Source: Paenibacillus azoreducens
Lineage (GTDB): Bacteria > Bacillota > Bacilli > Paenibacillales > Paenibacillaceae
Assembly (NCBI RefSeq): GCF_021654775.1
Contig: NZ_AP025343.1
Coordinates: forward strand, 2,137,501 to 2,201,500
Reading direction: 5' to 3'
Length of the DNA: 64,000 nt
Shown piece after piece: positions 1 through 64,000 of the stretch. The notes under the pieces are model-generated. The model saw only the letters and a program-made list of their open reading frames with translations. It was not told the origin of the DNA and searched no databases. Position 1 is the first letter of the stretch. Every line of letters begins with the position of its first letter. The translations under genes and the position numbers were made by a program.

Positions 1-1374
1 GATTTGGGAAGTCGGAGCAAGCATTTCAGGCATCCCGGGTCCGCCCTTAGGCCCTTCATAACGAATGACAACTACCATGCCTTCCTTCACTTTGCCGCCT
101 GCGATACCTTCAAGCGCTTCATCCTGAGAATCGAAGCAGATGGCAGGTCCTTTATGGTAACCGCCGACCGAAGGATCAACCGCACCGACTTTAATGATCG
201 AACCTTCCGGGGCCAGGTTGCCGTACAATACGGCCAGACCTCCGCGTTCGGAATAAGGCTGGTCGATCGGGTGGATGACGTTTTTATCGAGAATTTCGCA
301 GCCGGCTACGTTTTCCGCAAGCGTTTTGCCGGTTACGGTGATACGGTCGCCGTACAGGGCGCCAGGTTTTTTCAAAAGTTCATGCAATACGGCGCTTACG
401 CCGCCGGCGGCATGGACATCTTCGATAAAGTAATCGGATGCTGGAGCCAGCTTGGAGATATGAGGCACGCGGTTCGCGACTTCATTGATTCGCTCCAGCG
501 GGTAATCAATGCCTGCTTCTTGGGCAAGAGCCAAGGTGTGAAGCACAGTATTGGTGGAGCCGCCCATCGCCATGTCCAGCGCAAAAGCATTGTCGATGGA
601 TTCCTTTGTAACGATATCGCGCGGTTTCAGATCCATTTTGACAAGCTCCATCAGCTGCCGTGCCGATTGCTTGACGAATTCCTTGCGCTCCTCTGCGACC
701 GCCAGGATCGTTCCGTTGCCCGGCATGGCCAGACCCAGCGCTTCAGCCAAGCAGTTCATGGAGTTGGCGGTAAACATGCCGGAACAGGAACCGCAGGTTG
801 GGCAGCCGTATTGCTCAAGTTCCAGCAGATCCGAATCGGAAATTTTACCGATTTGGTGGGCGCCGACGCCTTCGAACACGGACGTCAAGGAAAGTTTGCG
901 GCCTTTGCTGTCCACGCCGGCTTTCATCGGTCCGCCGCTGACGAAGATGGTCGGGATATTCACGCGAAGCGCGCCCATCAGCATGCCTGGCGTAATTTTA
1001 TCGCAGTTCGGAATGCAGACCATGCCGTCGAACCAGTGTGCCGAAACGACGGTTTCCAAGGAATCGGCGATAATTTCGCGGCTTGGCAGCGAATAGCGCA
1101 TGCCGATATGGCCCATCGCGATTCCGTCATCGACGCCGATGGTGTTAAATTCGAAAGGAACGCCGCCTGCTTCGCGGATGGCTTCTTTTACAAGCTTGCC
1201 GAATTCCTGAAGATGGACATGCCCCGGAACAATGTCGATGTAAGAATTACATACTGCAATAAACGGTTTGCCGAAATCTTCATCTTTTACGCCGGCTGCA
1301 CGCAGCAGACTGCGGTGCGGAGCGCGGTCAAAGCCCTTTTTGATCATGTCTGAACGCATTTTGTTAGCTGCCAT
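1..1374 (-). CDS. ilvD: Dihydroxy-acid dehydratase (partial, C-terminus outside window)
   Basis: Dehydrates 2,3-dihydroxy acids to 2-oxo acids in valine, leucine and isoleucine synthesis; cytoplasmic Fe-S enzyme. The minus-strand frame starts [20 protein letters not shown] and keeps the IlvD/Edd family blocks: [28 protein letters not shown], and the cysteine-rich [18 protein letters not shown] that with the other cysteines binds the cluster. The start at 1374 has an AGGGGGAAG ribosome binding site a few bases upstream. The gene runs off the left edge after about 458 codons; full-length members have about 560, so roughly 100 C-terminal residues are missing. It is read alone from its own promoter, and no T-box structure is visible in the roughly 100-nt leader. 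Identification is firm. Confidence 0.95.
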
Positions 1375-1471
1375 GATGTCTCTTCCCCCTAATTTAAAAT
1401 GAATGTGTAAGTATCTCGCTTTACCGCGGTTACTGAAAAAAGTGCCCGAATAAACGATTTTAAATGAGTCT

Positions 1472-1499
1472 ATCATAAAATGAGAGGTTTTTCTAGCAA
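1472..1499 (-). promoter_or_regulatory. Candidate sigma-A promoter of ilvD
   Basis: On the minus strand TTGCTA (1494-1499) and TATGAT (1472-1477) are separated by 16 bases, about 100 nt upstream of the ilvD start. Match by eye only. Confidence 0.5.
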
Positions 1500-1538
1500 T
1501 GATCGTAAAGCTGCTGGGAGGAAACATGCGCCGACACG

Positions 1539-1579
1539 AAAAAAGGCAGCCCCCTCCCGGTGAAGGAAAGAGCTGCCTT
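1539..1579 (-). terminator. Intrinsic terminator of gsiB
   Basis: On the minus strand a stem GGCAGC...GCTGCC, extended by G-U pairs around a short loop, is followed by a run of six T. It lies about 36 bases past the gsiB stop codon. Confidence 0.8.
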
Positions 1580-1614
1580 GATTAGCTTTTATTTTGATCG
1601 TTTATCCAGACGGA

Positions 1615-1920
1615 TCAGTTTTTTCCGCCCTTGCGTCCGATCTCTTGATAAAACTCCTTGTCATGGTTTTCGGAGGTGGCTTCGCCGCCCTTGCGTCCGA
1701 TTTCCTGATAAAAGTCCTTGTCATGGTTTTCGGAGGTGGCTTCGCCGCCCTTGCGTCCGATTTCCTGATAAAAGTCCTTGTCATGAGTCTTCGCGGTCGT
1801 CTGGCCGCCTTTGTGTCCGATCTCCTGGTAGAATTCCTTGTCATGGTTTTTGGAAGTGGCTTCGCCGCCCATACGTCCTGCTTCTTCTCTGCTCATTTTG
1901 GTTTCATTATTACGTGCCAT
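1615..1920 (-). CDS. gsiB: General stress protein, GsiB-like KGG-repeat hydrophilin
   Basis: A 101-residue, very hydrophilic protein built from five 20-residue units of the type HDKEFYQEIGRKGGEATSEN, the KGG (stress-induced) repeat of B. subtilis GsiB and E. coli YciG. No catalytic residues. Family members accumulate in stress and are thought to act as protective hydrophilins in the cytoplasm. The repeats are also repeats at the DNA level with an exact 60-nt period (around 1621, 1681, 1741, 1801 and 1861), and the two middle copies are nearly identical, which points to recent unit duplication. The start has a strong AAGGAG site. B. subtilis GsiB is 123 residues, so this one has fewer units. 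A sigma-B-like promoter lies upstream. Confidence 0.9.
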   Translation of the reverse strand: MARNNETKMSREEAGRMGGEATSKNHDKEFYQEIGHKGGQTTAKTHDKDFYQEIGRKGGEATSENHDKDFYQEIGRKGGEATSENHDKEFYQEIGRKGGKN

Positions 1921-1971
1921 TACAAATCACTCCTTGGTGGATGTTTTTTGTTAGCTGCGCGCATTTTTTAC

Positions 1972-1997
1972 TTACCACATATTCGTCGGAGTGAAAC
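1972..1997 (-). promoter_or_regulatory. Candidate sigma-B promoter of gsiB
   Basis: Minus strand: GTTTCA (1992-1997), 14-base spacer, TGGTAA (1972-1977). This resembles the sigma-B consensus GTTTAA-N13/15-GGGTAT with mismatches in both boxes. gsiB is a classic sigma-B target in Bacillus, which adds weight. Confidence 0.4.
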
Positions 1998-2064
1998 ACA
2001 ATATGATCAAAGCTGGGCGCTATCAAATTTCAATCATCGCTTAAAAACAGGATATAAATATCCG

Positions 2065-3099
2065 TTATGAAGTTCTGCCGATAGACATTCGCTCCAGACG
2101 CAAAATCCATGTCACGGGAGGTTCGACCACAGGCCGGGCCATTTTTCTGACGATCGGCTGGGCCAGGGCAACGGCCAACAGCACCGCCCCTGCAATCAGC
2201 AGCATCGCCGCTGCCGGATGATGGATATAGCTGTAAAGGCCCGACACAACGGCCAGACGGATGATAAAACCGTGCAGCAGGAATACGTACAGCGTACGCC
2301 GCCCCAAATCAGTGAGATGGCTTTGCCCGAATGGCACCCAGGCCAAAAATGCGGCGGCCGAAGCAAATTGCAGCCCGTATAAGGCAAGCCGGTATAAGCC
2401 GGCGTACCATTCGGTGTGTCCAAGCTGCATAAAGGTCATGCTGCCGAAAAGCCAACCTTCCGGCATTTGCAGCCCCCACAAGGCAATAATGACAAACAGC
2501 GTTGCCGAGGCAGCGGCGGCAATCATTCTTTTTTTCTTGGTGAAAAATTGCACAAAGGCATCAAACGAAAAATGATAACCGATCACGAAAAAGGGCAGGT
2601 ATACAAACGTCCGGCTGAAACTTAACCAGGCCCCGTCAAGCGGCAGATAGCCGATCAATACTCCTAGCGCCAGCGAAATCACGACTTGGGTGGTCGGCGA
2701 AAGCTTGCGCATCCCCAGCGTCAGCAAACGCCATCCCATATGGCTGGCCAGAAACCAGAGCAGCAGGTATGGAGCGAAAAACGAACGGTGAATGTTTTCC
2801 ACCCGGAAAACGGTCATATCCAGAAACGAATACAAGCTTTGAAAAATGATATATTGCAAACCGATCTGCAGCAGTGTTTTGCGGCCGGCCGTGCCGTCAA
2901 GCCCGCCTTTGGCGAAATACCCGGTCACAAATACAAACAGCGGCATATGAAAGGTAAAAATCCATAGAAATAACGCATGCAGGCCGTCCATTTGATGGAT
3001 CAACGGCTCAATGGCATTTCCGATAAAAACGGTCAAAATCAAGATAAAACGCAAATTCAAAAAATAGGTTTCTCCCTGCTTGGGCAACGTCTTTACCAT
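2065..3099 (-). CDS. Membrane acyltransferase, acyltransferase-3 / fucose 4-O-acetylase-like
   Basis: Integral membrane protein with about ten hydrophobic segments and the acyltransferase-3 layout: an N-terminal LRFILILTVFIGNAIEPLIH segment, then FTFHMPLFVFVTGYFAKGG, the usual position of the conserved histidine. Members O-acetylate cell-surface or secreted glycans using acyl-CoA; the substrate here cannot be told. The ATG at 3099 is chosen because GGAGGG (3107-3112) is correctly spaced; an in-frame ATG 15 bases upstream would overlap that site. About 344 residues, typical for the family. Monocistronic, divergent from kdgK, with two inverted repeats in the shared intergenic region. Confidence 0.75.
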   Translation of the reverse strand: MVKTLPKQGETYFLNLRFILILTVFIGNAIEPLIHQMDGLHALFLWIFTFHMPLFVFVTGYFAKGGLDGTAGRKTLLQIGLQYIIFQSLYSFLDMTVFRVENIHRSFFAPYLLLWFLASHMGWRLLTLGMRKLSPTTQVVISLALGVLIGYLPLDGAWLSFSRTFVYLPFFVIGYHFSFDAFVQFFTKKKRMIAAAASATLFVIIALWGLQMPEGWLFGSMTFMQLGHTEWYAGLYRLALYGLQFASAAAFLAWVPFGQSHLTDLGRRTLYVFLLHGFIIRLAVVSGLYSYIHHPAAAMLLIAGAVLLAVALAQPIVRKMARPVVEPPVTWILRLERMSIGRTS

Positions 3100-3125
3100 G
3101 ATGACTCCCTCCAATTGATTACATC

Positions 3126-3146
3126 TTTAAACTACTATGGTTTAAA
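3126..3146. repeat. Inverted repeat in acyltransferase/kdgK intergenic region
   Basis: Perfect 7-bp arms TTTAAAC and GTTTAAA separated by 7 bases, 27 bases upstream of the acyltransferase start. It may be an operator; no regulator can be assigned. Confidence 0.4.
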
Positions 3147-3153
3147 GGAAAGG

Positions 3154-3173
3154 ATTGTGATTTTAATCACAAT
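3154..3173. promoter_or_regulatory. 20-bp palindrome fitting Rex or Fnr/Crp-type operators
   Basis: ATTGTGATTTTAATCACAAT has two perfect 9-bp arms around 2 bases. It fits TTGTGA-N6-TCACAA (Rex redox repressor consensus) and the contained TGTGA-N6-TCACA (Fnr/Crp consensus). It lies 55 bases upstream of the acyltransferase start and about 55 bases upstream of the kdgK -35 box. The regulator is an inference. Confidence 0.5.
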
Positions 3174-3187
3174 AGAAAACGCTAACA
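3173..3187. promoter_or_regulatory. cre-like site upstream of kdgK
   Basis: TAGAAAACGCTAACA matches the CcpA cre consensus WTGNAANCGNWNNCW except at position 2. Catabolite control of 2-keto-3-deoxygluconate genes would be expected. It partly overlaps the end of the palindrome at 3154-3173. Confidence 0.4.
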
Positions 3188-3226
3188 TTCAAATCAAGTG
3201 TGTCAATGTGATGAATTTGTTTCGTA

Positions 3227-3255
3227 TTGACAACCCCAGCCGCTCCGCTGACAAT
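3227..3255 (+). promoter_or_regulatory. Candidate sigma-A promoter of kdgK
   Basis: TTGACA (3227-3232), 17-base spacer, GACAAT (3250-3255), followed about 35 bases later by the kdgK start. Confidence 0.6.
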
Positions 3256-3291
3256 AGGTAGAGACTTCAATATGGAAAGGAGTAGACTTTA

Positions 3292-4260
3292 ATGCGGCAG
3301 GATAAGGCAGCTTTAACGCCTGAACTGGTTACTTTCGGTGAGAGTATGGGATTGTTTACGGCGCAGGACTCCAGGGGTTTGGAATATGCTTCGACTCTAC
3401 ATAAATCGTTTGGCGGAGCGGAAAGCAATGTCGCTATCGGCGTGGCCAGATTGGGGCACCAAGCAGGCTGGTTCGGGGCCCTCGGAAGCGATCCGATCGG
3501 AACGATGATATATAAAGCGATTCGCGGCGAAGGCGTCGATGTATCGCGTGCGGTGATCAACGCCGAAACGCCGACGGGGCTGATGATCCGTGAAAACACG
3601 GCAGGCAAATCTTCGGTTTATTATTACCGCAAGTTTTCCGCAGCAAGCCAAATGCAGCCGGAGCAATTGGATGCGGCGTATATTGAAAACGCTAAAATTT
3701 TGCATGTGACAGGCATTACGGCAGCCATTAGCCCATCGGCCTTGGCATGTGTTGAGCGAGCGATGGATATAGCGCGCGGCGCTGGCGTAAAGATCAGCTT
3801 CGACCCCAATTTGCGGCTGAAACTGTGGACATTGGAACAAGCACGGGGCGTATTGCTGCGGTTGGCGGAGAAAGCGGATTATTTTCTGCCCGGGCTTGAT
3901 GAATTAAAGCTTCTTTACAACGTGGAGGAAGCCGAGGCAGTATTTGAAAAGCTCTCGGATTTGAATGCGGTTTCCGTGATCAAGGGCGGGCCCGATTTGA
4001 CCTATGTGTTGGAGAATGGCAACCTCACGGAAGTCCCTTATTTCAAGGTGGATCAAGTGCTGGATACCGTTGGGGCCGGCGATGGCTTCTGCGCGGGGTT
4101 CATTGCGGGTCTGTTAAATGGAAATACGACGGTGGAAGCTGTCCGCCTCGGCAACCTGACGGGTTCGATGGTGATTCAAGCGGTGGGCGATTGGGAGGCG
4201 CTGCCGACCTGGGAACAGGTTGAGGCCAAGCTGGCGCGCAAAATGCATATTGAAAGATGA
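3292..4260 (+). CDS. kdgK: 2-dehydro-3-deoxygluconokinase (PfkB family)
   Basis: Phosphorylates 2-keto-3-deoxygluconate to KDPG with ATP in hexuronate/pectin catabolism. The 322-residue protein opens with the family's substrate-side ELVTFGESMGLFT, has the GGAESNVAIGVARLG sugar-kinase block near residue 45, and the C-terminal PfkB signature DTVGAGDGFCAGFIAGLLNG, whose GAGD holds the catalytic aspartate. AAAGGAG precedes the ATG. kdgA follows 128 bases later with its own promoter. The pair converts KDG to pyruvate and glyceraldehyde 3-phosphate. PfkB kinases vary in substrate, but the kdgA neighbour makes KDG the best call. Confidence 0.9.
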   Translation: MRQDKAALTPELVTFGESMGLFTAQDSRGLEYASTLHKSFGGAESNVAIGVARLGHQAGWFGALGSDPIGTMIYKAIRGEGVDVSRAVINAETPTGLMIRENTAGKSSVYYYRKFSAASQMQPEQLDAAYIENAKILHVTGITAAISPSALACVERAMDIARGAGVKISFDPNLRLKLWTLEQARGVLLRLAEKADYFLPGLDELKLLYNVEEAEAVFEKLSDLNAVSVIKGGPDLTYVLENGNLTEVPYFKVDQVLDTVGAGDGFCAGFIAGLLNGNTTVEAVRLGNLTGSMVIQAVGDWEALPTWEQVEAKLARKMHIER

Positions 4261-4337
4261 TATTTCGTTGAATGTCCGGGGAATACATAGATACCTTTGT
4301 GAAAATATTGACAATTTCGGTGATTGTTGTATTCCAA

Positions 4338-4366
4338 TAGACATCGTCCCGGGATTTCCATATAAT
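4338..4366 (+). promoter_or_regulatory. Candidate sigma-A promoter of kdgA
   Basis: TAGACA (4338-4343), 17-base spacer, perfect TATAAT (4361-4366). The expected start near 4373 would give a leader of about 16 nt and excludes the upstream in-frame ATG at 4365, which lies in the -10 box. Confidence 0.65.
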
Positions 4367-4388
4367 GAGTGAAAAGGAGCGTATAATT

Positions 4389-5054
4389 GTGAAAAAACTC
4401 CAGGTTTTACAAAAAATCATTGATAGTGGTGTTGTGGCGGTTTTGCGTGGAGACTCTGCGGATCAAGTTGTTGCCATGGCCGAAGCGGCCATTGCCGGCG
4501 GCATTAAGGTTATTGAAGTTACTTTGACGGTGCCTGGGGCCCTGCAGGCGATTGAGAAGCTGAGCCGTCTGTACAGCTGGAAAACGGAGGATTCCGACAA
4601 GTTTGCCATCATCGGGGCAGGTACGGTGCTGGAGCCTCAAACCGCTCGTGCCGCGATCATGGCTGGGGCCGAATTTGTGGTTGGGCCGTCGCTCAATCCG
4701 GAAACGGTTAAAATATGCAATCTGTACCGTGTGCCGGTCATGCCGGGAGTGATGACCGTTGCCGAAGTACAGCATGCCCTGGAGCTTGGCGTCGATATCG
4801 TGAAGCTGTTCCCGGGAAATCTGTATGAACCGGGCATCATTAAAGCGATGAAAGGGCCGATGCCGCAGGCGAACTTCATGCCGACTGGCGGGGTATCGTT
4901 ATCGAATCTTCAGGACTGGATCAAGAGCGGAGCCGTGGCTGTCGGGATTGGGTCTGATTTGACAACCGAAGCCGTCAAGGCAGGCAATATGGATTTGGTG
5001 CGGAGCAAGTCCGAACAATATATGCAAGCTTACCGCGCTGCTAAACAGAATTAA
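4389..5054 (+). CDS. kdgA: KDPG / KHG aldolase
   Basis: Class I aldolase splitting 2-keto-3-deoxy-6-phosphogluconate to pyruvate and glyceraldehyde 3-phosphate. Visible family blocks: SGVVAVLRGD near the start, GGIKVIEVTLTVPGA, GAGTVLEPQTARAAIMAGAEF, and GVDIVKLFPG with the Schiff-base lysine, then MPTGGVSLSNLQDWIKSGA. The GTG at 4389 is preferred: AAGGAG (4374-4379) is 9 bases upstream, whereas the alternative ATG at 4365 falls inside the promoter -10 box. That gives 221 residues, normal for the family. Follows kdgK, the preceding step. Confidence 0.92.
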   Translation: MKKLQVLQKIIDSGVVAVLRGDSADQVVAMAEAAIAGGIKVIEVTLTVPGALQAIEKLSRLYSWKTEDSDKFAIIGAGTVLEPQTARAAIMAGAEFVVGPSLNPETVKICNLYRVPVMPGVMTVAEVQHALELGVDIVKLFPGNLYEPGIIKAMKGPMPQANFMPTGGVSLSNLQDWIKSGAVAVGIGSDLTTEAVKAGNMDLVRSKSEQYMQAYRAAKQN

Positions 5055-5115
5055 TGCACGTACGAAGCCCTGCGGGGCTGATATGCGGCTGCTTCAGCCG
5101 CTTCCGAGCGGCTGA

Positions 5116-5153
5116 TGAACAGCCTGCCGTCCCTCGGGGCGGCAGGCTGTTCA
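5116..5153. terminator. Strong hairpin after kdgA
   Basis: Perfect 14-bp arms, TGAACAGCCTGCCG and its complement, around a 10-base loop. No T-run follows, so it may act as a terminator aided by other factors or as an mRNA 3' stabiliser. A second small GC-rich hairpin precedes it near 5090-5113. Confidence 0.5.
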
Positions 5154-5232
5154 CGTAGCTGCAGCTTCGATAAATCTCGAATTAGAGCAGACAAGGGCAT
5201 GAAACTTGAACATATGTGGAGGTGCACAAAGA

Positions 5233-5976
5233 GTGCGGAAGACTGAAACATTGGCTTCTTGGATAGAACAAAGCAACAATATTGTTTTTTTTGGCGGAGC
5301 GGGTACCTCGACGGAAAGCGGCATTCCAGATTTTCGCTCCGCCGCCGGTTTGTACCAAACGGAACAGCATTCCCCTTATCCGCCTGAGGTTATGCTCAGC
5401 CGCTCCTTCTTCGTCAAGATGCCGGAAATATTTTTTGATTTTTACCGCGGCAAAATGCTCCATCCCGATGCCAAACCCAATGGCTGCCACAGGCTTTTGG
5501 CCAAATTGGAGGCGCAGGGCAAGCTGAAGGCCGTGGTTACCCAAAACATTGACGGATTGCATCAAATGGCCGGCAGCAAGGAAGTTTTGGAACTGCATGG
5601 TTCGGTACACCGCAATTATTGCATGGGCTGCCGCCGCTTTTTTGAACTGGAGAAGGTGATGGCCAGCAAGCATCTGGTCCCGCGCTGCCCGTACTGCCAA
5701 GGGATCATTAAACCGGATGTCGTGCTGTATGAAGAAGCTCTCGACCAGCATGTCCTCATCAGCTCGATGGATAGAATCGCCCATGCCGATTTGCTGATCA
5801 TCGGTGGTACCTCCCTGACAGTGAATCCGGCTGCGGAACTGGTTTCTTATTTCCGGGGAAGCCGTTCGGTGCTGCTGAATCTGGACCCTACCCCTTACGA
5901 CAGCAAGGCGGGGCTTATCATTAACGATAAAATCGGAGATGTCATGGAAGAGGTCGGCCAGCTGCTGCGAATATGA
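5233..5976 (+). CDS. cobB: NAD-dependent protein deacylase, SIR2 (sirtuin) family
   Basis: Removes acyl groups from lysines using NAD+. Signature motifs are complete: GAGTSTESGIPDFRS (NAD binding), TQNIDGLHQ, LHGS with the catalytic histidine, two zinc-binding CxxC pairs (CMGC and CPYC), and GTSLTVNPA. GTG at 5233 is chosen because GGAGGTG (5218-5224) lies 8 bases upstream; an in-frame TTG at 5206 has no site. 247 residues, the normal size of bacterial sirtuins (B. subtilis SrtN). It lies alone between kdgA and an aldo/keto reductase. Elsewhere sirtuins reverse AcuA acetylation of acetyl-CoA synthetase; an AcuA gene is present at 13.6 kb, so the two may be a functional pair. Confidence 0.93.
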   Translation: MRKTETLASWIEQSNNIVFFGGAGTSTESGIPDFRSAAGLYQTEQHSPYPPEVMLSRSFFVKMPEIFFDFYRGKMLHPDAKPNGCHRLLAKLEAQGKLKAVVTQNIDGLHQMAGSKEVLELHGSVHRNYCMGCRRFFELEKVMASKHLVPRCPYCQGIIKPDVVLYEEALDQHVLISSMDRIAHADLLIIGGTSLTVNPAAELVSYFRGSRSVLLNLDPTPYDSKAGLIINDKIGDVMEEVGQLLRI

Positions 5977-6027
5977 AGCTTAAATGGCGGGAGAGAACAA
6001 CCTCAAATACAGAAAGGCGGAGTTCAT

Positions 6028-7032
6028 ATGGCTTACACACCAAGCGAAGCACGTTATGAAGAGATGATTTATAATCGCTGCGGCCGATCGGGACTCAAGC
6101 TTCCAGCCATTTCCCTTGGTCTCTGGCATAATTTTGGCGGCGTTAATATGTTTGAGAATGCCCGGGACATGGTTACGCGCGCGTTTGACCTCGGAATTAC
6201 GCATTTTGACCTCGCGAATAATTATGGACCGCCGCCTGGCTCCGCCGAGGAAACCTTCGGCAAAATCCTGAAGCAGGATCTGCAAGCCTACCGGGATGAG
6301 CTGATCATATCGTCGAAGGCCGGGTATTATATGTGGCCCGGGCCTTACGGCGAATGGGGCTCCCGCAAATATCTCATCTCAAGTTTGGATCAAAGCTTAA
6401 AGCGGCTTGGCGTGGATTACGTTGATATCTTTTACTCCCACCGGTATGACCCGGATACGCCATTGGAAGAAACGATGATGGCGCTCGATCATATCGTTCG
6501 CTCTGGCAAGGCGCTCTATGTGGGCATATCCAACTACCCGGCCGAGCAAACCGCGGAAGCGATTTCGATCCTGAAATCCTTGGGGACTCCGCTTTTAATT
6601 CACCAGCCGAATTATTCGATGCTGAACCGCTGGATCGAAAACGGCCTGCAGGAAGTGCTTGAAGCAAATGGAGTCGGAACGATCGCCTATACGCCTCTGC
6701 AGCAAGGCCTGCTGACAAACAAATATTTAAACGGCGTTCCGGGCGATTCACGGGCTGCAAGCGCATCCGTCTTTCTGAATGCGCATGATATCACGCCTGA
6801 AGCCTTGCGCAAAATCCGCGCATTGAACCAACTGGCTGCGGCCCGCGGCCAAAGCCTGGCGCAGCTTGCGCTGGCCTGGGTGCTTCGCGGCGGAAAGGTG
6901 GCTTCGGCTTTGATCGGCGCCAGCCGCGCCAGTCAGATCGAGGACAATGTGGCGGCGCTGAAAAATCTGGAGTTCAGCCGTGAGGAGTTGGACCGTATCG
7001 AAGCGATCCTGAAAAAAGAAAACGAGTCGTAA
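6028..7032 (+). CDS. yghZ: Aldo/keto reductase, YghZ-like (glyceraldehyde 3-phosphate reductase type)
   Basis: NADPH-dependent reductase with a TIM-barrel fold. Very close in sequence pattern to E. coli YghZ/Gpr, which reduces L-glyceraldehyde 3-phosphate and methylglyoxal: LPAISLGLWHNFGG, FDLGITHFDLANNYGPPPGS (catalytic Asp and Tyr), KAGYYMWPGPYGEWGSRKY (catalytic Lys), YVDIFYSHRYDP, and the C-terminal cofactor site LIGASRASQIEDN. 334 residues. AAAGGCGG precedes the ATG. A bidirectional terminator follows and separates it from the convergent AraC gene. The physiological substrate here is inferred. Confidence 0.88.
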   Translation: MAYTPSEARYEEMIYNRCGRSGLKLPAISLGLWHNFGGVNMFENARDMVTRAFDLGITHFDLANNYGPPPGSAEETFGKILKQDLQAYRDELIISSKAGYYMWPGPYGEWGSRKYLISSLDQSLKRLGVDYVDIFYSHRYDPDTPLEETMMALDHIVRSGKALYVGISNYPAEQTAEAISILKSLGTPLLIHQPNYSMLNRWIENGLQEVLEANGVGTIAYTPLQQGLLTNKYLNGVPGDSRAASASVFLNAHDITPEALRKIRALNQLAAARGQSLAQLALAWVLRGGKVASALIGASRASQIEDNVAALKNLEFSREELDRIEAILKKENES

Positions 7033-7061
7033 ATATCACTATGTTCCCAATTCAAACAACC

Positions 7062-7098
7062 AGCCCGCATCCCTGTGACAAGGAAGATGCGGGCTTTT
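7062..7098. terminator. Bidirectional intrinsic terminator between yghZ and the AraC gene
   Basis: AGCCCGCATC and GATGCGGGCT form a 10-bp stem around a 14-base loop, followed by T on the plus strand and with an A-rich flank on the other side. It serves two convergent genes. Confidence 0.8.
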
Positions 7099-7119
7099 GA
7101 AATTCGGCCCCGGGCCCAA

Positions 7120-8001
7120 TCAAACGAGACAGTCGTGCATGGAAACAGGCGAAGCCGCCACCAGAGCACGGTATTGGCTTGGCGAATGGCCGCACAGCCG
7201 CTTGAACTGCCGCGAGAAATAAAGCGCGTCGGTCAGTCCGACTGAGGCTGCGATCTGCTCGATCGACAGCTCGGGGCGTTCCCGCAGCAGCTTGCGTGAT
7301 TTATCGATCCTAAGCTTCAGCAGATAAGTCACGGGGGACATGCCGGTCTCTTTTTTGAAAATGCGGGACAGGTAAGCGCGGTTATATCCGAGACTTTCGC
7401 TCATTTGTTCGATCGAGACCGGATGTGCGTATTGGGCGGATAAGTAGTGGATCATCTGTTTGACTGTCCGCTGAACCTGGGACTCGATCCCTGTCAGACG
7501 GATTTCGCTCGCCAGAATTTCCCGGGCTTCGGAAAACATAAGATACAGATAACCGAGCGCCGCCATATCGGCGCTTTCCTTTTTGCTGTAAAAGGCGTTT
7601 GATATATGGCTGATAGACGATGGAATCAGGCTTTCCGGGCCGGTGAACAGCACGCACTGGCCTCCCGTAAAACCGGCGTTTTCAACGAGAGTTTTGGCAT
7701 CGCTTCCGGAGAACGCCATCCAGCGGTAGCGCCACGGGTCGCTTACATCCGAGGCATAGCTGATCAGCCGGCCGGGATGAATCAGAAAGCAGCTGCCTTC
7801 CCCCAGCTCATAGAAATGCTGTTCGGACCGGAATTGGCCCCGGCCGCTCTCCACGTAATGCAGCAAATAGTAATCGTATATTTTGGGTCCGACGATATGC
7901 AGCGGTTTGGTCTGGCTTTCACCAGCGAACAGCACATGCAGCGGGCTTTGATCATGATAGACGGGATTGGATGCCACGCTGTAGGTTTCCTGAATGGGCA
8001 T
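7120..8001 (-). CDS. AraC-family transcriptional regulator, probably of the gal operon
   Basis: A 293-residue two-domain regulator. Residues about 20-110 form a cupin-like AraC sensor domain (PKIYDYYLLHYVESGRGQF); the last 100 residues hold two helix-turn-helix motifs (SIEQMSESLGYNRAYLSRIF, then SIEQIAASVGLTDALYFSRQ with the usual FKRLCGHSPSQYR tail). AAGGAG lies before the start. It is divergent from galK-galE-galT with about 160 bases between starts, so control of galactose or galactoside use is the simplest inference. The ligand is unknown. Confidence 0.85.
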   Translation of the reverse strand: MPIQETYSVASNPVYHDQSPLHVLFAGESQTKPLHIVGPKIYDYYLLHYVESGRGQFRSEQHFYELGEGSCFLIHPGRLISYASDVSDPWRYRWMAFSGSDAKTLVENAGFTGGQCVLFTGPESLIPSSISHISNAFYSKKESADMAALGYLYLMFSEAREILASEIRLTGIESQVQRTVKQMIHYLSAQYAHPVSIEQMSESLGYNRAYLSRIFKKETGMSPVTYLLKLRIDKSRKLLRERPELSIEQIAASVGLTDALYFSRQFKRLCGHSPSQYRALVAASPVSMHDCLV

Positions 8002-8090
8002 AAGAAGGACTCCTTTTTTCGATAATGTCGTATATCAACAATTATAAGCGCCAAAGTCACATATATCCATATTGAACAAACATAATTGCA

Positions 8091-8120
8091 TTAACAGACA
8101 CGGTGTTTTATTTTTATAAT
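8091..8120 (+). promoter_or_regulatory. Candidate sigma-A promoter of galKET
   Basis: TTAACA (8091-8096), 18-base spacer, perfect TATAAT (8115-8120), about 44 bases before the galK start. Confidence 0.65.
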
Positions 8121-8163
8121 CAAATCAGAAAGTAACCATAAGGAAAGGATGGGTGCATCGCAA

Positions 8164-9342
8164 ATGGATTTGAATTCGCTTAAACAGCGGTTTATCGAAA
8201 AATACGGAGACAACGGAAACGAGATACGGGCATTTTTGGCTCCCGGGCGCGTGAATCTGATCGGGGAGCATATCGATTATAACGGAGGTTATGTTTTGCC
8301 TGCCGCGCTCGAGTTTGGGACGACGCTGCTGGTCCGCCGACGGGAGGATGAAACGATCAGACTTGCCACAACCAATTTTCCATATGAATATGAGTTTAGC
8401 CTGAAAGAATTGGGCAATAAAAAAACCGGGGAATGGGTCGACTACGCCATCGGCGTCATGGTGGAAAATAAAAAATCCGGCTGCCCGGTCACGAAGGGAT
8501 ACGATCTGCTTTATCATGGCGAAATTCCGAACGGAGCCGGCCTTTCTTCATCCGCCTCGATTGAAGTGGTGACGGGATTCGCGCTGCAAACGATGGAAGG
8601 TTGCACTGCCGACACCGTACAGATCGCGCTTCTATCGCAGAAGGCCGAGAACGAGTACGTCGGCGTCAACTGCGGCATTATGGACCAATTTGCCGTGGCG
8701 AACGGCAAGCAGGATCATGCTATCCTGCTGATGTGCGATACGCTGGAATATAAACATGTACCTTTCAGTACAGGGGCTTATAAAATCGTCATCGGCAATA
8801 CGAACAAGCGCAGAGGGCTCGTGGATTCGGCATACAATGAACGCAGACAGCAGTGCGAAACGGCATTGGACATTTTGAAAAAGGAAATGGGCACGCTCCA
8901 ATTTTTGGCGCAGCTGAAACCCGAGCAGTTCAGCACGCTCCAGGCACATCTTACGGACGAAACGGTCAGACGGCGGGCCAAACATGTCGTTGAGGAAAAT
9001 CAGCGGGTTTTGGATTCGGTTGAAGCCTTGAAAAACAACGATCTGATGCGGTTCGGCAAGCTGATGAACGAGTCGCATGCTTCGCTGAGGGATTTGTATG
9101 AGGTCAGCTGCGAGGAGCTGGATGTCATGGTCGAGGAAGCGCAGCGCATTCCGGGAACGCTTGGCGCCCGCATGACCGGCGCAGGTTTTGGCGGCTGCAC
9201 GGTATCCCTTGTACATGAGGAAGATGTCGACCTGTTCGTGCAGCAGGTGGGCCAGGCCTATGAAAAACGCACGGGACTTCGAGCGGAGTTTTATGTGTGC
9301 GGTACGGGCGACGGAGTAAAAGAACTGAAGGAGGATAAATGA
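8164..9342 (+). CDS. galK: Galactokinase
   Basis: Phosphorylates galactose to galactose 1-phosphate, first step of the Leloir pathway. GHMP-kinase motifs are present: PGRVNLIGEHIDYNGGYVLP (galactokinase signature), GEIPNGAGLSSSASIEV (ATP-binding loop), the catalytic CGIMDQFAVANG region, and the C-terminal MTGAGFGGCTVSLV. The ATG at 8164 gives the usual MDLNSLKQ start; an in-frame ATG at 8149 sits against the GGAAAGG site and is less likely. 392 residues. The stop lies one base before galE, and AAGGAGG inside the galK end serves galE. Confidence 0.95.
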   Translation: MDLNSLKQRFIEKYGDNGNEIRAFLAPGRVNLIGEHIDYNGGYVLPAALEFGTTLLVRRREDETIRLATTNFPYEYEFSLKELGNKKTGEWVDYAIGVMVENKKSGCPVTKGYDLLYHGEIPNGAGLSSSASIEVVTGFALQTMEGCTADTVQIALLSQKAENEYVGVNCGIMDQFAVANGKQDHAILLMCDTLEYKHVPFSTGAYKIVIGNTNKRRGLVDSAYNERRQQCETALDILKKEMGTLQFLAQLKPEQFSTLQAHLTDETVRRRAKHVVEENQRVLDSVEALKNNDLMRFGKLMNESHASLRDLYEVSCEELDVMVEEAQRIPGTLGARMTGAGFGGCTVSLVHEEDVDLFVQQVGQAYEKRTGLRAEFYVCGTGDGVKELKEDK

Positions 9343-9343
9343 G

Positions 9344-10330
9344 ATGGCGATTCTGGTAACAGGTGGAGCGGGATATATCGGTTCCCATACGGTAGCTGCA
9401 TTGCTTGCGCGCGGCGAAGAAGTTGTCGTGCTGGATAATCTGCAAACAGGACACCGCGATGCGCTGCTTGGCGGCAAACTGTATGAAGGCGATTTGCGGG
9501 ACAAAGAGCTGCTTTCCAAACTGTTTAGCGAAAACAACATCGATGCTGTCATTCATTTTGCGGCCAATTCGCTAGTGGGCGAAAGCATGCAAAAGCCGGT
9601 CAAATATTACGACAACAATGTTTTTGGAACGCTTTGCCTGCTGGAAGCGATGGATGCCGCCGGAGTGCGCCGAATCGTTTTTTCTTCCACCGCGGCGACT
9701 TATGGCGAACCGGAACGCGTGCCGATTATGGAAAGCGACCGGACGCAGCCGACCAACGTTTATGGCGAAACAAAGCTGATGATGGAGCGGATGATGTCCT
9801 GGTTCGATCAGGTTCTGGGCATCAAATACGTCGCCTTGCGTTATTTCAATGCGGCAGGCGCGCATGACAGCGGCAAAATCGGCGAAGATCACCGCCCGGA
9901 AAGCCATCTGATCCCGCTGGTGCTGCAAACTGCGCTCAAGCAGCGCGAAAGCATCGCAGTGTTCGGGGACGATTATCCGACAGAGGATGGAACCTGTGTC
10001 CGCGATTACATCCATGTAAGCGATTTGGCTGATGCCCACCTGCGTGCGGTGGATTATTTGCGCAAAGGCGAGAGCAGCAACGTGTTTAATCTTGGCATCG
10101 GCTCGGGCTTCTCGGTGAAGGAGGTCATTGAAACGGCCAAAAAGGTGACCGGGCTTGAGATTTCTGTAGTCATCCAGCCGCGCCGCGCCGGGGATCCGGC
10201 AGTACTGGTCGCCTCCTCCCAAAAGGCGAGGGAAGTGCTTGGATGGAACCCGACCCGCGACAAGCTGGAAGACATCATTCAAAGCGCATGGAGTTGGCAC
10301 CAAAGCCACCCGCATGGTTACGGAGACTAG
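9344..10330 (+). CDS. galE: UDP-glucose 4-epimerase
   Basis: Interconverts UDP-galactose and UDP-glucose. Short-chain dehydrogenase fold: GGAGYIGSHTVAALLARGE (NAD-binding), FSSTAATYGEPERVPI, the catalytic YGETK (Tyr-x-x-x-Lys), and YFNAAGAHDSGKIGEDHRPE. 328 residues. Second gene of a tight galK-galE-galT operon, one base after the galK stop and 15 bases before the galT start. Confidence 0.95.
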   Translation: MAILVTGGAGYIGSHTVAALLARGEEVVVLDNLQTGHRDALLGGKLYEGDLRDKELLSKLFSENNIDAVIHFAANSLVGESMQKPVKYYDNNVFGTLCLLEAMDAAGVRRIVFSSTAATYGEPERVPIMESDRTQPTNVYGETKLMMERMMSWFDQVLGIKYVALRYFNAAGAHDSGKIGEDHRPESHLIPLVLQTALKQRESIAVFGDDYPTEDGTCVRDYIHVSDLADAHLRAVDYLRKGESSNVFNLGIGSGFSVKEVIETAKKVTGLEISVVIQPRRAGDPAVLVASSQKAREVLGWNPTRDKLEDIIQSAWSWHQSHPHGYGD

Positions 10331-10345
10331 TAAGGGGGAGAAGAA

Positions 10346-11938
10346 GTGACTGTATCCGCAACAGCCAGAACGACAGAACAAACTAAAGCTCTGACCGCAA
10401 TTGAGCAATTGGTTCACTTTGCGCTCGAGCGTGGATTGATTGAATCCGTGGACGAAGATTACGCCCGCAATCTGCTGCTGGAGATGTTCGGCTTCAGCGA
10501 GCCCTATCTCGGGGAAGAGGAGCCGGAACAGCTTGAGGGTCCGCAGCCCGCGCTGGATATTTTGATCGATTATGCTTTTGGTATCGGCCTGTTTCCGGAG
10601 AATACGGACACTTACCGCGATCTTTTGAATGCCAAAATCATGGGGAATTTGCTGGCCCGTCCTTCGGAGATGCTGCGGGAATTCAACCGTTTGGCGCATG
10701 CACATGGCATCGAGGCGGCGACCAACCGCTTCTACCAGCTATCGATTGACAGCAATTACATCCGCATGGATCGCGTGAGCAAAAATGTCTACTGGGAGCA
10801 CGAATCCGAATACGGTGTCATTGAGATGACCATCAATTTATCCAAACCGGAAAAGAGCCCGAAGGAAATCGCCATGGCGAAGCTGCTGCCGCCTCCGGTC
10901 TATCCGAAGTGTCTGCTGTGCCGCGAAAATGTCGGGTATGCCGGACGGGTTAACCACCCGGCTCGCCAGAACCTCCGGACGATTCCGCTCACGTTGAATG
11001 GGGAACCATGGTTCTTCCAATATTCGCCTTACGTGTATTACAATGAGCACTGCATCGTGTTCCATCATGACCATGTGCCGATGAAGCTGACCAAAGACAC
11101 CTTGCGGCGCCTGCTCGAATTCGTGGATGTTTACCCGCATTATTTTATCGGTTCCAATGCCGATCTTCCGATTGTCGGCGGCTCGATTCTGACCCATGAT
11201 CATTTTCAGGGGGGACGGCATACTTTCCCGATTCAAACAGCGCCTAAGGAAGCGGTCTTTAGCCATCCCGATTATGCGGGGACAACGGCCAGCATCGTGA
11301 AATGGCCGATGTCCGTGCTCCGTCTGACCGGCACGGATAAGGAAATTTTGCTGGAACTAGCCAATAAGATCTATGAAGACTGGAAGCAGTACAGCGATCC
11401 GGACGCGGATATCCTGGCATTCAGCGGTGAAGGCGCAAACAAGGTGCCGCATAATACGGTTACGCCGATCGCACACCGTACGCCGGACGGAAGTTATGAA
11501 ATGGACCTGGTTCTGCGAAACAACCGGACCAGCGAAGAATATCCGGCAGGCATTTTTCATCCGCATGAAGAAATGCATCATATCAAGAAGGAAAATATCG
11601 GCCTGATTGAAGTGATGGGCCTGGCGATTTTGCCGGGACGCCTTAAGGAGGAACTGGATCTTACGGCCGATATCCTTGCCGGTGACACCGAGCTTTACGA
11701 TACCCTGGTAAGGCAGGAGAACCCTTCGCTTGCCCAGCATAAACCGTGGATTATGGAGCTAATTGCGAAGTATGGCAGAAGCCGCAGCAAGGAAGAGGCT
11801 TGGAAGCTCGTGCAGTCCGAAGTCGGCAGCATTTTCGTGGAAATATTGGGCCATGCAGGCGTATATAAAAGAACGGAGGCCGGGCAAGAAGCATTCCGGC
11901 GCTTCGTATCGCATCTTGGATGCCGTCCGGTTGAGTAA
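10346..11938 (+). CDS. galT: UTP-hexose-1-phosphate uridylyltransferase (Gram-positive type, family 2)
   Basis: Swaps UMP between UDP-glucose and galactose 1-phosphate. At 530 residues it is the longer Firmicute type, unlike the roughly 350-residue E. coli enzyme. The active-site THDHFQGGRHTFP contains the nucleophile-region HxHxQ. It starts with GTG behind AAGGGGGAG. Third gene of the gal operon, followed by an intrinsic terminator. CLLCRENVGYAGR contains a CxxC pair that may be structural. Confidence 0.94.
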   Translation: MTVSATARTTEQTKALTAIEQLVHFALERGLIESVDEDYARNLLLEMFGFSEPYLGEEEPEQLEGPQPALDILIDYAFGIGLFPENTDTYRDLLNAKIMGNLLARPSEMLREFNRLAHAHGIEAATNRFYQLSIDSNYIRMDRVSKNVYWEHESEYGVIEMTINLSKPEKSPKEIAMAKLLPPPVYPKCLLCRENVGYAGRVNHPARQNLRTIPLTLNGEPWFFQYSPYVYYNEHCIVFHHDHVPMKLTKDTLRRLLEFVDVYPHYFIGSNADLPIVGGSILTHDHFQGGRHTFPIQTAPKEAVFSHPDYAGTTASIVKWPMSVLRLTGTDKEILLELANKIYEDWKQYSDPDADILAFSGEGANKVPHNTVTPIAHRTPDGSYEMDLVLRNNRTSEEYPAGIFHPHEEMHHIKKENIGLIEVMGLAILPGRLKEELDLTADILAGDTELYDTLVRQENPSLAQHKPWIMELIAKYGRSRSKEEAWKLVQSEVGSIFVEILGHAGVYKRTEAGQEAFRRFVSHLGCRPVE

Positions 11939-11964
11939 TATGATATAACCTCTGACTTATACGA

Positions 11965-12009
11965 AAACCGCCCGAACTCCCTGCGTTAAGGGAAGGGCGG
12001 TTTGTTTTT
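11965..12009 (+). terminator. Intrinsic terminator of the gal operon
   Basis: AAACCGCCC and GGGCGGTTT form a 9-bp stem, followed by GTTTTT, 27 bases after the galT stop. Confidence 0.88.
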
Positions 12010-12075
12010 GTTCCGGATGAAGCATTATAATGGATAGGTACCATTTATATGTTGACTTCGGGAGGCGATGTGAGA

Positions 12076-13239
12076 GTGAATTCATTTGAATTTCATAATC
12101 CGACCAAGCTGATTTTCGGTAAAGGCAAACTGGATGCATTAAAAACAGAAGTCCCGAAATACGGAAAAAATGTCCTGCTCGTATACGGCGGAGGCAGCAT
12201 CAAACGCAGCGGCCTGTATGACAACGTTAACGCCCTGCTGAAGGAAATCGGCGCCCAGGTAACCGAGCTGAGCGGTGTTGAACCGAATCCGCGTTTATCG
12301 ACGGTGCATAAAGGTGTAGACCTGTGCCGTGAACATAATATTGACCTGATCTTGGCCGTCGGCGGCGGCAGCGTCATTGACTGTGCGAAGGCAATCGCCG
12401 TTGGGGCCAAATACGACGGTGACATGTGGGATTTCGTGGAGCGCAAGGCGGTTGCGAAAGATGCGCTCCCGCTTGGCACCGTGCTGACGATTGCAGCGAC
12501 AGGATCCGAAATGAACGGCGGTTCGGTTATCACGAACGAAAAAACGCAGGAAAAAATGGGTTGGGGCAGCCCTTATGCGTACCCCGCTTTTTCTATCCTG
12601 GATCCCGTTCTTACCTTCACGCTGCCAAAAGACCAAACGGTCTATGGGATGGTCGATATGATGTCCCATGTGTTAGAGCATTATTTCCATAAGGAAACAA
12701 ACACGCCGGTTCAGGACGGTTTTTGCGAAACGATTCTGCGGACCGTGATCGACACGGCACCCCGACTGATCCATGATCTGGAAAATTATGAAGACCGTTC
12801 GACGATTATGTACTGCGGCACGATGGCGCTGAACGGCGTATTGAATATGGGGTATGCCGGGGATTGGGCGACGCACAACATCGAGCACGCCGTTTCGGCG
12901 GTATATGATATTCCGCATGGCGGCGGCCTGGCGATCCTGTTCCCGAACTGGATGAAATACAATCTGCATGTGAATCCGGGACGGTTTAAGCAGCTTGCAG
13001 TCAATGTATTCCATATCGACCCGGCAGGCAAAACCGACGAAGAAGCCGGGCTTGAGGGCATTCAGGCACTGCGCGACTTCTGGAGTTCCATTGGCGCGCC
13101 GAGCCGCCTTGCCGACTATGATATCGATGACAGCCAACTCGAAGTTATGGCCGAGAAAACCGTCCGTTTCGGACCATTCGGCAGATTTAGTACCTTAAAT
13201 AAAGAAGACGTCGTTGAGATTTACAAGATGTCTTTGTAA
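12076..13239 (+). CDS. Iron-containing alcohol dehydrogenase (BdhA/YugJ type, NADH-dependent butanol dehydrogenase)
   Basis: Group III metal-dependent alcohol dehydrogenase. Visible: [20 protein letters not shown] (cofactor-binding loop), [13 protein letters not shown], and [20 protein letters not shown], which carry the Asp/His metal ligands. The GTG at 12076 is preferred because GGGAGG lies 10 bases upstream and the protein then starts (V)[10 protein letters not shown] as in relatives; an ATG at 12049 also exists but precedes the site. 387 residues. Monocistronic, between terminators. TATAAT at about 12025-12030 may be its -10 box. Likely reduces aldehydes during fermentation. Confidence 0.88.
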
Positions 13240-13250
13240 CAAATAGCGAC

Positions 13251-13280
13251 AAAGGGGCTTTCCGCGAGGAGGCCCTTTTT
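13251..13280 (+). terminator. Intrinsic terminator after the iron alcohol dehydrogenase
   Basis: AAAGGG...CCCTTT stem with a T-run, 11 bases after the stop. Confidence 0.7.
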
Positions 13281-13403
13281 GCTGATCATTCATATAGCTT
13301 TTCTCGTAAAGCATCAAACAATTTAGCTTATGTAAAAAAATGGGACAATTAGGTATAATGGAAGTGTCCAGATTTTTATTGCTCAGATTTAATGGCAGAA
13401 ATT

Positions 13404-13418
13404 TTGAAAACGCATACA
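13404..13418. promoter_or_regulatory. Consensus cre site upstream of acuA
   Basis: TTGAAAACGCATACA matches the CcpA consensus WTGNAANCGNWNNCW at every position. It lies 165 bases upstream of acuA and about 45 bases after a TATAAT at 13354-13359. The rest of 13281-13582 holds no gene that I can see. Confidence 0.65.
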
Positions 13419-13582
13419 CCAGATTGCCCCGGCCATCAAATTTTTAGACATAATCCATCTTAAATTCATCATACCCGTCGATCATTTGAACTACAGAAAT
13501 AAGTTGGTTTCCGTGAAATGGACGATAATCAGGATGTAAAAGCGTCATGCGAAGAATTTGAAAAAACGAAGGTGGGACCGCT

Positions 13583-14215
13583 ATGGAGCATAAAAAGAGA
13601 TATCATGCCAAATCCCTGCAATATCAAAATCGGCTGATTGTGGTGGAAGGACCTGTATCTCCGGAACAACTGCGGGTTATGCGCATGCACCCAGAACTAA
13701 ATGCATTCCGTCACCCACAGGACCAGAAGCAGGCGCTTGAAGAGATTGCAAGGCTATTGGAAGGCAGAATTATTTTAGCACGCGACGGCCAAACCATTGT
13801 CGGCTATGTTACGTTTCATTATCCGGATGAACAAAGTCCTTGGTCGGAACGGAATATGGATGATTTGATCGAATTCGGAGCCATTGAGGTAGCCGGTTCT
13901 TACCGCATGCTCGGGTTGGGGAAAGAAATGATGCTGCTTTCTTTTGAGGGCGGTCAAATGGAGGATGCAATCGTATTTGCAACCGAATATTACGAATATT
14001 GGGATATACATAACAGTAAGCTCAGCGCATGGGATTACCGCCGGATGACGGAACAATTGTTGAAACATGTCGACATGTTCAGATATGACACAGACGACCC
14101 GGAAATATGTTCCCATCCGGCGAACTGCCTGATGGTCCGTATCGGCAAGGATGTGCCGCTATCGTCCATAGAGAAATTTGACCGTATGCGTTTTCGGAGA
14201 AGTTTTTTGTATTAA
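13583..14215 (+). CDS. acuA: Protein acetyltransferase AcuA (GNAT family, targets acetyl-CoA synthetase)
   Basis: Acetylates the active-site lysine of acetyl-CoA synthetase and switches it off. Exactly 210 residues, the size of B. subtilis AcuA, with conserved blocks VEGPVSPEQL, GRIILARDGQTIVGYVTF, MDDLIEFGAIEVAGSYR, and the C-terminal SHPANCLMVRIGK. In Bacillus the gene heads acuABC; here acuB and acuC do not follow (yuaF-floT is next) and acsA is not adjacent. AAGGTGGGA precedes the ATG. A consensus cre lies upstream, in keeping with known CcpA control of acetate genes. The sirtuin at 5.2 kb could supply deacetylation. Confidence 0.92.
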   Translation: MEHKKRYHAKSLQYQNRLIVVEGPVSPEQLRVMRMHPELNAFRHPQDQKQALEEIARLLEGRIILARDGQTIVGYVTFHYPDEQSPWSERNMDDLIEFGAIEVAGSYRMLGLGKEMMLLSFEGGQMEDAIVFATEYYEYWDIHNSKLSAWDYRRMTEQLLKHVDMFRYDTDDPEICSHPANCLMVRIGKDVPLSSIEKFDRMRFRRSFLY

Positions 14216-14270
14216 CAATCTTTCGGATTCCCATATTTCGTGCCCAGAATTTTTTCCGGCAGGAAAAATT

Positions 14271-14297
14271 TGAAACAAGATCGAACCTTATTACGTA
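14271..14297 (+). promoter_or_regulatory. Candidate sigma-W (ECF) promoter of yuaF-floT
   Basis: TGAAAC (14271-14276), 17-base spacer, CGTA (14294-14297) matches the sigma-W consensus TGAAAC-N16/17-CGTA. In B. subtilis the yuaF-floT-yuaI operon is a sigma-W target. Confidence 0.7.
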
Positions 14298-14382
14298 TAT
14301 CCTTATATAGAATCAATTTCATAATGGATAAAATGCCGAGTGTTTGGCAGTATGAAATTGATTATAGGCAGATTGAAAATTA

Positions 14383-14494
14383 GGATTTTGCAAAAATCCA
14401 AAAAGCGACTTTCTAAGGTCGATATACAGGCCAAAATCCGTTTTACTTGCCCTGTATATTTCATCCGGAAGCGGAACCGAATTTTGCAAAATCC
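14383..14494. repeat. Structured 112-bp intergenic repeat, copy A
   Basis: Ends carry the near-palindromes GGATTTTGCAAAAATCC and ATTTTGCAAAATCC; inside, GATATACAGG and CCTGTATAT form a second stem; the block CCGGAAGCGG follows. A homologous copy lies at 24867-24980 with a different but still self-complementary inner stem. Copy A lies in the leader between the sigma-W-like promoter and yuaF. Confidence 0.7.
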
Positions 14495-14515
14495 AGGGTT
14501 TGGGAGGATGCTACC

Positions 14516-15052
14516 ATGGAAACGCTTTTTTGGAGCTGTCTGGCAGGCGGAATCCTGTTTGCGGTGGTCAGCGTCGTTTTGGGCGATCTGGTCAGCCATG
14601 CCCTTGACGGGCTGCTCGACTTTTTGTCGGTCGATTTCCTGAAACCGATGGTCATCGCAAGCGCAGTGACGGTGTTTGGCGGAGCGGGCATTTTGCTTAC
14701 GCATTACACGAGCTGGAGCAATGCAGCGGTGGTGTTGATATCGGCGGTCCTTGCCATAGTGATTGCGGCGCTTGTTTTTTTCTTTTATGTCAAGCCCATG
14801 AACAACAGTGAAAACTCCACCGCATATTCCATCCGCGAACTTTCGGGCCGCATTGGCGAGGTCACCATACCGATTCCCGAATCGGGTTTCGGCGAGGTCA
14901 TGATCAAGCTCGGGGCCGGGAACACCGTGCATATCGCTTCAAGTCTCGAACGCTGCGTGCTTGCTGCCGGCACAAGGATTGTCGTCGTTGACGTACATGA
15001 CGGGGTATTGCGTGTTACCAAATTAGACGAGAAAAGAGGAGATGTGGTTTGA
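14516..15052 (+). CDS. yuaF: NfeD-like membrane protein YuaF (flotillin partner)
   Basis: 178-residue membrane protein with three hydrophobic segments (about residues 5-25, 45-65 and 72-95), then a soluble C-terminal NfeD-type OB domain (SGRIGEVTIPIPESGFGEVM ... GTRIVVVDVHDGVLRV). In Bacillus YuaF works with FloT in membrane microdomains under envelope stress. The ATG at 14516 is used because GGGAGG lies just upstream; upstream in-frame codons lie in the repeat. Its stop overlaps the floT start by one base (TGATG), so translation is probably coupled. Confidence 0.87.
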   Translation: METLFWSCLAGGILFAVVSVVLGDLVSHALDGLLDFLSVDFLKPMVIASAVTVFGGAGILLTHYTSWSNAAVVLISAVLAIVIAALVFFFYVKPMNNSENSTAYSIRELSGRIGEVTIPIPESGFGEVMIKLGAGNTVHIASSLERCVLAAGTRIVVVDVHDGVLRVTKLDEKRGDVV

Positions 15053-16578
15053 TGGATTTGCCTGATTACCTGCTTATCCCAATCATCGTTGTCGGGGTTA
15101 TCATTATTTTGGGATTGGCTTTCTGGGCCCGCTACAAAACGGTAGGTCCGGATGAAGCCATGATCGTAACGGGTTCCTTTTTGGGAAGCAAAAATATTTC
15201 GGAGGATGAATCAGGGCGCAAAATCAAGATCGTCCGTGGGGGCGGAGCCTTTATTTTACCGGTTTTTCAGCGGTCGGAGTTTATCTCCTTACTTTCCCAC
15301 AAGTTGGATGTTTCAACCCCGGAGGTTTATACCGAACAGGGGGTTCCGGTTATTGCCGACGGCGTAGCCATCATCAAGGTTGGCGGTTCGATCGAGGACG
15401 TCGCGACGGCGGCGGAACAATTTATCGGCAAACCGATTGATGCGCTGAAGGGTGAAGCCCAAGAGGTGCTGGAAGGCCATCTGCGGGCGATTCTCGGCTC
15501 CATGACCGTGGAGGAAGTGTACCGGAACCGCGACAAGTTCGCGCAGGAGGTTCAAGGCGTGGCGGCCCGTGATTTGAAGAAAATGGGGCTGCAGATCGTC
15601 TCCTTTACGATCAAGGATGTCCGCGACAAGCAGGGATATCTGGATGCGCTCGGCAAACCCCGGATAGCAGCGGTGAAGCGGGATGCCGAAATCGCGGAGG
15701 CCGAAGCAATGCGGGACGCACGGATTCAAAAGGCGAATGCCGAAGAGCAGGGGCAGAAGGCCGAGTTGCTGCGCGATACGAACATTGCCGAAGCCACGAA
15801 GGAAAAAGAGCTGAAGGTCGCGTCCTTTAAGAAAGATCAGGACACTGCCAAGGCTGAAGCCGACCAGGCATACCATATCCAGGAAGCCCGCGCCAAGCAA
15901 ACGATGGTCGAAGAACAGATGAAGGTCGAACTGGTCCGCAAGGAACGCGAAATCGACTTGCAGGAAAAAGAAATTATGGTTCGGCAAAAGCAATACGACG
16001 CCGAAGTGAAGAAAAAAGCGGATGCCGACCGTTACGCTGTCGAGCAGGCGGCCGAAGCGGATAAAGCGCGTAAAATGCGCGAGGCCGACGCATTGCAGTA
16101 TTCCATTGAAACGCAGGCCAAAGCATCAGCAGAACAGAAACGTCTGGAAGGTCAGGCAATTGCCGATGCGGAGCGGGCCAAAGGTACCGCCGAAGCCGAG
16201 GTTATCCGCTTGCGCGGTCTGGCCGAAGCCGAAGCGAAGGAAAAACTCGCGGAAGCGTTCCAGAAATTCGGAGAAGCAGCCGTGCTCGACATTATCGTCA
16301 AGATGCTGCCTGATTTGGCAGGGAAAATCGCGCAGCCGATTTCCTCGATCGACAAGCTTACGGTCGTGGATACGGGAAAAGGCGAAGGCGCGGCCCGCGT
16401 GAGCAACTATGTGACCGAACTGATGTCCACCGCACCGGAGATGCTGAAAAACGTATCCGGCATCGATGTTGAAGGGTTGATCAAAAACTTGACGGGAAAA
16501 TCGAAACCTGCTCCGGTCGTGGCCCAGCAGGAACGCGAGCTGGTGAATCTCGAAGCGGGGGCGGCGCAGGAAGATTAA
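15052..16578 (+). CDS. floT: Flotillin-like protein FloT (YuaG)
   Basis: 508 residues, like B. subtilis FloT (509). One N-terminal membrane segment (LIPIIVVGVIIILGLAFWAR), then an SPFH/PHB domain (about residues 30-200), a long Glu/Ala-rich coiled coil (about 205-400) with EAEAMRDARIQKANAEEQ-type repeats, and a C-terminal oligomerisation region. It scaffolds functional membrane microdomains and affects fluidity and signalling. Second gene of yuaF-floT. The third Bacillus gene, yuaI, is absent; a terminator and the convergent gcvPB follow. Confidence 0.95.
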   Translation: MDLPDYLLIPIIVVGVIIILGLAFWARYKTVGPDEAMIVTGSFLGSKNISEDESGRKIKIVRGGGAFILPVFQRSEFISLLSHKLDVSTPEVYTEQGVPVIADGVAIIKVGGSIEDVATAAEQFIGKPIDALKGEAQEVLEGHLRAILGSMTVEEVYRNRDKFAQEVQGVAARDLKKMGLQIVSFTIKDVRDKQGYLDALGKPRIAAVKRDAEIAEAEAMRDARIQKANAEEQGQKAELLRDTNIAEATKEKELKVASFKKDQDTAKAEADQAYHIQEARAKQTMVEEQMKVELVRKEREIDLQEKEIMVRQKQYDAEVKKKADADRYAVEQAAEADKARKMREADALQYSIETQAKASAEQKRLEGQAIADAERAKGTAEAEVIRLRGLAEAEAKEKLAEAFQKFGEAAVLDIIVKMLPDLAGKIAQPISSIDKLTVVDTGKGEGAARVSNYVTELMSTAPEMLKNVSGIDVEGLIKNLTGKSKPAPVVAQQERELVNLEAGAAQED

Positions 16579-16679
16579 TTCGCCGTATAGTACGCAATAG
16601 AAATTGATGTATCAAGAAGGCATGGGATAAAGCCGTGAAGGCTTCCGTTCCATGCGCAAGCGTTGGTCGATCAACAAAA

Positions 16680-16719
16680 AATGGCGCCGCAGGGATTCAT
16701 CCCTTGCGGCGCCATTTTT
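16680..16719. terminator. Bidirectional terminator between floT and gcvPB
   Basis: ATGGCGCCGCA and TGCGGCGCCAT form an 11-bp stem extended by GGGAT/ATCCC, with T on the plus side and A on the other. Serves the convergent floT and gcv operons. Confidence 0.9.
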
Positions 16720-16754
16720 GGCGGTTCTTGTAGCGCGATCAGAGGCCCTTTAGC

Positions 16755-18212
16755 TTAGCTGCAGGCGCAATTCAGCACCGGCTTGCGCGCGGCCGTCGTT
16801 TCGTCCAGACGGGTAACCGGCGTATCGTAAGGTGCATTCAGAAGCAGCTCCGGCTGCTCCTCGGCTTCCTTGGCGATTTGGATCATCGTATCGATAAACG
16901 CATCCAGCGTATCTTTGCTTTCGGTTTCCGTCGGTTCGATCATGATACATTCTTCCACATTAAGCGGGAAGTAGATGGTTGGCGGATGGTAGCCGAAATC
17001 AAGCAGGCGTTTGGCTACATCCAGAGTACGCACACCATATTGCTTCAGCGGCGTGCCAGACATCACGAACTCGTGTTTGCAGATGCCTGGATACGGAATA
17101 TCAAAATAAGGTTCAAGACGTTTCATCATGTAGTTGGCGTTCAGCACGGCGCATTCCGATACGCGGCGCAAGCCTTCAGGACCATAGCTACGCATGTACG
17201 TATACGCCCGGACCAGAATGCCGAAATTGCCGTAATAAGCTTTTACGCGGCCGATCGATTGCTCGTTAGCGCCTTCCAGCGTAAAGAGGCCTTCTTCTGT
17301 TTTCGTAACGTACGGTCGCGGCAGGAACGGCGTGAGCAGACTTTTTACGCCGACCGGGCCTGCGCCGGGACCGCCGCCGCCATGCGGCGTGCTCATCGTT
17401 TTGTGCAGGTTCAAATGCACAACGTCAAAGCCCATGTCGCCAGGGCGGGTGATGCCCATGATGGCGTTGGAATTAGCGCCGTCGTAGTACAGAAGCCCGC
17501 CGGCTTCGTGAACGATTGCGGCTATTTCCTGGATCTGCTCTTCGAACAGGCCGAGCGTGTTCGGATTGGTCAGCATCAGGGCAGCCGTGTCGCTGCCGAC
17601 TGCTGCGCGCAGCGCATCCAAGTCGACCAGTCCTTTGTCCGTGGACGGGATCGTGATGGTTTGCAGCCCGGCAACGGAAGCGCTGGCCGGATTCGTACCA
17701 TGCGACGAGTCCGGCACGATCACCTTGTCGCGCTGCTCTCCGCGGCTTTCATGGTATGCGCGGATCATCATGAGGCCGGTCCATTCGCCATGTGCGCCGG
17801 CGGCCGGCTGCAGCGTTACGGCATCCATGCCGGTAAGCCCCGCCAAATCCTGCTGCAGCTGATACAACAGCTGGAGTGCGCCTTGGATGCTTTCTTCGGG
17901 CTGATAAGGATGGAGTTTGGCGAATCCCGGGTAGCGCGCTACATCTTCATTGACTTTCGGATTGTATTTCATCGTGCAGGAGCCAAGCGGATAAAATCCG
18001 TTGTCCACGCCGAAATTGCGGCGGGAAAGCTCGGTATAGTGGCGGATAACATCAACTTCGAATACTTCAGGCAAAGCCGCCGGCTCGCTGCGCAGCATGG
18101 AGGCCGGAATGACGGATTCCGCTTCCAGCTCCGGCACGTCGAGTTCCGGCAGGGAGTATGCGATACGTCCGGGATGGCTCAGTTCAAATATCAATGCTTT
18201 TTCCTGTATCAT
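16755..18212 (-). CDS. gcvPB: Glycine dehydrogenase (decarboxylating) subunit 2
   Basis: PLP-carrying half of the split P-protein of the glycine cleavage system; decarboxylates glycine and passes the aminomethyl group to lipoyl-GcvH. 485 residues. The PLP lysine is in [20 protein letters not shown]; also [17 protein letters not shown] and [15 protein letters not shown] [11 protein letters not shown]. Its start overlaps the gcvPA stop by 4 bases (ATGA), so the subunits are translationally coupled. Last gene of gcvT-gcvPA-gcvPB, ending in a shared terminator. The C-terminus ends in cysteines (NCACS), an unremarkable family variation as far as I can tell. Confidence 0.96.
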
Positions 18213-19561
18213 AAACAGCCCTCCAGCAGTGATGCGAATTGGTCAATCTGTTCTTTGGTTCTGCGTTCGGTCACGGCGATCAGCATATGTCCTTCAAGCT
18301 CCGGATACGAGCGGCCAAGGTCATAACCTCCAAGAAAACCTTCCTTGAGCAGCTTCTTGTTGACGTCGGAAACGGATGCGCCGCCAGGAAGCTTGATTAC
18401 AAATTCATTAAAATATGGAGCCGTATACGCCAGCGTCACGCCAGGCACTTTGGTCAGCCGATCTGCGGCGTAATGGCTTTTTTGCAAGTTAAGTTTGCCG
18501 ACATCGATCAGTCCCTGTTTGCCCATCACCGACAAATATACGGAGGCGCAAAGCGCAAGCAGCGCCTGGTTCGAACAGATATTCGAGGTCGCTTTTTCAC
18601 GGCGGATATGCTGTTCACGGGCCTGCAGCGTCAGCACAAAACCGCGTTTGCCGTTCCGGTCGACCGTCTGGCCGACAATCCGTCCCGGCATTCTGCGCAT
18701 ATGATCCTTGGATACGGCGAAAAATCCGCAAGTCGGACCGCCTAACGAAGCTGCAATGCCAAGCGGTTGGGCGTCTCCCACCACGATATCGGCGCCAAGC
18801 TTGCCGGGTGCTTCCAGAAGTCCCAGCGACAATGGATTGGTGCTTACAACCATGAGGCCTTTGTGGGCATGGATCAGGTTGCCGATCGCAGCGAGATCTT
18901 CAACCGAACCGAAGAAGTTCGGGTTTTGCACCAGAACGGCGGCGGTATCGCCTGTGACAACCTTGGCCAGTTCTTCCATGTCCGTTACGCCATTTTTGGT
19001 GCCAACTTCCACGATGTCGAGTCCGAGACCATGGGCATAGGTGTGAATCACCTGTCTGGATTCCGGATGAACGGCAGAGGAGATCACGAGCTTGCTGCGC
19101 TTGGTAGCCGCACTTGCCAGTGAACCGGCTTCAGCAAGGGCTGTCGCGCCGTCATACATGCTGGCATTGGCAACAGCCATGCCCGTAAGTTCGCAAATAT
19201 AGGATTGGAACTCGAATATGGCCTGCAGCTCGCCTTGGCTTACTTCGGCTTGATAAGGCGTATAGGCGGTATAAAATTCCGATCTCGATACCACATGGTT
19301 GATCACGGACGGAATATGATGGTCATAAAGTCCGGCGCCAAGGAAGCTTGGGTATTGGTCGGTATTGGCGTTTTTGGCGGCAAGGGCGGACAAGTGGGTA
19401 GTAAGGGCATATTCGTCCAGACCTTTGGATACGGGCAGTTCGCCTTTAAACCGGATTTCGTCCGGGATATCCTTGAACAAATCTTCGATGGAGTTCAGTC
19501 CGACGGTTTTCAGCATTTCCTGCTGATCCTGCTCGGTCATGGGCAAATAACGATGTTTCAC
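18209..19561 (-). CDS. gcvPA: Glycine dehydrogenase (decarboxylating) subunit 1
   Basis: Non-PLP half of the P-protein heterodimer, 450 residues, with family blocks [54 protein letters not shown], and [20 protein letters not shown]. It starts with GTG that overlaps the gcvT stop (GTGA). Operon position 2 of gcvT-gcvPA-gcvPB, under the glycine riboswitch upstream of gcvT. Confidence 0.96.
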
Positions 19562-20679
19562 TTGGAGTCAGCTCCTTTTCGGGCTCTTTTGTAAAAAGGC
19601 GTGCTTACAACTTCGGCTTTCAGACGTTTGCCGCGTATTTCCACTTCAACCTGCGTGCCGGTCGCGGCATGATTGCTGTCAATCAAAGCAAGGCCCAGGT
19701 TGCGTTTGAGGGTTGGCGATTGGGTTCCGGTAGTGATTTCACCGATCTGCGTGTCGCCGGCATAAACAGGATAATGGGAACGCGGGATGCCGCGGTCAAT
19801 CATTTCCACGCCGACCAGTTTCCGCGGAACGCCGCTGCTTTTTTGCTGCTGTAGCGCTTGTTTGCCGATAAAATCATCCTCTTGGTTCAGCTTCACGAAA
19901 AAGCCGATGCCGCCTTCCAGCGGGGAGATTTCTTTGGACAGTTCCTGGCCATAAAGCGGCAGCTTCGCTTCAAACCGGAGCGTATCGCGGGCGCCGAGTC
20001 CTGCGGGCAGCAGTCCGTGCGCTTCTCCATGCTCGAACAATCCTCTCCATACAGTGGGAGCATCCGCCGCTTTAAGGTAAATTTCAAATCCGTCTTCACC
20101 GGTATAACCTGTGCGCGAGATAAGGACGGATGCGCCGAACAAGTTTACATTTTGCAGGAAGTGAAACGAACCGAGCGCTGACAGATCCGCATCTACGAGG
20201 GGATTCAGAATTTCCTCCGCTTTAGGTCCTTGGATCGCGAGAAGAGCCGTTTCGTCGGATTGATTGGTCATTTGAACTCCATTTTTCAGATGCTGCTGCA
20301 GCCATTCCCAGTCTTTGTCGATGTTGGATGCGTTGACGACAAGCATGTAAGACTGCTCTTCCAGCTTGTAAATCAGCAAATCATCAACGACGCCTCCGTC
20401 CGGATAACACAGGGCACTGTACTGCGCCTGGCCGGGTTCGAGTTTAGTTACATCATTGACGGTCATGTACTGAATAAAGCTTTCGGCCTCCGGACCGCTC
20501 ACCATAAACTCTCCCATATGGGACACATCGAATAAACCGGCGGCTTCACGAACGGCCTCATGCTCTTTATGAATGCCGCTAAACTGGACCGGCAGCTCCC
20601 AACCGCCAAAATCGATGCACCGCACGCCAGGGATTTCGGCATACAGAGGGTAAAGCGGGGTACGTTTCAGCTCGGACAC
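19558..20679 (-). CDS. gcvT: Aminomethyltransferase, glycine cleavage T protein
   Basis: Moves the methylene group from aminomethyl-GcvH to tetrahydrofolate and releases ammonia. 373 residues. GcvT blocks: [57 protein letters not shown]. The GTG at 20679 is chosen because AAGGAG lies a few bases upstream; longer in-frame extensions enter the riboswitch terminator. First gene of the gcv operon. Its leader carries a tandem glycine riboswitch and terminator. Confidence 0.95.
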
Positions 20680-20741
20680 GTTTCCATCTCCTTCTCTATT
20701 CACATTTTTAAAAAGAGGATTTTGCAAAATCCCGAAAACAC

Positions 20742-20806
20742 AAAAAGGACAGGCAGAAGAATAAGCATACCGCATTTTGCGGCATACCGGTTCTTATGCT
20801 CTGTCC
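20742..20806 (-). terminator. Riboswitch-controlled terminator upstream of gcvT
   Basis: Minus strand: GGACAG (complement of 20801-20806), the last conserved bases of aptamer II, pairs with CTGTCC followed by TTTTT (20742-20753). Between them AGCATAAGAA pairs partly with TTATTCTTCT, and an inner GTATGCCGC/GCGGTATGC stem closes the structure. Because GGACAG cannot pair in both helices, glycine binding should open expression (ON switch), as known for gcvT riboswitches. Confidence 0.8.
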
Positions 20807-21345
20807 TTGGTACCTGAGAGTTACCTTGCCAAATACGGCCGCTGTAAGACTAAAGGATAATAAAGCTTCAGTGCCGGCAGGCAAGTTTCCCCTTGGGTGA
20901 TTCTTCGGTCAAGAATTCTCTCCAGAGATGCGTCCGATAATGGTCCTTTTGCCTGAGAGATTCACCCTGTTGTAAGGGTTTACTCCTTCGGCGTCACTAT
21001 ATAAAAGAGGTTGTTCAAAAAGTCCGCTTTTGATAAGAAAACCAATCGAGGTCAATACAAGGATGAGCGACCGCGATGCAAAGGTAGGTTTTCTTGCGAT
21101 ATAGAATTTCATCAGCTGTGCTGATAACTCATGAATTCTATATCTAACACGAAGTGAATCAGGAAGTGAACTCGGCATCGAATCTTGAATTCAGCCGGGC
21201 CTTCTGGTGCTCACGTACCCACTACGTACGCTCCGCTCCTTTCGTCCCTATCTTCATCCAACCTTCTCGGTGCTGAAAACCGGCCTTTTTTGAACACGCA
21301 TTAAATCAGTAATCTCTCCCATTACCTTCATCCGCTATTGAATTG
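20801..21345 (-). promoter_or_regulatory. Tandem glycine riboswitch of gcvT, interrupted in aptamer I
   Basis: Minus strand, downstream half (20801-21000): CGCCGAAGGAGTAAAC, AATCTCTCAGGCAAAAGGAC, the linker GACGCATCTCTGGAGAG, then aptamer II with CACCCAAGGGGAAAC and AACTCTCAGGTACCAAGGAC. The 5' strand of aptamer I is 300 bases further upstream: GGTAATGGGAGAGATTACT (complement of 21308-21326). P1 forms only across the gap: GGTAATGG (21319-21326) pairs with CCATTATC (20936-20943), 8 pairs with one G-U. The 285-bp element at 21012-21296 lies between. Also TTACT (21308-21312) can pair with AGTGA (20994-20998), closing the arm that now holds the insert. The riboswitch therefore looks intact but enlarged. 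Confidence 0.87.
21012..21296. mobile_element. MITE-like element inserted in the glycine riboswitch
   Basis: 285 bp with imperfect terminal inverted repeats: TGTTCAAAAAGTCCGCTTTT at the left end and TGTTCAAAAAAGGCCGGTTTT-like sequence on the opposite strand at the right end. A central palindrome, ATATAGAATT...AATTCTATAT around CATCAGC/GCTGATA, lies near 21100-21144. No open frame that looks like a transposase. No clear target-site duplication was seen. Probably moved in trans by a full-length relative elsewhere in the genome. Confidence 0.7.
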
Positions 21346-21356
21346 TCTTACTACCA

Positions 21357-21385
21357 TTAATACTCAAAGGCGGCGGGAATGTCAA
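21357..21385 (-). promoter_or_regulatory. Promoter of the gcv operon
   Basis: Minus strand TTGACA (21380-21385), 17-base spacer, TATTAA (21357-21362). It lies upstream of the isolated 5' strand of aptamer I, so transcription must cross the inserted element. This supports the split-riboswitch reading. Confidence 0.78.
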
Positions 21386-21419
21386 CAGAATTATGAGGCA
21401 AAAACCCAGGATTCAAGGC

Positions 21420-21463
21420 AAGGAAGAATCTCACAAAATCTTTTGATTTTTTCTTCCTTTTTT
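21420..21463 (+). terminator. Orphan terminator-like hairpin between the gcv and sda promoters
   Basis: AAGGAAGAA and TTCTTCCTT, with inner AAAATC/GATTTT, form a stem followed by T's on the plus strand. No gene precedes it on that strand within 300 bases, so it may be a relic or may insulate the divergent operons. Confidence 0.5.
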
Positions 21464-21606
21464 ATACAGATTAATGACCGGCTCCGGCATTGCGCTTGGC
21501 GCCATGAAGTACATCCGCAGCGGCATGCGGATATAGGCGGCAGACACTCCACAATATGCATAGCGGCAAGGGCTGGCCTTGGATGCGGGAAATGGCTTTC
21601 GTTATA

Positions 21607-21689
21607 TTGACACCGCTGTTCCCTCTGCTTTATTCTTAAGGTGATTAGGATTGTAAATGGTTCCAAAACATAATTGATTTCGATATATA
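21607..21689 (+). promoter_or_regulatory. Candidate promoters of sdaAB-sdaAA-gcvH
   Basis: Two options: TTGACA (21607-21612) with TATTCT (21631-21636), spacer 18; and TTCCAA (21661-21666) with TATATA (21684-21689), spacer 17. The second would start transcription just inside the riboswitch 5' strand, so the first may be the true one. Confidence 0.5.
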
Positions 21690-21890
21690 GCGGATGAAGG
21701 CGAACGGGAGAGACCGTCCCCGGCAAGGAGGGCGGCACCGAAGGAGCAAGCTGCATGTACGCACATACAGGCGGCTAATCTCTCAGGTACAAGGAACCGT
21801 CGCCGGACGCGGCTCTGGAGAGAGCGTCAGCCACCCAAGGGGAACGCGGAAACGGTGATTTCCGTTTAAACTCTCAGGTACAAAGGACAG
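21690..21890 (+). promoter_or_regulatory. Tandem glycine riboswitch of sdaAB-sdaAA-gcvH
   Basis: Two aptamers in tandem. First: ACGGGAGAGACC, CACCGAAGGAGCAAGC, AATCTCTCAGGTACAAGGA, closed by a GGCGAACGG/CCGTCGCC P1 helix with a bulge. Then the linker CTCTGGAGAGAGCG and the second: CACCCAAGGGGAACGC, AACTCTCAGGTACAAAGGAC. It is uninterrupted, unlike the copy facing gcvT. A terminator that reuses GGACAG follows. Confidence 0.92.
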
Positions 21891-21927
21891 AGAAAAAGGT
21901 GCTGCATGCCTTTTTTGCTGTCTTTTT
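21886..21927 (+). terminator. Riboswitch-controlled terminator upstream of sdaAB
   Basis: GACAG (21886-21890, end of aptamer II) plus AAAAAGG pairs with CCTTTTTT and CTGTC (21918-21922), followed by TTTTT. Competition for GACAG with the aptamer predicts glycine-induced expression. Confidence 0.8.
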
Positions 21928-22049
21928 CTTTTGAAAACTATGCATTGTATGCGTTTTTCAGCAGAGCTGATGATGTCCGCGGGACATAAACCATTTTGAA
22001 AACTGTTCAAATTCCTGATACGAATACTTGCACAGGAGCGTGGAAGTCC

Positions 22050-22724
22050 TTGAGATTCAAAAATGTATTTTCTATCATCGGTCCGTCCATGGTGGGCCCC
22101 TCCAGTTCCCATACCGCTGGCGCCGTACGAATTGGGAGAGTTGCGCGCAAGCTGCTGGGTTGCCAGCCGGAGAAAGCGCAGATGACCTTGTTCGGATCTT
22201 TTGCCGAAACCTATTGGGGGCATGGGACGGATTTGGCTTTAACGGCCGGGCTTCTTAATTTTGACACAGACGATGAACGGATTCCGGAAGCCGATCTTGA
22301 AGCGGAGAAAGCCGGGATGGTCACGGAATGGGTGCAAGGAAAAGGAAACGGTCCCCATCCAAACTCCGTGAAAATATCGCTTTGGGGCGGAGACCGCAAG
22401 GCCGAGATCGTGGCGGCTTCGATCGGCGGAGGTACGATAGCGGTTTACTCGCTGAACGGTTTTGACGTGCAGATTACAGGGGAGTATCCGACGATTGCCG
22501 TCACCCATTCCGACCGTCAGGGCGTGCTTGCCAGTTTGACATCGCTGCTCAGCCGCGAAGGGATCAACATCGGTTATATGGACGTGGACCGCAAAGGACG
22601 AAGCGAAGCGGCCATGACGGTGTTTGAATTGGATTCTGCTCCTGAGGGGAGCCTGATCGAAGAGATGTTGAAACTGCCGCATGTTTTGGAAGTGACGTTG
22701 ATTGATTTGACCCAAAGGAGCTAA
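22050..22724 (+). CDS. sdaAB: L-serine dehydratase, iron-sulfur-dependent, beta subunit
   Basis: With SdaAA it deaminates L-serine to pyruvate and ammonia. 224 residues, starting (L)RFKNVFSIIGPSMVGPSSSH, the standard SdaAB opening, at a TTG codon with AGGAG 12 bases upstream; no in-frame ATG is nearby. The C-terminal half is an ACT domain (about residues 145-224: ITGEYPTIAVTHSDRQGVLA), which usually senses serine. The glycine riboswitch in the leader links serine deamination to glycine. Confidence 0.93.
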   Translation: MRFKNVFSIIGPSMVGPSSSHTAGAVRIGRVARKLLGCQPEKAQMTLFGSFAETYWGHGTDLALTAGLLNFDTDDERIPEADLEAEKAGMVTEWVQGKGNGPHPNSVKISLWGGDRKAEIVAASIGGGTIAVYSLNGFDVQITGEYPTIAVTHSDRQGVLASLTSLLSREGINIGYMDVDRKGRSEAAMTVFELDSAPEGSLIEEMLKLPHVLEVTLIDLTQRS

Positions 22725-22731
22725 TGGACTT

Positions 22732-23664
22732 ATGAGATTCGAAACGCTGGATCAGCTGGCAGAAATCTGTCTAAAAGAAAATAAAACGATTGCAGAAGTA
22801 ATGCTGGCGGATCAAGCCAAGGAAACGGGCATTTCTGCGGATGAGGTATTCCGGCAGATGGCGGAATATTATCAGGTCATGAAGGAAGCCGTCCAAAAAG
22901 GACTGACAGGCAATACCAAATCCCGCAGCGGGCTGACGGGGGGCGACGCCAAAAAAGTGGCGGATTACATGCGGCAAGGCGAATCTTCGCTTGGCGGTCC
23001 GTCCGCGACGGCGATGGCATATGCGCTGGCCGTATCTGAAGTGAACGCCTCCATGGGCAGAATCATTGCCACGCCGACCGCCGGCTCCTGCGGGATTATC
23101 CCCGGCGTGTTCGTCAGCGCGCAGGAGCGGTTCGGCTGGGATGACGACAAGCTGGTTCACGGCTTGTTTACCGCCGGCGCGATCGGCTTCGTTATCGCCA
23201 ACAACGCTTCGATTTCCGGCGCGGAGGGCGGCTGCCAAGCCGAAGTCGGATCCGCGATCGGCATGGCGGCCGGGGCGATGGTCGAGCTGCGGGGAGGTTC
23301 GGCGCAACAGGCTGTACATGCCGTAGGCCTTGCTTTGAAGAACTGCCTGGGCCTCATCTGCGATCCCGTTGCCGGGCTGGTTGAAATCCCCTGCATCGTG
23401 CGGAACGGTCTGGGGGCCGTCACCGCGCTGGCAGCAGCCGATATGGCCCTTGCCGGCGTCGGCAGCGTGATTCCTGCCGATGAAGTTATCGGCGTCATGC
23501 TTGAGGTGGGCAGCGCCATGCCGACCAAACACCGCGAAACCGGTAAGGGCGGTCTGGCCGCAACACCTACCGGACGCAAGCTGACCAAAGAACTGGTCGA
23601 GCAGCGCCGCCGCAAAGCCAAGGAAGCCAAAGAAGCCAAACAACCACCGTCAGACACCAAATAA
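22732..23664 (+). CDS. sdaAA: L-serine dehydratase, iron-sulfur-dependent, alpha subunit
   Basis: Catalytic [4Fe-4S] subunit. 310 residues with the serine dehydratase blocks SSLGGPSATAMAYALAVSEV, TAGSCGIIPGV, EGGCQAEVGSA, and LKNCLGLICDPVAGLVEIPC; conserved cysteines in these bind the cluster. Seven bases after sdaAB, so one operon. The lysine/alanine-rich C-terminal tail (KAKEAKEAKQ) is disordered-looking. gcvH follows 62 bases later. Confidence 0.95.
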   Translation: MRFETLDQLAEICLKENKTIAEVMLADQAKETGISADEVFRQMAEYYQVMKEAVQKGLTGNTKSRSGLTGGDAKKVADYMRQGESSLGGPSATAMAYALAVSEVNASMGRIIATPTAGSCGIIPGVFVSAQERFGWDDDKLVHGLFTAGAIGFVIANNASISGAEGGCQAEVGSAIGMAAGAMVELRGGSAQQAVHAVGLALKNCLGLICDPVAGLVEIPCIVRNGLGAVTALAAADMALAGVGSVIPADEVIGVMLEVGSAMPTKHRETGKGGLAATPTGRKLTKELVEQRRRKAKEAKEAKQPPSDTK

Positions 23665-23726
23665 TGGCTCATCAAAGTAACATGTTACGAAGATCATTAC
23701 ACTAATCGAAGGAGAGTTGTGAACAA

Positions 23727-24119
23727 ATGAGCAATGTGAAAGAGAACCGTTGGTACAGCAAGGATCATGAATGGGTAGAAAAGGTAAGCGGAAACGTCGT
23801 GCGCATCGGAATCAGCGATTTTGCGCAGCATCAGCTCGGAGATATCGTGTTTGTGGAGCTGCCGGAAGAAGGCGCGGAAGTTGCAGCCGAGGAGAGCATC
23901 GGGACTATCGAGTCCGTAAAAACCGTTTCGGATCTGTTCTGTCCTGTCGGCGGTCAAGTCACGAAAATCAATTCGCAGCTCAGCGATGAGCCCGAACTCG
24001 TAAACAGCGAGCCGTACGACGGCGGATGGATGTTGGAGATCGAGGTGGAAGGCGATCTGGAAGAGCAGCTGTCGGCACTTCTGGACGCGGAGCAATACGA
24101 GAAATTTATTGAAGAATAA
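23727..24119 (+). CDS. gcvH: Glycine cleavage system H protein
   Basis: Lipoyl carrier that shuttles the aminomethyl intermediate between P, T and L proteins. 130 residues. The lipoylated lysine is in GTIESVKTVSDL; starts with the usual NRWYSKDHEWVEK. GAAGGAGAG lies before the ATG. It sits in the sda operon rather than with gcvT-gcvP, 62 bases after sdaAA, with a GTAACATGTTAC palindrome (23677-23688) in the gap and a terminator after it. Placement behind a second glycine riboswitch makes all gcv parts glycine-responsive. Confidence 0.95.
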   Translation: MSNVKENRWYSKDHEWVEKVSGNVVRIGISDFAQHQLGDIVFVELPEEGAEVAAEESIGTIESVKTVSDLFCPVGGQVTKINSQLSDEPELVNSEPYDGGWMLEIEVEGDLEEQLSALLDAEQYEKFIEE

Positions 24120-24138
24120 TTATATATTTTACGGAGGG

Positions 24139-24170
24139 CCGTCCCAAGATTTATGTGGGGCGGTTTTTTT
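24139..24170 (+). terminator. Intrinsic terminator after gcvH
   Basis: CCGTCCC and GGGGCGG stem (one G-U) with TTTTTTT, 20 bases after the gcvH stop. Confidence 0.85.
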
Positions 24171-24263
24171 GTTCCCTATACTAGTGGGAAATAGAACATG
24201 AGAAGGGGGGAACCTAACATGAGAAACATCACAATCGAATTATGATTGCGAGTGCTAAGACTT

Positions 24264-24460
24264 GAAGTGAGCCCCGGCCAATGGAATCAATTGATTGAGG
24301 ACATGAAGTGAGCCCCGGCCAATGGAATCAATTGATTGAGGACATGAAGTGGTCCCGGCAAACGGAATCAATTGACAGAGGACATGAAGTGGTCCCGGCA
24401 AACGGAATCAATTGACAGAGGACACGAAGTGGTCCCGGCCAATGGAATCAATTGACTGGC
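24264..24460. repeat. Five tandem 40-41-bp repeats
   Basis: Units start at about 24264, 24305, 24346, 24386 and 24426. The first two have GAAGTGAGCCCCGGCCAATG; the next two are identical to each other with GAAGTGGTCCCGGCAAACGG; the fifth is a hybrid. All contain GAATCAATTGA. No spacers, so not a CRISPR. It starts a gene-free island (24171-25127). Confidence 0.85.
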
Positions 24461-24476
24461 TGCTCCATCCGGAAAG

Positions 24477-24703
24477 TTGCAAAAGTGCATCTATTTCAGC
24501 GTTCCAGGCGATTATGGCTAGAAAGCTTGCAAAAGTGCATCTTTTCCCCAGCTTTTAGGCATAAGCAAACGATCCATGGTCAAATGGATGTACTTTCGCA
24601 ACAATTTTGCGTTTCACGCTATAGAAAGCCTGAAAAGGATGTACTTTCGCAACAATTTTTCATTTAACGCTATAAATTCCTGATAAAGAAGTACCTTTGC
24701 AAC
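24477..24703. repeat. Array of five 16-bp motifs with 50-bp period, inverted half-way
   Basis: GTTGCAAAAGTGCATC and CTTGCAAAAGTGCATC occur at about 24477 and 24527 on the plus strand. Complementary forms such as GATGTACTTTCGCAAC follow at about 24587, 24638 and 24688. Spacing within each arm is about 50 bases, so the whole array can fold on itself. No coding sense. Confidence 0.75.
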
Positions 24704-24866
24704 ATTTCTCTATTTTACATGATCGGCTGTCTGAAAAAGGCAGCGCCCTGAATTCATTTCATCATGGATTAATATCCAGGTTCAATCACTTCATATACAT
24801 CCATGAAGGAAATTGATCCCGATTGAACGAATTTTCCTTTTTATACATATTAACGGCTATAAAAGA

Positions 24867-24980
24867 GCATTTTGCAAAAATCCAAGGAGCAACTTTCAAT
24901 CAGCAATATATAGAGCGAAACGGTTTAGTTCGTCTATATATTGTACCCGGAAGCGGTTGGGATCGAATTTTGCAAAATCC
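24867..24980. repeat. Structured 114-bp intergenic repeat, copy B
   Basis: Homologue of 14383-14494: ATTTTGCAAAAATCCAA at the left, CCCGGAAGCGG and ATTTTGCAAAATCC at the right. Its inner stem is CAATATATAGA/TCTATATATTG, where copy A has GATATACAGG/CCTGTATAT. The 147 bases from here to the pullulanase start show no further gene. Confidence 0.7.
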
Positions 24981-25127
24981 TGAAATATAAATCACCGAAC
25001 GGCCGTTTCAAATTTGGGCTGTTGCAAAGCGCATATAAACCTTTGCAATTGGCAACACAAACACATAGGATGTGATGAAGCTATTTTTGCATACATCGAA
25101 TGTTTATGTTGTGGTGGTGTATAAATC

Positions 25128-27473
25128 ATGTATGACACAGCTTATTACGACGGCCGCGATCTGGGCTGCACTTATTCCGGAATGGAAAGCATATTTAGGC
25201 TTTGGGCGCCGGACGCCAGGAAGGTATCATTGGCTCTTTACCAAGATGCGGGCAGCTATAACTCCGAAGGAAAGGTAACCGACCATGCAGGCGGCCTTGA
25301 AATCGGCATGAAGGAATGGAAGGATGGCGTCTGGTTCCTCCGTTTCTTTGGCGATCTCGCAGGGCGGTATTATATGTATAAAATCGAAGGCCGGGATGGC
25401 GGCATCCGTTATGCCGCAGATCCGTATTCCCGCGCAGTCAGCGCTAATGGGGCAAGATCGGCCATCGTCGATTTGAAAGCTTGGAACCCGCCGGGATGGG
25501 AGGAAGATAAGCGGCCGCCTATGGAGAGTCTGCAGGATTCCGTGCTGTATGAGCTGCATGTGCGGGATTTTTCGGCGGACCCGGAAGCGGGTTTTAAGTA
25601 TAAAGGCAAATATAAAGCATTTACGGAAACAGGACTGCGCGATGATGAAGGAAATAAAATCGGCATCGACCATCTGGAGGAGCTTGGCGTTACGCATGTC
25701 CATCTGCTTCCGGTTTCCGATTTTCAAACGGTGAACGAGCTGCGGGTGGATGATCCGGATTCATCCGAGCCGAAATATAATTGGGGGTATGATCCGCAGC
25801 ATTATAATGTGCCGGAGGGCTCTTACGCAACCGATCCGCTTAAGCCGGGGGTGCGAATTCGCGAGTTTAAGGAAATGGTGATGGCTCTGCACCGCAAGGG
25901 TATCCGCGTCATTTTGGATGTGGTATATAACCACACGTACAACGTGGAAGAAGGTCCGTTTGAACCGGTTGTTCCGGGATATTATTATCGTAGGGATGCC
26001 GAGGGCAAGCTTGCGAACGGTTCAGGCGTCGGCAATGAGCTGGCAACGGAGCGACCGATGATGCGAAAATACATTTTGGATTCGGTCCGCTACTGGGCAG
26101 AGGAATATCATATTGACGGCTTCCGTTTTGATCTGATGGGATTGATGGATACGGACACGATCACGCAAATTGCCGATGAGATCCACCGCGAGGTGGACCC
26201 TTCGATATTGATTTACGGGGAGCCGTGGACAGGCGGAGAGACGCCTTTGCCTTTGCGGCAGCAAACGCTGAAAGGCACTCAAAGAAGCAAGGGGTTCTCC
26301 GTCTTTAACGATCATTTTCGCGCAGCGATTAAAGGCGACAGCGACGGGCAGGGGAAAGGGTTTGCCACAGGCCGGCCGGAAATGGAGGCGGAAATTATCG
26401 AGGGCATTAAAGGGGCTGTGCATGATTTTGCGGATTCACCGCTAGAAACGATCAATTATGTGACCGTCCATGATAATCTGAATTTGTGGGATAAAATTTT
26501 AAAGACGCAGGGCCAACAAATGGAAGCCGGATTTCAGGAAATCCGCGACGGGGAGCTGGTCGGCGGAGGAAGCTTACGGGAAATGGTGGAGCGGTCCGAA
26601 CCCTATCGAAGCGTAGACAAGGAGCATGTTCTGCAAAGCGAGACGGTAAAGAGGGCTATTTTGGCCAATGGCATCGTTCTGACCTCGCAGGGAATACCCA
26701 TGATTCAGGCCGGCGACGAACTGCTGCGCACGAAATACGGCGACCATAACAGCTACCGCAGCGGGGATATCGTCAATGCGATCCGTTGGGGAAACAAGCG
26801 GAAATTCAAACCGGTTTTCGATTATTACCGCGGACTGATCGAGCTCCGAAAAAACCATCCGGCCTTTCGCATGACCTCCAAAGAGCAGGTGGAAAAACAT
26901 TTGAAGATGCTTCGCAGCGAGGATAACACGGTGGCTTATATGCTGAAGGATTATGCGAATGGCGACGTTTGGAAAAATATTATTGTCGTTTATAACGCCA
27001 ACCGCCATGAAATCAACCTGGACATTCCGTTTTCCTTGACCGGATGGAAAGTGGCGGTGAACAGCAAACATGCCGGGAATGAGGCTTTGGACTGCATCGT
27101 GGATGAAGAAGTGGCCGTTGCCGGTTTGTCGATGATGGTGCTGTATGAAGAAGTAGGAGGCACGCCGCGCCAGGTTAAAAAAGTCGAAATTCAATATGAA
27201 CGTCCCGACGGCAAATACGATGGATGGAATTTATGGGTTTGGGGCACAGGTTATCACGAACGGCGGGTAGATTTCGAACGGATGGAAAACGGCAGGGCGG
27301 TCGCTTCATTTATCGTTCCGTCCCATGTCAAAAGAATCGGTTATATCGTGCGTTTGAATGATTGGGAAGCAAAAGATGTGGAGCGCGACTCTTACATTGA
27401 GCTTGGCCCTGGCCAAAGCGCCGCAACCGTGTTGATCCGCAGCGGTTCGGAGCATTCGAAAAAAATAAGCTGA
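25128..27473 (+). CDS. pulA: Type I pullulanase (GH13_14), intracellular, with C-terminal CBM41-like domain
   Basis: Cleaves alpha-1,6 bonds in pullulan, limit dextrins and glycogen. 781 residues, no signal peptide. Order: N-terminal CBM48-like domain (about 20-115, SIFRLWAPDARKVSLALYQD), then GH13 barrel with the type I pullulanase signature YNWGYDP (217-223). Catalytic residues are present: Asp335 in FRFDLMG, Glu365 in IYGEPW, Asp449 in TVHDNLN. After the usual C-terminal beta domain, residues about 685-770 (VEIQYERPDGKYDGWNLWVWG) resemble the starch-binding CBM41/PUD module that normally is N-terminal. GGTGGTG precedes the ATG. Single gene with its own terminator. Confidence 0.92.
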   Translation: MYDTAYYDGRDLGCTYSGMESIFRLWAPDARKVSLALYQDAGSYNSEGKVTDHAGGLEIGMKEWKDGVWFLRFFGDLAGRYYMYKIEGRDGGIRYAADPYSRAVSANGARSAIVDLKAWNPPGWEEDKRPPMESLQDSVLYELHVRDFSADPEAGFKYKGKYKAFTETGLRDDEGNKIGIDHLEELGVTHVHLLPVSDFQTVNELRVDDPDSSEPKYNWGYDPQHYNVPEGSYATDPLKPGVRIREFKEMVMALHRKGIRVILDVVYNHTYNVEEGPFEPVVPGYYYRRDAEGKLANGSGVGNELATERPMMRKYILDSVRYWAEEYHIDGFRFDLMGLMDTDTITQIADEIHREVDPSILIYGEPWTGGETPLPLRQQTLKGTQRSKGFSVFNDHFRAAIKGDSDGQGKGFATGRPEMEAEIIEGIKGAVHDFADSPLETINYVTVHDNLNLWDKILKTQGQQMEAGFQEIRDGELVGGGSLREMVERSEPYRSVDKEHVLQSETVKRAILANGIVLTSQGIPMIQAGDELLRTKYGDHNSYRSGDIVNAIRWGNKRKFKPVFDYYRGLIELRKNHPAFRMTSKEQVEKHLKMLRSEDNTVAYMLKDYANGDVWKNIIVVYNANRHEINLDIPFSLTGWKVAVNSKHAGNEALDCIVDEEVAVAGLSMMVLYEEVGGTPRQVKKVEIQYERPDGKYDGWNLWVWGTGYHERRVDFERMENGRAVASFIVPSHVKRIGYIVRLNDWEAKDVERDSYIELGPGQSAATVLIRSGSEHSKKIS

Positions 27474-27490
27474 CGGTTCATGACGCCGCG

Positions 27491-27515
27491 CCGCCCCGGA
27501 TAGGGGCGGTTTTTT
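27491..27515 (+). terminator. Intrinsic terminator after the pullulanase gene
   Basis: CCGCCCC ggata GGGGCGG followed by TTTTTT, 17 bases after the stop. Confidence 0.9.
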
Positions 27516-27517
27516 GA

Positions 27518-27625
27518 GATTATAGAGTCTATAAGTTTTAAGTGGAGCTTAAGTCATTTTATAATCGCAAGAAAACATCCGCCAAATACGGGCTGTTTTC
27601 TTAGAAAGTACGTCGAGATGTTTTT
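27518..27625. repeat. Post-terminator intergenic repeat (ATTATAGA type), copy 1
   Basis: Starts directly after the terminator T-run: GATTATA pairs with TATAATC about 40 bases later, and the unit ends in TTCTTAGAAAGTACGTCGA with a T-run. A homologous unit is at 43472-43572, also directly after a terminator. Confidence 0.65.
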
Positions 27626-27649
27626 CTTTCTTGATTTTCATGAAACTGC

Positions 27650-27677
27650 TTGCCCTTGAATTTCCAGGATTTATAAT
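27650..27677 (+). promoter_or_regulatory. Candidate promoter of the methyltransferase gene
   Basis: TTGCCC (27650-27655), 16-base spacer, TATAAT (27672-27677). Confidence 0.5.
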
Positions 27678-27707
27678 GAGTTTAGAAATGAAGGGAGGCG
27701 GCAAACT

Positions 27708-28430
27708 TTGAAAGAAAAAGTTCTGGGAGCTTACGCCAAACTCGCCAAAGATTATGAGCTGCATGTGGATGCCGAGAGCGGAGCCAATGCTTATTACGAG
27801 CGGCCGGCGATGCTGGCGTTTTTGCCCCAAGACATGACGGGCTGCTCCGTGCTTGATGCCGGATGCGCCGCAGGCTGGTACACGGAGCAGATGGCCGGGC
27901 GGGGAGCCGAAGTTGCAGCCATTGATGTCAGTCCCGAGATGGTGGAGGCCGCGCAAAGACGGGTTGGAAGCCGGGCCGGGGTGCAGGTGCAGGACTTAAG
28001 CGAAGCGCTTCCGTTTGCCGGCGAAACATTCGATTTGATCCTGAGCTCGCTAACCTTGCATTATGTTGAGGACTGGCAGCCTGTTTTTGCGGAATTCCGG
28101 CGCGTCTTGAAGCCGGGAGGACGGCTGCTGTTTTCAGTGCATCACCCTTTTATGGACTTTACGGTTTTTGACCGGCCGGATTATTTTGCCAGGGAGCTGA
28201 TTGTCGACCGCTGGACGAAAAAAGAAGTGGGAGAGGTGGAAGTCGCGTTCTACCGGAGACCGCTGCAAGAAATCATCAACACCACCACGGATTATTTTAT
28301 CTTGGATAAAATGATTGAACCCCTACCGGTAAAGGAATTTTTGGAACGTCTGCCGCAATCGGCAAAATTTTATGACCGTCTTTTGCATCGTCCTCATTTT
28401 TTGATTGTTGAGGCGCATAAAGTTTTGTGA
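27708..28430 (+). CDS. Class I SAM-dependent methyltransferase
   Basis: 240 residues with a Methyltransf_11 fold: motif I VLDAGCAAGWYTEQMAGRGA, motif II acidic VAAIDVSPEMVEAAQ, motif IV FDLILSSLTLHYVEDW, and motif V LKPGGRLLFSVHHP. These bind S-adenosylmethionine. The acceptor cannot be told; the general form fits small-molecule methyltransferases. It starts at TTG behind GGGAGG. Monocistronic, between the pullulanase and the thiamine genes, with no clear functional link to either. Confidence 0.85.
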   Translation: MKEKVLGAYAKLAKDYELHVDAESGANAYYERPAMLAFLPQDMTGCSVLDAGCAAGWYTEQMAGRGAEVAAIDVSPEMVEAAQRRVGSRAGVQVQDLSEALPFAGETFDLILSSLTLHYVEDWQPVFAEFRRVLKPGGRLLFSVHHPFMDFTVFDRPDYFARELIVDRWTKKEVGEVEVAFYRRPLQEIINTTTDYFILDKMIEPLPVKEFLERLPQSAKFYDRLLHRPHFLIVEAHKVL

Positions 28431-28445
28431 GGAGTCGCGAATGAT

Positions 28446-28474
28446 TTGACAAGTTGTGTATTCGGGGCTAAAGT
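28446..28474 (+). promoter_or_regulatory. Candidate promoter of the thi operon
   Basis: TTGACA (28446-28451), 17-base spacer, TAAAGT (28469-28474), about 30 bases before the TPP riboswitch. Confidence 0.6.
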
Positions 28475-28510
28475 AATACGTGAAGCAACTGTAAATCATT
28501 TTATATGAAA

Positions 28511-28601
28511 TCCACTGGGGGAGTCGCGACGAAAGCGGCTGAGACAAGGATACTTGGACCCTTTGAACCTGATCCGGATCATACCGGCGTAGGAAAGTGG
28601 A
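28511..28601 (+). promoter_or_regulatory. TPP riboswitch (THI element)
   Basis: All conserved blocks are present: ACTGGGGGAG, GCGGCTGAGACAAGGA, GACCCTTTGAACCTGATC, GATCATACCGGCGTAGGAAA. P1 is TCCACT (28511-28516) with AGTGGA (28596-28601). It heads tenA-thiM-thiE about 530 bases downstream and should switch the operon off when thiamine pyrophosphate is plentiful. Confidence 0.95.
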
Positions 28602-28757
28602 GTCGGACTTTACAAGTTCCGGTGGACATTTTTATGATATGGGAAAGGATGAACTTCAAGAATCCGCATCCTTATATCGCAAAAAGCAACCGCTAAAAGC
28701 GGTCTGTCTACTTTGGGAATACGTCGATAGACGTTTTCCTTAAGATGAACCTGATGA

Positions 28758-28786
28758 AGCCGCTCCATTTTCGGGGCGGCTTTTTT
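28758..28786 (+). terminator. Intrinsic terminator in the thi leader
   Basis: AGCCGCTCC attttc GGGGCGGCT followed by TTTTTT, 157 bases after the TPP aptamer. It may be the expression-platform terminator. A small ACGTC-GATA-GACGT hairpin with T's precedes it at about 28713-28730. Confidence 0.8.
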
Positions 28787-28813
28787 GACATATCAGACAG
28801 TATAAACTCTTAC

Positions 28814-29063
28814 GGGGTCCCCGCAAAGTAATCGGAATAGGCATCGAAGGTCACGCGTCACTTTGTGGGGTTGAATTTCCGGGGTCCCCGCAAAGTAATC
28901 GGAATAGGCATCGAAGGTCACGCGTCACTTTGTGGGGTTGAATGTCCGGGGTCCCCGTAAAGTAATCGGTATAATCTCAAAGGTCACTTAGTACTTTTGC
29001 TCCGCAAAAGCGCCCCCCTCTTCGAGAGTCGTCGGAATTCTTTCCGATACTCTTTGTGGGGTT
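28814..29063. repeat. Three tandem copies of the CCCCGCAAAG hairpin repeat in the thi leader
   Basis: Two short units of about 67 bp start at about 28814 and 28881 and carry GGGGTCCCCGCAAAGTAATC at the left and CACTTTGTGGGGTT at the right, which can pair. A third, longer unit (about 28948-29063) has TACTTTTGCTCCGCAAAAGC inserted and ends TCTTTCCGATACTCTTTGTG. Related units are at 42474-42668 and 52592-52766. The block lies between the thi terminator and tenA. Confidence 0.8.
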
Positions 29064-29131
29064 ATTTTGTATGCGGCCTTCGCGCCCCCCTGCTTGGATT
29101 TCATCCCAATTTCATGCGGAGGTGCAGATTT

Positions 29132-29827
29132 ATGAGGAGTTTTACGGAGGAACTGAGAAGCGAGGCGGAACCGATCTTCAAGGCGATTTTTGATCATCCG
29201 TTCGTCAGGGGGATTGCGGAAGGGTCTTTGCGAAAAGAGCAGCTGGTTCATTATGTAAAACAGGATTTTGAATATTTGAACGCTTTTATGCGAATATACG
29301 GAATTGCGATTTCCAAATGCGAGAGCCGTGAAACAATCGAGTTTTTTAACGAACAGATCTCGTTTATTCTGCACAGCGAAACGCATCCGCACAACAACTT
29401 CTGCCAAGTTGCCGGTGTTTCATATGAGGAAATGCAAGGTTATCCGCTTGCTCCGTCGGCAAGCCATTATACCCGGCATATGCTGGCTGTTGCCCATGAA
29501 GGGACGCTTGAAGATATTATGGCTGCGCTGCTGCCATGCCCATGGACCTATACCGAAATCGGCAAAAGATTGCTGGAGGAGATCCAACCTGATGCATCCC
29601 ATCCGTTTTATGACTGGATGCATTTTTACGGGGATATGGAAGACGGCGTCACCGGGCAGATGCGCAGACTGTTGGACGGGTGGGCAGAATCGTTAAGCCC
29701 GGCGCGAAAAAAACGTCTGAAAGAGCATTTTATGGCAAGTTGTCAGCTGGAATACTTGTTTTGGGACATGGCCTATCGTCTGGAAGAGTGGCCGGTAAAC
29801 ATGACGGAAGGGGAGAAGGTGGGATGA
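29132..29827 (+). CDS. tenA: Thiaminase II / aminopyrimidine aminohydrolase
   Basis: Hydrolyses 4-amino-5-aminomethyl-2-methylpyrimidine to salvage the thiamine pyrimidine. 231 residues, all-helical TenA fold: [44 protein letters not shown], the conserved cysteine in [15 protein letters not shown], and [15 protein letters not shown] at 29132 is used because GGAGGTG lies 8 bases upstream; the open frame continues 5' into the repeat but without a site. Its end overlaps thiM by 4 bases. First gene of tenA-thiM-thiE under a TPP riboswitch. Confidence 0.94.
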
Positions 29828-30666
29828 CGGCGATATCGGAAATGCAGCTTCTTCCGCAGGAGATCAAACGGCGCCGGCCGCTCGTACATAACATCACGAA
29901 TGTGGTTGTGACGAATTTTACGGCTAACGGACTGCTGGCCGTCGGAGCATCCCCCGTCATGGCGTACGCGCGCGAGGAGGTTGCGGATATGGCGAAAATG
30001 GCAGGCGCCTTGGTGCTGAACCTGGGGACGCTGAGCGCGGAGCTGGTGGAAGCAGCGATTCTTGCCGGCCGCTCGGCCAACCAACATGGCGTTCCCGTGC
30101 TTCTCGATCCGGTGGGCGCAGGGGCAACGCCATTTCGAACCAAAGCGGCGCTGGAGATATTAAACAATGTCCGCGTCTCCTTGGTACGGGGCAATGCGGC
30201 CGAAGTGGCGAATTTGATCGGCGAAGCCGCCGCTATCAAAGGCGTCGATGCGGACGGCATGGAGGAGGCGGAAGCCCCGACCGATCTGGCGGCGCGGGCA
30301 GCGCATCGGATCGGAAGCGTCGTGGCCATTTCGGGCAGGGAAGACGTGATTACGGACGGCGAAACCGGATACGTGATCCACGGAGGCCACCCGATGCTGA
30401 CGCGGGTAACGGGAACCGGCTGCCTGCTCACATCCGTGATGGGAGCGTTTGCAGCGGTGGAGTCCGATATATTAAAAGCCGGAGCGGCAGGATTGGCTTT
30501 TTATGGCGCGGCGGCGGTCAGAGCATATGCAGCCGCTGGCAAGCGGGGGCCGGGGAGCTTCCAAACGGCATTTCTTGACGCTTTGGCCGAGATGGATCAA
30601 TTTCCGGTTGCGGAAGACGCTGTTATCCGCCACAAGATTCCAGCCGGAAGAGGGTTTCTGCAATGA
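29824..30666 (+). CDS. thiM: Hydroxyethylthiazole kinase
   Basis: Phosphorylates 4-methyl-5-(2-hydroxyethyl)thiazole in thiamine salvage. 280 residues. Blocks: [63 protein letters not shown], and [19 protein letters not shown] with the catalytic cysteine. The ATG overlaps the tenA stop (ATGA), so coupling is likely; longer in-frame starts lie inside tenA. Its stop overlaps thiE. Confidence 0.95.
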
Positions 30667-31328
30667 TAAACCAACGGCAGATGAAAGAATACCTGCGGCT
30701 GTATCTGGTGCTTGGCAGCGTGAACTGCAAAACCGATCCCGCATCCGTGGTGGAGGAAGCCATCCGCGGCGGCGTGACGATGGTACAGTTTCGGGAAAAA
30801 GGGCGGCATGCACTAAAAGGAGAAGCCAAAAAGGAGCTGGCGATACGCATCCATTCGGTATGCCGCCGTTTCAAGGTCCCGCTGATCATCAATGACGATG
30901 TGGATCTGCTGTTGGAGATAGATGCGGAGGGGATCCATATCGGCCAGGAGGATGAGCCGGCGCATGAGGTGCGGGCGCGAATTGGCGATAAAATCTTGGG
31001 ACTTTCGGTTCATACGCCGAGGGAAGCAGAATTGACGGCAGCACAGCAGGTGGATTATTTGGGGGTCGGGCCGATTTATCCGACCACATCGAAAGAAGAT
31101 GCCCGCCAGCCCCGGGGACCGGAGATGCTGCGCGAAATCAGGTCCATCGGCACGCCGCTGCCTATGGTCGGAATCGGAGGAATTTCCGCGGAACGCGCGG
31201 CGGATGTGATTCGGGCCGGTGCGGATGGATTGGCGGTCATTTCAGCGATCACAGGTGCAGAAGACATATGCCAAGCCACCCGGAAGCTGGCTGAGGCAAT
31301 TCCGGTCATAGACCGCCACAATTCATGA
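30663..31328 (+). CDS. thiE: Thiamine phosphate synthase
   Basis: Joins HMP-PP and HET-P to make thiamine phosphate. 221 residues, TIM barrel: [81 protein letters not shown] overlap with thiM. Last gene of the salvage operon; thiD, needed to pyrophosphorylate HMP, is not here. An intrinsic terminator follows. Confidence 0.95.
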
Positions 31329-31371
31329 AGCAAGAACTGATCAAATCATTTCCCCACATTCATTGTTATTG

Positions 31372-31398
31372 GAACCTGCCGTTTGGCGGGTTCTTTTT
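31372..31398 (+). terminator. Intrinsic terminator of the thi operon
   Basis: GAACCTGCC gttt GGCGGGTTC followed by TTTTT. Confidence 0.9.
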
Positions 31399-31447
31399 CA
31401 TCCGTGCAAATCATTGGTTCTACTTGTGTTTGAAAGCCTCCGGTAAA

Positions 31448-31476
31448 TTGGGTTGGCTTCAAATTAGTGTTAGAAT
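31448..31476 (+). promoter_or_regulatory. Candidate promoter of the carboxylesterase gene
   Basis: TTGGGT (31448-31453), 17-base spacer, TAGAAT (31471-31476). Confidence 0.5.
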
Positions 31477-31513
31477 GTAAGCATTAGAGCTCACGAAGAA
31501 AGGGTGTACGAAT

Positions 31514-33001
31514 TTGGAAGAACTCATCATTCGCATACATTGCGGTCTTATTGAAGGCATTAAAGATAACGGCGTACGGGCCTGGCGGGGGATTCCATAT
31601 GCGCAGCCGCCTGTTGGAGAGCGGCGCTTCCGCAAACCCGCACCCGTCAAGCCCTGGACGGGAACAAGAAAAACGGAAACGCCTGGACCACTAGCGCCGC
31701 AGCCCGTAGATCCGGCCGGCGGGGCGTTTGGCCTCAAACGCGATACCTTCCCGCAGTCGGAGGACTGCTTGTATTTGAATGTATGGGTACCGGATATACC
31801 GGTGGAGGAGCCGCTGCCGGTCATGGTTTGGATTCACGGCGGAGCGTTTGTAACCGGCGGAGGCGGATTGCCGATTTATGACGGTTCCGAGCTGGCGCGC
31901 CGGGGCGGCTTGATCGTCGTCTCTCTAAGTTACCGGCTTGGGCCGTTTGGGTTTGTCCATTTGGGTCCCTTTTCCGGGGAAGGGGAAGACAGATATGTCA
32001 GCAATGCCGGACTTCTGGATCAGATTGCTGCGCTTGAATGGATTCAAAACAATATCGCCGCATTTGGCGGTGACCCGAAGCAGGTGACTGTGTTCGGCGA
32101 ATCGGCCGGGAGCATGAGCATCGCCGCATTACTCGCCATGCCTGCCGCCAAAGGCCTGTTCTGCCGCGCAATTATGCAGAGCGGCGCTTCGCAGGCGCTT
32201 CCGGACCGGAATGGCCGAATTCTGGCGCAGAACCTGCTTGACGAGCTTGGCGTTCCGCAGGATGACCTGGACAAGCTTGCTTCGATTCCGACGGAGGAAA
32301 TCATGCGGGCAGGCAACAAGCTGAAGCAGGCGGCAGGAGCCGGAGCAGTGATGCTTTTCCAGCCTGTCATTGACGTCAAGGAGCTGCCTCTTTCTCCGCT
32401 TGAGGCTGTTGCCCAAGGCGCGGCCGCGGGAATTGAAGTGATCATCGGCACCAACCGCGACGAAGGAGCGCTGTTTATTAAAGATGGCATGCCGCTTTTG
32501 GCAGAGGAGGAGAACGCCAAAGCTTATGTTGCGGTTACGGGCGCCCCGGAAGCGGAATCCTGGATCAGGGATTATCCGTTAACGGTCGATGGACAGCGCG
32601 AGGCCATGACCGAGCTGTACTTCTGGAGGTCGTCGCTGCAATTTGCCGATGCCCAGTTAAAGCATGCGCCTGTATGGATGTACCGTTTCGATTTCGGCAT
32701 GACTCCGGGGCATCCTTTGCTGGGCAAGGCATTCCATTCGGCGGAGATTCCGTTTGTGCTCCACAATCTGGATCTTCTTCAGTCTGCCGGAACTCCGGTA
32801 GATGAAAGAATGCGGAGCGTGGCGGAACAGATGGTGAATGCCTGGGCAGCCTTTGCAAGGAGCGGTAATCCTTCGACAGAAGGCTTGGATTGGCCGGCTT
32901 ATCGCGAGGATCAGCGGTGGACGATGGTTTTTGCGGAAGAAAGCAGGGTTGTCCGCGACCCCGAAGCCGAAAAGCGCCGAAAGCTGACCGGAAAAAATTA
33001 A
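31514..33001 (+). CDS. Type B carboxylesterase (para-nitrobenzyl esterase-like)
   Basis: Alpha/beta-hydrolase of 495 residues. Oxyanion-hole segment PVMVWIHGGAFVTGGG, nucleophile elbow TVFGESAGSMS, and a later GTNRDEGALF with the acidic triad residue; the catalytic histidine is likely in the GKAFHSAEIPFVL region. The early SEDCLYLNVW is the carboxylesterase B signature 2. No signal peptide, so cytoplasmic like B. subtilis PnbA. It starts at TTG with AAAGGGTG upstream. Substrate unknown; monocistronic. Confidence 0.9.
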   Translation: MEELIIRIHCGLIEGIKDNGVRAWRGIPYAQPPVGERRFRKPAPVKPWTGTRKTETPGPLAPQPVDPAGGAFGLKRDTFPQSEDCLYLNVWVPDIPVEEPLPVMVWIHGGAFVTGGGGLPIYDGSELARRGGLIVVSLSYRLGPFGFVHLGPFSGEGEDRYVSNAGLLDQIAALEWIQNNIAAFGGDPKQVTVFGESAGSMSIAALLAMPAAKGLFCRAIMQSGASQALPDRNGRILAQNLLDELGVPQDDLDKLASIPTEEIMRAGNKLKQAAGAGAVMLFQPVIDVKELPLSPLEAVAQGAAAGIEVIIGTNRDEGALFIKDGMPLLAEEENAKAYVAVTGAPEAESWIRDYPLTVDGQREAMTELYFWRSSLQFADAQLKHAPVWMYRFDFGMTPGHPLLGKAFHSAEIPFVLHNLDLLQSAGTPVDERMRSVAEQMVNAWAAFARSGNPSTEGLDWPAYREDQRWTMVFAEESRVVRDPEAEKRRKLTGKN

Positions 33002-33078
33002 ACCATGTTGCAGGCTGGCGGATCGCCTGTTTCTGTTTTCCATAATTTTTGAGAATAATATGCTCAAGGAGGCATGGA

Positions 33079-35604
33079 ATGAGGAATTCAATCTATGAAT
33101 TGGTGGAGACCAGCGACACGCTGCCCTTCGATGTTGCCCTGCACAGCGTCAATTATGTACCCAGTCACTGGCATAACAGCATGGAGATTATTTTCGTGCT
33201 GCGCGGCACGCTGGAGGTGACTGTCGATAGCCGGCAGCACAGCCTTTCGGAAGGCGACGTGCTCGTGATCAACTCGAGCCATGTACATGAAGTGATCGGG
33301 CTGGATATGAACATCATTGCGACTTTTCTGATTCCGGACGGTTTTATCAAGGCGAACCTGAAAGGTTTCGAGTCTGTCTATTTCGACTGCGATTCCCGGT
33401 CGGCAGGCAAGGAGCAGCGCCAGGGGCTTGACCGGATCCGCCAGCTTTTGGCCGAGATGGTTCACCTCCGGTATAAAGGGGGAGAAGTATACGAGCTTGA
33501 AATGCAGATCCGGATGCTCGGCGTGCTGTCAGCGCTTGCCCAGCAGTTCCGCGCCGAAGCGCAAAGCGGGGCGATGAACGAGAAATACAAAGAGCGAATG
33601 CTGCGCATTATTACCTATATCGACGAGCATTATGATGAGCCGCTTTCGCTGCAGGATATTGCGGAGCGGGAGTTTTTGTCCGTCCCGTACCTGTCCAAAT
33701 TTTTCAGCGACAACATCGGCCTCAATTTCCAGTCCTATCTGACCAGCATCCGGCTGAAAAATGCGGTCGAGGAGCTGCTGAGCTACGAGGAAGAACGGAT
33801 TGCCGATCTTGCGCTGAAGCACGGCTTTCCGAACGCCAAATCCTTTTACTCCGCATTCAAAAACCGATACCATATGACGCCGAATGAATACCGGAAGCAA
33901 TACCGCCCGGGCATGGGAGAGCGCCAGGATAAGCCTTCCTCCAACTACCTGGCCTTCAACCAGTCAAGCGCCTTAGGGATTATCAACCAGTATTTAAAGC
34001 GCAGCAAGTCCGATGAGCAACCGCAGGTGCAGGCGCTATCGGCCAAAGTTGATGCGGTGGATTTATCCGCGCCCGGCGTTTTGGTTCGACATACCTGGAA
34101 AAACATCATCACGATCGGAAAAGCCAAAGAAGGGCTGCATGCGGATGTGCAGGAACAGATACGTTATGTGCAGCAGCGCTGCCCCTTTCACGCGATCCGG
34201 TTTCACGGTATTTTCGATGATGAGATGATGGTGTACCACGTGGATGGAGACGGTAATCCCCATTATAATTTTCGTTTCGTGGACCAGCTCTTTGATTTTT
34301 TGTTGTCAGTCGGATTGAAGCCGTTTGTCGAACTTGGATTTATGCCTTTTGCGATGGCGGCGGATCCGGATAAAAAGGTGTTCTACAAACATAGTTATGT
34401 AAGCGGACCGCAATCCGTGGAACGCTGGTGCGAGTTGGTTGAACATTTTCTGCACCACTGCATGAACCGATATGGGCAAGACGAGGTGGAGAGCTGGAAG
34501 CTGGAGTTTTGGAACGAACCCGAACTCGATGTGTTTTGGCCCGGATCGCGTCAGGAATACATGGACTTTTACCGCCAAACCTACCGGAAGGTCAAGCAGG
34601 TGTCGGAGCGGCTGCAGATCGGGGCACCCGGACGGATCATCAGTTTGTTGTCGACGGACTTCAACCGGGAGTTTTTTGCTTTTTGCCGGAATGAAAAATG
34701 CGTGCCGGATTTCATTCCGGTTCATTTCTATCCCCATGAGCAGCTGGATGAGATGGTGAGCGCGGAGCAGTTGAGCCGATTGTACCAACAGGAGCCATAC
34801 CGTATTATGCTCGATCAGTTCGGAGGCATCTCGCCCGATCCGGATTATCTCAAGCATATGCTGAAAAGTGAAATATCCAGTTTGGCGGAGCTTGAACTAT
34901 CCGGGCTGCCGGTCTATCTTACCGAATGGAACTCCACGGCATTTCACCGGGAACTGACGAATGATACGTTATACAAAGCCGCTTATATTGTTAAGAACAT
35001 CGTCGAAAACCTCGACCGCATTGAAGGTTTCGGTTACTGGGTTTTGAGCGACAACATTGAGGAGACGCCCGCATCCGAACGGCTCTTTCACGGTGGTCTG
35101 GGTCTCATCGCACAGTACGGCATCCCGAAGCCGGCCATGCTTGCTTACGAGCTGCTGGCGAAGCTGGGGGAACGCTTGGTTACGCGAGGCAACGGATATA
35201 TTGTGACATCCGGAAGAGGGCGTTACCAGGTGCTGAGCTACAACTACTGCCATTTTGATGATCTGTACGCGCTCGGAGATATTTCGTTTATCGATGATAA
35301 AAATCGGTATAGCGGATTTAAAGAGGAAAAGACGTTCAAACTTGAGCTGGAACTGCGGAATATTCCCAAAGGCCGCTATCGCATGGTCACATATCATGTG
35401 TCCAGAGCGCTGGGCAGCAGTTATGACGAGTGGGTGCGCATGGGGGCTCCGGCTTACGTCAACGCGGAGGAAATTGCATATTTGAAAGCCGCCGCCCGGC
35501 CGCGCATGGAGATCAGGCAAATCGATATCGAGGATTGCGCTGCTTACACCGTCGTGTTGGAACCGCATGCGATTGAGCTAATGGAGTTGTTTAAGCTGGA
35601 ATAG
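33079..35604 (+). CDS. AraC-type regulator fused to a GH39 glycosidase domain
   Basis: 841 residues with three parts. Residues about 1-130: cupin sensor (VPSHWHNSMEIIFVLRGTLE). About 165-270: two AraC helix-turn-helix motifs (SLQDIAEREFLSVPYLSKFF; RIADLALKHGFPNAKSFYSA, then YHMTPNEYRKQYR). About 340-835: a GH39 beta-xylosidase-like barrel with both expected carboxylates: acid/base Glu480 in FWNEPELDVFW and nucleophile Glu616 in YLTEWNST. So the glycosidase part looks catalytically competent. ATG at 33079 follows AAGGAGG. It precedes an MFS transporter and two GH3 genes that it may control. It could cleave its own inducer or merely bind sugars. Confidence 0.87.
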   Translation: MRNSIYELVETSDTLPFDVALHSVNYVPSHWHNSMEIIFVLRGTLEVTVDSRQHSLSEGDVLVINSSHVHEVIGLDMNIIATFLIPDGFIKANLKGFESVYFDCDSRSAGKEQRQGLDRIRQLLAEMVHLRYKGGEVYELEMQIRMLGVLSALAQQFRAEAQSGAMNEKYKERMLRIITYIDEHYDEPLSLQDIAEREFLSVPYLSKFFSDNIGLNFQSYLTSIRLKNAVEELLSYEEERIADLALKHGFPNAKSFYSAFKNRYHMTPNEYRKQYRPGMGERQDKPSSNYLAFNQSSALGIINQYLKRSKSDEQPQVQALSAKVDAVDLSAPGVLVRHTWKNIITIGKAKEGLHADVQEQIRYVQQRCPFHAIRFHGIFDDEMMVYHVDGDGNPHYNFRFVDQLFDFLLSVGLKPFVELGFMPFAMAADPDKKVFYKHSYVSGPQSVERWCELVEHFLHHCMNRYGQDEVESWKLEFWNEPELDVFWPGSRQEYMDFYRQTYRKVKQVSERLQIGAPGRIISLLSTDFNREFFAFCRNEKCVPDFIPVHFYPHEQLDEMVSAEQLSRLYQQEPYRIMLDQFGGISPDPDYLKHMLKSEISSLAELELSGLPVYLTEWNSTAFHRELTNDTLYKAAYIVKNIVENLDRIEGFGYWVLSDNIEETPASERLFHGGLGLIAQYGIPKPAMLAYELLAKLGERLVTRGNGYIVTSGRGRYQVLSYNYCHFDDLYALGDISFIDDKNRYSGFKEEKTFKLELELRNIPKGRYRMVTYHVSRALGSSYDEWVRMGAPAYVNAEEIAYLKAAARPRMEIRQIDIEDCAAYTVVLEPHAIELMELFKLE

Positions 35605-35673
35605 GTAAGGATGGTAACATCTTACCCGGAATCCCCTTGTTTGTGTCAATTTTTAATGTCGTCCGCCCAGTTG

Positions 35674-35688
35674 ATCGAAGCGCTTTCA
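35674..35688. promoter_or_regulatory. cre-like site, one mismatch
   Basis: ATCGAAGCGCTTTCA matches WTGNAANCGNWNNCW except at position 3. It lies 94 bases upstream of the perfect cre at 35768-35782; paired cre sites are common at strongly controlled promoters. Confidence 0.4.
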
Positions 35689-35722
35689 AAAAAACCCTTA
35701 AAAATTGCAATTGAACACGGTA

Positions 35723-35752
35723 AGCCGCCGCCTGTCTGAAAGGAGGCGGTTT
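35723..35752 (+). terminator. Terminator after the AraC-GH39 gene
   Basis: CCGCC-G-CCT pairs with AGG-A-GGCGG around a 7-base loop, followed by TTTC. Confidence 0.6.
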
Positions 35753-35767
35753 CATTTATACTTATAT

Positions 35768-35782
35768 ATGTAATCGCTTTCA
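35768..35782. promoter_or_regulatory. Consensus cre site before the MFS-GH3-GH3 genes
   Basis: ATGTAATCGCTTTCA fits WTGNAANCGNWNNCW fully and lies just before the GGGAGG site of the transporter, in a place where CcpA would block transcription. Confidence 0.7.
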
Positions 35783-35805
35783 ATTTACTATGGGAGGTAA
35801 CCGAT

Positions 35806-37107
35806 ATGTCGCAAACAACGATGAACGGGCAGGTGAAAACGCCTTTGGGCCGTTTGACTTTCGGCATCATGTTGGGGTACGGCCTGATGATGATCGCGCT
35901 GATGACCCCGGCGGTGCTGCTCTTGACGTTTAAAATGACTGAAATCGATCCAAACGGATATACCACTTCTTACGGTCTGGTTGCGGGGGTCGGCGCTTTC
36001 TTTGCCCTAATTGGCAATCCGATCGGAGGCGCGATAAGCGACCGGACAAACATATCATTCGGGCGCCGGCGCACATGGATTTTAATCGGGCCCCTGTTTG
36101 GCTGTGCTGCTTTATTTTTCGTAGGTATGGCAACGCAGGATTGGCAGGTAGTCGTCGGATGGTCAATCGCGCAGCTCTTTTTCAATTTCGGGATGGCTGC
36201 CTATACGGCGCTGGTTCCCGATCAGGTACAGGAAGAAAAGCAAGGTACGATTTCGGGCATGATCGGGCTCGTGCTGCCGGTGGCTATGGCCGTCGGGATG
36301 GTGCTGATGATGCTGATGACACATGTGCCTTCTGCCACGAAATGGGCCCTTTTGTCCATCATGGGCATTGTGGGACCGGTGCTTAGCCTGTTTTTGATTC
36401 GTGACGGCAAAATTGAGCGGCAGCCCAAAACGAAGGAGCAAGTGCCGCTCGGCGAAAAAATCAGCAAGATCTATCCAAGCCCTCGCAAGTTCCCGCATTT
36501 TACCTGGGCTATCGTATCCAAGTTTTTGCTGATGATGGGATATTGCAGCACTTTGTATCTGGCAGTCATGCTGGTCAACCGAATGGGCTTTACGGAAGCG
36601 CAAGCAACCAACAGCGTCGGTACGATTAACATCATTTCGATGCTGGCGATGGCGGTGACGAGCATTTTCGGCGGCGTGCTGTCCGATAAATTCCGCAAAC
36701 AAAAACCGTTCCTATATGGTTCGGCGCTGATTATGGTGATTGGCATTTTGATGTATGCATTCATTCCGCATTATGCTTCCTTTATTGTCGCTTCGGCAAT
36801 CATCGGCCTTGGGGCAGGCTGCTTTACGGCGGTGGATATGGCGCTTGTGGCCCGGATTCTGCCGCGCAAGGAAGATGCCGCCAAAGATTTTGGTCTCATG
36901 AATGTTGCGAATGCGCTTCCGCAATCCATCGTGCCTGCGATCGCGCCGCTGCTGCTCGGTATTGGGGGCTGGTCTTTCTTTTACATCGTCTTGGCCGTTT
37001 GCGTCCTGTTGGGAGCCGCAGCCGTGAAGCCGCTGCCCGAAATTGGCGAAAAGACAGAGAAAGGGCAGGGAGCGGAAAGCAGCCAAGCTGCAATCCATCA
37101 CGTTTAA
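35806..37107 (+). CDS. MFS transporter, probably for oligosaccharides or glycosides
   Basis: 433 residues, about 12 hydrophobic segments. The loop between helices 2 and 3 has the MFS motif [18 protein letters not shown]; a second such motif is [20 protein letters not shown] precedes the ATG. It is followed after 36 bases by a GH3 gene and then another GH3 gene, so it probably imports their substrate. The cre site upstream suggests glucose repression. Substrate is inferred from neighbours only. Confidence 0.85.
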
Positions 37108-37143
37108 TTTAATGCCCGATTACATCCTGGGAGGGAGAAAACC

Positions 37144-39441
37144 ATGACTAGAAACTTAAAAGAATTGATTGCGCAAATGACCGTTGAAGAGAAGGCGAGC
37201 TTATGCTCGGGATTAAATATGTGGCAAACCAAAGCCGTGGAGCGGGTAGGGATTCCGTCGATCGTTATGACCGATGGTCCCCATGGATTGCGCAAGCAGG
37301 AGAGACCTGGAGATATGTCCAGCAAAACCGTGCCGGCAACCTGCTTTCCGAGCGGAGCGGGCCTCGCTTCTTCTTGGGACCGCAATCTGATCCGTGAAGT
37401 GGGGCAGGCGCTTGGCGAAGAATGTCTGGCGGAAGACGTACAGATTATTCTGGGTCCTGCTGTTAATATTAAGCGATCGCCGCTGTGCGGACGCAACTTT
37501 GAATACTTTTCCGAAGATCCGTATTTGGCATCGGAAATGGGTGCGCAGCATGTGCTTGGCGTTCAGGAAAAAGGGGTCGGCACATCCGTCAAGCACTTTG
37601 CAGCGAATAACCAGGAAACGCTGCGCAACTCCATCAATACGATTGTCGATGAACGTACTTTAAACGAAATCTATTTGCGGGCATTTGAAGGACCGATTAC
37701 TGAAGGCGATGCCTGGACGGTGATGTGTGCCTATAATTTGGTGAATGGGGACTTCTGCTCGGAAAATGAATATTTACTGACCGATGTGCTCAAAAAACGC
37801 TGGGGACACGGTGGATTCGTCATGACGGATTGGGGAGCGATCAACGAGCGGGTGAAAGGGCTGAAGGCAGGCCTTGAGCTTGAAATGCCATATGCGGGAC
37901 CGGAGCGCGACCGCATGATTGCAGAAGCCGTCAAATCGGGCGAACTGGATGAAAAAGTGTTGGATGAAGCCGTGGAACGCATGCTCAAGGTCATCTTTGC
38001 CGCATACGATGCGCGGCAGGAAGGCTACCGGTATGACCGCGAAGCGCATCATGCCCTTGCTAGAAAAGCGGCTGCAGAATGCATGGTGCTTCTGAAAAAT
38101 GAAGGCGGCTTGCTTCCGCTGAATCCTCAACAATCTGTGGCGGTAATCGGTGCATTGGCGGATAAGCCCCGCTATCAGGGCGGAGGAAGCTCGCATATTT
38201 CTCCATACCGTTTGGATGAGGCCCTTGCAGCGGTCCGCGAAGCGGCTGAAGGCGAGGTCGGATATGCGCAAGGCTACAGCCTGACGGAAGATGTTATGGA
38301 TGATGCGCTTATGAACGAAGCGGTCGAGTTGGCAGCCGCAAAGGATGTTGCCGTGATTTTTGCCGGGCTTCCCGACTCCTTCGAATCGGAAGGTTTCGAC
38401 CGGACTCATCTCGATATGCCGTCTTCCCAATGCGAGTTGATCCGGCGCGTGGCCGCCGTTCAACCGAACACGGTCGTCGTTTTGTCCAACGGCGCTCCAA
38501 TCGTTATGCCATGGCTGGATGATGCAAAAGCCGTTCTTGAAGGTTATCTGGGCGGGCAAGCGACAGGCAGCGCCGCAGCGGACGTATTGTTCGGCAAGGT
38601 GAATCCGAGCGGCAAGCTCGCGGAAACGTTCCCGGTCCGGTTGGAACAAACGCCTGCTTACCTGAACTTTCCGGGAGGCAAAAACGAAGTCTTTTACGGG
38701 GAAGGGCTGTTTGTCGGATACCGTTATTACGAAGCGAAAAAAGAGAAGCCGCTGTTCCCGTTCGGCTATGGTCTAAGCTACACGACCTTTGCTTACGAAC
38801 AAATCGAGATAGATAAGGAACTGATCAAGGATACGGAATCGGTCAACGTGACTGTCACTGTCCGCAACACCGGCAGCCGAGCAGGCAAAGAAATCGTTCA
38901 GCTGTATGTCAAACCGGTGGACAGCTCGGTGGTAAGACCGGTGAAGGAACTGAAAGGCTTCGAGAAAGTAAGCCTGCAGCCGGGCGAAGCGAAGAAGATA
39001 ACTTTCACATTGGACAAACGCGCTTTCGCTTACTTTAATACCGAGATTCACGACTGGTTCGCCGAAACCGGCGCATACGAAATCGTTGCGGGTCCGTCTT
39101 CAGCGGATACGCCGCTTGCGGCGGAAGTTAAAGTGGTCTCCACCGGCGTTCCATTCCGAAAGGTCACTCGAAATACCAAGTTTTATGAGCTGCTTGCCAT
39201 TCCGGAAACGGCTGCGTTTGCGGAAAAAGCAATGAATGACAGCGTGGAAGGACTTAAACAAATGGGGGCTTTGTTTGCCGAAAGCATGGGAGACGGCGGC
39301 TTGGCACAACTGTTTGATGCGGTCGTGAAATGGAAGAAATACGACGGGCTGCGTTCGATGGCTGGCCTGATGGGCGGCAATACGAGCGAAGCGGATTTGG
39401 AAAAGATCATCCGCGAATTGAATGAAAAGTTAGGACTGTAA
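37144..39441 (+). CDS. GH3 beta-glucosidase-like glycosidase
   Basis: 765 residues, cytoplasmic (no signal). GH3 N-terminal barrel with TDGPHGLRKQE, NIKRSPLCGRNFEYFSEDP, GVGTSVKHFAANNQET, and catalytic Asp in GGFVMTDWGA; then the GH3 C-terminal domain (VAVIGALADKPRYQGGGSSH; IFAGLPDSFESEGFDR) and a fibronectin III-like domain (about residues 565-665, VTVRNTGSRAGKEIVQLYVK). A further 95-residue helical tail follows. Close in layout to BglB-type beta-glucosidases. GGGAGG precedes the ATG. Likely cotranscribed with the transporter and the next GH3. Confidence 0.92.
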   Translation: MTRNLKELIAQMTVEEKASLCSGLNMWQTKAVERVGIPSIVMTDGPHGLRKQERPGDMSSKTVPATCFPSGAGLASSWDRNLIREVGQALGEECLAEDVQIILGPAVNIKRSPLCGRNFEYFSEDPYLASEMGAQHVLGVQEKGVGTSVKHFAANNQETLRNSINTIVDERTLNEIYLRAFEGPITEGDAWTVMCAYNLVNGDFCSENEYLLTDVLKKRWGHGGFVMTDWGAINERVKGLKAGLELEMPYAGPERDRMIAEAVKSGELDEKVLDEAVERMLKVIFAAYDARQEGYRYDREAHHALARKAAAECMVLLKNEGGLLPLNPQQSVAVIGALADKPRYQGGGSSHISPYRLDEALAAVREAAEGEVGYAQGYSLTEDVMDDALMNEAVELAAAKDVAVIFAGLPDSFESEGFDRTHLDMPSSQCELIRRVAAVQPNTVVVLSNGAPIVMPWLDDAKAVLEGYLGGQATGSAAADVLFGKVNPSGKLAETFPVRLEQTPAYLNFPGGKNEVFYGEGLFVGYRYYEAKKEKPLFPFGYGLSYTTFAYEQIEIDKELIKDTESVNVTVTVRNTGSRAGKEIVQLYVKPVDSSVVRPVKELKGFEKVSLQPGEAKKITFTLDKRAFAYFNTEIHDWFAETGAYEIVAGPSSADTPLAAEVKVVSTGVPFRKVTRNTKFYELLAIPETAAFAEKAMNDSVEGLKQMGALFAESMGDGGLAQLFDAVVKWKKYDGLRSMAGLMGGNTSEADLEKIIRELNEKLGL

Positions 39442-39468
39442 GCAGGTGCACAAGGAAGGGAGACGGAC

Positions 39469-41757
39469 ATGAAAAACAACAAGACAACCGGTACGACGGA
39501 GCAAATCGTTTATGTTCATAATCCGGGAGGACCCACATTAGGGTACTCTAAGGTCTCCGGCGTCGGCATTCTCGAGCAGGACGGCTTATTTTTCAAGGAC
39601 CTGAATCGAAACGGAAAGCTGGATCCTTATGAGGATTGGCGGCTGCCTGCCAAAGAGCGGGCCAAGGATCTGGCTTCCAGAATGTCGATCGAGCAAATCG
39701 CCGGCCTCATGCTGTACAGCAGGCATCAGGCGGTCCCCGCTGCAAGCGGCGGCTGGTTTGCCGGAACTTATAACGGGCAGCCTTACGAAGCGAGCGGAGC
39801 CCAGCCCTGGGATCTGACCGATGAACAGAAGGCGTTTCTGGAAAATGACCATCTACGGCATATCCTGATCACAACGGTCGAAAGTCCGGAAATTGCCGCA
39901 CGCTGGAATAATCAGGTGCAGGCTTTCGCCGAGGGCAGCGGACTTGGCATTCCGGCAAACAACAGCTCCGACCCGCGCCACAGCCCGGATTCAAGTGCGG
40001 AATTTAATGCCGGATCAGGCGGGAAAATCTCGATGTGGCCGGAACCTTTAGGCCTGGCAGCGACATTTGATCCTGCCGTTACCCGCAAATTCGGCGAGGT
40101 GGCTTCCAAGGAATACCGCGCATTGGGAATAACGACAGCTTTGTCTCCTCAGGTGGACATTGCCACCGATCCGCGCTGGTTCCGGTTTAACGGGACCTTT
40201 GGCGAAGATCCACAGTTGTCTGCCGATATGGCACGCGCTTATGTGGATGGCTTTCAGAATTCCGAAGGAGAACGCGAGCTTGCGGAGGGATGGGGTCTAG
40301 ACAGCGTTAACGCGATGGTGAAGCACTGGCCTGGAGGCGGCTCGGGAGAAGCGGGGCGCGACGCCCACTTTGGATGCGGCAAATACGCGGTTTATCCGGG
40401 AGGACGTTTTGCGGATCATCTGAAACCTTTTATCGATGGAGCTTTCAAGCTGGAAGGAAAAACAGGGAAAGCTTCCGCCGTCATGCCGTATTACACGATT
40501 TCGTTCGGACAGGATCCGGTGAATGGCGAAAATGTCGGCAACTCCTACAATGCATACCTGATTCGCGACCTATTGCGCGATGAGCATGGATATGACGGCG
40601 TCGTTTGTACCGATTGGATGATCACGGCCGATGAATCGGCCAGCAGAGACTCATTCCTGTCGGGGAAATCCTGGGGAGTGGAGCATCTGACCGTAGCCGA
40701 ACGGCATTACAAGCTGCTTATGGCAGGCGTCGATCAGTTTGGCGGCAACAACGAAATCGGTCCCGTGCTGGAGGCGTACCAAATGGGGGCCGCCGAACAT
40801 GGCGAAGAATGGATGCGGGCCCGGTTCGAGGCATCGGCCGTACGGCTGCTGCTGAACATGTTCCGCCTTGGTTTGTTCGAAAATCCATACTTGGAGCCGA
40901 ATCATAGCGCGGAAATCGTGGGCTGCCCTGAATTTTGCAAAGCAGGTTACGAGGCCCAACTGAAATCCGTGGCGATGCTGAAAAATAAAAACAATGTGCT
41001 CCCGCTTGCACGAAAAACAAAGCTGTACATTCCGAAGCGGTTTATCGCGGCGGGGAAAGACTGGTTTGGAAATCCTACGCCGGAAAAGCTGGAGTATCCA
41101 ATGAGTCTCGATGTTGCGGCAAAATATTTTACAATAACGGAAAATCCGGAAGAGGCGGATGCGGCGCTTGTTTTCATCGAGAATCCAAAGTCGGGGTTCG
41201 GATACAGCCAGGAAGACCGCGATCGCGGCGGCAGCGGTTATGTGCCAATCAGCTTGCAGTATAAGCCGTATACAGCCGAAACTGCGCGCGAGGTCAGCCT
41301 TGCGGGCGATCCGCGCGATAGCGACATCCTGAACCGCTCCTATCGGGGCAAAAGCGTCAGAACGCATAATGAAGCGGATTTGGACATGATTTTGAAAACC
41401 GTGGACGCGATGAAAGGCAAACCGGTCATTGTCAGCATGCTGTTATCGAATCCGGCGGTCGTTAGCGAATTCGAGCCTTATGTGGATGCGATTGTGGCGA
41501 ACTTTGGCATTCAGGATCAGGCACTGCTCGATATTTTATCCGGGGATGCCGAACCTTCAGGTCTTCTTCCGATGCAAATGCCTGCCGATATGCGTACGGT
41601 CGAGCTGCAGCTTGAAGACGTGCCGCATGATATGGATTGTTACAAGGATTCGGAAAACCATGTCTATGATTTTGCTTTCGGTTTGAACTGGAGTGGCGTC
41701 ATCGACGATGAACGCACCCGCGCTTACCGTCAAGGAATCACCCCAAACAAGCGTTGA
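39469..41757 (+). CDS. GH3 family glycosidase
   Basis: 762 residues, no signal peptide. An EF-hand-like DLNRNGKLDPYEDW lies near residue 45, as seen in several GH3 enzymes. The barrel has NNSSDPRHSP, SMWPEPLGLAATFDP, MVKHWPGGGSGEAGRDAHFG, and a catalytic aspartate in YDGVVCTDWMIT. The C-terminal domain ends without a clear fibronectin domain. AGGAAGGGAG precedes the ATG, 27 bases after the previous GH3. It differs strongly from its neighbour, so the two may act on different linkages (glucoside versus xyloside). Specificity cannot be read from sequence. Confidence 0.9.
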   Translation: MKNNKTTGTTEQIVYVHNPGGPTLGYSKVSGVGILEQDGLFFKDLNRNGKLDPYEDWRLPAKERAKDLASRMSIEQIAGLMLYSRHQAVPAASGGWFAGTYNGQPYEASGAQPWDLTDEQKAFLENDHLRHILITTVESPEIAARWNNQVQAFAEGSGLGIPANNSSDPRHSPDSSAEFNAGSGGKISMWPEPLGLAATFDPAVTRKFGEVASKEYRALGITTALSPQVDIATDPRWFRFNGTFGEDPQLSADMARAYVDGFQNSEGERELAEGWGLDSVNAMVKHWPGGGSGEAGRDAHFGCGKYAVYPGGRFADHLKPFIDGAFKLEGKTGKASAVMPYYTISFGQDPVNGENVGNSYNAYLIRDLLRDEHGYDGVVCTDWMITADESASRDSFLSGKSWGVEHLTVAERHYKLLMAGVDQFGGNNEIGPVLEAYQMGAAEHGEEWMRARFEASAVRLLLNMFRLGLFENPYLEPNHSAEIVGCPEFCKAGYEAQLKSVAMLKNKNNVLPLARKTKLYIPKRFIAAGKDWFGNPTPEKLEYPMSLDVAAKYFTITENPEEADAALVFIENPKSGFGYSQEDRDRGGSGYVPISLQYKPYTAETAREVSLAGDPRDSDILNRSYRGKSVRTHNEADLDMILKTVDAMKGKPVIVSMLLSNPAVVSEFEPYVDAIVANFGIQDQALLDILSGDAEPSGLLPMQMPADMRTVELQLEDVPHDMDCYKDSENHVYDFAFGLNWSGVIDDERTRAYRQGITPNKR

Positions 41758-41939
41758 ATCAAAAAGCAAAACGGATGGGAATCATAAGCATGCTGCTGCA
41801 AAAGGATTCAGCCAAGCGAAAAATGCCGATTTACAACAGCTGGCGTGATTTGATAAAGTAAATGGCAGATTCTCTTGGACAGGATTGCATATGAGAATTG
41901 ACAGCTGAATCCCGACATAGAAAGAAGGCAGAAAAGAAA

Positions 41940-42392
41940 ATGAATCAAACCGTATTGTCTCCGCTTGTCAAAGCGCTGGGCCTTCAGCCTCATCCGGAAG
42001 GCGGATGGTATAAGGAATTGTGGAAGGCGTCATTTGAAATTCCGAAGGAAGTGCTTCCTGCTAAGTACTCCGGTTCGCGTCCTTCGGCTTCATCGATTTA
42101 TTTCCTGCTTCATCCGGGCGAGTTTTCCAAATGGCATCGGGTGTATTCGGATGAAGTGTGGTTATGGCATTCAGGATCGCCACTGCAGCTTGTCCTGGGA
42201 GGAGACGAAGAGAATCCGGGCGAGCGCAAAGAAATCGTTCTCGGCACGGATTTGGAAAAAGGACAGGTTCCGCAGGCGCTGGTTCCGGCAAATGTATGGC
42301 AGGAAGCGCGTCCGCTAGGCGATGAACCGGTTCTCGTCTCCTGCGTTGTATCCCCGGGTTTTCATTTTGACGATTTTACCATGATTGATTAA
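41940..42392 (+). CDS. DUF985-family cupin protein
   Basis: 150 residues. Family blocks: LGLQPHPEGGWYKELWKASF, SSIYFLLHPGEFSKWHRV-like core, DEVWLWHSGSPLQL, and GFHFDDFTMID at the end. A small cytoplasmic cupin whose histidines could bind a metal; function of the family is not established as far as I know. ATG at 41940 preferred over an upstream TTG. It stands alone with its own terminator. Confidence 0.82.
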   Translation: MNQTVLSPLVKALGLQPHPEGGWYKELWKASFEIPKEVLPAKYSGSRPSASSIYFLLHPGEFSKWHRVYSDEVWLWHSGSPLQLVLGGDEENPGERKEIVLGTDLEKGQVPQALVPANVWQEARPLGDEPVLVSCVVSPGFHFDDFTMID

Positions 42393-42413
42393 AAGGCTTT
42401 ATGGATTACGAGA

Positions 42414-42447
42414 AACCTGCTGCGATATGATGCGGCAGGTTTTTTTG
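42414..42447 (+). terminator. Intrinsic terminator after the DUF985 gene
   Basis: AACCTGC...GCAGGTT stem followed by a long T-run. Confidence 0.85.
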
Positions 42448-42473
42448 GCAGTATAGAATTTATAAGTTTTTTT

Positions 42474-42668
42474 GGGGGTCCCCGCAAAGTATTTGGAATA
42501 AGCATCGAAGCATAGGCTCCACTTTGTGGGGTTATTTTATAATATCTTCTGGGTTCCCGCAAAGTAATCGGAGTAAGCTTCAAAGGCCACGCGTCACTCC
42601 GTACTTTTGCTCCGCAAAAGCGCCCCTCTGTGAGAGGCGCCCTTACTTCTTTCCGATACTCTTTGTGG
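42474..42668. repeat. CCCCGCAAAG hairpin repeat, one short and one long unit
   Basis: Short unit GGGGTCCCCGCAAAGTATTT...CCACTTTGTGGGGTT, then a long unit from about 42551 with TACTTTTGCTCCGCAAAAGC, a CCTCTGTGAGAGG hairpin and the TTCTTTCCGATACTCTTTG end. Starts about 27 bases after the DUF985 terminator and ends about 50 bases before the ctc promoter. Confidence 0.75.
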
Positions 42669-42716
42669 TTTTTTTTGGCGTTAGTCATTGTATTTCGGGA
42701 AATATTCATCAAAAAT

Positions 42717-42742
42717 GTTTGGACCGCCTCCGTAAAGGGTAA
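42717..42742 (+). promoter_or_regulatory. Candidate sigma-B promoter of ctc
   Basis: GTTTGG (42717-42722), 14-base spacer, GGGTAA (42737-42742). The B. subtilis ctc promoter is a model sigma-B promoter of the form GTTTAA-N14-GGGTAT, so position and spacing both fit. Confidence 0.65.
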
Positions 42743-42794
42743 AAAATAAATATGCCGACTTGTTTGCGGCTATATTAAGGGAGGTAATTCAAAG

Positions 42795-43412
42795 ATGTCA
42801 TCACATTCGCTTACAGCAGAACAGAGAAACGACACAAATCATTCGAGTTTGCGCCGTCTTAGAGAAAAAGGTCGTATTCCTGCCGTAGTATACGGTTCCC
42901 AAACCGATAGCATACCGATCAGCGTGGATGCGAAGGAATTGATGAAGGTTGCCAGAACGGGACGTACGGAGATGTTCAAGCTTAAAGTGGAAGGTTCCTC
43001 CGACCTGAATGTCATCATTAAGGATTTTCAAAAAAAGGGCGGGGAATGGTCGCATGTTGACTTTTTGCATATCTCTGCCGACAAGCCGCTGCGTGTTCGC
43101 ATTCCGATTGAATTCCTTGGCACTGCTGAGGGTACGAAAGCCGGAGGCGTGCTGCAGCATCAGGAAACGGAGCTTGAAGTTGAAGGGCTTCCCGCTAAAC
43201 TGCCGACTTCGATCGAAGCGGATATTTCGCATATGAAGATGGGTGACAAGCTGGTTGCCGGAGACATCAGGCTGCCTGAAGGAGTAAAATTAATAGCTTC
43301 ACCGGAAGAGGTTATTGCTACGGTAACGGCTTCCCGCGCTGCTGTGGAAACCGAAGCGGAATCCGAGGAACAGGCCGAATCTGAGGCTGATACAGCTAAA
43401 GCAGGAGAGTAA
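42795..43412 (+). CDS. ctc: 50S ribosomal protein bL25 / general stress protein Ctc
   Basis: 205-residue CTC form: N-terminal bL25 domain that binds 5S rRNA (LRRLREKGRIPAVVYGSQTD), then the TL5-type beta domain (HVDFLHISADKPLRVRIPIE; LEVEGLPAKLPTSIEADISH), and an acidic Glu/Ala-rich tail. It is made in stress in Bacillus. GGGAGG precedes the ATG. Monocistronic with its own terminator. Confidence 0.94.
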   Translation: MSSHSLTAEQRNDTNHSSLRRLREKGRIPAVVYGSQTDSIPISVDAKELMKVARTGRTEMFKLKVEGSSDLNVIIKDFQKKGGEWSHVDFLHISADKPLRVRIPIEFLGTAEGTKAGGVLQHQETELEVEGLPAKLPTSIEADISHMKMGDKLVAGDIRLPEGVKLIASPEEVIATVTASRAAVETEAESEEQAESEADTAKAGE

Positions 43413-43440
43413 CCACTAACGGATAAACATATACACAAGC

Positions 43441-43469
43441 AAAACCCGGCCAGATTCGGCCGGGTTTTT
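43441..43469 (+). terminator. Intrinsic terminator after ctc
   Basis: AAAACCCGGCC and GGCCGGGTTTTT around a 6-base loop. Confidence 0.92.
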
Positions 43470-43471
43470 AA

Positions 43472-43572
43472 GATTATAGAAGTTTTAAACGGGAGCTTAT
43501 ACAATTCTATAATCGCATCCGCTAAGTGCGCGGCCCTCGCTTCTTAGAAAGTACGTCGATAAACGTTTTTTC
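43472..43572. repeat. Post-terminator intergenic repeat (ATTATAGA type), copy 2
   Basis: GATTATAGA and TCTATAATC are a perfect 9-bp inverted pair, followed by TTCTTAGAAAGTACGTCGA and a T-run. It is homologous to 27518-27625 and directly follows the ctc terminator. The IS110 element begins just downstream. Confidence 0.65.
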
Positions 43573-43663
43573 CAAAATGCGGTATTCCGGAACGTTGGGT
43601 GCGCTGATTCCCCGCTAAACATTCCTGTGTAGGCTAAGAAAATGGTCTTTGAAAAAAAAAGGA

Positions 43664-43722
43664 GCGCCTCGTATGATAGGGGTGAGACGGGTCAAATGCC
43701 CTAAAAACCTATCAGGAGGCGC
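43664..43722 (+). promoter_or_regulatory. Hairpin hiding the transposase ribosome binding site
   Basis: GCGCCTC (43664-43670) and TGATAGG (43674-43680) pair with CCTATCA (43708-43714) and GAGGCGC (43716-43722). The 3' arm contains AGGAGG, the site for the ATG at 43728. Read-through transcripts from outside would therefore be poorly translated. Confidence 0.65.
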
Positions 43723-43727
43723 CTACT

Positions 43728-45005
43728 ATGAAGTTTACTCGAATTGAAGTTACAAATCAACGGATTGAACGAATTACCACCCAGCACGCTATCGTGGGGA
43801 TCGACATCGCCAAAGAGAAGCACGTCGCTCAAGTGACCAACTTCCGCGGTATCGTACTCACGCGTCGGCATCTGACCTTTGCAAATACGCTCGAAGGCTT
43901 TGAGAGGCTGATGCGCTTTACCCAAGAAGTACAGAAGAAGCAGGGATTGACATCGGTTATCGTCGGCCTCGAGCCGACCGGACACTACTGGTTTAATCTA
44001 GCCCATTGGCTGCGGAAACAAGGAATCGAGGTCGTCCTGGTGAACCCAGTCGTGACGCATCGCAACAAGGAGAACCGTGACAATAGCCCGTCCAAAAACG
44101 ATGCCAAGGATGCCCTAACCATTGCCGATGCGGTCAGCCGCGGCTTCTATACCGAGTTTACCCCGCAAGCAGGCCAATTGGAGCAACTCAAGACGCTGAT
44201 GAGCGATCGGGAATTCTGGGTGAAATATGCTATCAGTTTGGGTAATCGCATCGTCCGCTGGATCGACATGTACTTTCCGGAGTTCCAGCTTGTTTTTAAA
44301 GACTGGAAGGCCGAGCGCTCGTTGGCTTCCCTGCGGGCTTTTCCTTTACCGTGCGAGTTGCAGGACCTGAACGCCGATGAAGTCATCCAGCGCTGGCACG
44401 AACAAGGCATGAGACGCCCGGGTGGAGTTACCGGGAAAGCGAAGGCGGTCCAACTCATCCAGGCGGCCAAACGCAGCATTGGCCGTACCGAGGGATTGGA
44501 GCAGGCAAGGCGAGATCTGCAGCGCCTGCTGACGGCGTACGACCAGATTACAAGCCACCTGCAAGAGATGAAGGAAGAAGTCGAAGCGCTGCTAGGGAAG
44601 ATCCCCATGGCCAAACAGTTGCAGAGCATCCCCGGGATGGGCCCGACCACGATCGCAGCCTTGCTGGGATTCGCCGGCGATCTTGGTCACTATGCCCATG
44701 GACGGCAGCTCTTGCGCCGCGCCGGGCTCAATCTGGCTGAACGAACCTCCGGCAAGTACAAAGGTCAGATCAAGCTCTCCAAACGCGGAGACAGTGCGCT
44801 GCGCAAATATTTCTTTTTGGCTATGCTCACCTTGGTGCGTGAAAACCCGGACTTCAAACGGTGGCATGAACACAACTTGAACAAGGGCATGAAGAAGATG
44901 GCTTCGTTATTCAAATTAATCGGCAAGCTGGCCCGGATCGTCATCGGGATGGTCCAGCGTGGAGAAACGTATCGCCCTGAGATCGGTGTGAAGCAGGCCG
45001 CCTAA
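43728..45005 (+). CDS. IS110-family transposase (DEDD)
   Basis: 425 residues. N-terminal RuvC-like DEDD domain: Asp in HAIVGIDIAKEKHVAQV, Glu in VIVGLEPTGHYWFNL, and two Asp in SPSKNDAKDALTIADAV. Central coiled coil (about 235-290) and C-terminal Transposase_20 domain: SIPGMGPTTIAALLGFAGDL, RRAGLNLAERTSGKYKGQ, and LSKRGDSALRKYFF, the region of the catalytic serine. Complete, with no frameshift, so the element may be active. IS110 enzymes use an element-encoded RNA to choose donor and target. AGGAGG precedes the ATG but lies in a hairpin. Confidence 0.93.
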   Translation: MKFTRIEVTNQRIERITTQHAIVGIDIAKEKHVAQVTNFRGIVLTRRHLTFANTLEGFERLMRFTQEVQKKQGLTSVIVGLEPTGHYWFNLAHWLRKQGIEVVLVNPVVTHRNKENRDNSPSKNDAKDALTIADAVSRGFYTEFTPQAGQLEQLKTLMSDREFWVKYAISLGNRIVRWIDMYFPEFQLVFKDWKAERSLASLRAFPLPCELQDLNADEVIQRWHEQGMRRPGGVTGKAKAVQLIQAAKRSIGRTEGLEQARRDLQRLLTAYDQITSHLQEMKEEVEALLGKIPMAKQLQSIPGMGPTTIAALLGFAGDLGHYAHGRQLLRRAGLNLAERTSGKYKGQIKLSKRGDSALRKYFFLAMLTLVRENPDFKRWHEHNLNKGMKKMASLFKLIGKLARIVIGMVQRGETYRPEIGVKQAA

Positions 45006-45053
45006 CCCCGAGGATTCCTATCGATCCCGTAGCACCTGTCGCCCCGTCGTATT

Positions 45054-45388
45054 ACGAATATTGTCTTATTCGCAGGATCTCTAATATGCACAGAGAACCG
45101 AGTGCCAGTTTCGCAAGGGCATAGACCCGTCACCTAAACGCTATCGGTCTCCACGCCTTGGGTAGGTATGACGAAGGAATGGAAGGACAATGATCCGTTG
45201 AGACATGGGAGGGTGAACCTCCAAGGGCCAAGTGGAGCGTGCAGTATACCAGCACCCACGAAGTGCGTATAAGCGTAGCTTCTGTTCTTGCACGCCCGTT
45301 TGTCGAAAAAAGCGGTGTCTACTTCTTCATTCCGGCTCTCGTTCTGTTTTACAAGGCGAAGGAATTCTGCGAATAAGTGAGTATTCGT
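45054..45388. ncRNA. Non-coding module with 22-bp inverted ends; candidate IS110 guide RNA region
   Basis: ACGAATATTGTCTTATTCGC (first 20 of 22 bases at 45054-45075) is repeated inverted at 45367-45388 with four mismatches. The 290 bases between have no open frame of note but contain hairpins such as GGAGG gtgaa CCTCC (near 45210) and GCGTGCA...TGCACGC (about 45237-45297). It lies 50 bases after the transposase stop, where IS1111-type elements encode their guide RNA. It could instead be an unrelated MITE that landed there. Confidence 0.4.
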
Positions 45389-45445
45389 GAGAAAACACCT
45401 TAAATACGAGGGACGAAACTGGGTATAGTTATTTGGGCGAGACAC

Positions 45446-45552
45446 GGCCTAATATCCTCTATTTCATCCAAATAGCAATCCACCGTTTCGTTAGAAACTT
45501 CAAGGCCTCTATTTTGGCTCAATAGCGATCTACCGTTTCGTTAGAGAACTGG
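45446..45552. repeat. Two tandem copies of a roughly 55-bp repeat
   Basis: Both copies start GGCCT and share AATAGCRATCYACCGTTTCG followed by TTAGA. They lie between the IS110 element and the ABC-F gene. The rest of 45553-45623 shows nothing else. Confidence 0.7.
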
Positions 45553-45623
45553 AGCGGGCTCAGCAGCGTAATAGCGTTATATAGATGCTTTATAGAGCTG
45601 ATCACCTCATTTTTTCTCCACAG

Positions 45624-47543
45624 TTACTCAGCGGCGCTCATCCAATCCTCGTATAACTGCTGAATTTTCGCTTTCAGCCGCTCGCTATCCTCGTGCAGTT
45701 CCGCCAGTTTGTTTGCGTCACAGGCAATGGTCGGGTCCATCATCCGTTTCTCAATGTCCAGAAGCTGTTGCTCGGCGTTTTGAATTTCGGATTCCCAAGC
45801 TACGGATGCCGTTTTGGAAGTGGACTTGGGCCGTTTTACGGCAGGGTCGAAGGAAACCGCAGCGGTGGATGTCAGAGCCGCTTTAGGTGTCTCCGGCTGT
45901 TTTATAGGAACCGGACGGGCATGGTATTCTTCCAATCCGCCCGGGATCACCCGCAACTCACCTTCTTCCAAGCTCCAGATTTGACTCGCAAGCCGGTTAA
46001 TGAAGTAGCGGTCATGGGACACCGCCAGGATCGTTCCCGGGAATTCCTCCAGTGCTTCTTCCAGCACTTCTCTGGAATCGATGTCCAAATGATTGGTCGG
46101 CTCATCGAGAATCAGCAAATTCGGCTTCAGCTCCATCAGCACGGCAAAACGCAGCCTCGTCCATTCCCCGCCTGAGAGGCTCGAAATATTTTTGAAAACA
46201 TCCGCTCCGTAAAAGAGAAAGCGTGCCAGCTTGCTCCGTGCCTCGCCTTCTTCGATTCCGGCCTGCTCACGGTAGAACTGCAGTACGGTCTGCTGCGCAT
46301 GTTCCGGATGCTCCTGCTGCGCCAGATAACCGGTTACGACGCGGGAGCCCAAGGCTAGGTTTCCTTCGGTAACCTCCTCACTGCCCAAAATCATTTGCAG
46401 CAGGGTGCTTTTCCCGCAGCCGTTGGCCCCCAGCATCATGACGGTTTCCCCGTACCGAAGCAAAGCGTTTATACCCCGGAACAGGAAATGATCACCGAAA
46501 GCTTTGCCTACATCGTCAAGAACCAGCACCTGCTTGCCGGAGCGGTCATCCTGCTGCAGCTGCAGGTCCATTTTTTTGCGTTCGAGCACAGGACGTTTTA
46601 GTTTGACCATGCGGTCCAGCGCTTTTTGCATGGAGGCTGCGCGGCGGTGAAAGCTTGGGTTCGGCGGATTGGCTTCGTTGCCCCATTGGATCAATTGTTT
46701 GATGCTTTCCTGCATTTTTTTGATCTTTTTCTGCTGTTCCTGATATTGCGCGAATTGAAGCAGCAGCCGTTCTTCCTTCTCTTTTTGGTAACCGCTGTAG
46801 TTGGTATGGTAAATAAAAGCTTCGCCGTCTTCGATTTCAATGACCTTGGTGACAAGCCGGTCAAGAAAATAGCGGTCATGCGAAATGGTCAGCACGGTGC
46901 CTTTGTAATCCGCCAAAAACTGTTCCAGCCACTCCACTGCGGCCATGTCCAGATGGTTGGTGGGTTCATCCAGCAGCAGAATATCCGGCTTTTCAAGCAG
47001 CAGCGCCGCCAATCCGATTTTGGTCTTTTCTCCGCCGGAAAGGGAAGCAAAGGGTTGGGAAAGCTGCTGCGCAGGGATGTCAAGACCGTTTGTCACCTTC
47101 GTGATGGAAGATTCAATCTCGTAACCGTCAGCGCGTTCGAACTGCTCCTGCAATTTGCCGTATTCCTCGAGCCAGCCCGCCATAGCTTTGGCGTCACCGG
47201 TTTGATCAGGGTCCGACATGAGGGCTTCGAGCCCGCGCATCCGCTTCTGCCATTCAAGCGGGGCGGCAAAAGGACGGAGCAGGACGTCATATACGCTTTC
47301 CGCAGGCGAGGCTTCCGGAATTTGCGCGAGCAAGCCGATCTTAGCCCCTTTTTGAATCGCGATGGTTCCCTGATCGGGTTTGTCACCGTCTTCCCCTTTG
47401 AGCAGGCGGAGCAAGGTTGTTTTGCCGCTGCCGTTGCGGCCGATCAGCGCGGCTTTTTCTCCCAGCGAAATTTCGAAGCAGATATCGGACAGCACCAGTT
47501 CGGCGCCATGGTATTTTTGTACGTTTTTGCATTGAATCATCAT
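45624..47543 (-). CDS. ABC-F family ATPase, probable ribosomal protection (antibiotic resistance) protein
   Basis: Two ABC ATPase domains and no membrane part. Walker A GRNGSGKTTLLRLL and GANGCGKSTLLQMI; signatures LSGGEKTKIGLAALL and LSGGEWTRLRFAVL; Walker B ILLLDEPTNHLDM and LLILDEPTNHLDI. The interdomain linker (EANPPNPSFHRRAASMQKAL) would reach the peptidyl-transferase centre. A C-terminal coiled coil (about residues 565-639) follows. ATG at 47543 chosen for GGAGG 8 bases upstream; about 639 residues. The leader encodes a peptide and a terminator, which favours a drug-inducible protection factor (Vga/VmlR/TaeA-like) over a housekeeping ABC-F such as YdiF. Drug class cannot be read from sequence. 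Confidence 0.88.
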   Translation of the reverse strand: MMIQCKNVQKYHGAELVLSDICFEISLGEKAALIGRNGSGKTTLLRLLKGEDGDKPDQGTIAIQKGAKIGLLAQIPEASPAESVYDVLLRPFAAPLEWQKRMRGLEALMSDPDQTGDAKAMAGWLEEYGKLQEQFERADGYEIESSITKVTNGLDIPAQQLSQPFASLSGGEKTKIGLAALLLEKPDILLLDEPTNHLDMAAVEWLEQFLADYKGTVLTISHDRYFLDRLVTKVIEIEDGEAFIYHTNYSGYQKEKEERLLLQFAQYQEQQKKIKKMQESIKQLIQWGNEANPPNPSFHRRAASMQKALDRMVKLKRPVLERKKMDLQLQQDDRSGKQVLVLDDVGKAFGDHFLFRGINALLRYGETVMMLGANGCGKSTLLQMILGSEEVTEGNLALGSRVVTGYLAQQEHPEHAQQTVLQFYREQAGIEEGEARSKLARFLFYGADVFKNISSLSGGEWTRLRFAVLMELKPNLLILDEPTNHLDIDSREVLEEALEEFPGTILAVSHDRYFINRLASQIWSLEEGELRVIPGGLEEYHARPVPIKQPETPKAALTSTAAVSFDPAVKRPKSTSKTASVAWESEIQNAEQQLLDIEKRMMDPTIACDANKLAELHEDSERLKAKIQQLYEDWMSAAE

Positions 47544-47576
47544 TTTATTTTCCTCCATAGATGCCGGAACCTACAG

Positions 47577-47605
47577 AAAAAAACCGCAAGGAAATGTCCC
47601 TGCGG
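47577..47605 (-). terminator. Leader terminator (attenuator) of the ABC-F gene
   Basis: Minus strand: CCGCAGG gacattt CCTTGCGG followed by TTTTTTTT, between the leader peptide and the ABC-F start. Just upstream TTCAACG and CGTTGAA (47611-47635) form another stem, so alternative folding is possible. Confidence 0.85.
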
Positions 47606-47636
47606 CTGAACGTTCAACGCTTATTGTCCGTTGAAG

Positions 47637-47786
47637 TTAAGGTAGGAGCGGCATTTCGCAATTTTTTGAAGCAACCGGATATTTAAAAATGGACAGACTG
47701 ATCCCGTGAAATGTTGATGCATGAAAAATTCCGGATAATGCCATCGGTAATTGATTGATCCGGTCGTTCGAAAAATTGCGCACCAC
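47637..47786 (-). CDS. 49-residue leader peptide of the ABC-F gene
   Basis: Minus strand, GTG start at 47786 (a second GTG follows), with AGGAGGTGAGG upstream, an almost perfect ribosome binding site. It runs to TAA at 47637, 32 bases before the terminator stem. It begins VVRNFSNDRINQLPMALSGI and ends NCEMPLLP. No family known to me. The strong site on a short unconserved-looking frame before a terminator is typical of ribosome-mediated attenuation. Confidence 0.7.
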   Translation of the reverse strand: MVRNFSNDRINQLPMALSGIFHASTFHGISLSIFKYPVASKNCEMPLLP

Positions 47787-47822
47787 TTCTACCTCACCTC
47801 CTGTTTTACAAAGTTATGACCA

Positions 47823-47851
47823 ATTGTACCCGGTTTTTCATCAGACTGCAA
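47823..47851 (-). promoter_or_regulatory. Promoter of the ABC-F leader
   Basis: Minus strand TTGCAG (47846-47851), 17-base spacer, TACAAT (47823-47828), about 25 bases before the leader-peptide ribosome binding site. Confidence 0.65.
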
Positions 47852-48013
47852 GGGCTCGCCATCGTATTTGTGGATATTTTGGGCGGGAAGGATGTTTGCC
47901 TTCCGGGGAAGAGGCGGATGAAGTAATCTTTGAATCGTATTTAAGCAAAATGAAGCGCAGAAAAACAGTATAATAAAATAAAGTGTAAATTAAACAGCAA
48001 TATGGAGGCCGTG

Positions 48014-49084
48014 ATGAAAAAAATCATGTTTACCGGCGGCGGTTCCGCCGGCCATGTGACCGTAAATATGGCGCTGATGCCGCTTTTTCTAAAAGAAGGC
48101 TGGTCCGTGGAATATATAGGTTCCAAGCAGGGAATTGAGAGGGAACTGGTAGGCTCTCTCGCCGAAGTGAAATATTTTCCGATCTCGACAGGCAAGCTGA
48201 GAAGATATTTGGACATAAAAAATATTAAGGATCCCTTTAAGGTGATCAAAGGCGTGCATCAAGCCTACCGATTGATCAAAACGCGCAAACCGCAGGTTTT
48301 ATTTTCAAAAGGGGGATTCGTATCCGTCCCGGTCGTGATCGGGGCATGGTTAAACAAAGTGCCTGTCATCATTCATGAGTCCGACATTACGCCGGGCCTC
48401 GCGAACCGCATCTCGATTCCGATGGCATCCGTCGTCTGCACGACGTTCCCGGAAACGGCCGAACAAATGAATACGGCCAAAAGCCGATATGTGGGCGCGG
48501 TGGTCCGGGAGGAGCTTCATCAAGGCAACGCGGATCGCGGAAGGGATTTTTGCGGTTTTGAGCGGAATCAGTTTGTTCTGCTGATCATGGGAGGAAGCCT
48601 TGGAGCCCGCAAAATAAACGAAACGGTAAGATCGGCGCTGCCTACCCTGCTAAATTATTTTCAAGTCGTTCATATATGCGGGAAAGGGCAGGTCGACCCG
48701 AGCCTTGACATACCCGGCTATTGCCAGTACGAATATATCAACGATGAATTGCCGGACGTCCTGGCCATGGCGGATTTGGTGATTTCCCGCGCCGGCTCCA
48801 ATTCGATTTTCGAGTTTTTGTCGCTTCGAAAGCCGATGCTGCTCATTCCGCTCACCCTGCAGCAGAGCAGGGGGGATCAAATCCTCAACGCCCGTTCGTT
48901 TGAAAAGGCGGGATACGGCAAGGTATTGGAGGAGGAAAACCTGAATGAGGTTACCCTCGTTTCAGGGTTGATGGAGGTGTTCAAAAGCCGGAAGGAAATC
49001 GTTGAAAACATGAAAAACAATGCGAATTCCGATGCCCTGTCCGCCGTATTCCATCTCATTAAAGAGACGGCCAATCGACAATAA
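48014..49084 (+). CDS. murG: MurG-like UDP-GlcNAc transferase (probable paralog)
   Basis: 356-residue GT28 glycosyltransferase with two Rossmann domains: [67 protein letters not shown], and [20 protein letters not shown], which binds UDP-GlcNAc. MurG adds GlcNAc to lipid I to make lipid II. It stands outside a cell-division cluster, next to an ABC-F gene and a helicase, so it may be a second copy or a related envelope-glycan enzyme. ATG at 48014 follows TGGAGG, which itself overlaps an earlier ATG at 48002. Confidence 0.85.
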
Positions 49085-49126
49085 AGAGAACAGGAGTTCT
49101 TGATTTTGCGGAATGTATGGTATATT

Positions 49127-49170
49127 GATAAGAAGATGATAAGAAAATGATAAGAAAATGATAAGAAGCG
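49127..49170. repeat. Four tandem 11-bp repeats before the helicase gene
   Basis: GATAAGAAGAT, GATAAGAAAAT, GATAAGAAAAT, GATAAGAAGCG, ending 29 bases before the start codon. A changing unit number could alter expression. Confidence 0.75.
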
Positions 49171-49198
49171 ATAGGTACTACCCGGAAAGGACGGACTC

Positions 49199-52100
49199 AT
49201 GCTGGCATTTACCGCGGAACGAATTCGAATTTTATGCGGCGCGACAGGTTATAAACGCGGAGAAACGATGATGGAGCACGGCCAGGTGATGGTGGCGGAG
49301 CGGGATGACGAAGGCCGCTGCAGCAGGGCCGTCGTGCAGGACCAGGAAGTTTTCCATGTTCATATCGAACTTGACGATAACGATTTTCATGCGGAATGCG
49401 AATGTGCCGCTTTCGGCGGTTACTATCCATATTGCAAACATATCGCGGCCGTTTTAATCCTTATGCTGGAGGAGGATAAAAATGGAGGACAGGCCGTTGG
49501 GCGCCGCCCAGGACAAGTGATGCCGCTGCCGACCACTGGCGTGACTTCGCGTGATATCCGGCTGACGAGCGGATTGATCGACCTGTTCGACAAGGCTGCA
49601 AGCCATAGGCGCAAAAAGGCGGGCCAAAAACTGGCGAACGCTTTAAAGGAAACGCTTAGCGTTGAATTTTTGTGCAAAATTACGGATGAATATTTGCCGG
49701 ACCCCAAGTTCCGAATCGAGATGAAAATGGGGCTGAAAAAGCAATATATCGTGCAGAATATCCGGCAGCTGCTGCTGCATGTCGATGAAGGGAAACAGCT
49801 CCCTTTTACCAAGCTGTTTATGTATGATCCGGGTTTGCACAGCTTCCGGGACGAGGATTGGGCCGTCATTGAGCAGCTGATGCGCATAGCAGACAGTGAA
49901 TTTGCTTATGATGAAACCGGAAAATATTATGCCGGCTTTTCCTCATCGGGAAATCAGCGTTTGCTGACCATTCCCCCTCTGGCATGGGACGCGCTGCTGC
50001 CGCTGTTGATCGAAGCCGGGGCACTTTTGGAACGGGATTTTGGCGATCCGGTACAGCTGCAGGCGGCGGAAGGGACGCTTCCGGTCTCGTTTGAAATCAG
50101 CAGCGGCACGGGCGAAGCTTACAGCTTTGAAATCCGGGGGCTCAAAAGGGTCAAGGTGATGAACGCATATCGCTGCGCTGTTTTGGAGGATCGGATATAC
50201 CGTCTGCAAGACCGGGAGCTTTTTCTGTTATCCGAAATGAAATCGATGCTTTACCGCCATGACCATGCAAAAATTCAGGTTTCCCCGCATCAAATGGATG
50301 CGCTTATGGAGCGGGTGGTTCCGGGTTTGCGCCAAATCGGCAGCGTCTCGGTGGATTCCGCAATCCGCGAACGTATCGTTCAGCCGGCGCTGTCCGCCAA
50401 GCTTTATTTGGACCGGGATGAATCCGTGCTTAAGGCTAGGGGCGAATTTGTGTATGGAGGGATTGTGATCGATGCCCTCGCGGATGACTGGGATGCGCGC
50501 AAAGACAGCGAACTGATCCTGGTAAGGGATTCGGATAAAGAACGGAAGCTGTTGGATCTGCTGACCGAAAGCAGTTTTGTAAAGTGCGAAAAGGAATGGG
50601 TGCTGGATCTTGCGGAGGAGGAAAGCGTATATGACGTGCTGTATCATCTGCTGCCGCGTCTCGATTCCTGGGTCGAGGTTTATGCCACCGATTCAGTGAA
50701 ACAGATGATGCATATGGGACGCAAAGCTCCAAAGATCAAGGCCGATGCGGATCAAACCATGAATTGGCTGGAGATCAGCTTTGAATTGGATGGGATCAAC
50801 GAGAAGGAAATTCGCAAGATTTTGCTCAGCATCGTGGAGAAAAAGAAATTTTACCGCCTCTCCGAGGGTTCGTATTTATCGCTTGAAGGGGAAGCTTTCC
50901 AGCTGTTTGGCGAGTTGTATGAAGACTTCGGCATGAAAAAAGGGGACGTGACCGGGAGCCGGATGCAGCTGCCTGTTGTCAGAGGGCTTCAGCTTCGGGA
51001 CCGGGAAAGCGGCAGTTTGCAGCTCGGCAAATCGCTGCGCGCTCTGCTGGATCACATGCTCCGTCCCGGGCATGGGGAATTCGCGATCCCGGCGGAGCTG
51101 GAAACCGTCTTGCGGGATTACCAGAAGGAAGGTTATCAGTGGCTGAAAACGCTGGGCTCCTACCGCTTTGGCGGCATTTTGGCCGATGATATGGGCCTTG
51201 GCAAAACGCTGCAAAGCATAGCCTTCATTTTGGCGGAAGCGCGTGAGCAGGCGGTGCGCCAGCCGATCTTGATCGTTGCGCCGGCATCGCTGGTTTACAA
51301 TTGGGAAAGCGAGTTCCGGCGGTTTGCCCCGTCCCTGAAAGTCCAGGTGGCGCTGGGCGCGAGAAAGGAACGCATCGATTCTCTTCTGCGCATCGCGGAT
51401 CGGGAGTCGGAAACAGAAGCCGATGAACAAACGCCGGATCAGGATGCGGATGTCATCATCACCTCCTATCCGTCGCTGCGCAAAGATATTCGTATCTATA
51501 GGGAGATGGCGTTCAGCACTTTGTTTCTGGACGAGGCACAGGCGATCAAAAATGCATCGACCCAAACCGCGCAAGCTGTGCGGGAACTGACGGCAGGATG
51601 CAGGTTTGCGCTGACCGGTACGCCGATTGAAAATTCCGTAGACGAGTTATGGGCGATTTTTGATGCCGTGTTTCCGGGGCTTTTTGCCGGGATCAAAAAC
51701 TTCAGGGGGCTTACGCCCGAACGGGTTGCCAGAATGGTTCAGCCCTTTATTCTACGGCGGCTGCGTGCCGACGTGCTTGAGGAGCTGCCGGAACGGATCG
51801 AGACGGTGCAGCAGTCGGAGCTCAGCCGGGATCAGAAAAAGCTCTATGCAGCTTATCTGGAGGAATTCAAGGAAGAGACGATCCGTGATCTTGAATTTGA
51901 AGGTTTTCAGCGGAGCCGCATGAAGATTTTGGCCGGCATTACCCGGCTGCGCCAGCTATGCTGCCATCCGGCCTTGTTCGTTGAGGATTACGAAGGGGAG
52001 TCCGGCAAGCTGGAACAGCTGCTTGAGATGGCGCAGGACTGCTTGGAAAGCGGCAGAAGGATTCTGATTTTCTCCCAGTTCACGAGCATGCTGCGGATCA

Positions 52101-52513
52101 TCCGCAGTGAGTTCGGCAAATTAGGCATTCCCGTTTTTTATTTGGATGGACAAACCCCGGCCAAAGAGCGTCTGGATATGTGCGACCGTTTTAACGCCGG
52201 GGAACATGACGTATTCTTGATTTCGCTCAAAGCCGGAGGTACAGGGCTGAATCTGACCGGAGCGGATACCGTCATTTTGTATGATTTGTGGTGGAATCCC
52301 GCAGTGGAAGAGCAGGCGGCGGGGCGGGCTCACCGGATGGGGCAGAAAAATGTGGTCCAGGTCATCCGGCTGGTAACGAAAGGAACCGTGGAGGAAAAAA
52401 TGCTGGAGCTTCAGCAGCGGAAAAAAGACCTGATCCGCGATGTGATGGAGCCTGGCTTCGATTCGCAAACGGCACTGTCGGAACAGGAAATTCGCGAACT
52501 CCTCGCCCTGTAG
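49199..52513 (+). CDS. SWIM zinc-finger SNF2-family helicase
   Basis: 1104 residues. N-terminal SWIM zinc finger: Cys67, Cys69, Cys79 and His81 in ECECAAFGGYYPYCKHIAAV. Then a long Bacterial SNF2-helicase-associated region (about 150-600). Helicase: Walker A ILADDMGLGKTLQS (about 660-673), DEAQ box (778-781), LTGTPIENSVDELW, then the C-terminal half with FSQFTSMLRII, LISLKAGGTGLNLT and AAGRAHRMGQKNVVQVIRLV. An ATP-driven DNA translocase thought to act on protein-DNA complexes or transcription. Monocistronic, with a terminator. Confidence 0.92.
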   Translation: MLAFTAERIRILCGATGYKRGETMMEHGQVMVAERDDEGRCSRAVVQDQEVFHVHIELDDNDFHAECECAAFGGYYPYCKHIAAVLILMLEEDKNGGQAVGRRPGQVMPLPTTGVTSRDIRLTSGLIDLFDKAASHRRKKAGQKLANALKETLSVEFLCKITDEYLPDPKFRIEMKMGLKKQYIVQNIRQLLLHVDEGKQLPFTKLFMYDPGLHSFRDEDWAVIEQLMRIADSEFAYDETGKYYAGFSSSGNQRLLTIPPLAWDALLPLLIEAGALLERDFGDPVQLQAAEGTLPVSFEISSGTGEAYSFEIRGLKRVKVMNAYRCAVLEDRIYRLQDRELFLLSEMKSMLYRHDHAKIQVSPHQMDALMERVVPGLRQIGSVSVDSAIRERIVQPALSAKLYLDRDESVLKARGEFVYGGIVIDALADDWDARKDSELILVRDSDKERKLLDLLTESSFVKCEKEWVLDLAEEESVYDVLYHLLPRLDSWVEVYATDSVKQMMHMGRKAPKIKADADQTMNWLEISFELDGINEKEIRKILLSIVEKKKFYRLSEGSYLSLEGEAFQLFGELYEDFGMKKGDVTGSRMQLPVVRGLQLRDRESGSLQLGKSLRALLDHMLRPGHGEFAIPAELETVLRDYQKEGYQWLKTLGSYRFGGILADDMGLGKTLQSIAFILAEAREQAVRQPILIVAPASLVYNWESEFRRFAPSLKVQVALGARKERIDSLLRIADRESETEADEQTPDQDADVIITSYPSLRKDIRIYREMAFSTLFLDEAQAIKNASTQTAQAVRELTAGCRFALTGTPIENSVDELWAIFDAVFPGLFAGIKNFRGLTPERVARMVQPFILRRLRADVLEELPERIETVQQSELSRDQKKLYAAYLEEFKEETIRDLEFEGFQRSRMKILAGITRLRQLCCHPALFVEDYEGESGKLEQLLEMAQDCLESGRRILIFSQFTSMLRIIRSEFGKLGIPVFYLDGQTPAKERLDMCDRFNAGEHDVFLISLKAGGTGLNLTGADTVILYDLWWNPAVEEQAAGRAHRMGQKNVVQVIRLVTKGTVEEKMLELQQRKKDLIRDVMEPGFDSQTALSEQEIRELLAL

Positions 52514-52527
52514 GTTTAATTTATACC

Positions 52528-52563
52528 AGAGAATCCCATGATAGTCATGGGGTTCTCTTTTTT
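52528..52563 (+). terminator. Intrinsic terminator after the SNF2 gene
   Basis: AGAGAATCCCATG pairs with CATGGGGTTCTCT around a 5-base loop, then TTTTT. Confidence 0.9.
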
Positions 52564-52591
52564 CTAAATGCGGTCTGTCTTCTGTGAAAGT

Positions 52592-52766
52592 ACGTCGAAA
52601 GACGTTTTTGTTAAGATATTAGAAAGTATAAGTTTTTTGGGGTCCCCGCAAAGTATTTGGAAGAAGCATCGAAGCATAGGCTCCGCTCAGTACTTTTGCT
52701 CCGCAAAAGCGCCCCTCTTTGAAGGGCGCCCTTACTTCTTTCCGATACTCTTTGTGGGGTTATTTT
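52592..52766. repeat. ACGTC mini-hairpin plus long CCCCGCAAAG repeat
   Basis: ACGTC GAAA GACGT with TTTTT (52592-52609) precedes a long unit (52639-52766) that begins GGGGTCCCCGCAAAGTATTT, carries TACTTTTGCTCCGCAAAAGC, and ends CGATACTCTTTGTGGGGTTA. The block starts about 30 bases after the SNF2 terminator. Confidence 0.75.
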
Positions 52767-52878
52767 ATTTTGTTTGAGTATTTATGAAGGAGTTTTGGAG
52801 GGGATGGCGAAAATGTATCTAGTATATTTGGCCTATGATCTGATATTCATGGATTTTTGATATGAGGAGAAGAAGGAT

Positions 52879-53865
52879 ATGGGATACAGTACCGATGAGA
52901 ATCCATCTGCCGGGTTTCCGCTGCTGCAGTCTTTTCTTGACCGGAAAAAAGAAAACGAGGTTTGCCGAAGACGAAAGGAACTGCTGGCGCAAAAACATTC
53001 CTTGAAGAATAACCGGACGGATGGGAACGAAGCCGAAAAACACGCATTTGAAGCGGCATGGTATGATCATCAGTTAGAGTGGATTGCATCCGTACACCGG
53101 ATGTGCGGGGAATCGATTGCATGGGATCAAATCGCGGCCACAATGCCTCCGTTTCCGAGGGGAGAGAAGGGCCCGCGTGAAAAGCTGGCTGAAGCAAGCT
53201 GCCTTGAATACAAGCCGACACGGATGCAAAAGCTTTTGAAGCAGGATGACGCCATCAGGCGGGAGCTGGAGAAGCGGCTTGAAGAGGCCAAGGAGCAGGA
53301 TCGGCAGGAGTATACCCGTTGGAAGAATGTAACGGATTTTGCGCACAGTATTCTGGAAGGGAATCGTACAGCCTACCTGCAGGTATTGGAAGAAATCGCG
53401 CCGCTAGCGGATCTGCAGATGATGGGAAGCGGACTTGAGTATACCGTTGTGGATGCGTTGACGGTAGAAGTGGAAATGGACGTGAACTCCGGGCAGATGA
53501 TCCCGCATGAGTCCAAACAACTGAGCGGGGACGGAATGTTTACGGCAAACCCGCTTCGCATGGAAGAGCGATATGAACTCGAACGTCAATACGTATGCGG
53601 TTCGGTGCTCAGGGTCGCCCGCGAATTGTGTGCGGTGCTGCCGGTCGATACGGTTCTCGTTCATGCCAAAGATACGAAATTCAACCGGGAGACAGGTCAG
53701 GAGGAATATGTGACGGTGTTGTCGATCCGGTTTGAACGTCCTTTGCTATCAAAATTGGATTTGGAGAAGGCGATCTGCCCCCAGCTGAAGGCTTATTTTC
53801 ATCATCATGTCAAGTTCGATGCCGCATGGGGGTTTTTGCCGGTTGAGCAGTTGGGCCGCCTTTAA
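52879..53865 (+). CDS. Protein of unknown function
   Basis: 328 residues, not recognised. No signal or membrane segment. Residues about 20-50 are very basic/charged; about 100-150 form a likely coiled coil (KLLKQDDAIRRELEKRLEEA). The C-terminal third (about 175-328) looks like an alternating alpha/beta domain with ALTVEVEMDVNSGQMIPHES and EEYVTVLSIRFERPLLSKLD. AGGAGAAGAAGG precedes the ATG. Single gene between an intergenic repeat and the mannitol promoter region. Codon use appears like its neighbours. Confidence 0.75.
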   Translation: MGYSTDENPSAGFPLLQSFLDRKKENEVCRRRKELLAQKHSLKNNRTDGNEAEKHAFEAAWYDHQLEWIASVHRMCGESIAWDQIAATMPPFPRGEKGPREKLAEASCLEYKPTRMQKLLKQDDAIRRELEKRLEEAKEQDRQEYTRWKNVTDFAHSILEGNRTAYLQVLEEIAPLADLQMMGSGLEYTVVDALTVEVEMDVNSGQMIPHESKQLSGDGMFTANPLRMEERYELERQYVCGSVLRVARELCAVLPVDTVLVHAKDTKFNRETGQEEYVTVLSIRFERPLLSKLDLEKAICPQLKAYFHHHVKFDAAWGFLPVEQLGRL

Positions 53866-54096
53866 ATATCATAATATGATCATGCCGCTGGACTGCGGGA
53901 TTTTGCCTGATTTATTCATCAGATGCAAAGTACCGACGGGACGACGGCTTTTTTTATGCATGCTAGGCAGTCATTCCCTTTTTTGCCCCATTTTCATCTT
54001 GGCTACATTACTTTCAGAACATTTTGAAGTAAACGTTGCGGTCTGAACGACTGCTGGATGGATTCCAGCAGCCAATATCTCTAAATCGCCTATTTT

Positions 54097-54121
54097 GCGC
54101 CCTGATCAAGGGCGCTTTTTT
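54097..54121 (+). terminator. Terminator in the 505-base gap before mtlA
   Basis: GCGCCCT gatca AGGGCGC with TTTTTT. Upstream in the gap a perfect CTGCTGG...CCAGCAG inverted pair lies at 54051-54071. No gene seen in 53866-54370. Confidence 0.8.
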
Positions 54122-54256
54122 AGTCTATAGGATGAGGAAAGTTATCCAATACCGGCGCTTCACGCGTAAAACCTGGATGAAAATTAAGCTTCAAAAGGCT
54201 TGAGAATCCGGGCATACGGCGGAAATCATAAAGTTTTGTCATCAGGGTTCCTGACA

Positions 54257-54271
54257 ATATAGCGTTTTCAT
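54257..54271. promoter_or_regulatory. cre-like site at the mtlA promoter
   Basis: On the minus strand ATGAAAACGCTATAT matches WTGNAANCGNWNNCW except at position 14. It abuts the -35 box of the candidate mtlA promoter, as expected for CcpA repression of mannitol genes. Confidence 0.5.
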
Positions 54272-54275
54272 TTTG

Positions 54276-54304
54276 TTGAGTGTCAGGCTGACGCTGGCTA
54301 GGAT
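54276..54304 (+). promoter_or_regulatory. Candidate promoter of the mtl operon
   Basis: TTGAGT (54276-54281), 17-base spacer, TAGGAT (54299-54304). Weak boxes fit a promoter that needs the MtlR activator. Confidence 0.45.
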
Positions 54305-54370
54305 TGGATATAGGGCGAACGGCATATTGCAAAGTTTCGTTCTACAAAAATCTAAAAGGAGGCTATTCTC

Positions 54371-55846
54371 ATGGCCCAATCTACTTCTTTCTCCGCGTCC
54401 GGCGCCGCACGGGTCGGGGTTCAAAAATTCGGGCGCTTCCTGAGCGGCATGGTCATGCCGAACATCGGAGCGTTCATTGCGTGGGGCTTGATTACCGCAC
54501 TTTTCATTCCGACAGGCTGGATCCCGAACGAATACTTCGCTAAGCTTGTCGACCCCATGATCAAGTATTTGCTCCCGCTGCTGATCGGGTATACCGGGGG
54601 CACGATGGTGCACAAGCAGCGCGGCGGGGTCATCGGCGCCCTGGTCACCATGGGTGTCATCATCGGAACCGACATTCCGATGTTCCTCGGCGCAATGGCG
54701 GTTGGACCAGGCGCCGCCTGGGTGCTCAAGAAATTTGATCAAGCCGTTGAAGGCAAAATCAAGTCTGGCTTTGAGATGCTGGTTAACAACTTCTCACTTG
54801 GCATCATCGGCGGCGTGCTCGTTCTGATCACTTATTCGATCGTTGGACGGATCATTGAAGCCGTAACGAATGTTCTTTCTTCCGGCGTCGAGTTTCTGGT
54901 TCATCATCATCTGATTCCGCTGGTCAACATTTTGATCGAGCCAGCGAAAGTGCTGTTCCTGAACAACGCCATTAACCACGGCGTTTTGAGCCCGATTGCG
55001 ATTGAGCAGGCACAGAGCGCAGGCAAATCGATCCTGTTCATGCTGGAATCGAACCCGGGTCCGGGGCTTGGCGTCCTGCTCGCGTATATGATCGTTGGCC
55101 GCGGTTCGGCCCGTCAATCCGCCTCAGGGGCTGCGATTATCCACTTTTTCGGCGGTATTCATGAAATTTACTTCCCTTACATTCTGATGAATCCGCGCCT
55201 GATCCTTGCCGCAATGGCTGGCGGTGTGACAGGAACATTCACGTTCTCGCTGATGAACGCAGGCCTCGTCGGACCGCCTTCACCCGGCAGCATCATTGCT
55301 TACCTGGCTATGGCGCCGCGCGGTGAAATTCTTCCGGTGCTCAGCGGCGTGATCACCGCGGCGATCGTATCCTTTGCCGTGGCCGCGCTTCTACTGAAGA
55401 CGAGCAAGAAGTCGGAAGAGGACCGGGAAGATCTGGATGAGGCAACCCAAAGAGTGAAAGACATGAAAGCTGCAGGAACTTACACTGCAGCGGCTGCCGC
55501 TGCATCAGAAGGGGACAAAGAAGCTACGCCTAACACCGGAGTAACTGGTACCGCAGCGCAGAAGAGCAAGGAGGAGGTTCATAAGATCATCGTTGCTTGC
55601 GATGCCGGAATGGGATCCAGCGCCATGGGCGCTTCAATTCTACGCAAGAAGATGAAAGCCGCAGGATCGGCAATCGAAGTGATTAACACGGCCATCAGCG
55701 ACATTCCGTCCGACTCGGATATCGTAGTGACGCATAAGACGCTGACGGACCGTGCTCGCGAAGTGGCACCGCAAGCGGAGCATATTTCCATCGACAATTT
55801 CCTGAAGAGTCCGGAATATGACGAGCTTGTAGAACGCCTGAAATAA
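54371..55846 (+). CDS. mtlA: Mannitol PTS permease, EIICB component
   Basis: Imports and phosphorylates mannitol. 491 residues: membrane IIC domain (about 1-345; PNIGAFIAWGLITALFIPTG, NNAINHGVLSPIAIEQAQ, HFFGGIHEIYFPYILMNPRL), an Ala-rich linker, and a C-terminal IIB domain (about 400-491) whose phosphorylated cysteine is in KIIVACDAGMGSSAMGASIL. EIIA is separate (mtlF). AAAAGGAGG precedes the ATG. First gene of mtlA-mtlR-mtlF-mtlD-ptsI-ptsH. Confidence 0.96.
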   Translation: MAQSTSFSASGAARVGVQKFGRFLSGMVMPNIGAFIAWGLITALFIPTGWIPNEYFAKLVDPMIKYLLPLLIGYTGGTMVHKQRGGVIGALVTMGVIIGTDIPMFLGAMAVGPGAAWVLKKFDQAVEGKIKSGFEMLVNNFSLGIIGGVLVLITYSIVGRIIEAVTNVLSSGVEFLVHHHLIPLVNILIEPAKVLFLNNAINHGVLSPIAIEQAQSAGKSILFMLESNPGPGLGVLLAYMIVGRGSARQSASGAAIIHFFGGIHEIYFPYILMNPRLILAAMAGGVTGTFTFSLMNAGLVGPPSPGSIIAYLAMAPRGEILPVLSGVITAAIVSFAVAALLLKTSKKSEEDREDLDEATQRVKDMKAAGTYTAAAAAASEGDKEATPNTGVTGTAAQKSKEEVHKIIVACDAGMGSSAMGASILRKKMKAAGSAIEVINTAISDIPSDSDIVVTHKTLTDRAREVAPQAEHISIDNFLKSPEYDELVERLK

Positions 55847-55925
55847 CTATAAACGCTAGGGCGAATGGATGCGGGTATTTGGGCCGGCATTAGCGCCTAT
55901 TGCGACCGTTATGGAGGCTTATCGG

Positions 55926-58103
55926 ATGGAACTGACACACCGCGTTGGACAGATCCTGGGTTTGTTACTGCGCAGCCCGTATGAAAGCACGGTTGCGGAA
56001 ATCGCGAGCAGCATTCGCGTCAGCCCGCGGACTGTGCACAGGGAACTGGATGCGGTAGAGAGCTATCTGCACCGCTATGGGATTACCCTGCACCGCAAGG
56101 CCGGTTCCGGACTCATCGTGGAAGGCAAGCCCGATGAGATTGAAAAGGTCCGGTCGGAACTGCTCGTTCCGGCCAATGTTGAATTCTCGGCGGATGAACG
56201 GCAGATTTACCTGCTTTACAGGCTCCTGGCATCAAGGGAACCGGTTAAGCTGTTCACGCTGGCTCACGAGATGAAGGTAACCGTCCCTACCATCGGAGCG
56301 GACTTGGATGATTTGACGGACTGGATTGGCAATCAGGGATTGTTGCTCATTCGGCGGCGCGGCTACGGGGTGGAAATTACCGGATCGGAGTCGCTAATTC
56401 GCGAGGCAATACGTAACCTCATACAGTATCGGCTGGATGATCTGTGGCTTATCGCCGGAGCTGGCCAAAAGCCGCTGCATCCGGTGGATGCGAAGATGGC
56501 CGAATTAGCGGGCGTGGACTGCATTACGGTGATTGAAGAAATTTTATGGAAGTGGGAGGAGATGGAACAGAAGGAGCCTTTCAGTGAAGATGCCTATACC
56601 GATCTGCTGATCCGTCTCTCCATTGCCGCGTCCCGCATTCGCTCAGGCATCGAAGTCAGCGAAGCGGAAGCCGCGCGGCTCGCTAATTTGCAGGGATTTG
56701 GCCGGGCAGGCGGAATGCCGCTACCCGATACGAAGCTAAAGGCGGCAGATACCTTGTGCAGGCAGCTCGGCGAAGCGCTGAATACGACCTATTCATCCGC
56801 TGAAGTGAAGTATGCAGCCGAACTGCTTGAGAGGGCTTCCGCGCATTCAAGCGGAATGCTCCCCGCGGACGATTTGGAGCTGGCCGGATCGGTCAGGTCG
56901 TTCATCCGAAAAATGGGGGAACTGGACGCGAACGATTACACCGCGGACCGATCCCTCCGGGATGGTCTGTTCACTCATCTGAAGGCGGCAATGGAGCGAA
57001 TTAGCGCCGGGCAGCGTATCCGTAATCCGCTGCTGGAAGCGATCCGCAAAAATTATTCGGTGCTGTTCGGCCGGGTCCGGCAGGCAGCGGATATCGTATT
57101 TCCGACCATCCTTATTCCGGATGAGGAAATCGCTTTTTTGGTGATGCATTTCGGGGCTTCACGCGAGCGGCTCGGACAGGTTCACCCGCATGTGCGTGCG
57201 GTGATCGTATGCACGAGCGGGATCGGAACTTCCAAAATGCTGGCAGCAAGGCTTCGGAAGGAATTTCCTCAGATGCACATTGTGGAGCAGGCATCATGGT
57301 ATGAAGCCGCCCGGATCCCGAAAACAAACTACGACCTTATCATCAGCACCGTGGATTTGTCGATTCCCGAAGAGCAATACCTGAAGCTTAGCCCGCTGCT
57401 AACCCCTGCAGAGGCGGATAAACTGCGTGACTATATCCGAAGACGCGTCATGCAGAAGACGTTGAACGAGATTCGGGCAGACAAACCGAAGCCGCCCAAA
57501 CTCTTGGAGGATTTTGGCCCTCCGCCCGGAGAGTTAGAATCGACTGCCAGCTGTGGTGAAGCGGACCGCAGGCCCGAGATGGAAGGCTTGCTTTCCCTGA
57601 GCAAAACCGTTCAGCAGAGCATCGAGCTGCTCGAAGCCTTCCGGGTTCTTCCGCTACGGATAACAGGGGCGCCAAGTCTTGGCAAGTGGCTTCGCGCTGC
57701 TTGCAATCACCCGGAACTCGGGGAGGTCATCAGCGATCCTGAAGCTGTCGTCCTGCAACTGCTGCAGCGTGAACAGCATGGGACGCAGCTGATCCCGGGG
57801 ACGGAGCTGGCGTTGTTTCACACGCGGAGCGAGATGGCGAAACGACCGTCCTTAATGCTGTTCGAGCTGGATCAGCCGTTCAAAATGGACGATTCGGGCC
57901 CTGTCGAGCTGTCGCGTTTTCTGCTGATGCTGGCCCCGAGACAGCTGACCGGCGAAAGCTTGAAAGTACTGAGCGAAATCAGCGCAACGCTGCTGGACAG
58001 CGATATGATCGAGGCGCTTGCGGAGGGGCGGGAGCACCGGATAAGGGATCTGATGTCCGCCCATCTCCGCGCTTACTTAAAAAACAAACTGGAGAGAGAG
58101 TGA
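55926..58103 (+). CDS. mtlR: Mannitol operon activator MtlR (PRD/PTS-controlled)
   Basis: 725 residues: N-terminal HTH_11 (MELTHRVGQILGLLLRSPYE; IASSIRVSPRTVHRELDAVE), two PTS regulation domains (about 190-400), an EIIB-Gat-like domain with a cysteine in VIVCTSGIGTSKMLAARL, and a C-terminal EIIA-like domain (about 575-720, LALFHTRSEMAKRPSLMLFE). Phosphorylation by the PTS tunes activity. The ATG at 55926 follows GGAGG by 8 bases; earlier in-frame codons lack a site. It lies inside the operon it controls. Confidence 0.93.
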   Translation: MELTHRVGQILGLLLRSPYESTVAEIASSIRVSPRTVHRELDAVESYLHRYGITLHRKAGSGLIVEGKPDEIEKVRSELLVPANVEFSADERQIYLLYRLLASREPVKLFTLAHEMKVTVPTIGADLDDLTDWIGNQGLLLIRRRGYGVEITGSESLIREAIRNLIQYRLDDLWLIAGAGQKPLHPVDAKMAELAGVDCITVIEEILWKWEEMEQKEPFSEDAYTDLLIRLSIAASRIRSGIEVSEAEAARLANLQGFGRAGGMPLPDTKLKAADTLCRQLGEALNTTYSSAEVKYAAELLERASAHSSGMLPADDLELAGSVRSFIRKMGELDANDYTADRSLRDGLFTHLKAAMERISAGQRIRNPLLEAIRKNYSVLFGRVRQAADIVFPTILIPDEEIAFLVMHFGASRERLGQVHPHVRAVIVCTSGIGTSKMLAARLRKEFPQMHIVEQASWYEAARIPKTNYDLIISTVDLSIPEEQYLKLSPLLTPAEADKLRDYIRRRVMQKTLNEIRADKPKPPKLLEDFGPPPGELESTASCGEADRRPEMEGLLSLSKTVQQSIELLEAFRVLPLRITGAPSLGKWLRAACNHPELGEVISDPEAVVLQLLQREQHGTQLIPGTELALFHTRSEMAKRPSLMLFELDQPFKMDDSGPVELSRFLLMLAPRQLTGESLKVLSEISATLLDSDMIEALAEGREHRIRDLMSAHLRAYLKNKLERE

Positions 58104-58109
58104 TCATCA

Positions 58110-58547
58110 ATGAGCATTTTATCCGCAGATCAAATCCGTTTAAAGGTGAAAGTATCCGACAAATACGAAGCCATTCGCATGGCCGGCCAGATGCTGGTCG
58201 ACGGCGGTCACGCGGATTATGAATATATCGAGAAAATGATAGAACGCGAAAATGCGCTCTCAACCTATATGGGCGCCGGGCTCGCCATTCCCCACGGTAC
58301 CAATGAAGCCAAAGGGATGATCAAATCCACCGGGCTTGCCGTGCTGCAAATCCCGGATGGAGTTGATTTCGGCGGCGACGAGCCGGCCGTGCTGGTGGTC
58401 GGAATCGCCGCGCAAAACGGCGAACATATGGATATTCTGACCAGCGTCGCCATGGTATGCTCGGATGAGGACAGCATGGAAGCCATCCGTACGGCGAAGA
58501 CTGCGGAAGAAATATTGGGCATTTTTGAAAGCGGGATGGAAGAATGA
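58110..58547 (+). CDS. mtlF: Mannitol PTS EIIA component
   Basis: 145-residue EIIA of the fructose-mannitol type; accepts phosphate from HPr and passes it to MtlA IIB. The active histidine is in GAGLAIPHGTNEAKGMI. GAGAGAGTG precedes the ATG, 6 bases after the mtlR stop. The stop overlaps the mtlD start (ATGA). Confidence 0.95.
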   Translation: MSILSADQIRLKVKVSDKYEAIRMAGQMLVDGGHADYEYIEKMIERENALSTYMGAGLAIPHGTNEAKGMIKSTGLAVLQIPDGVDFGGDEPAVLVVGIAAQNGEHMDILTSVAMVCSDEDSMEAIRTAKTAEEILGIFESGMEE

Positions 58548-59680
58548 AGGCTCTTCACTTTGGCGCAGGCAATATCGGCAGAGGATTTATCGGTCTGCTG
58601 CTGTCGCAGTCGGGATACGAAGTTGTCTTCTCCGACGTCAATGAATCGTTGGTCCGGTCGCTGCAGGAACGTGGATCTTATACCGTAACCATCGCGGACG
58701 AAAATGGGGAGCGTATCCCCGTTCACGGAGTACGTGCCATTGACGGCCGGGACCTTGCTCTGGTTGCTGAGGAGGTTGCGACGGCCGATTTGGTTACGAC
58801 GGCGGTCGGCGTTCCGATCCTGAAGCATATTGCGCCGGGCATTGCCGCAGGGATCAAGCTTCGCATGAAGCGAGGAGGTTCTTCGCTTCATATCATTGCA
58901 TGCGAGAATGCCATCGGGGCCAGCACCCAGCTGAAGGAACATGTTATGGGTCTGCTATCTTTGGAAGAGAAGCAGCAGGCGGCTTCGATCGCAGCTTTTC
59001 CGGATTCGGCGGTGGACCGTATCGTGCCGCTTCAGCATCATGAAGATCCGCTTGCCGTTACGGTGGAGCCCTTCTATGAATGGGTCATCAACCGCTCCCA
59101 AATGTTCCCGGGTGCGAAGGAAATCAGCGGGGTTCATTACGTTGACGACTTGATTCCTTACATCGAGCGGAAGCTGTTTACCGTGAATACCGGCCACTGC
59201 AGTGCAGCCTATGCCGGTTACCGCAAAAGGTATGACACCATTCAGGAAGCCATGAAGGATGAAGAGGTGGTTGGCCTCGTTACCGGAGCGCTGCAGGAAA
59301 CGGGAAGCATGCTGGTGCGTGCCTACGGCTTCGACGCTGCGGAGCATGAAGCTTATATCCACAAAATTGTAGACCGTTTCCGCAACCCTTATTTAAGTGA
59401 TGAGGTTATCCGGGTCGGCCGTTCTCCAATTCGCAAGCTTTCGCCTGATGACCGTCTGGTGCGGCCGGCACTTCGGGCTTGGGAGCAGGGAGGAAACATC
59501 GGACATTTGACAAAGGTGATGGCGCTTGCGCTCAAATTCGATTACGCGGGGGATCCGGAGGCAGCCCGGCTGCAGGGTCTGATCGGAGAGAAGGGCGTAC
59601 GCCGGGCGTTTGCCGAAGTGAGCGGGCTTGAATCCGATCATGCTCTGACCCAGCGCGTCATGGACGATTATGAACGGTGA
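58544..59680 (+). CDS. mtlD: Mannitol-1-phosphate 5-dehydrogenase
   Basis: Oxidises mannitol 1-phosphate to fructose 6-phosphate with NAD+. 378 residues: KALHFGAGNIGRGFIGLLLS (NAD-binding start), IIACENAIGASTQLK, FPDSAVDRIVPLQ, KLFTVNTGHCSAAYAGY (catalytic lysine region KLFTVNTGH). Translationally coupled to mtlF by a 4-base overlap. Confidence 0.96.
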   Translation: MKALHFGAGNIGRGFIGLLLSQSGYEVVFSDVNESLVRSLQERGSYTVTIADENGERIPVHGVRAIDGRDLALVAEEVATADLVTTAVGVPILKHIAPGIAAGIKLRMKRGGSSLHIIACENAIGASTQLKEHVMGLLSLEEKQQAASIAAFPDSAVDRIVPLQHHEDPLAVTVEPFYEWVINRSQMFPGAKEISGVHYVDDLIPYIERKLFTVNTGHCSAAYAGYRKRYDTIQEAMKDEEVVGLVTGALQETGSMLVRAYGFDAAEHEAYIHKIVDRFRNPYLSDEVIRVGRSPIRKLSPDDRLVRPALRAWEQGGNIGHLTKVMALALKFDYAGDPEAARLQGLIGEKGVRRAFAEVSGLESDHALTQRVMDDYER

Positions 59681-59754
59681 TGATGGATAGATAGGCAGCA
59701 AAGTAAATGGTGATTGGGCTCAGAAAAGATCGTAAACACTAAGGAGGTATTGCC

Positions 59755-61479
59755 ATGAGCCATCTGTTGACAGGCGTTCCCGCATCGCCGGGCATTGCCA
59801 TTGCCAAAGCTTACCGGCTGGAATCGGAGGGATCCGTACCGCAGCGGAAAGCGGTCGATGACATTGCGGCCGAGAAAAAGCGGTTAAAGGAAGCCGTCGA
59901 AGCGGCAAAAGCCGATATCGACAGGATCCGGGAAGAGACACTGGAGCGGCTTGGTCCGCCAAAGGCCGAAATTTTCGAGGCGCATTTGTTTCTTCTTGAG
60001 GACCCCGACCTGATTGATGCCGCGATGGACCAGATCGAGAGTGAAGGCATCAACGCAGAATATGCGTTGCATGAAGTGGCATCGGGAATCATGGAGGCTC
60101 TGCGTTCCATGGATAATGAGATGCTACGTGAACGGGCGGCGGACGTAAAAGATATTACCGGGCGGGTGATCACTAAGCTTGAGGGGCGTGAGCACATCGC
60201 GCTCTCCGAACTGAACAGCGAAACGATCCTGATCGCCAAGGATTTGACCCCTTCGGATACTGCCCAATTGAATCTGGAATTTGTGCGCGGATTCGTGACA
60301 GAAATTGGAAGTCGCACTTCCCATTCCGCTATTATGGCGCGTTCGTTGGAACTGGCAGCCGTTGTCGGCGCGGGGTCGGACGCTTCCGGGATCCGCACGG
60401 GAGACATGGTCATTCTGGATGCGACCGCAGGTCAGGTGATCGTGAACCCGTCGGACCGGCAGCTGGAGGAATATTCGGTACGCAAGCGGGAATATGAGGA
60501 GTATCAAATCCGGATGCGCAGCTATGTGGAACGTCCATCGGTCACTGCGGACGGCGCCCAAGTCGAGCTTGCAAGCAATATTGGCGGCATCGATGACCTT
60601 GAGAAGGTGCTCGCGAATGGAGCTGACGGCATCGGTCTGTTCCGAACGGAATTTCTGTATATGGGCCGCACCACGTTCCCGACCGAAGAAGAACAGTATT
60701 CCGTTTATAAACATGTGTTGGAAAAAATGGGCGGCAAACGTGTCGTGATCCGCACATTGGACATTGGAGGAGACAAGGAGCTGTCCTATCTGCAGCTGCC
60801 GAAGGAAAACAATCCGTTTCTAGGCCTTCGCGCCATCCGCCTGTGTCTCGAGCGCAAGAATTTATTCCGCATCCAACTAAGAGCGCTGCTCCGGGCAAGC
60901 GTGCACGGCAAACTCGCGATCATGTTTCCGATGATCGCCGTCCTGAGCGAACTTCAGGAAGCCAAGCGGATACTTGCTGAAGAAAGAGCCAAGCTGGAGC
61001 AGGAGGGGATCCCGGTGTCTCACTCCCTGGAGGTCGGCATCATGATCGAAATTCCCGCCGCAGCCCTGGCGGCCGATATTTTGGCCAAGGAAGTGGACTT
61101 CTTCAGCATCGGCACCAACGATCTGATCCAGTATACGATGGCGGCGGACCGCATGAACGAATCGGTCTCCTACTTATATCAGCCGCATCACCCATCGATT
61201 CTTCGCCTGGTGCAGCTGGTCATTCAGGCGGCCAATCGGAACGGAAAATGGGCCGGCATGTGCGGAGAGATGGCTGGTGATTCAGCAGCGATTCCGCTGC
61301 TGCTTGGTCTGGGACTGCATGAGTTCAGCATGAGCGCGTCATCCGTCCTTCCGGCACGGGAGCTGGTCTCCCGCTTGTCCAAGCAGGAATGGTCCCGGCT
61401 GACGGAACAGGCGCTTGGCATGAGCTCGCAGCAAGAGGTGCTTGATTTTGTAAACCAACAACTTAGGAGTGAAGCATAA
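59755..61479 (+). CDS. ptsI: Phosphoenolpyruvate-protein phosphotransferase (PTS enzyme I)
   Basis: 574 residues. Phosphate-accepting His in GSRTSHSAIMARSLELAAVV, PEP-binding GIGLFRTEFLYMGR, EIPAAALAADILAKEVDFFS, and the catalytic cysteine in GKWAGMCGEMAGD. AAGGAGG precedes the ATG, 75 bases after mtlD. In Bacillus ptsI follows ptsH in a glucose locus; here the order is ptsI-ptsH at the end of a mannitol operon, so this could be a second, dedicated pair or the only one. Confidence 0.95.
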   Translation: MSHLLTGVPASPGIAIAKAYRLESEGSVPQRKAVDDIAAEKKRLKEAVEAAKADIDRIREETLERLGPPKAEIFEAHLFLLEDPDLIDAAMDQIESEGINAEYALHEVASGIMEALRSMDNEMLRERAADVKDITGRVITKLEGREHIALSELNSETILIAKDLTPSDTAQLNLEFVRGFVTEIGSRTSHSAIMARSLELAAVVGAGSDASGIRTGDMVILDATAGQVIVNPSDRQLEEYSVRKREYEEYQIRMRSYVERPSVTADGAQVELASNIGGIDDLEKVLANGADGIGLFRTEFLYMGRTTFPTEEEQYSVYKHVLEKMGGKRVVIRTLDIGGDKELSYLQLPKENNPFLGLRAIRLCLERKNLFRIQLRALLRASVHGKLAIMFPMIAVLSELQEAKRILAEERAKLEQEGIPVSHSLEVGIMIEIPAAALAADILAKEVDFFSIGTNDLIQYTMAADRMNESVSYLYQPHHPSILRLVQLVIQAANRNGKWAGMCGEMAGDSAAIPLLLGLGLHEFSMSASSVLPARELVSRLSKQEWSRLTEQALGMSSQQEVLDFVNQQLRSEA

Positions 61480-61482
61480 GCT

Positions 61483-61746
61483 ATGGTATCCCAAACTTTT
61501 ACTGTCATCCACCCGCAAGGGTTTCACGTCCGTCCAGCCAAGCTATTCGTGGAAAAGGCCAATACATTCCCGTGTAAGGTCACCTTGTTCAAGGGCGAGA
61601 AGAAAGCCAATGGAAAAAGCTCTCTTGGTCTGTTGACACTGGGAATTTCAAGGGGGGACGAAATCCGTCTGGAAGCCGACGGCGATCAGGAGGAGCAGGC
61701 CTTGCATGAGCTCGGCCACATGCTTACGAAAATTTACGAGGAATAG
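61483..61746 (+). CDS. ptsH: Phosphocarrier protein HPr
   Basis: 87 residues. His15, the phosphoacceptor, is in PQGFHVRPAK (usually GLHARPA), and Ser46, the regulatory HPr-kinase site, is in NGKSSLGLLTLGISRGDE. Both are at standard positions, so it may also serve as CcpA corepressor. Three bases after ptsI; AGGAGTG inside the ptsI end serves the ATG. The motif differences from typical HPr suggest a paralog, but all key residues are present. Confidence 0.93.
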   Translation: MVSQTFTVIHPQGFHVRPAKLFVEKANTFPCKVTLFKGEKKANGKSSLGLLTLGISRGDEIRLEADGDQEEQALHELGHMLTKIYEE

Positions 61747-61884
61747 GAATATGTGCAAGGCTTCTGCTACACGCAGCTTACAGATGTGGAGCAGAAGATC
61801 AACGGACTGCTCACCTATGACCGTGTACCTAAAGTTCCGCTCGAGAGGATCCGCCGGATGGTGTTGAATCGGTCCGCAGATTAA
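61747..61884 (+). pseudogene. C-terminal remnant of a GH2 beta-galactosidase-like gene
   Basis: 46 codons, open and in frame with ptsH directly after its TAG stop, ending in TAA. The peptide contains GFCYTQLTDVEQKINGLLTY followed by DRVPKVPLERIRR, which matches the conserved C-terminal end of GH2 family beta-galactosidase/glucuronidase-like proteins. No start codon, ribosome binding site or catalytic part remains. Best explained as a deletion that joined the ptsH end to the tail of a lost GH2 gene. Confidence 0.7.
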
Positions 61885-61899
61885 CCTGAAAAAACCGCG

Positions 61900-61945
61900 C
61901 CCCGCGCTGCCGCATTGGGATCGATGCTGTGTGCGGGGTTTTTTT
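61900..61945 (+). terminator. Intrinsic terminator after ptsH and the GH2 remnant
   Basis: CCCCGC...GCGGGG stem followed by TTTTTTT. It may originally have belonged to the lost GH2 gene. The remaining 180 bases before the next gene contain only AT-rich, promoter-like DNA (TATAAT near 62032). Confidence 0.8.
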
Positions 61946-62126
61946 GTTGCTTCCCAAAGCGAAAGAATCCCGCGTTCAATTATGAATTGGTACCATGTCC
62001 TCTTGATCCGCGGCAGGGAGTATTTGTTAGAATATAATAATAAATTGGCAAAATGCCTTTGTAAATAACATGCCTAATGTAAATGTAAAAAGAGAGCATC
62101 AGGAGAACAGGAACGGGAGTGAGCGG

Positions 62127-64000
62127 ATGAAGAAATGGATGCTGACGCTGGCGGCTTTTGTGCTGATCATGGTGATGACCGGCTGCCGGGAGACAGGTTA
62201 TTCCATGGATCGAGCGGATGTGAAGGCCCATATTATGCCTGATGGCGATTTGTACGTAGAAGAACTGTTTACTTATTCGTTTCAAGGCAGTTTTAAGGGA
62301 ACGACGAGGTATGTCGCTGCGGATCATAACGATATCGAGTTTTTTGAAGCCTATGCCCCGCCGAAAGGCAAAAAGCTGGGGAAATTCTCCTATGAAAATC
62401 TCGAGCGTCTGAAAACGGAATGGGATAAGGACAATGATACGTATTACACATACAATGCGGCCAAGGATGAGGTCAAGCAGGTGTATTACCGCTACCGGAT
62501 TCATCAGGCTGCCGTAAAATACAGCGACATAGGGAAGCTGGACTGGAGTTTTTTCAAAAAAAACGAACAGGACATAGCCAATGTCACCGTGGATGTGTAC
62601 CTTCCTTCAAGCTACAATCCGGCCAATGTTCATGCCTTTCTGCATGACCGGACAGGCGGAAAACTGACGACAGGAGGTGAGTCGGCTGCTCATTACGAAA
62701 ATCCGGAGCTGTCCCAATACGGCGATGCAGAAATAAGGATCTTTTTTCCGCAGGAGCAGATGCCGCTCATGGTCGAAAGCGATGATCAGGCATCCTACCA
62801 AAAACTGCTGGCATCCGAGCAGAAATATCAGGAGCGGATAGATGCCCGGGACGCGTTCATGCAAAAAGCGGATGGTCCAATTCAGGCGCTGATCGTTATC
62901 AGTCTTTTCGGCAGCGTGATGTACTCCCTCTCCTGGAGAAAAATAAAAGCGTGGCTCAGCCGCCGCGAAGTTACGGAGGAGGAACTGCAGCAGCTTGATC
63001 CTCTGCTCAAATCCTATATATGGCGAAAAGGAAAATTGAAGCAAAAAGATTTTGTGGCCGGGCTTATTTCCCTAAAAAGACGCGGTTTGGTTACGGTAAA
63101 GGAAGTTTCCGCATCCAAGCGTTTTTTGGAGGAACCTACGGCGCCGGATATGACGCTGCAGTTTACTTACCATGGTACTTTGGAGCAGCTTAATGAGGCG
63201 GATCGCCATTTGATCCAGTGGCTTTTCAGCAAAAGGAACAATACTTGGGTATTCCAGTTGGATTCTGTAGCCGGGCCGACATTCAAGGAAAAGGAACACC
63301 CCGAGCGGCTGACCTATTACCGCCAAGCAGCGAAAAAGCATGAGGAACGGTTCAAAGAATGGAAAAAGATCATTTCAGACATAGAGCCGTACTCGCGCGA
63401 GGTCAGGGTTAACAAGCTTTCCGGATGGCTGGTGCCGCTGATGGTCATCTTACATTACGGGTTGCTGCTTTATCTTTTTTATGCCGATGCCGCCTCCCGT
63501 CTGGAGGTTATATTAGTGGCAGTTATAGTGGGCATTTTCGGCGCTGTCGCTTGTTTGAAACATCGCTCCAAGCTTTGGATCATCCTTTATTTCGTTGCTT
63601 GTTTTGCCGCCGGAACCCAGTTGGCTTACGAGAAAGTGGCGGACAACTATTTGATTTTGGCGCTCTGCTCGATGCTGTTTGCGGTCCTTGTTCCCAGACA
63701 TGTCTTGTCTGCAACGATGCTGCGGTACCGGTATGCGCTTAAGGCATGGAAGAAGAAGGTTAAAAAAGGCGATGATTTTTGGACGGGGAGCGAAACCGAT
63801 GTGGAAAGGAATGCGGAGAATGCGGTTTTGATCGGCATGATTCCGGAATATATGAAAAACATGAACACCAAGAGACAGGAAGGAGCGACCGCATATGCGG
63901 CTGCGGCTCCGATTCTCTTCAGCGTCAATTTTCTATCTTCGCTGCAATATACGCAAAGTAATCTTAACTTTACGCCCCCAAGTTCTTCCACCGGTTCGGG
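62127..64000 (+). CDS. DUF2207 membrane lipoprotein (partial, C-terminus outside window)
   Basis: Starts MKKWMLTLAAFVLIMVMTGC with a lipobox (MTGC) for lipid attachment. Residues about 30-230 form the extracellular beta-rich DUF2207 domain (DVKAHIMPDGDLYVEELFTY). A membrane segment near 255-272 (LIVISLFGSVMYSLS) is followed by a cytoplasmic region, then hydrophobic segments near 430-520. GGGAGTGAG precedes the ATG at 62127. At least 624 codons, still open at the window edge in a Ser/Gly-rich stretch, typical of the C-terminal end of this family. Function of the family is unknown. Confidence 0.85.
   Translation, partial: MKKWMLTLAAFVLIMVMTGCRETGYSMDRADVKAHIMPDGDLYVEELFTYSFQGSFKGTTRYVAADHNDIEFFEAYAPPKGKKLGKFSYENLERLKTEWDKDNDTYYTYNAAKDEVKQVYYRYRIHQAAVKYSDIGKLDWSFFKKNEQDIANVTVDVYLPSSYNPANVHAFLHDRTGGKLTTGGESAAHYENPELSQYGDAEIRIFFPQEQMPLMVESDDQASYQKLLASEQKYQERIDARDAFMQKADGPIQALIVISLFGSVMYSLSWRKIKAWLSRREVTEEELQQLDPLLKSYIWRKGKLKQKDFVAGLISLKRRGLVTVKEVSASKRFLEEPTAPDMTLQFTYHGTLEQLNEADRHLIQWLFSKRNNTWVFQLDSVAGPTFKEKEHPERLTYYRQAAKKHEERFKEWKKIISDIEPYSREVRVNKLSGWLVPLMVILHYGLLLYLFYADAASRLEVILVAVIVGIFGAVACLKHRSKLWIILYFVACFAAGTQLAYEKVADNYLILALCSMLFAVLVPRHVLSATMLRYRYALKAWKKKVKKGDDFWTGSETDVERNAENAVLIGMIPEYMKNMNTKRQEGATAYAAAAPILFSVNFLSSLQYTQSNLNFTPPSSSTGS

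Follow-up and report, generated by a model that had tools for sequence, protein, structure and literature searches.

A gcvT glycine riboswitch of Paenibacillus azoreducens with a MITE inserted in the P2 loop of its first aptamer

Repeats within structured RNAs have been described before; cyanobacterial RNase P RNA with short repeats is a similar case. The closest regulatory system is the tandem gcvT glycine riboswitch (RF00504 / RF03166) of Bacillus subtilis. There, full gcvT expression requires that aptamer I bind glycine but does not require binding by aptamer II; a mutation in the binding site of aptamer I leaves about a tenth of maximal expression, an effect that the aptamer II mutation lacks, and regulation is lost altogether when the P0 kink-turn is mutated (PMC5666159). 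The locus described here shares with that system the gene context, the strands of the P0 kink-turn, the two aptamers, the conserved core, and a terminator-type expression platform, but a 295-bp mobile element occupies the P2 apical loop of aptamer I, whereas 63 other glycine aptamers have 17–51 nt between the conserved blocks. A small mobile repeat co-transcribed in a riboswitch leader is also found before trp in Streptococcus pneumoniae, where a BOX element lies between two T-boxes, which the authors consider to be still functional (PMC3049150); in the glycine case, by contrast, the element lies within one aptamer, between the strands of its helices. The intervening sequence in helix 45 of Coxiella 23S rRNA is likewise a selfish insert in a structured-RNA helix, but it resides in rRNA and is excised by RNase III (PMC4990558), whereas the glycine case concerns a small regulatory RNA. 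The element itself resembles the bacterial MITEs covered by a review (PMC10969869) in its terminal repeats, target duplication, high copy number, and lack of a gene; the passage of that review on riboswitches only imagines MITEs forming them and does not mention insertion within an aptamer. A term search of the main text of a study on glycine aptamer conservation did not find the word "insertion" (PMC6944388). The initial annotation, which knew of no natural example of a transposon inside a riboswitch aptamer, agrees with our literature search, which found none in open-access papers, most subscription papers lying beyond its scope.

The window is a 64,000-nucleotide stretch of the P. azoreducens genome. 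On its minus strand, the tandem glycine riboswitch precedes gcvT-gcvPA-gcvPB, and aptamer I is split in the apical loop of P2 by the element; the promoter lies beyond the element, as do the 5' strands of P0, P1, and P2. Read 5' to 3' on this strand, TTGACA-17-TATTAA (21385–21357), GCGGAT, GGTAATGG, GAGAGA, TTACT, and G-ATTTA lead to the 295-bp element, which is followed by TTTTA-TAT, AGTGA (P2), the unbroken remainder of aptamer I, aptamer II, and the terminator. The helix names follow the usual scheme and the Rfam structure line. The features are as follows.

21380–21385, minus strand: -35 box TTGACA of the presumed gcvT promoter (sequence; aligned in 8 of 13 relatives)
21357–21362, minus strand: -10 box TATTAA, 17 nt from the -35 box (aligned in the same eight relatives)
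21330–21335, minus strand: P0 / kink-turn leader, 5' strand GCGGAT (identical in 14 of 14 aligned aptamers)
21319–21326, minus strand: P1 5' strand of aptamer I, GGTAATGG (93.3% of P1 cells paired in 13 distinct rows)
21308–21312, minus strand: P2 5' strand of aptamer I, TTACT (100% of P2 cells paired in 13 distinct rows)
21302–21306, both strands: target-site duplication copy, TAAAT on the plus strand (empty site of relative G019: TTTTA, minus strand)
21007–21301, both strands: 295-bp MITE in the apical loop of P2 (family copies, ends, flanks)
21286–21301, minus strand: terminal repeat ATGCG-TGTTCAAAAAA; mostly GTGCG-TGTTCAAAAAG in other copies (sequence)
21007–21022, plus strand: terminal repeat GAGGT-TGTTCAAAAAG (sequence, compared with other copies)
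21002–21006, both strands: target-site duplication copy, TAAAA on the plus strand (sequence)
20994–20998, minus strand: P2 3' strand AGTGA (sequence, row pairing)
20936–20992, minus strand: P3/P3a core GCCGAAGGAG...CTCTCAGGCAAAAGGA and P1 3' strand CCATTATC (20936–20943) (none of 73 invariant columns changed)
20800–20929, minus strand: aptamer II, uninterrupted (RF00504, 36.4 bits, locus L001; alignment with relatives)
20743–20808, minus strand: expression platform, terminator AAGGACAG...CTGTCCTTTTT (alignment; part called by the terminator scan)
19558–20775, minus strand: gcvT (mechanical ORF; NCBIfam match)
18209–19561, minus strand: gcvPA (NCBIfam match)
16755–18212, minus strand: gcvPB (NCBIfam match)

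The NCBIfam matches of the three genes span nearly their full length, and gcvT probably starts further downstream than the mechanical ORF, since homology begins near residue 35. The 5' strand of P0 pairs with 20930–20934 across the element. The terminator is kept with small changes in all 13 relatives; by analogy with B. subtilis gcvT, we infer that it would compete with P1 of aptamer II. The promoter boxes, from which the transcription start would be expected to follow, are aligned in G041, G045, G046, G048, G049, G064, G094, and G019 and are not aligned in G054, G005, G089, G061, and G010; the promoter scan did not call them because its rule requires a T at the end of the -10 box. The pieces named in the initial annotation (GGTAATGG and CCATTATC of P1, TTACT and AGTGA of P2, and the TGTTCAAAAA ends of the insert at 21012 and 21296) were found where it had placed them. 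It had given the insert as 285 bp, 21012–21296; these TGTTCAAAAA ends are correct, but the mobile unit is larger, 21007–21301, plus the duplication.

Other glycine riboswitches were also noted. A second tandem one, unbroken (21690–21894), heads sdaAB-sdaAA-gcvH (21690–24119, plus strand), divergent from gcvT, and gcvH is therefore behind a different glycine switch from gcvT-gcvPA-gcvPB. A third is located elsewhere in the same genome (L153, 711–822, minus strand, within G000:C1 6961316–6961530). In the relatives G005, G089, G054, and G064 (loci L079, L080, L076, and L078), the spacing between the two divergent glycine riboswitches is about 1.2 to 3.2 kb instead of a few hundred bases.

Empty sites were sought with a 26-base query motif taken from the side of the element away from gcvT, and the motif was present in 14 of 100 genus genomes, including the genome under study. 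In all 13 relatives the aptamer is contiguous and resumes with GCCGAAGG after 11–17 nt; P. azoreducens is the only one of the 14 in which it is split. The loop of relative G019 reads TTTTA at the insertion point. We also compared 64 distinct glycine aptamers of the gcvT and sdaAB types, taken from the fetched loci carrying both motifs: the spacing from GGGAGAGA to (A/G)CCGAAGG was 17–51 nt in 63 of them and 320 nt in the interrupted one. The alignment of the relatives' gcvT leaders and these spacings bear out the earlier placement of the insert in a variable arm of aptamer I.

The two flanks read together as one conserved aptamer. When joined, they scored 99.2 bits as a single match to an HMM of the 13 relatives, which themselves scored 83.9–104.5 bits when left out one at a time; with the element present, the match fell into two pieces of 65.6 and 23.4 bits. 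The joined aptamer keeps all 73 columns at which the 13 relatives (12 distinct sequences) are invariant, and the core GGGAGAGA / GCCGAAGGAG / CTCTCAGGCAAAAGGA is identical in all 14 rows (13 distinct). Pairing of P0, P1, P2, P3, and P3a, again with the flanks joined, holds in 97.4% of the cells of the 13 distinct rows, against 28.5–41.5% for slid versions. Covariation is modest (three pairs changed on both sides, a number reached by 144 of 500 shuffles) because the sequences are closely related. The split arrangement was searched for with exact motifs in two length ranges, a design that other inserts would escape. The pattern GGGAGAGAYYRC-N{298-328}-GCCGAAGGAGYAA matched no genome except the one under study (1 of 100 genus and 1 of 392 order genomes, the same genome both times); neither it nor its N{185-215} version had a match in a wider genome-contig collection, from which this genome itself may be absent.

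A full aptamer I lying contiguously on one side of the element would, according to the initial annotation, speak against its reading, and to the letter Rfam does give such a match: RF03166 matches the gcvT side alone at 39.3 bits (20865–21027, minus strand), and RF00504 gives a full-length match of 40.3 bits (cut-off 32) ending inside the element at the same place. However, the 5' strand in the RF03166 alignment is GCGGACTTTT, with GCGGA, and belongs to the element itself, whereas the true conserved strand is found across the element together with the promoter. We therefore reject a complete aptamer I on the gcvT side and take both matches as spurious. The RF03166 cut-off of 110 is reached by none of 40 relatives; the best RF00504 aptamers of the 13 chosen relatives scored 63.8–75.7 bits in 11 and were absent in two. 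The interrupted aptamer I was not found as one proper Rfam match. Automatic annotation would set a slightly odd aptamer here and miss the true 5' half, and covariance models that borrow transposon bases could likewise put other split RNAs in the wrong place.

The mobile nature of the insert, which the initial annotation had supposed in calling it MITE-like, is supported by its terminal repeats, the 5-bp duplications, the copy number, and the empty site in relatives. The terminal inverted repeats are 16 bp long and imperfect (GAGGT/ATGCG + TGTTCAAAAA). The sequence TGTTCAAAAAGTCCGC, allowing up to two mismatches, occurs 142 times in the genome (places taken for the first 100), against four occurrences of a reversed-pattern control. 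The element matches at least 51 stretches of its own genome, with 40 of 227 candidates scored and some stretches being pieces of one copy; full or partial relatives are present in 40 of 100 genus genomes, own included, with at most seven candidates scored per genome. The ends of the copies are mostly GAGGT- or GTGCG-TGTTCAAAAAG, and A/T-rich duplications of 5 bp lie on either side. We compared the flanks of the 54 nearest terminal-repeat pairs at 69 own-genome loci: the duplication was perfect in 30, had one mismatch in 18, and two or more in 6; when left and right flanks of different copies were compared as a control, 4.4% were perfect and 22.7% had one mismatch. The riboswitch copy matches in four of five bases (TAAAA/TAAAT), which is not significant taken alone.

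The only mechanical ORF of at least 60 aa overlapping the element is 20909–21178 (minus strand), which extends into the aptamer. No transposase bracketed by the element's repeats within 1.5 kb was found among the 19 places matching PF01609, which include all four matching PF13751. The transposase at L163 is accompanied by one repeat end, on one side only, and the four further copies of this transposase lack it. At L126 (1849–2489) lies a 641-bp element that shares the MITE's terminal repeats, has a perfect TAAAA duplication, and consists of tandem repeats of roughly 105 bp. At L143 (2391–2503, minus strand, and 2534–2712), a MITE of the same family with a perfect TATTC duplication precedes an epsC RNA, leaving about 30 bp before its 5' end; the RNA is unsplit. 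No other family copy interrupts a structured RNA matched by Rfam at the gathering threshold, under which a split RNA could escape, at the 69 own-genome loci with copies or terminal repeats (L001 included) and nine loci of other genomes; the matches there, beyond the glycine riboswitch of L001, are an azaaromatic riboswitch, a SAM riboswitch, an epsC RNA, an L21 leader, and group II intron domains, each unbroken over its matched part. The promoter scan called no promoter inside the element reading into gcvT. On the gcvT strand the terminator scan made one weak call inside it (21127–21109), in a region where chance alone would give 1.4 terminator-like sites. Compared with 27 aligned near-full-length copies, the riboswitch copy has 3 private substitutions (range 1–8) and 18 differences from the consensus (range 11–34). 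The insertion may thus be too young for selection to show, although its age is uncertain, and the intactness of the aptamer is weak evidence, since there may have been time for only a few mutations.

Compatibility of the insert with the aptamer was computed. In the minimum-energy fold of the whole leader, native P0, P1, P2, and P3 are present and the element is closed above P2. The stability of the whole leader does not exceed that of its shuffles (z -0.55; 27 of 100 are as good), whereas that of the element alone does (z -2.46). The initial annotation held that the insert can fold as one extended hairpin; the ends do pair, but the interior folds as several domains. The mean pair probabilities of P1/P2/P3 were 0.74/0.61/0.78 with the element, 0.89/0.89/0.95 in the empty leader, and 0.25/0.03/0.45 for 100 dinucleotide-shuffled inserts, of which 12%, 2%, and 20%, respectively, reached the actual values. 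Imposing the native aptamer fold costs 0.60 kcal/mol with the element and 0.37 kcal/mol without it, compared with 0.85–16.5 kcal/mol for 60 mononucleotide shuffles. Together with the row pairing and the joined-flank score, these predicted costs agree with the earlier proposal that P1 and P2 can re-form across the gap.

The native-fold cost depended on the ends of the insert. When 21 end bases were kept on each side and the interior was shuffled, the median cost was 1.28 kcal/mol, with 21 of 40 inserts at or below 2; when the ends were shuffled and the interior kept, it was 4.48 kcal/mol (3 of 40). Shuffling the whole insert gave 6.52 kcal/mol (1 of 40), and random pieces of the window gave 5.93 kcal/mol (4 of 40). 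The fact that kept ends preserve the low cost and shuffled ends raise it suggests that the terminal repeats do most of the insulating. Insulation is not guaranteed, since other copies and the reversed element can cost much in the model, and these controls speak against it as a general rule. With orientation set by sequence, 22 other copies inserted in the same orientation cost 0.55–3.92 kcal/mol, one being below the riboswitch copy and six costing 2–4; reversed, they cost 0.32–10.8 kcal/mol (five below 0.60 and 12 above 2). The riboswitch copy itself, when reversed, cost 10.1 kcal/mol, with P1/P2/P3 probabilities of about 0/0/0.26. When the insertion point was moved along the aptamer from P1 to P1, 24 of 90 points cost 2 kcal/mol or less, including the last seven of the P2 loop; the first two interior points of that loop cost 2.8 and 5.9, and the actual point 0.44, the scan using an exact duplication. 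Conserved junction positions also seem tolerated in the scan, which indicates the limits of a secondary-structure measure; the costs describe equilibrium secondary structure and are silent on tertiary contacts and kinetics.

Folding of the growing transcript was also predicted. The P1 strand pairs with the incomplete element (0.85 at 310 nt and 0.59 at 335 nt) and is freed (0.00) at 343 nt, once the second terminal repeat has been transcribed; GGGAGAGATTACTG, next to the P1 strand, is still paired with the element at 0.29 at 363 nt. At 21309–21325 (minus strand), an early local hairpin can arise between GTAAT, in the P1 strand, and ATTAC, which overlaps the P2 strand. In several steps the P1 strand had a pairing probability of 0.74 with bases outside the element, and this hairpin may hold the 5' strand aside during transcription of the element.

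We consider it fairly probable that the leader has tolerated the MITE and still works as a glycine ON switch. A high-copy MITE would have entered the P2 apical loop of aptamer I, which is A/T-rich, and duplicated about 5 bp. Transcripts from the old promoter would then carry the 5' strands of P0, P1, and P2, followed by about 300 nt of element and the completion of the aptamer. The terminal repeats would pair in the RNA and seal the insert as a separate domain atop P2, and the native P0/P1/P2/P3 pairings would thereby stay available. Glycine would be expected to cause antitermination at the platform that follows aptamer II, and aptamer I would be finished about 300 nt later. Our judgment that the switch probably works follows from the small predicted penalty and the fact that no conserved position is lost. 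A serious rival is that the insertion cripples aptamer I and leaves aptamer II alone with a weaker response or none, the locus being tolerated since gcvT is dispensable or partly expressed. The reported results from B. subtilis argue for it (PMC5666159), as there an aptamer I mutation leaves about one-tenth of maximal expression and a P0 mutation abolishes regulation; so does the need for both P0 and P1 to re-form over 300 nt, and the few private substitutions fit a possibly young insertion. However, the native fold costs nearly the same as in the empty leader, and none of the 73 invariant columns is changed, although this is weak evidence for the reason given above. We regard a damaged aptamer I as unlikely, yet well worth taking seriously.

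The element could instead have been kept for retuning, through delayed completion of aptamer I, a changed glycine threshold, or cutting of the hairpin by RNase III. The additional 300 nt or so between the P1 strands and the finding that just one of the 22 other copies in the same orientation is cheaper at the site are in line with such a role; the split is known from one genome only, however, and with five of the 22 copies below 0.60 in the opposite orientation the compatibility is too ordinary to call adaptation. We consider retuning, which the initial annotation had also raised, improbable. A misjoin of a repeat into the leader during assembly is more improbable still: the many copies of the element are a usual cause of such errors, but the assembly is a single 7.3 Mb contig, the element ends are exact with four of five duplicated bases, both flanks are colinear with relatives, and the riboswitch copy has private substitutions of its own. 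Returning to the tolerated insertion, a more general proposition is that mobile elements with terminal inverted repeats are "RNA-transparent": their paired ends would seal them off in a hairpin loop and allow them to reside in a working aptamer. Whether this holds, with the present leader as such a case, we consider evenly balanced.

The leader offers a natural experiment on the insert tolerance of a riboswitch aptamer and on the role of co-transcriptional timing within aptamer I, together with a testable rule that terminal repeats insulate inserts in RNA loops. If our reading is true, glycine sensing would persist here in a natural riboswitch whose binding domain has a transposon lodged between its two strands, and such insertions would provide a route for riboswitches to acquire new arms.
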